A stretch of DNA of 5,239 nt from Desulfobacteraceae bacterium (GTDB lineage: Bacteria > Desulfobacterota > Desulfobacteria > Desulfobacterales > Desulfosalsimonadaceae), in contig SLGU01000206.1 in the NCBI GenBank assembly GCA_007136525.1, positions 1 to 5,239 of the forward strand, in the 5' to 3' direction. The position numbers were made by a program, and so were the translations under genes. This document shows positions 1-5,239 of this stretch, piece after piece. The notes below the pieces were generated by a model, which was not told the origin of the DNA, searched no databases, and saw only the letters and a list, made by a program, of their open reading frames with translations. How positions within the stretch are numbered: position 1 is the stretch's first letter; every line of letters begins with the position of its first letter.

Positions 1-49
1 GATTTGTTCTTTGCCCAAAGACGTGTGTCCGCTTGGGGCGTTTCTGTTT
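1..49 (-). other. nqrD downstream spacer, nqrE not reached
   Basis: This is the stretch downstream of the nqrD stop codon on the minus strand. nqrE normally follows nqrD directly, often touching it. Here 49 bases pass without an in-place ATG or GTG, and the one TTG does not open into anything resembling the NqrE N-terminus. nqrE, if present, therefore starts beyond the left edge. The stretch contains a weak inverted repeat, GCCCAAAG at 13-20 and CTTGGGGC at 32-39, with one mismatch and an 11-nt loop. No T-run follows it on the minus strand, so it does not look like a classical terminator. Confidence 0.5.
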
Positions 50-682
50 TTACCGGTCGTCCTCACCCGTTCCGGCGATGTATTTCTGAAGCCATGCCAT
101 AAGCCCTATAATGATGAACGCGGCCGGGGCCAGCAGCATGAAACCCATGTTCTCGTATCCTGCATCATAAAAGGACTGGGGAATGACAAAATACCCAAAA
201 ATGGACCCGGAGCCGAACAGTTCGCGCAGAAAGGCCACGGAAAGCAGCACAGAGCCGTAGCCGGCGCCGTTGCCGAGCCCGTCCATGACGGCCAGGTGCG
301 GCGGGTTGGACATGGCAAACCCTTCCGTGCGCCCCAGGATGATGCAGTTGGTGATGATCAGGCCCACGAAAACCGACAGCAGGCGGCTGATTTCGTAATA
401 ATAGGCCCGTAAAAATTCGTCTGTCAGGATCACCAGGGAGGCGATAACCCCGAGTTCGACGATGATCCGGATGTTGCCGGGGATAATTTTCCGCATCAGG
501 GAAATGATCAGGCTTGCCCCTGTAATGACGAAAATCATGGCAAGGGTCATGACGAAAGCGGTTTTCAGCTGGATGGTAACCGCAAGCGCCGAGCAGATGC
601 CAAGCATCTGCATATTGATGGGGTTGTTGCTCCATGCGGGCTCGGCAAAGGCTTTAAATGTCTTTGTGCGCGTCAGTTTCAT
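50..682 (-). CDS. nqrD: Na+-translocating NADH:quinone oxidoreductase subunit D
   Basis: Encodes a 210-residue integral membrane protein, the usual NqrD length. NqrD and NqrE form the antiparallel membrane pair that holds a [2Fe-2S] centre at the middle of the membrane and takes part in electron transfer coupled to Na+ transport. The two family cysteines are visible: Cys30 in GICSALA and Cys113 in TNCI. About six hydrophobic segments are seen, roughly at 25-40, 43-63, 73-90, 101-117, 140-155 and 178-198. Other hallmarks are NNPI near residue 20, VFVGLIITNCI at 104-114 and GLGNGAGYG. The ATG at 682 follows GGGGAG with a 9-nt gap. It lies 30 bp downstream of nqrC in the same operon. The Rnf homologue RnfE is related, but the close match to NqrD and the operon order favour NqrD. 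Confidence 0.95.
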   Translation of the reverse strand: MKLTRTKTFKAFAEPAWSNNPINMQMLGICSALAVTIQLKTAFVMTLAMIFVITGASLIISLMRKIIPGNIRIIVELGVIASLVILTDEFLRAYYYEISRLLSVFVGLIITNCIILGRTEGFAMSNPPHLAVMDGLGNGAGYGSVLLSVAFLRELFGSGSIFGYFVIPQSFYDAGYENMGFMLLAPAAFIIIGLMAWLQKYIAGTGEDDR

Positions 683-712
683 ACCAGGAAACTCCCCTTC
701 GTCCGTAGCGAT

Positions 713-1426
713 TTATTCGCCGGGCATTTCGACCCGGTTGTCCCGGAACCGTATGGATACGGGCTCATATTTGGAAAGAATCTGTTTGAGTCCCTCGGAC
801 AGGTACTTGCCGGTCAGGGTCGCCCCGCTGATGCCATCCACGTAATGGGGCTTGTCCTCCTCGGGCACCTGTCGCTCCACTTCCCCCCGGGCGACCCGCA
901 CCGATACGAAGGTACCGTGTTTGTCCACAATTTTTTTCCCTACGAAATTTTCCTGAAACCACTGGCGCTCGATTTCACCGCCGAGTCCGGGCGTTTCAGA
1001 ATGGCGGGTGATGGTAAACCCCTTCACGGTGGATCCGTCCTTGTCAATAGCCAGGTAGCCGTTGATCATTCCCCATACGCCCTGGGTGTCGATGGGGACG
1101 ATATATGCATTGACGGCGTCGTTTTCAAGGTAGAGGTATATGGGGAGCACCGGTTCCGCGCCGATTTTGTCTTCTTTTACGATAATGCCGGTTTGCGCAA
1201 CGCCGAAAAGTTCGATTTTTTCGTCGTAGATGGCAATGATTTCCTCGGGAGCGTAGCTTTTGTCCCGCGACACAAGGTTCACCGCCAACAGAACGTTTTT
1301 CTTGCGGTTGAGCTCCATGTTCCGCTGCTGCAGGGGCTGGAGGGCGGTTGCCGCCGTCGTCAGCAGGGTGCCCAGCACGATGCACATGCACACGGCGAAA
1401 ACGATGGATTTTGCCATGTCAGACAT
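713..1426 (-). CDS. nqrC: Na+-translocating NADH:quinone oxidoreductase subunit C
   Basis: Encodes 237 residues: one N-terminal membrane helix (about 5-30) and an extracytoplasmic FMN-binding domain. The sequence DGISGATLT carries the flavinylation motif, with Thr203 in SGAT as the expected phosphoester-linked FMN site; ApbE-type flavin transferases recognise this motif. The NqrC/RnfG hallmark HSETPGLGG is also present. The FMN passes electrons onward within the complex. The open frame extends 13 codons upstream to 1465, but I chose the ATG at 1426. It is preceded by a perfect AAGGAGG with a 7-nt gap, and the resulting N-terminus (MSDMAKSIVF) runs straight into the membrane helix as in other NqrC proteins. 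With this start the gene overlaps the nqrB stop by 8 bp, suggesting translational coupling backed by its own strong ribosome binding site. Confidence 0.95.
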   Translation of the reverse strand: MSDMAKSIVFAVCMCIVLGTLLTTAATALQPLQQRNMELNRKKNVLLAVNLVSRDKSYAPEEIIAIYDEKIELFGVAQTGIIVKEDKIGAEPVLPIYLYLENDAVNAYIVPIDTQGVWGMINGYLAIDKDGSTVKGFTITRHSETPGLGGEIERQWFQENFVGKKIVDKHGTFVSVRVARGEVERQVPEEDKPHYVDGISGATLTGKYLSEGLKQILSKYEPVSIRFRDNRVEMPGE

Positions 1427-2615
1427 TGGGAATCCTCCTTCTGATGCGCAGGCGTGTTTCCGCATATTCCATCAAGGGAGAAAAGATGTTCATAAACAGG
1501 ATGGCAAGCATGACCCCCTCGGGAAATGCCGGGTTCACCACCCGAACCAGGACGGCTACCGCTCCGATTAAAAAACCGTAAATCCATTTGGAAGTATCGG
1601 TTCCGGGGGCGGTGACCGGGTCCGTGGCCATGTAAACGATGCCGAAGGCGAAGCCGCCGGTCACCAGGTGATATACGGGGTTGACGGAAAACCATGCCGG
1701 CAGGTCGGGTGATTGAAAATAATTGAAGAGCAGGCCTGTTGCAATCATACCGATGACGCCGCCTGCCATGATGCGGTAGCTGGCGATTCCCGTTGCAAGC
1801 AGGATCAATGCGCCGATGAGGATGCAGAGTGTCGAAGTCTCGCCGATGGAGCCGATGTGGTTGCCGAAAAAAAGGGTTTGAAAAGTGTAGCCGCTGTCGG
1901 CGAAAACAGCTTCGATGCGCGCCTTCGGGTCTGCCAGGGCGGCGACTGCCAGCGGAGTTGCGCCGGTTATGGCGTCAACGGCGTTCTCGGCCGACTCCCT
2001 GACCGCCACCCATACCCGGTCCCCGCTCATCTGCACCGGGTATGCGAAAAAAATGAACGCCCGGGCGGTGAGTGCCGGATTGAACAGGTTGCGGCCGGTT
2101 CCGCCGAATACTTCCTTGCCGATAACCACCCCGAAGGTGATTCCGGCCGCCACCTGCCACAGGGGGATAGTGGGCGGAAGGGTCAGGGGAAAAAGCAGCC
2201 CCGTGACCAGAAACCCTTCGCTGATGGGGTGCCGCCGGATGGCGGCAAAAAGCCCTTCCCAGAAAAGGCCGACCCCGTAAGAAACAATCACGATGGGCAT
2301 CACGATAATAAGCCCTTCGCCAAACACGGATACAAAATCGGTGCTCAATCCCGAGGCGTTTCGCGCGTGGAAGCCCGTGTTGTAGATGCCGAAAAGAAAC
2401 GGCGGCATAAGTGCCGCGAGCACAATGCTCATGTAGCGCTTCAGGTCGAGACTGTCCCGGATGAAAGGGTTTTTCTTCACAGGGATGGCCGGGTAAAGGA
2501 AAAAGGTTTCCGTGGCCTCGAAAAACGGCTTCAGCCGTTCCATTCGCCGCCCTTTTTCAAAATACGGGCGGGACCGGTCAAACAGATTGCGGAGTGGCTT
2601 TTCGATTCGCCCCAT
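1419..2615 (-). CDS. nqrB: Na+-translocating NADH:quinone oxidoreductase subunit B
   Basis: Encodes a 398-residue polytopic membrane protein of about ten helices, close to the usual 400-415. NqrB carries covalent FMN and, in the known complex, riboflavin and the main Na+ pathway. DAITGATPLA carries the flavinylation motif, with Thr220 as the expected FMN attachment site. Other NqrB hallmarks are RDSLDLKR at 53-60, GITFGVVIGKEVFGGTGRN at 158-176, GSIGETSTL, and MATDPVTAPGT followed by RVVNPAFPEGVMLAIL. The amphipathic N-terminal segment before the first helix (residues 1-50) is present and aligns with the Vibrio protein as I recall it. This supports the ATG at 2615 over the internal Met25, and favours NqrB over the shorter RnfD. 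It begins 3 bp after the nqrA stop with no strong Shine-Dalgarno site, so it probably depends on translational coupling. Confidence 0.96.
   Translation of the reverse strand: MGRIEKPLRNLFDRSRPYFEKGRRMERLKPFFEATETFFLYPAIPVKKNPFIRDSLDLKRYMSIVLAALMPPFLFGIYNTGFHARNASGLSTDFVSVFGEGLIIVMPIVIVSYGVGLFWEGLFAAIRRHPISEGFLVTGLLFPLTLPPTIPLWQVAAGITFGVVIGKEVFGGTGRNLFNPALTARAFIFFAYPVQMSGDRVWVAVRESAENAVDAITGATPLAVAALADPKARIEAVFADSGYTFQTLFFGNHIGSIGETSTLCILIGALILLATGIASYRIMAGGVIGMIATGLLFNYFQSPDLPAWFSVNPVYHLVTGGFAFGIVYMATDPVTAPGTDTSKWIYGFLIGAVAVLVRVVNPAFPEGVMLAILFMNIFSPLMEYAETRLRIRRRIPNV
1434..1440 (-). promoter_or_regulatory. Shine-Dalgarno site of nqrC
   Basis: AAGGAGG on the minus strand lies inside the 3' end of nqrB, 7 nt before the ATG at 1426. 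It is the strongest ribosome binding site in the operon segment. It decides the nqrC start against the longer open frame beginning at 1465. Confidence 0.85.
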
Positions 2616-2618
2616 AGG

Positions 2619-3968
2619 TTAGATCCGATCCTCGTAATATGCACGACGGGTGGTTTTCAGGGTCTCGGCCAGTTCGATCTTGGCCGGGCATACATACGTG
2701 CAAAGGCCGCATTCCACGCAGTCGAGTAGGCCGTGCATGAGCGCTTCCTCGATTTCTTCGGCATAGACGCACTTGTAGGCGAACTGCACCATGATGTCTA
2801 CCGGGCATACCTGCTCGCACTTGCCGCAGTTGATGCAGGCGCGCTCCTCGCCCCGCATGTCTGCTTTGGCTGCAAATTCTTTTTTTTGAAGGGCATACAG
2901 AAACGTTCGCGATGCGGTGGGCTTGCGGGTTCCCGGCCTCAGAAAGCCAAAAAGCTCGGGATCGGCTGCTTCCTCGATCAGGAGCAGCGATGTTTCGTAA
3001 AACCCCATGTATCCGTCCGGTTCAGCGGTTTGCCCCCGGAACAGCCCACCGGTGATCCACCTGCGGCTCCGGGCGGATTCCGGGTCCGGCAGAAGCGATG
3101 CAAGGGGGGCGCCCAGGCGGGTTTTCACGCACCGGCTGACGGCGGCGCTGCCGTTGTCTGAGGCGGATACGGCCATGATCCGGGATATGGGGTAGCGGCC
3201 GGATGCCATGCCTTCGGCCAGCAGGAGCACATCCTGGCCGTTCATGAACCACGCGCGGTTTTCAGATGCGGATTTTTTTGTGTGATAGAGCACTACTCCC
3301 GGATCTTCAGCCGGGTAAGGGCCGGCTGTCCGGTGGGTGATTATTGCCCGGATGTCGCGGCTTTCGACCGGTACCTGTTCACTTTCGCATACATAGACCG
3401 GTACGCCCAATCGCTCGAGTATCCGGATGCCTGAAACGAAAAGGGGTTCATTGCCATTAAGGTATACGGGCGACGGTACCTGGAAAGGATCGGCCGGGTC
3501 CAGGCATACCCACAGGGAAGCAGGCTTTTCATCCGGTGCGGCTATGCTCCGGTACGGCAGGCTGCGGACAAGCGGCCAAAGGCCGCGAACCGCGATAGCA
3601 TCGATGAACTGTTCGCGGTCCATCCCCCTTGCCGATTTTTCATCCACGGGCTCAAAGTCCTCGTGTGCTTCCGTCTCCCCGGTTTCAATGACAATGCGCG
3701 TGATGGCGCGCCGATGGCCGTATTCGATGTCAATAACGGTGCCGCCGCCGGGTGACAGGAATCGCAGCCAGGGTTTTTTTTTGTCTTCGAAAAGGGGGGA
3801 GCCGATTTTGACGGCATCTCCCTTTTTTACCAGCAGACGCGGCTTGATCAGGGGGATATGGTCCGGCAATGCGGCCACGGCCTGAACCGCGGGCCCGTCT
3901 TCGATCGAAAGGGCGGGCCTTCCGGCAACATGAATGCCAAGGCTTTTTTTAATCGAGACGTTTTTCAT
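2619..3968 (-). CDS. nqrA: Na+-translocating NADH:quinone oxidoreductase subunit A, with two [4Fe-4S]-type cysteine motifs
   Basis: Encodes 449 residues, the usual NqrA length (about 446 in Vibrio). NqrA is the peripheral cytoplasmic subunit linked to quinone binding. Visible in order: N-terminal SIKKSLGIHVAG; a barrel-sandwich region at about 40-95 with KKGDAVKIGSPLFEDKKKP; a Rossmann-like region similar to the 51-kDa complex I/RnfC module at about 125-260 (RGLWPLVRSLPY); an SLBB-like part near 265-315; and a C-terminal module. The last carries CINCGKCEQVCP (Cys378, 381, 384, 388) and CVECGLCTYVCP (Cys417, 420, 423, 427), two complete 4Fe-4S motifs typical of RnfC and unusual for NqrA. The ATG at 3968 matches the family N-terminus; GGAAGGA lies 13 nt upstream, a wide spacing. 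An in-frame TTG at 4001 would add 11 residues but lacks a ribosome site. Its place just ahead of nqrB supports NqrA rather than RnfC. Confidence 0.93.
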   Translation of the reverse strand: MKNVSIKKSLGIHVAGRPALSIEDGPAVQAVAALPDHIPLIKPRLLVKKGDAVKIGSPLFEDKKKPWLRFLSPGGGTVIDIEYGHRRAITRIVIETGETEAHEDFEPVDEKSARGMDREQFIDAIAVRGLWPLVRSLPYRSIAAPDEKPASLWVCLDPADPFQVPSPVYLNGNEPLFVSGIRILERLGVPVYVCESEQVPVESRDIRAIITHRTAGPYPAEDPGVVLYHTKKSASENRAWFMNGQDVLLLAEGMASGRYPISRIMAVSASDNGSAAVSRCVKTRLGAPLASLLPDPESARSRRWITGGLFRGQTAEPDGYMGFYETSLLLIEEAADPELFGFLRPGTRKPTASRTFLYALQKKEFAAKADMRGEERACINCGKCEQVCPVDIMVQFAYKCVYAEEIEEALMHGLLDCVECGLCTYVCPAKIELAETLKTTRRAYYEDRI

Positions 3969-3995
3969 CGGCGTATTCGTGTCCTTCCACTTGAA

Positions 3996-4005
3996 CCTCA
4001 ATTAT
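3996..4005. repeat. 10-bp direct repeat, copy proximal to nqrA (candidate target-site duplication)
   Basis: CCTCAATTAT (plus strand) is identical to 4156-4165. The two copies directly bracket the palindromic element between them. The first bases on either side differ, so the identity is exactly 10 bp. It lies 27 bp upstream of the nqrA ATG. Confidence 0.75.
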
Positions 4006-4155
4006 GACGACTTCGCAAAAAGGCCAATATCTGCGTTACGCGCAATTTCCGAAGAATTTCATCACGTCAAAGGCGTGACTCAATTCTTCAAAAATTGCGC
4101 AAGCCTGGATCTTGGCCTTTTTTCAAAGTCGTCTGATCTCGACTTTTTACGGGTT
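4006..4155. mobile_element. 150-bp palindromic MITE-like element in the nqr leader
   Basis: A long interrupted palindrome without coding capacity. Outer arms 4006-4027 and 4112-4133 match at 20 of 22 positions (GACGACTT...AAAAGGCCAA). Inner arms 4040-4058 and 4082-4100 match at 17 of 19 (GCGCAATTT..GAAGAATT). The apical stem TCACG/CGTGA (4062-4066 with 4074-4078) has a 7-nt loop. A poorly paired stretch separates outer and inner arms. A 22-bp tail (4134-4155) lies outside the right arm and contains CTTTTTACG, which in reverse complement (CGTAAAAAG) resembles CGCAAAAAG in the left arm. The element is bracketed by a perfect 10-bp direct repeat. Size, foldback structure and flanking duplication fit a non-autonomous mobile element. 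Which transposase would move it cannot be told from this window. Confidence 0.7.
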
Positions 4156-4165
4156 CCTCAATTAT
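4156..4165. repeat. 10-bp direct repeat, promoter-proximal copy (candidate target-site duplication)
   Basis: CCTCAATTAT (plus strand) is the second copy of the repeat at 3996-4005. Read on the minus strand it is ATAATTGAGG, so it contains five of the six bases of the predicted nqr -10 box. This suggests that the insertion target was the nqr core promoter. Confidence 0.75.
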
Positions 4166-4189
4166 AGTCCCGGTTCAAACAGGTTGCAA
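4161..4189 (-). promoter_or_regulatory. Predicted sigma70-type promoter of the nqr operon
   Basis: On the minus strand, TTGCAA (4189-4184) is followed by a 17-bp spacer and a perfect TATAAT (4166-4161). Transcription would begin near 4154, at the boundary of the palindromic element. The whole element would then form most of a leader of about 186 nt ahead of nqrA. The -35 hexamer is palindromic and is also the best -35 for the promoter facing the other way. This is assigned from consensus and spacing only. Confidence 0.65.
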
Positions 4190-4212
4190 GCGACCGCTTT
4201 TTCTGAAATAAT
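4184..4212 (+). promoter_or_regulatory. Predicted sigma70-type promoter of the metallophosphoesterase gene
   Basis: On the plus strand, TTGCAA (4184-4189), a 17-bp spacer and AATAAT (4207-4212, five of six consensus bases) form a plausible core promoter. The expected start near 4219 gives a short leader of about 27 nt before the ATG at 4246. It shares its -35 hexamer with the divergent nqr promoter. Confidence 0.55.
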
Positions 4213-4234
4213 GCAGGCAATCATTTTCGGTGTC

Positions 4235-4240
4235 AAGGAG
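4235..4240 (+). promoter_or_regulatory. Shine-Dalgarno site of the metallophosphoesterase gene
   Basis: AAGGAG lies 5 nt before the ATG at 4246 and fixes that start codon. No competing in-frame start has a comparable site. Confidence 0.8.
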
Positions 4241-4245
4241 TTGTT

Positions 4246-5226
4246 ATGCGACTGTATGCCGTCGCCGATATTCATGCCCGGCCCGCCCGGATCGCACGCG
4301 TGCGCGCGGGGGTGGAGAAATTCGAACCGGATATCCTGGTGGTCGCGGGAGATATCGGCAGCTACATTAATCCCAACGGCGTTTATTCTCATTTGAACGA
4401 TCTGGGCATCCCGGTGTTGACGGTTCGGGGAAACTCCGACAGGCGATGGCATGACCAATGCCTTTACCGATATGAAAATATTACCTCCCTTCATATCCGG
4501 CCTTTGAGAATCCAGGGTATTTCTTTTGTGGGTATTTCAGGCGCGGTACCGGTGCCTTTCAGAACCCGGGTCGCCTTTCGCGAAAAGCGCCTCTTTGAGG
4601 CGGCGGCCAGCGTCATTTCTGACGAAACCATCCTGGTTGTCCATCCGCCGCCTTTCGGAACCCTTGACCGGGTCCTCGGCCGGCTGAGCGCCGGTTCAAA
4701 AGGCGTGGCGCGCCTGGTTGCCGCCCGCAGGCCCCGGATGGTTCTGTGCGGCCATATCCATGAGCATACCGGGGTTGAGAAGACGGGCGATACACTGGTT
4801 GTCAACTGTTCCATTGCCCACGCTTCAAATGGGGCCGTCATCGATTTTGAAGGTCCTGCCGCGGTTCTTCAAGAGCGGATGACAGGGGGTGGGGCTGAAC
4901 TCCTTGAGGCAGACGAACTGGATGTGTCCTTCCGCTTCCTCACCGGCGTGGAGGATACGGACGCCAAAGGAGTACTTAGCCTCAGCGACCGCGTGACTGG
5001 GGAGTTCATCCTCGAGGTGAATGCCGAAGCCGATCGCATCGCCCCGTTTGTCAGAGTAGCACGGCGCTACGGGAAACTGCCAGATGCTGAGTCGCGTTAT
5101 CGCGTCGTCGTTCGGATCGATGGCGAGGATATCGTCGAATACGAAAAACGCACCTTTCTCCTGTATAATGCCGACGGCAATCTGTTGCGAGACCAGAGCT
5201 TGATCCCGAGCGGCGTGGAACTATAA
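4246..5226 (+). CDS. Calcineurin-like metallophosphoesterase with an unrecognised C-terminal extension
   Basis: Encodes 326 residues, predicted cytoplasmic: no signal peptide or membrane segment is seen. Residues 1-202 form a calcineurin-like phosphoesterase domain with the full dinuclear-metal ligand set: Asp8 and His10 (ADIH), Asp36 (AGDI), Asn63 in GNSDR, His133 (VVHPPP), and His170 and His172 (CGHIHEH). It is therefore probably an active phosphohydrolase. The compact domain resembles the YfcE/Icc-like and small metallophosphoesterase groups, whose substrates include phosphodiesters and nucleotides; the substrate cannot be assigned. Residues from about 203 to 326 are soluble, charged and probably beta-rich (runs such as EFILEVNA and YRVVVRIDG). 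I do not recognise them as a family. The gene is divergent from the nqr operon and shares a promoter region with it; no functional link is shown. No terminator is visible in the 13 bases left after the stop. Confidence 0.88.
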   Translation: MRLYAVADIHARPARIARVRAGVEKFEPDILVVAGDIGSYINPNGVYSHLNDLGIPVLTVRGNSDRRWHDQCLYRYENITSLHIRPLRIQGISFVGISGAVPVPFRTRVAFREKRLFEAAASVISDETILVVHPPPFGTLDRVLGRLSAGSKGVARLVAARRPRMVLCGHIHEHTGVEKTGDTLVVNCSIAHASNGAVIDFEGPAAVLQERMTGGGAELLEADELDVSFRFLTGVEDTDAKGVLSLSDRVTGEFILEVNAEADRIAPFVRVARRYGKLPDAESRYRVVVRIDGEDIVEYEKRTFLLYNADGNLLRDQSLIPSGVEL

Positions 5227-5239
5227 TCACTCCCGGGAC

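Follow-up and report, generated by a model that had tools for sequence, protein, structure and literature searches.

A conserved cysteine-bearing NqrA in the Na+-NQR of Desulfobacterales, most likely an intermediate between RnfC and ordinary NqrA

What kind of protein opens an nqr operon as an NqrA and yet ends in two complete [4Fe-4S] cysteine motifs, and what might such motifs do there? The question is raised by a stretch of DNA of 5,239 nt (the window, meaning the whole stretch analysed), whose minus strand carries nqrABCD in that order, the nqr ORFs within it being A to D only. An earlier note on this DNA had described an NqrA in a true nqrABCD operon with an NqrB of Nqr type, and this was borne out by NqrB, NqrC and NqrD, each of which passes its NCBIfam nqr cut-off. 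The features that the argument needs are the following.

2619..3968, minus strand: nqrA, 449 aa from the ATG at 3968 (an upstream TTG at 4001 would add 11 aa); NQRA_N, NQRA_2nd, a weak SLBB match and a C-terminal 2[4Fe-4S] ferredoxin-type domain
3534..3587, minus strand: stretch of nqrA aligned with the Gly-rich FMN loop of RnfC, three residues shorter and with GxGGA missing
2802..2837, minus strand: first [4Fe-4S] motif, CINCGKCEQVCP, Cys378/381/384/388 from the ATG (389/392/395/399 from the TTG)
2685..2720, minus strand: second [4Fe-4S] motif, CVECGLCTYVCP, Cys417/420/423/427 (ATG numbering)
1419..2615, minus strand: nqrB, 398 aa
713..1465, minus strand: nqrC, with an FMN-binding domain and SGAT; the start is probably the inner MSDMAKS, matching the ORF in the related locus L001
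50..682, minus strand: nqrD, with the two conserved Cys of the NqrD/E [2Fe-2S] cluster

The closest genome loci belong to Desulfobacterales or Desulfobacteraceae MAGs (best segments 93, 73 and 66% identical), and P0001, a homolog 93% identical to the window NqrA, is likewise 449 aa long. Because L001 is collinear with window bases 7-4005 at 88.7% DNA identity (blastn), the order of the genes is no mere contig artefact. The window stops short of nqrE and nqrF, both of which come next in relatives; the flank had been singled out for checking in the earlier note, and nqrABCDEF proved complete in 6/7 cysteine-type loci of our phylum survey, the seventh stopping at the contig end.

By fold, gene order and sequence, the window protein is NqrA, not RnfC. 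The NQRA_N, NQRA_2nd and Fer4 dicluster models match it above Pfam cut-offs (Fer4_7, E 1.6e-9), the NQRA_SLBB match lies below its cut-off, and the similarity to NqrA in the PDB is full-length (E 8.7e-55). NqrA models are its best-scoring NCBIfam models, though under cut-off (NF003761, 372.9 of 450; TIGR01936, 258 of 321). NF003761 (PRK05352.1-4, NqrA) is also the best model for the six cysteine-type relatives scanned, one of which (P0018, Desulfonema magnum) passes it with 460.7 vs 450, and it accepts Cys-less proteins as well (496.9 for L139). The predicted model of the window protein has the NqrA fold rather than the RnfC fold. In one trait it departs from described NqrA, which has no cofactor motif, and because two full C-x2-C-x2-C-x3-C-P motifs are present we call it an NqrA variant. 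That it should be a misnamed RnfC of an Rnf complex can be dismissed almost with certainty: the TIGR01945 rnfC model does match, limited to the last 72 residues, but the NqrA fold and sequence run along the entire length, the B, C and D subunits are of nqr type, relatives carry nqrF, the FMN loop is missing, and the tree described below refutes it.

Several known systems come close to this protein. RnfC (PDB 7zc6, 8ahx, 9eri) shares with it the eight Cys, the motif spacing of 39 in the rows read and the 2[4Fe-4S] domain; unlike it, RnfC has a GxGGA FMN loop, binds NAD and has RnfB, not NqrF, as partner (relevant parts of PMC9588780). Vibrio cholerae NqrA (PDB 8a1y/7xk3), about 28% identical to the window NqrA, retains only two of the eight Cys, and ahead of its remaining CTFVCP two residues are inserted. 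The gapless alignment to Vibrio NqrA asserted in the earlier note accordingly holds for the first motif and breaks down at the second, where Vibrio and all 21 Cys-less rows of our alignment carry that insertion; the Vibrio letters given there were mistaken, the solved sequence having MVPIGNYEKVMP at that stretch instead. The same bacteria also have a variant redox pump, the Desulfobacteraceae Rnf2 with its large RnfB (described in sections of PMC5109826 and PMC11887813), which is a separate RnfB-bearing Rnf complex, distinct from the nqr operon.

The eight cysteines lie where they had first been read, with codons spanning 2837-2835 (C378) to 2690-2688 (C427) when the ATG is at 3968, and the two motifs begin 39 residues apart. 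Both motifs, always 39 apart, were present in 120/120 homologs of the window NqrA (best 120 of 601) and, 39 apart again, in 91/91 additional homologs obtained with a deep relative as query (best 120 of 373). In an alignment of the window protein and 44 relatives the eight Cys are invariant, among 42 invariant columns altogether, and when 131 sequences including 11 RnfC are aligned, 8 of the 13 columns still invariant are these cysteines. A chance motif is ruled out by this invariance together with 211/211 among the matches listed; a one-off relic is rejected by the 211 homologs among the matches listed and by the order survey reported below. In a first structure model, built on 45 sequences, pLDDT stayed under 50 for most of the Fe-S region; in a second, built on 131 sequences (RnfC and RnfC-like rows were included in the structure model's alignment), the region is mostly not under that value, with helices at 394-398, 405-413, 417-422 and 433-437 (TTG numbering) in the Fe-S domain. 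The eight Cys thus come with the dicluster spacing and the fold of a 2[4Fe-4S] ferredoxin-type domain, and, to judge from sequence and predicted structure, two [4Fe-4S] clusters are likely to assemble in NqrA of the cysteine type.

How widely the trait is distributed was asked of genomes from two phyla, the window's own and Bacteroidota; the order and phylum names of the surveyed groups follow the probable GTDB placement of L002 and L004. Among 395 genomes of the window's phylum, 34 had an nqrA-model match at E 1e-10, and the 30 loci read comprised 7 with cysteine-type NqrA, 7 with Cys-less NqrA, 1 NqrA fragment, 2 of a third type (see below) and 13 RnfC-like. Within the order, 208/389 genomes match a cysteine-type profile at E 1e-25. 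From the 208 matching genomes 108 loci were read (30 best-scoring, 20 lowest-scoring of those listed and 58 from genomes with unlisted matches, about 100 middle-scoring ones being left out); both motifs occur in 98, that is, in 98/101 loci with a readable C-terminus. Three of the 108 are full-length but Cys-less (L213, L214, L216), and seven are truncated or frame-broken with the second motif unreadable (L205, L207, L209, L211, L217, L218, L221), the first motif being visible in L205 and L207. No intact full-length NqrA with a partial Cys set occurred among these 108 loci, and a decay of the cysteines in progress is therefore rejected. In Bacteroidota (247 genomes, the phylum of a Balneolaceae MAG) the motif was found, in any frame, in 0/50 NqrA over cut-off. 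Among the loci read, the trait is all-or-none and lineage-bound, and in the sampled order the cysteine type is the usual NqrA and no rarity, a refinement of the reading in the earlier note. The names that databases give to these proteins include NqrA and '4Fe-4S dicluster domain-containing protein'; by the species attached to the names, Desulfonema magnum, Desulfonema ishimotonii and Desulfatiferula olefinivorans are cultured bearers of this type.

Some genomes met in these surveys are unusual in other ways. G646 and G826 (L209, L214), both of the order, have two NqrA-like genes each; in G646 the N-terminal piece L209 scores like the cysteine type and the second gene like Cys-less NqrA. In G363 (L022 / L058:8822-11155), Desulfobacterota, NqrA and apparently NqrB share one 778-codon frame, which is without Fe-S motifs.

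Phylogeny was approached through two Rnf-rooted trees. The first is a concatenate tree, of NqrB, NqrD and NqrE together with RnfD, RnfE and RnfA (45 rows, 729 columns). Rnf is followed there by the third type and then by two sister clades, the cysteine one (100/99) and the Cys-less one (98/92); the tree program warned that long branches meet where Rnf joins the remainder. A tree of the NqrA body with the Fe-S columns excluded (77 rows, 372 columns, of which 12 rows drew a warning of uneven composition) sets RnfC apart (100/99), then RnfC-like proteins (Omnitrophota-type and third type together, 97/84), beyond which stand the cysteine clade (100/98) and the Cys-less clade (98/91); P0193, an RnfC-like row, adjoins NqrA (91/71), not its own group. 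A position inside RnfC, which the earlier note had named as fatal to its reading, is therefore not what the tree gives, and the single clade that it proposed to look for is recovered in both trees. AU tests did not reject a root inside the Cys-less NqrAs, with one half or the other of these rows put together with the cysteine clade (p 0.277, 0.267), and rejected joining the third type to the cysteine rows (3.3e-8) or to the Cys-less rows (8.1e-5). The long-branched L123 was left out of the concatenate tree and the A alignment and kept in one earlier tree; L127, L058 (A and B in one frame), L003, L005, L006, L007 and L062 were left out of the trees, and the label RnfC of L033-L045 rests on a low score with nqrA, the motifs and the FMN loop rather than on an rnfC model. 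We place the cysteine-bearing NqrAs as one clade, sister to the sampled Cys-less NqrA, the root not being decisive.

Insertions and deletions are nested in the same manner. The GxGGA FMN loop occurs in 12/13 RnfC rows and in 0/64 other rows, including 0/22 of the cysteine type. A 3-residue deletion in this loop is common to 22/22 cysteine-type and 21/21 Cys-less NqrA and absent from other rows. In 21/21 Cys-less rows, and in no others, two residues are inserted and the first six Cys are missing. The six lost positions are mostly hydrophobic there, the second one also being S, T or N. Since the RnfC FMN loop is already gone, the cysteine-type form is past RnfC function, and we place the losses in the order FMN loop first, shared 3-residue deletion next, cysteines last. 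As the outgroups carry cysteines under either root, retention followed by one or two losses is a simpler account than regain. The cysteine clade is best read, from the sequences compared, as a retained intermediate on the way from RnfC to ordinary NqrA, and trees and nested indels thereby favour the ancestral or intermediate form that the earlier note had suspected.

The cell's own RnfC gene might instead have given the Fe-S domain back to NqrA by recombination. An rnfB match over cut-off is indeed found in 8/9 cysteine-type genomes checked (G189 is without one), and a 76-column Fe-S tree does not reject a group of cysteine-type and RnfC domains (AU p 0.199 with the Cys-less rows included, 0.265 when they are left out). 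Nevertheless, the Fe-S tree with Cys-less rows joins the domain to Cys-less NqrA (96/94; cysteine clade 93/84), and the private insertion of the Cys-less rows together with the last two Cys, still kept in 18/21 of them, points to loss, so that we regard regain as highly improbable and continue with the retained intermediate.

A still earlier stage may survive in two nqr-like operons, L046:2140-7618 (G082) and L047:935-5153 (G046), which open with an RnfC-like gene. Their first subunits have the eight Cys, are without the GxGGA loop and without the 3-residue deletion, and score 221 and 236 bits against TIGR01945, slightly under its cut-off of 246. In L046 the first subunit is followed by nqrBCDEF, with NqrF over its cut-off; L047 breaks off within E. 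For the B subunits, nqrB models give the better scores (about 324-331, against 282-283 from rnfD), although the rnfD cut-off is the only one passed; K54, G140 and E157 are present in them. These A subunits and the related proteins P0140-P0240 resemble the window NqrA in the eight Cys and the lost GxGGA loop; they differ from it in having RnfC-type PF13375 and PF01512, in showing no 3-residue deletion and in lying deeper in the trees. The P0140-P0240 relatives, known as proteins only, are named from Omnitrophota, Planctomycetota, Endomicrobiia and others (best 120 of 257). The third type, with L046 as its one complete locus, suggests that the clusters outlasted both the replacement of RnfB by NqrF and the decay of the FMN loop. 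The L046 operon is flanked on both sides by CxxCH-rich ORFs, by eye multihaem cytochromes.

The rest of the cysteine-type complex looks normal. The window NqrB keeps Lys54, Gly140, Glu144 and Glu157 (Vibrio numbering) of the quinone/inhibitor pocket, for which K54, E144 and E157 are named in parts of PMC9325719, as well as GGTGRN at the riboflavin site and, in the flavinylation motif (TGAT), the threonine. Lys54, Gly140 and Glu157 are present in 9/9 rows vs 0/14 Rnf rows; Glu144 is found in the same nine but is shared with all Rnf rows, and Phe160 is Leu in 9/9. All seven NqrF examined have the [2Fe-2S] and RAYS flavin motifs, four of them with the strict NADH pattern GGGAGMAPL, and the [2Fe-2S] cysteines are kept in 46/46 NqrD and 42/42 NqrE rows. 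With these motifs of NqrF, NqrB, NqrD and NqrE kept, NADH entry and quinone exit look normal. No partner gene was seen next to the operon in 7 loci, which were inspected visually from their ORF starts and not by family search.

What, then, would the clusters do? The explanation that we consider rather probable is that Desulfobacterales have a six-subunit Na+-NQR whose NqrA lost the FMN site of its RnfC ancestor but retained the 2[4Fe-4S] domain, and that the clusters serve as a cytoplasmic port. It is the best explanation of what was seen, namely the eight Cys, the predicted NqrA fold, nqrF in relatives, the NqrB pocket, the loss of the FMN loop and the position in the tree. The main route would run as usual from NADH through NqrF, NqrDE, NqrC and the riboflavin of NqrB to menaquinone. 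In RNF, the RnfD riboflavin passes electrons across 11.7 A to one RnfC cluster, from which they reach the second cluster, FMN and NAD (structural part of PMC9588780), and in NQR the quinone lies 11.6 A from riboflavin (as given in PMC10643135, in the passage on the quinone site). By analogy, the NqrA clusters may likewise lie within electron-transfer distance of the NqrB riboflavin and, given the same docking as in RNF, would form a side branch at riboflavin that ends at the former FMN site. Because it ends where FMN was lost, the port would be a one-electron one; it would face the cytoplasm, with ferredoxin or another soluble partner as carrier, and the clusters would have been lost later, once or twice, in the lineages of the well-studied enzyme. 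By their redox potentials, flow from riboflavin to low-potential clusters or ferredoxin would be uphill unless driven, which disfavours a simple exit port.

The main rival to the electron port is that the clusters assemble and are purely structural (or a redox or oxygen sensor), holding the C-terminal domain by which NqrA is clamped onto NqrB; electrons would bypass them, and ordinary NqrA would later have swapped in other side chains. The lost FMN loop, and with it the two-electron output of RnfC, fits this rival, as do the seven loci in which no partner gene was seen by eye, the mostly hydrophobic replacements in Cys-less NqrA, as if a core void had been refilled, and an NQR review whose section on NqrA gives it no direct function (PMC12174285). 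Weighed against these, both motifs are kept in 211/211 among the matches listed though the Vibrio fold is stable without them, and RnfC geometry, if it applies here, sets one cluster within transfer distance of riboflavin; a purely structural role thus appears to us unlikely, if far from negligible. Improbable, too, are clusters on the main route, from riboflavin through NqrA to menaquinone at the quinone-contacting site of NqrA known from photoaffinity work. Quinone does label NqrA in Vibrio, and sulfate respiration is fed by menaquinol (so the pertinent passages of PMC9325719 and PMC4014512); the residues of the NqrB pocket are retained, however, and the solved quinone site 11.6 A from riboflavin is reached without NqrA cofactors (same passage of PMC10643135).

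Extending the electron port further, we advance only tentatively, as a possibility that may well fail, that about half of the Desulfobacterales species (208/389 genomes match) run a branched Na+ pump, fed with electrons by NADH, in which these pass from the NqrB riboflavin to menaquinone, or via the NqrA clusters to or from a soluble low-potential carrier, and that together with the L046 type they form a living series from RNF to NQR, the RnfB/NqrF swap coming first and the loss of the clusters last. If true, in sulfate reducers one complex would join the pools of NADH, ferredoxin and quinone.

According to the portions consulted of PMC4014512 and PMC12174285, RnfC, after the loss of RnfB, lost its NAD, FMN and both cluster sites to become NqrA, and the origin of NQR is placed in Chlorobi/Bacteroidetes; that NqrA lost the cysteines is stated in the corresponding section of Reyes-Prieto 2014 (PMC4014512), where the early-branching Desulfobacteraceae nqr is read as a transfer from Chlorobi. 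A 2025 review describes NqrA, in its pertinent section, as being without redox cofactor (PMC12174285), and sulfate-reducer genome papers name Nqr and, in the sections available, are silent on NqrA cysteines (PMC2702500, PMC4046663, PMC5109826, PMC11887813). No description of a cysteine-bearing NqrA was found in the literature searched, parts of papers included. We regard it as a newly recognised form, real and conserved, and most likely an intermediate. Widespread NqrA with cluster motifs beside a normal NqrF would provide real intermediates with an order of losses; we infer that the Desulfobacteraceae nqr branch of 2014 is of the same cysteine type, and the direction of the transfer from Chlorobi to Desulfobacteraceae is put in question. 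NqrA, which has no assigned function today, would gain a possible redox role, and both its intermediate status and this role are directly testable in cultured sulfate reducers. The interpretation in the earlier note, taken as a whole, is partly supported.

A minor observation concerns the other end of the window. Between nqrA and a metallophosphoesterase gene, about 150 bases (4006-4155) are without a blastn match in L001 or L002, and the similarity to L001 ends at 4862, within the metallophosphoesterase gene. Past this point (4862-5226, plus strand) the frame continues and covers profile positions 28-157 of DUF5793, most of that domain, for which the L001 protein has no counterpart; this is either a gene fusion or a chimeric assembly join.
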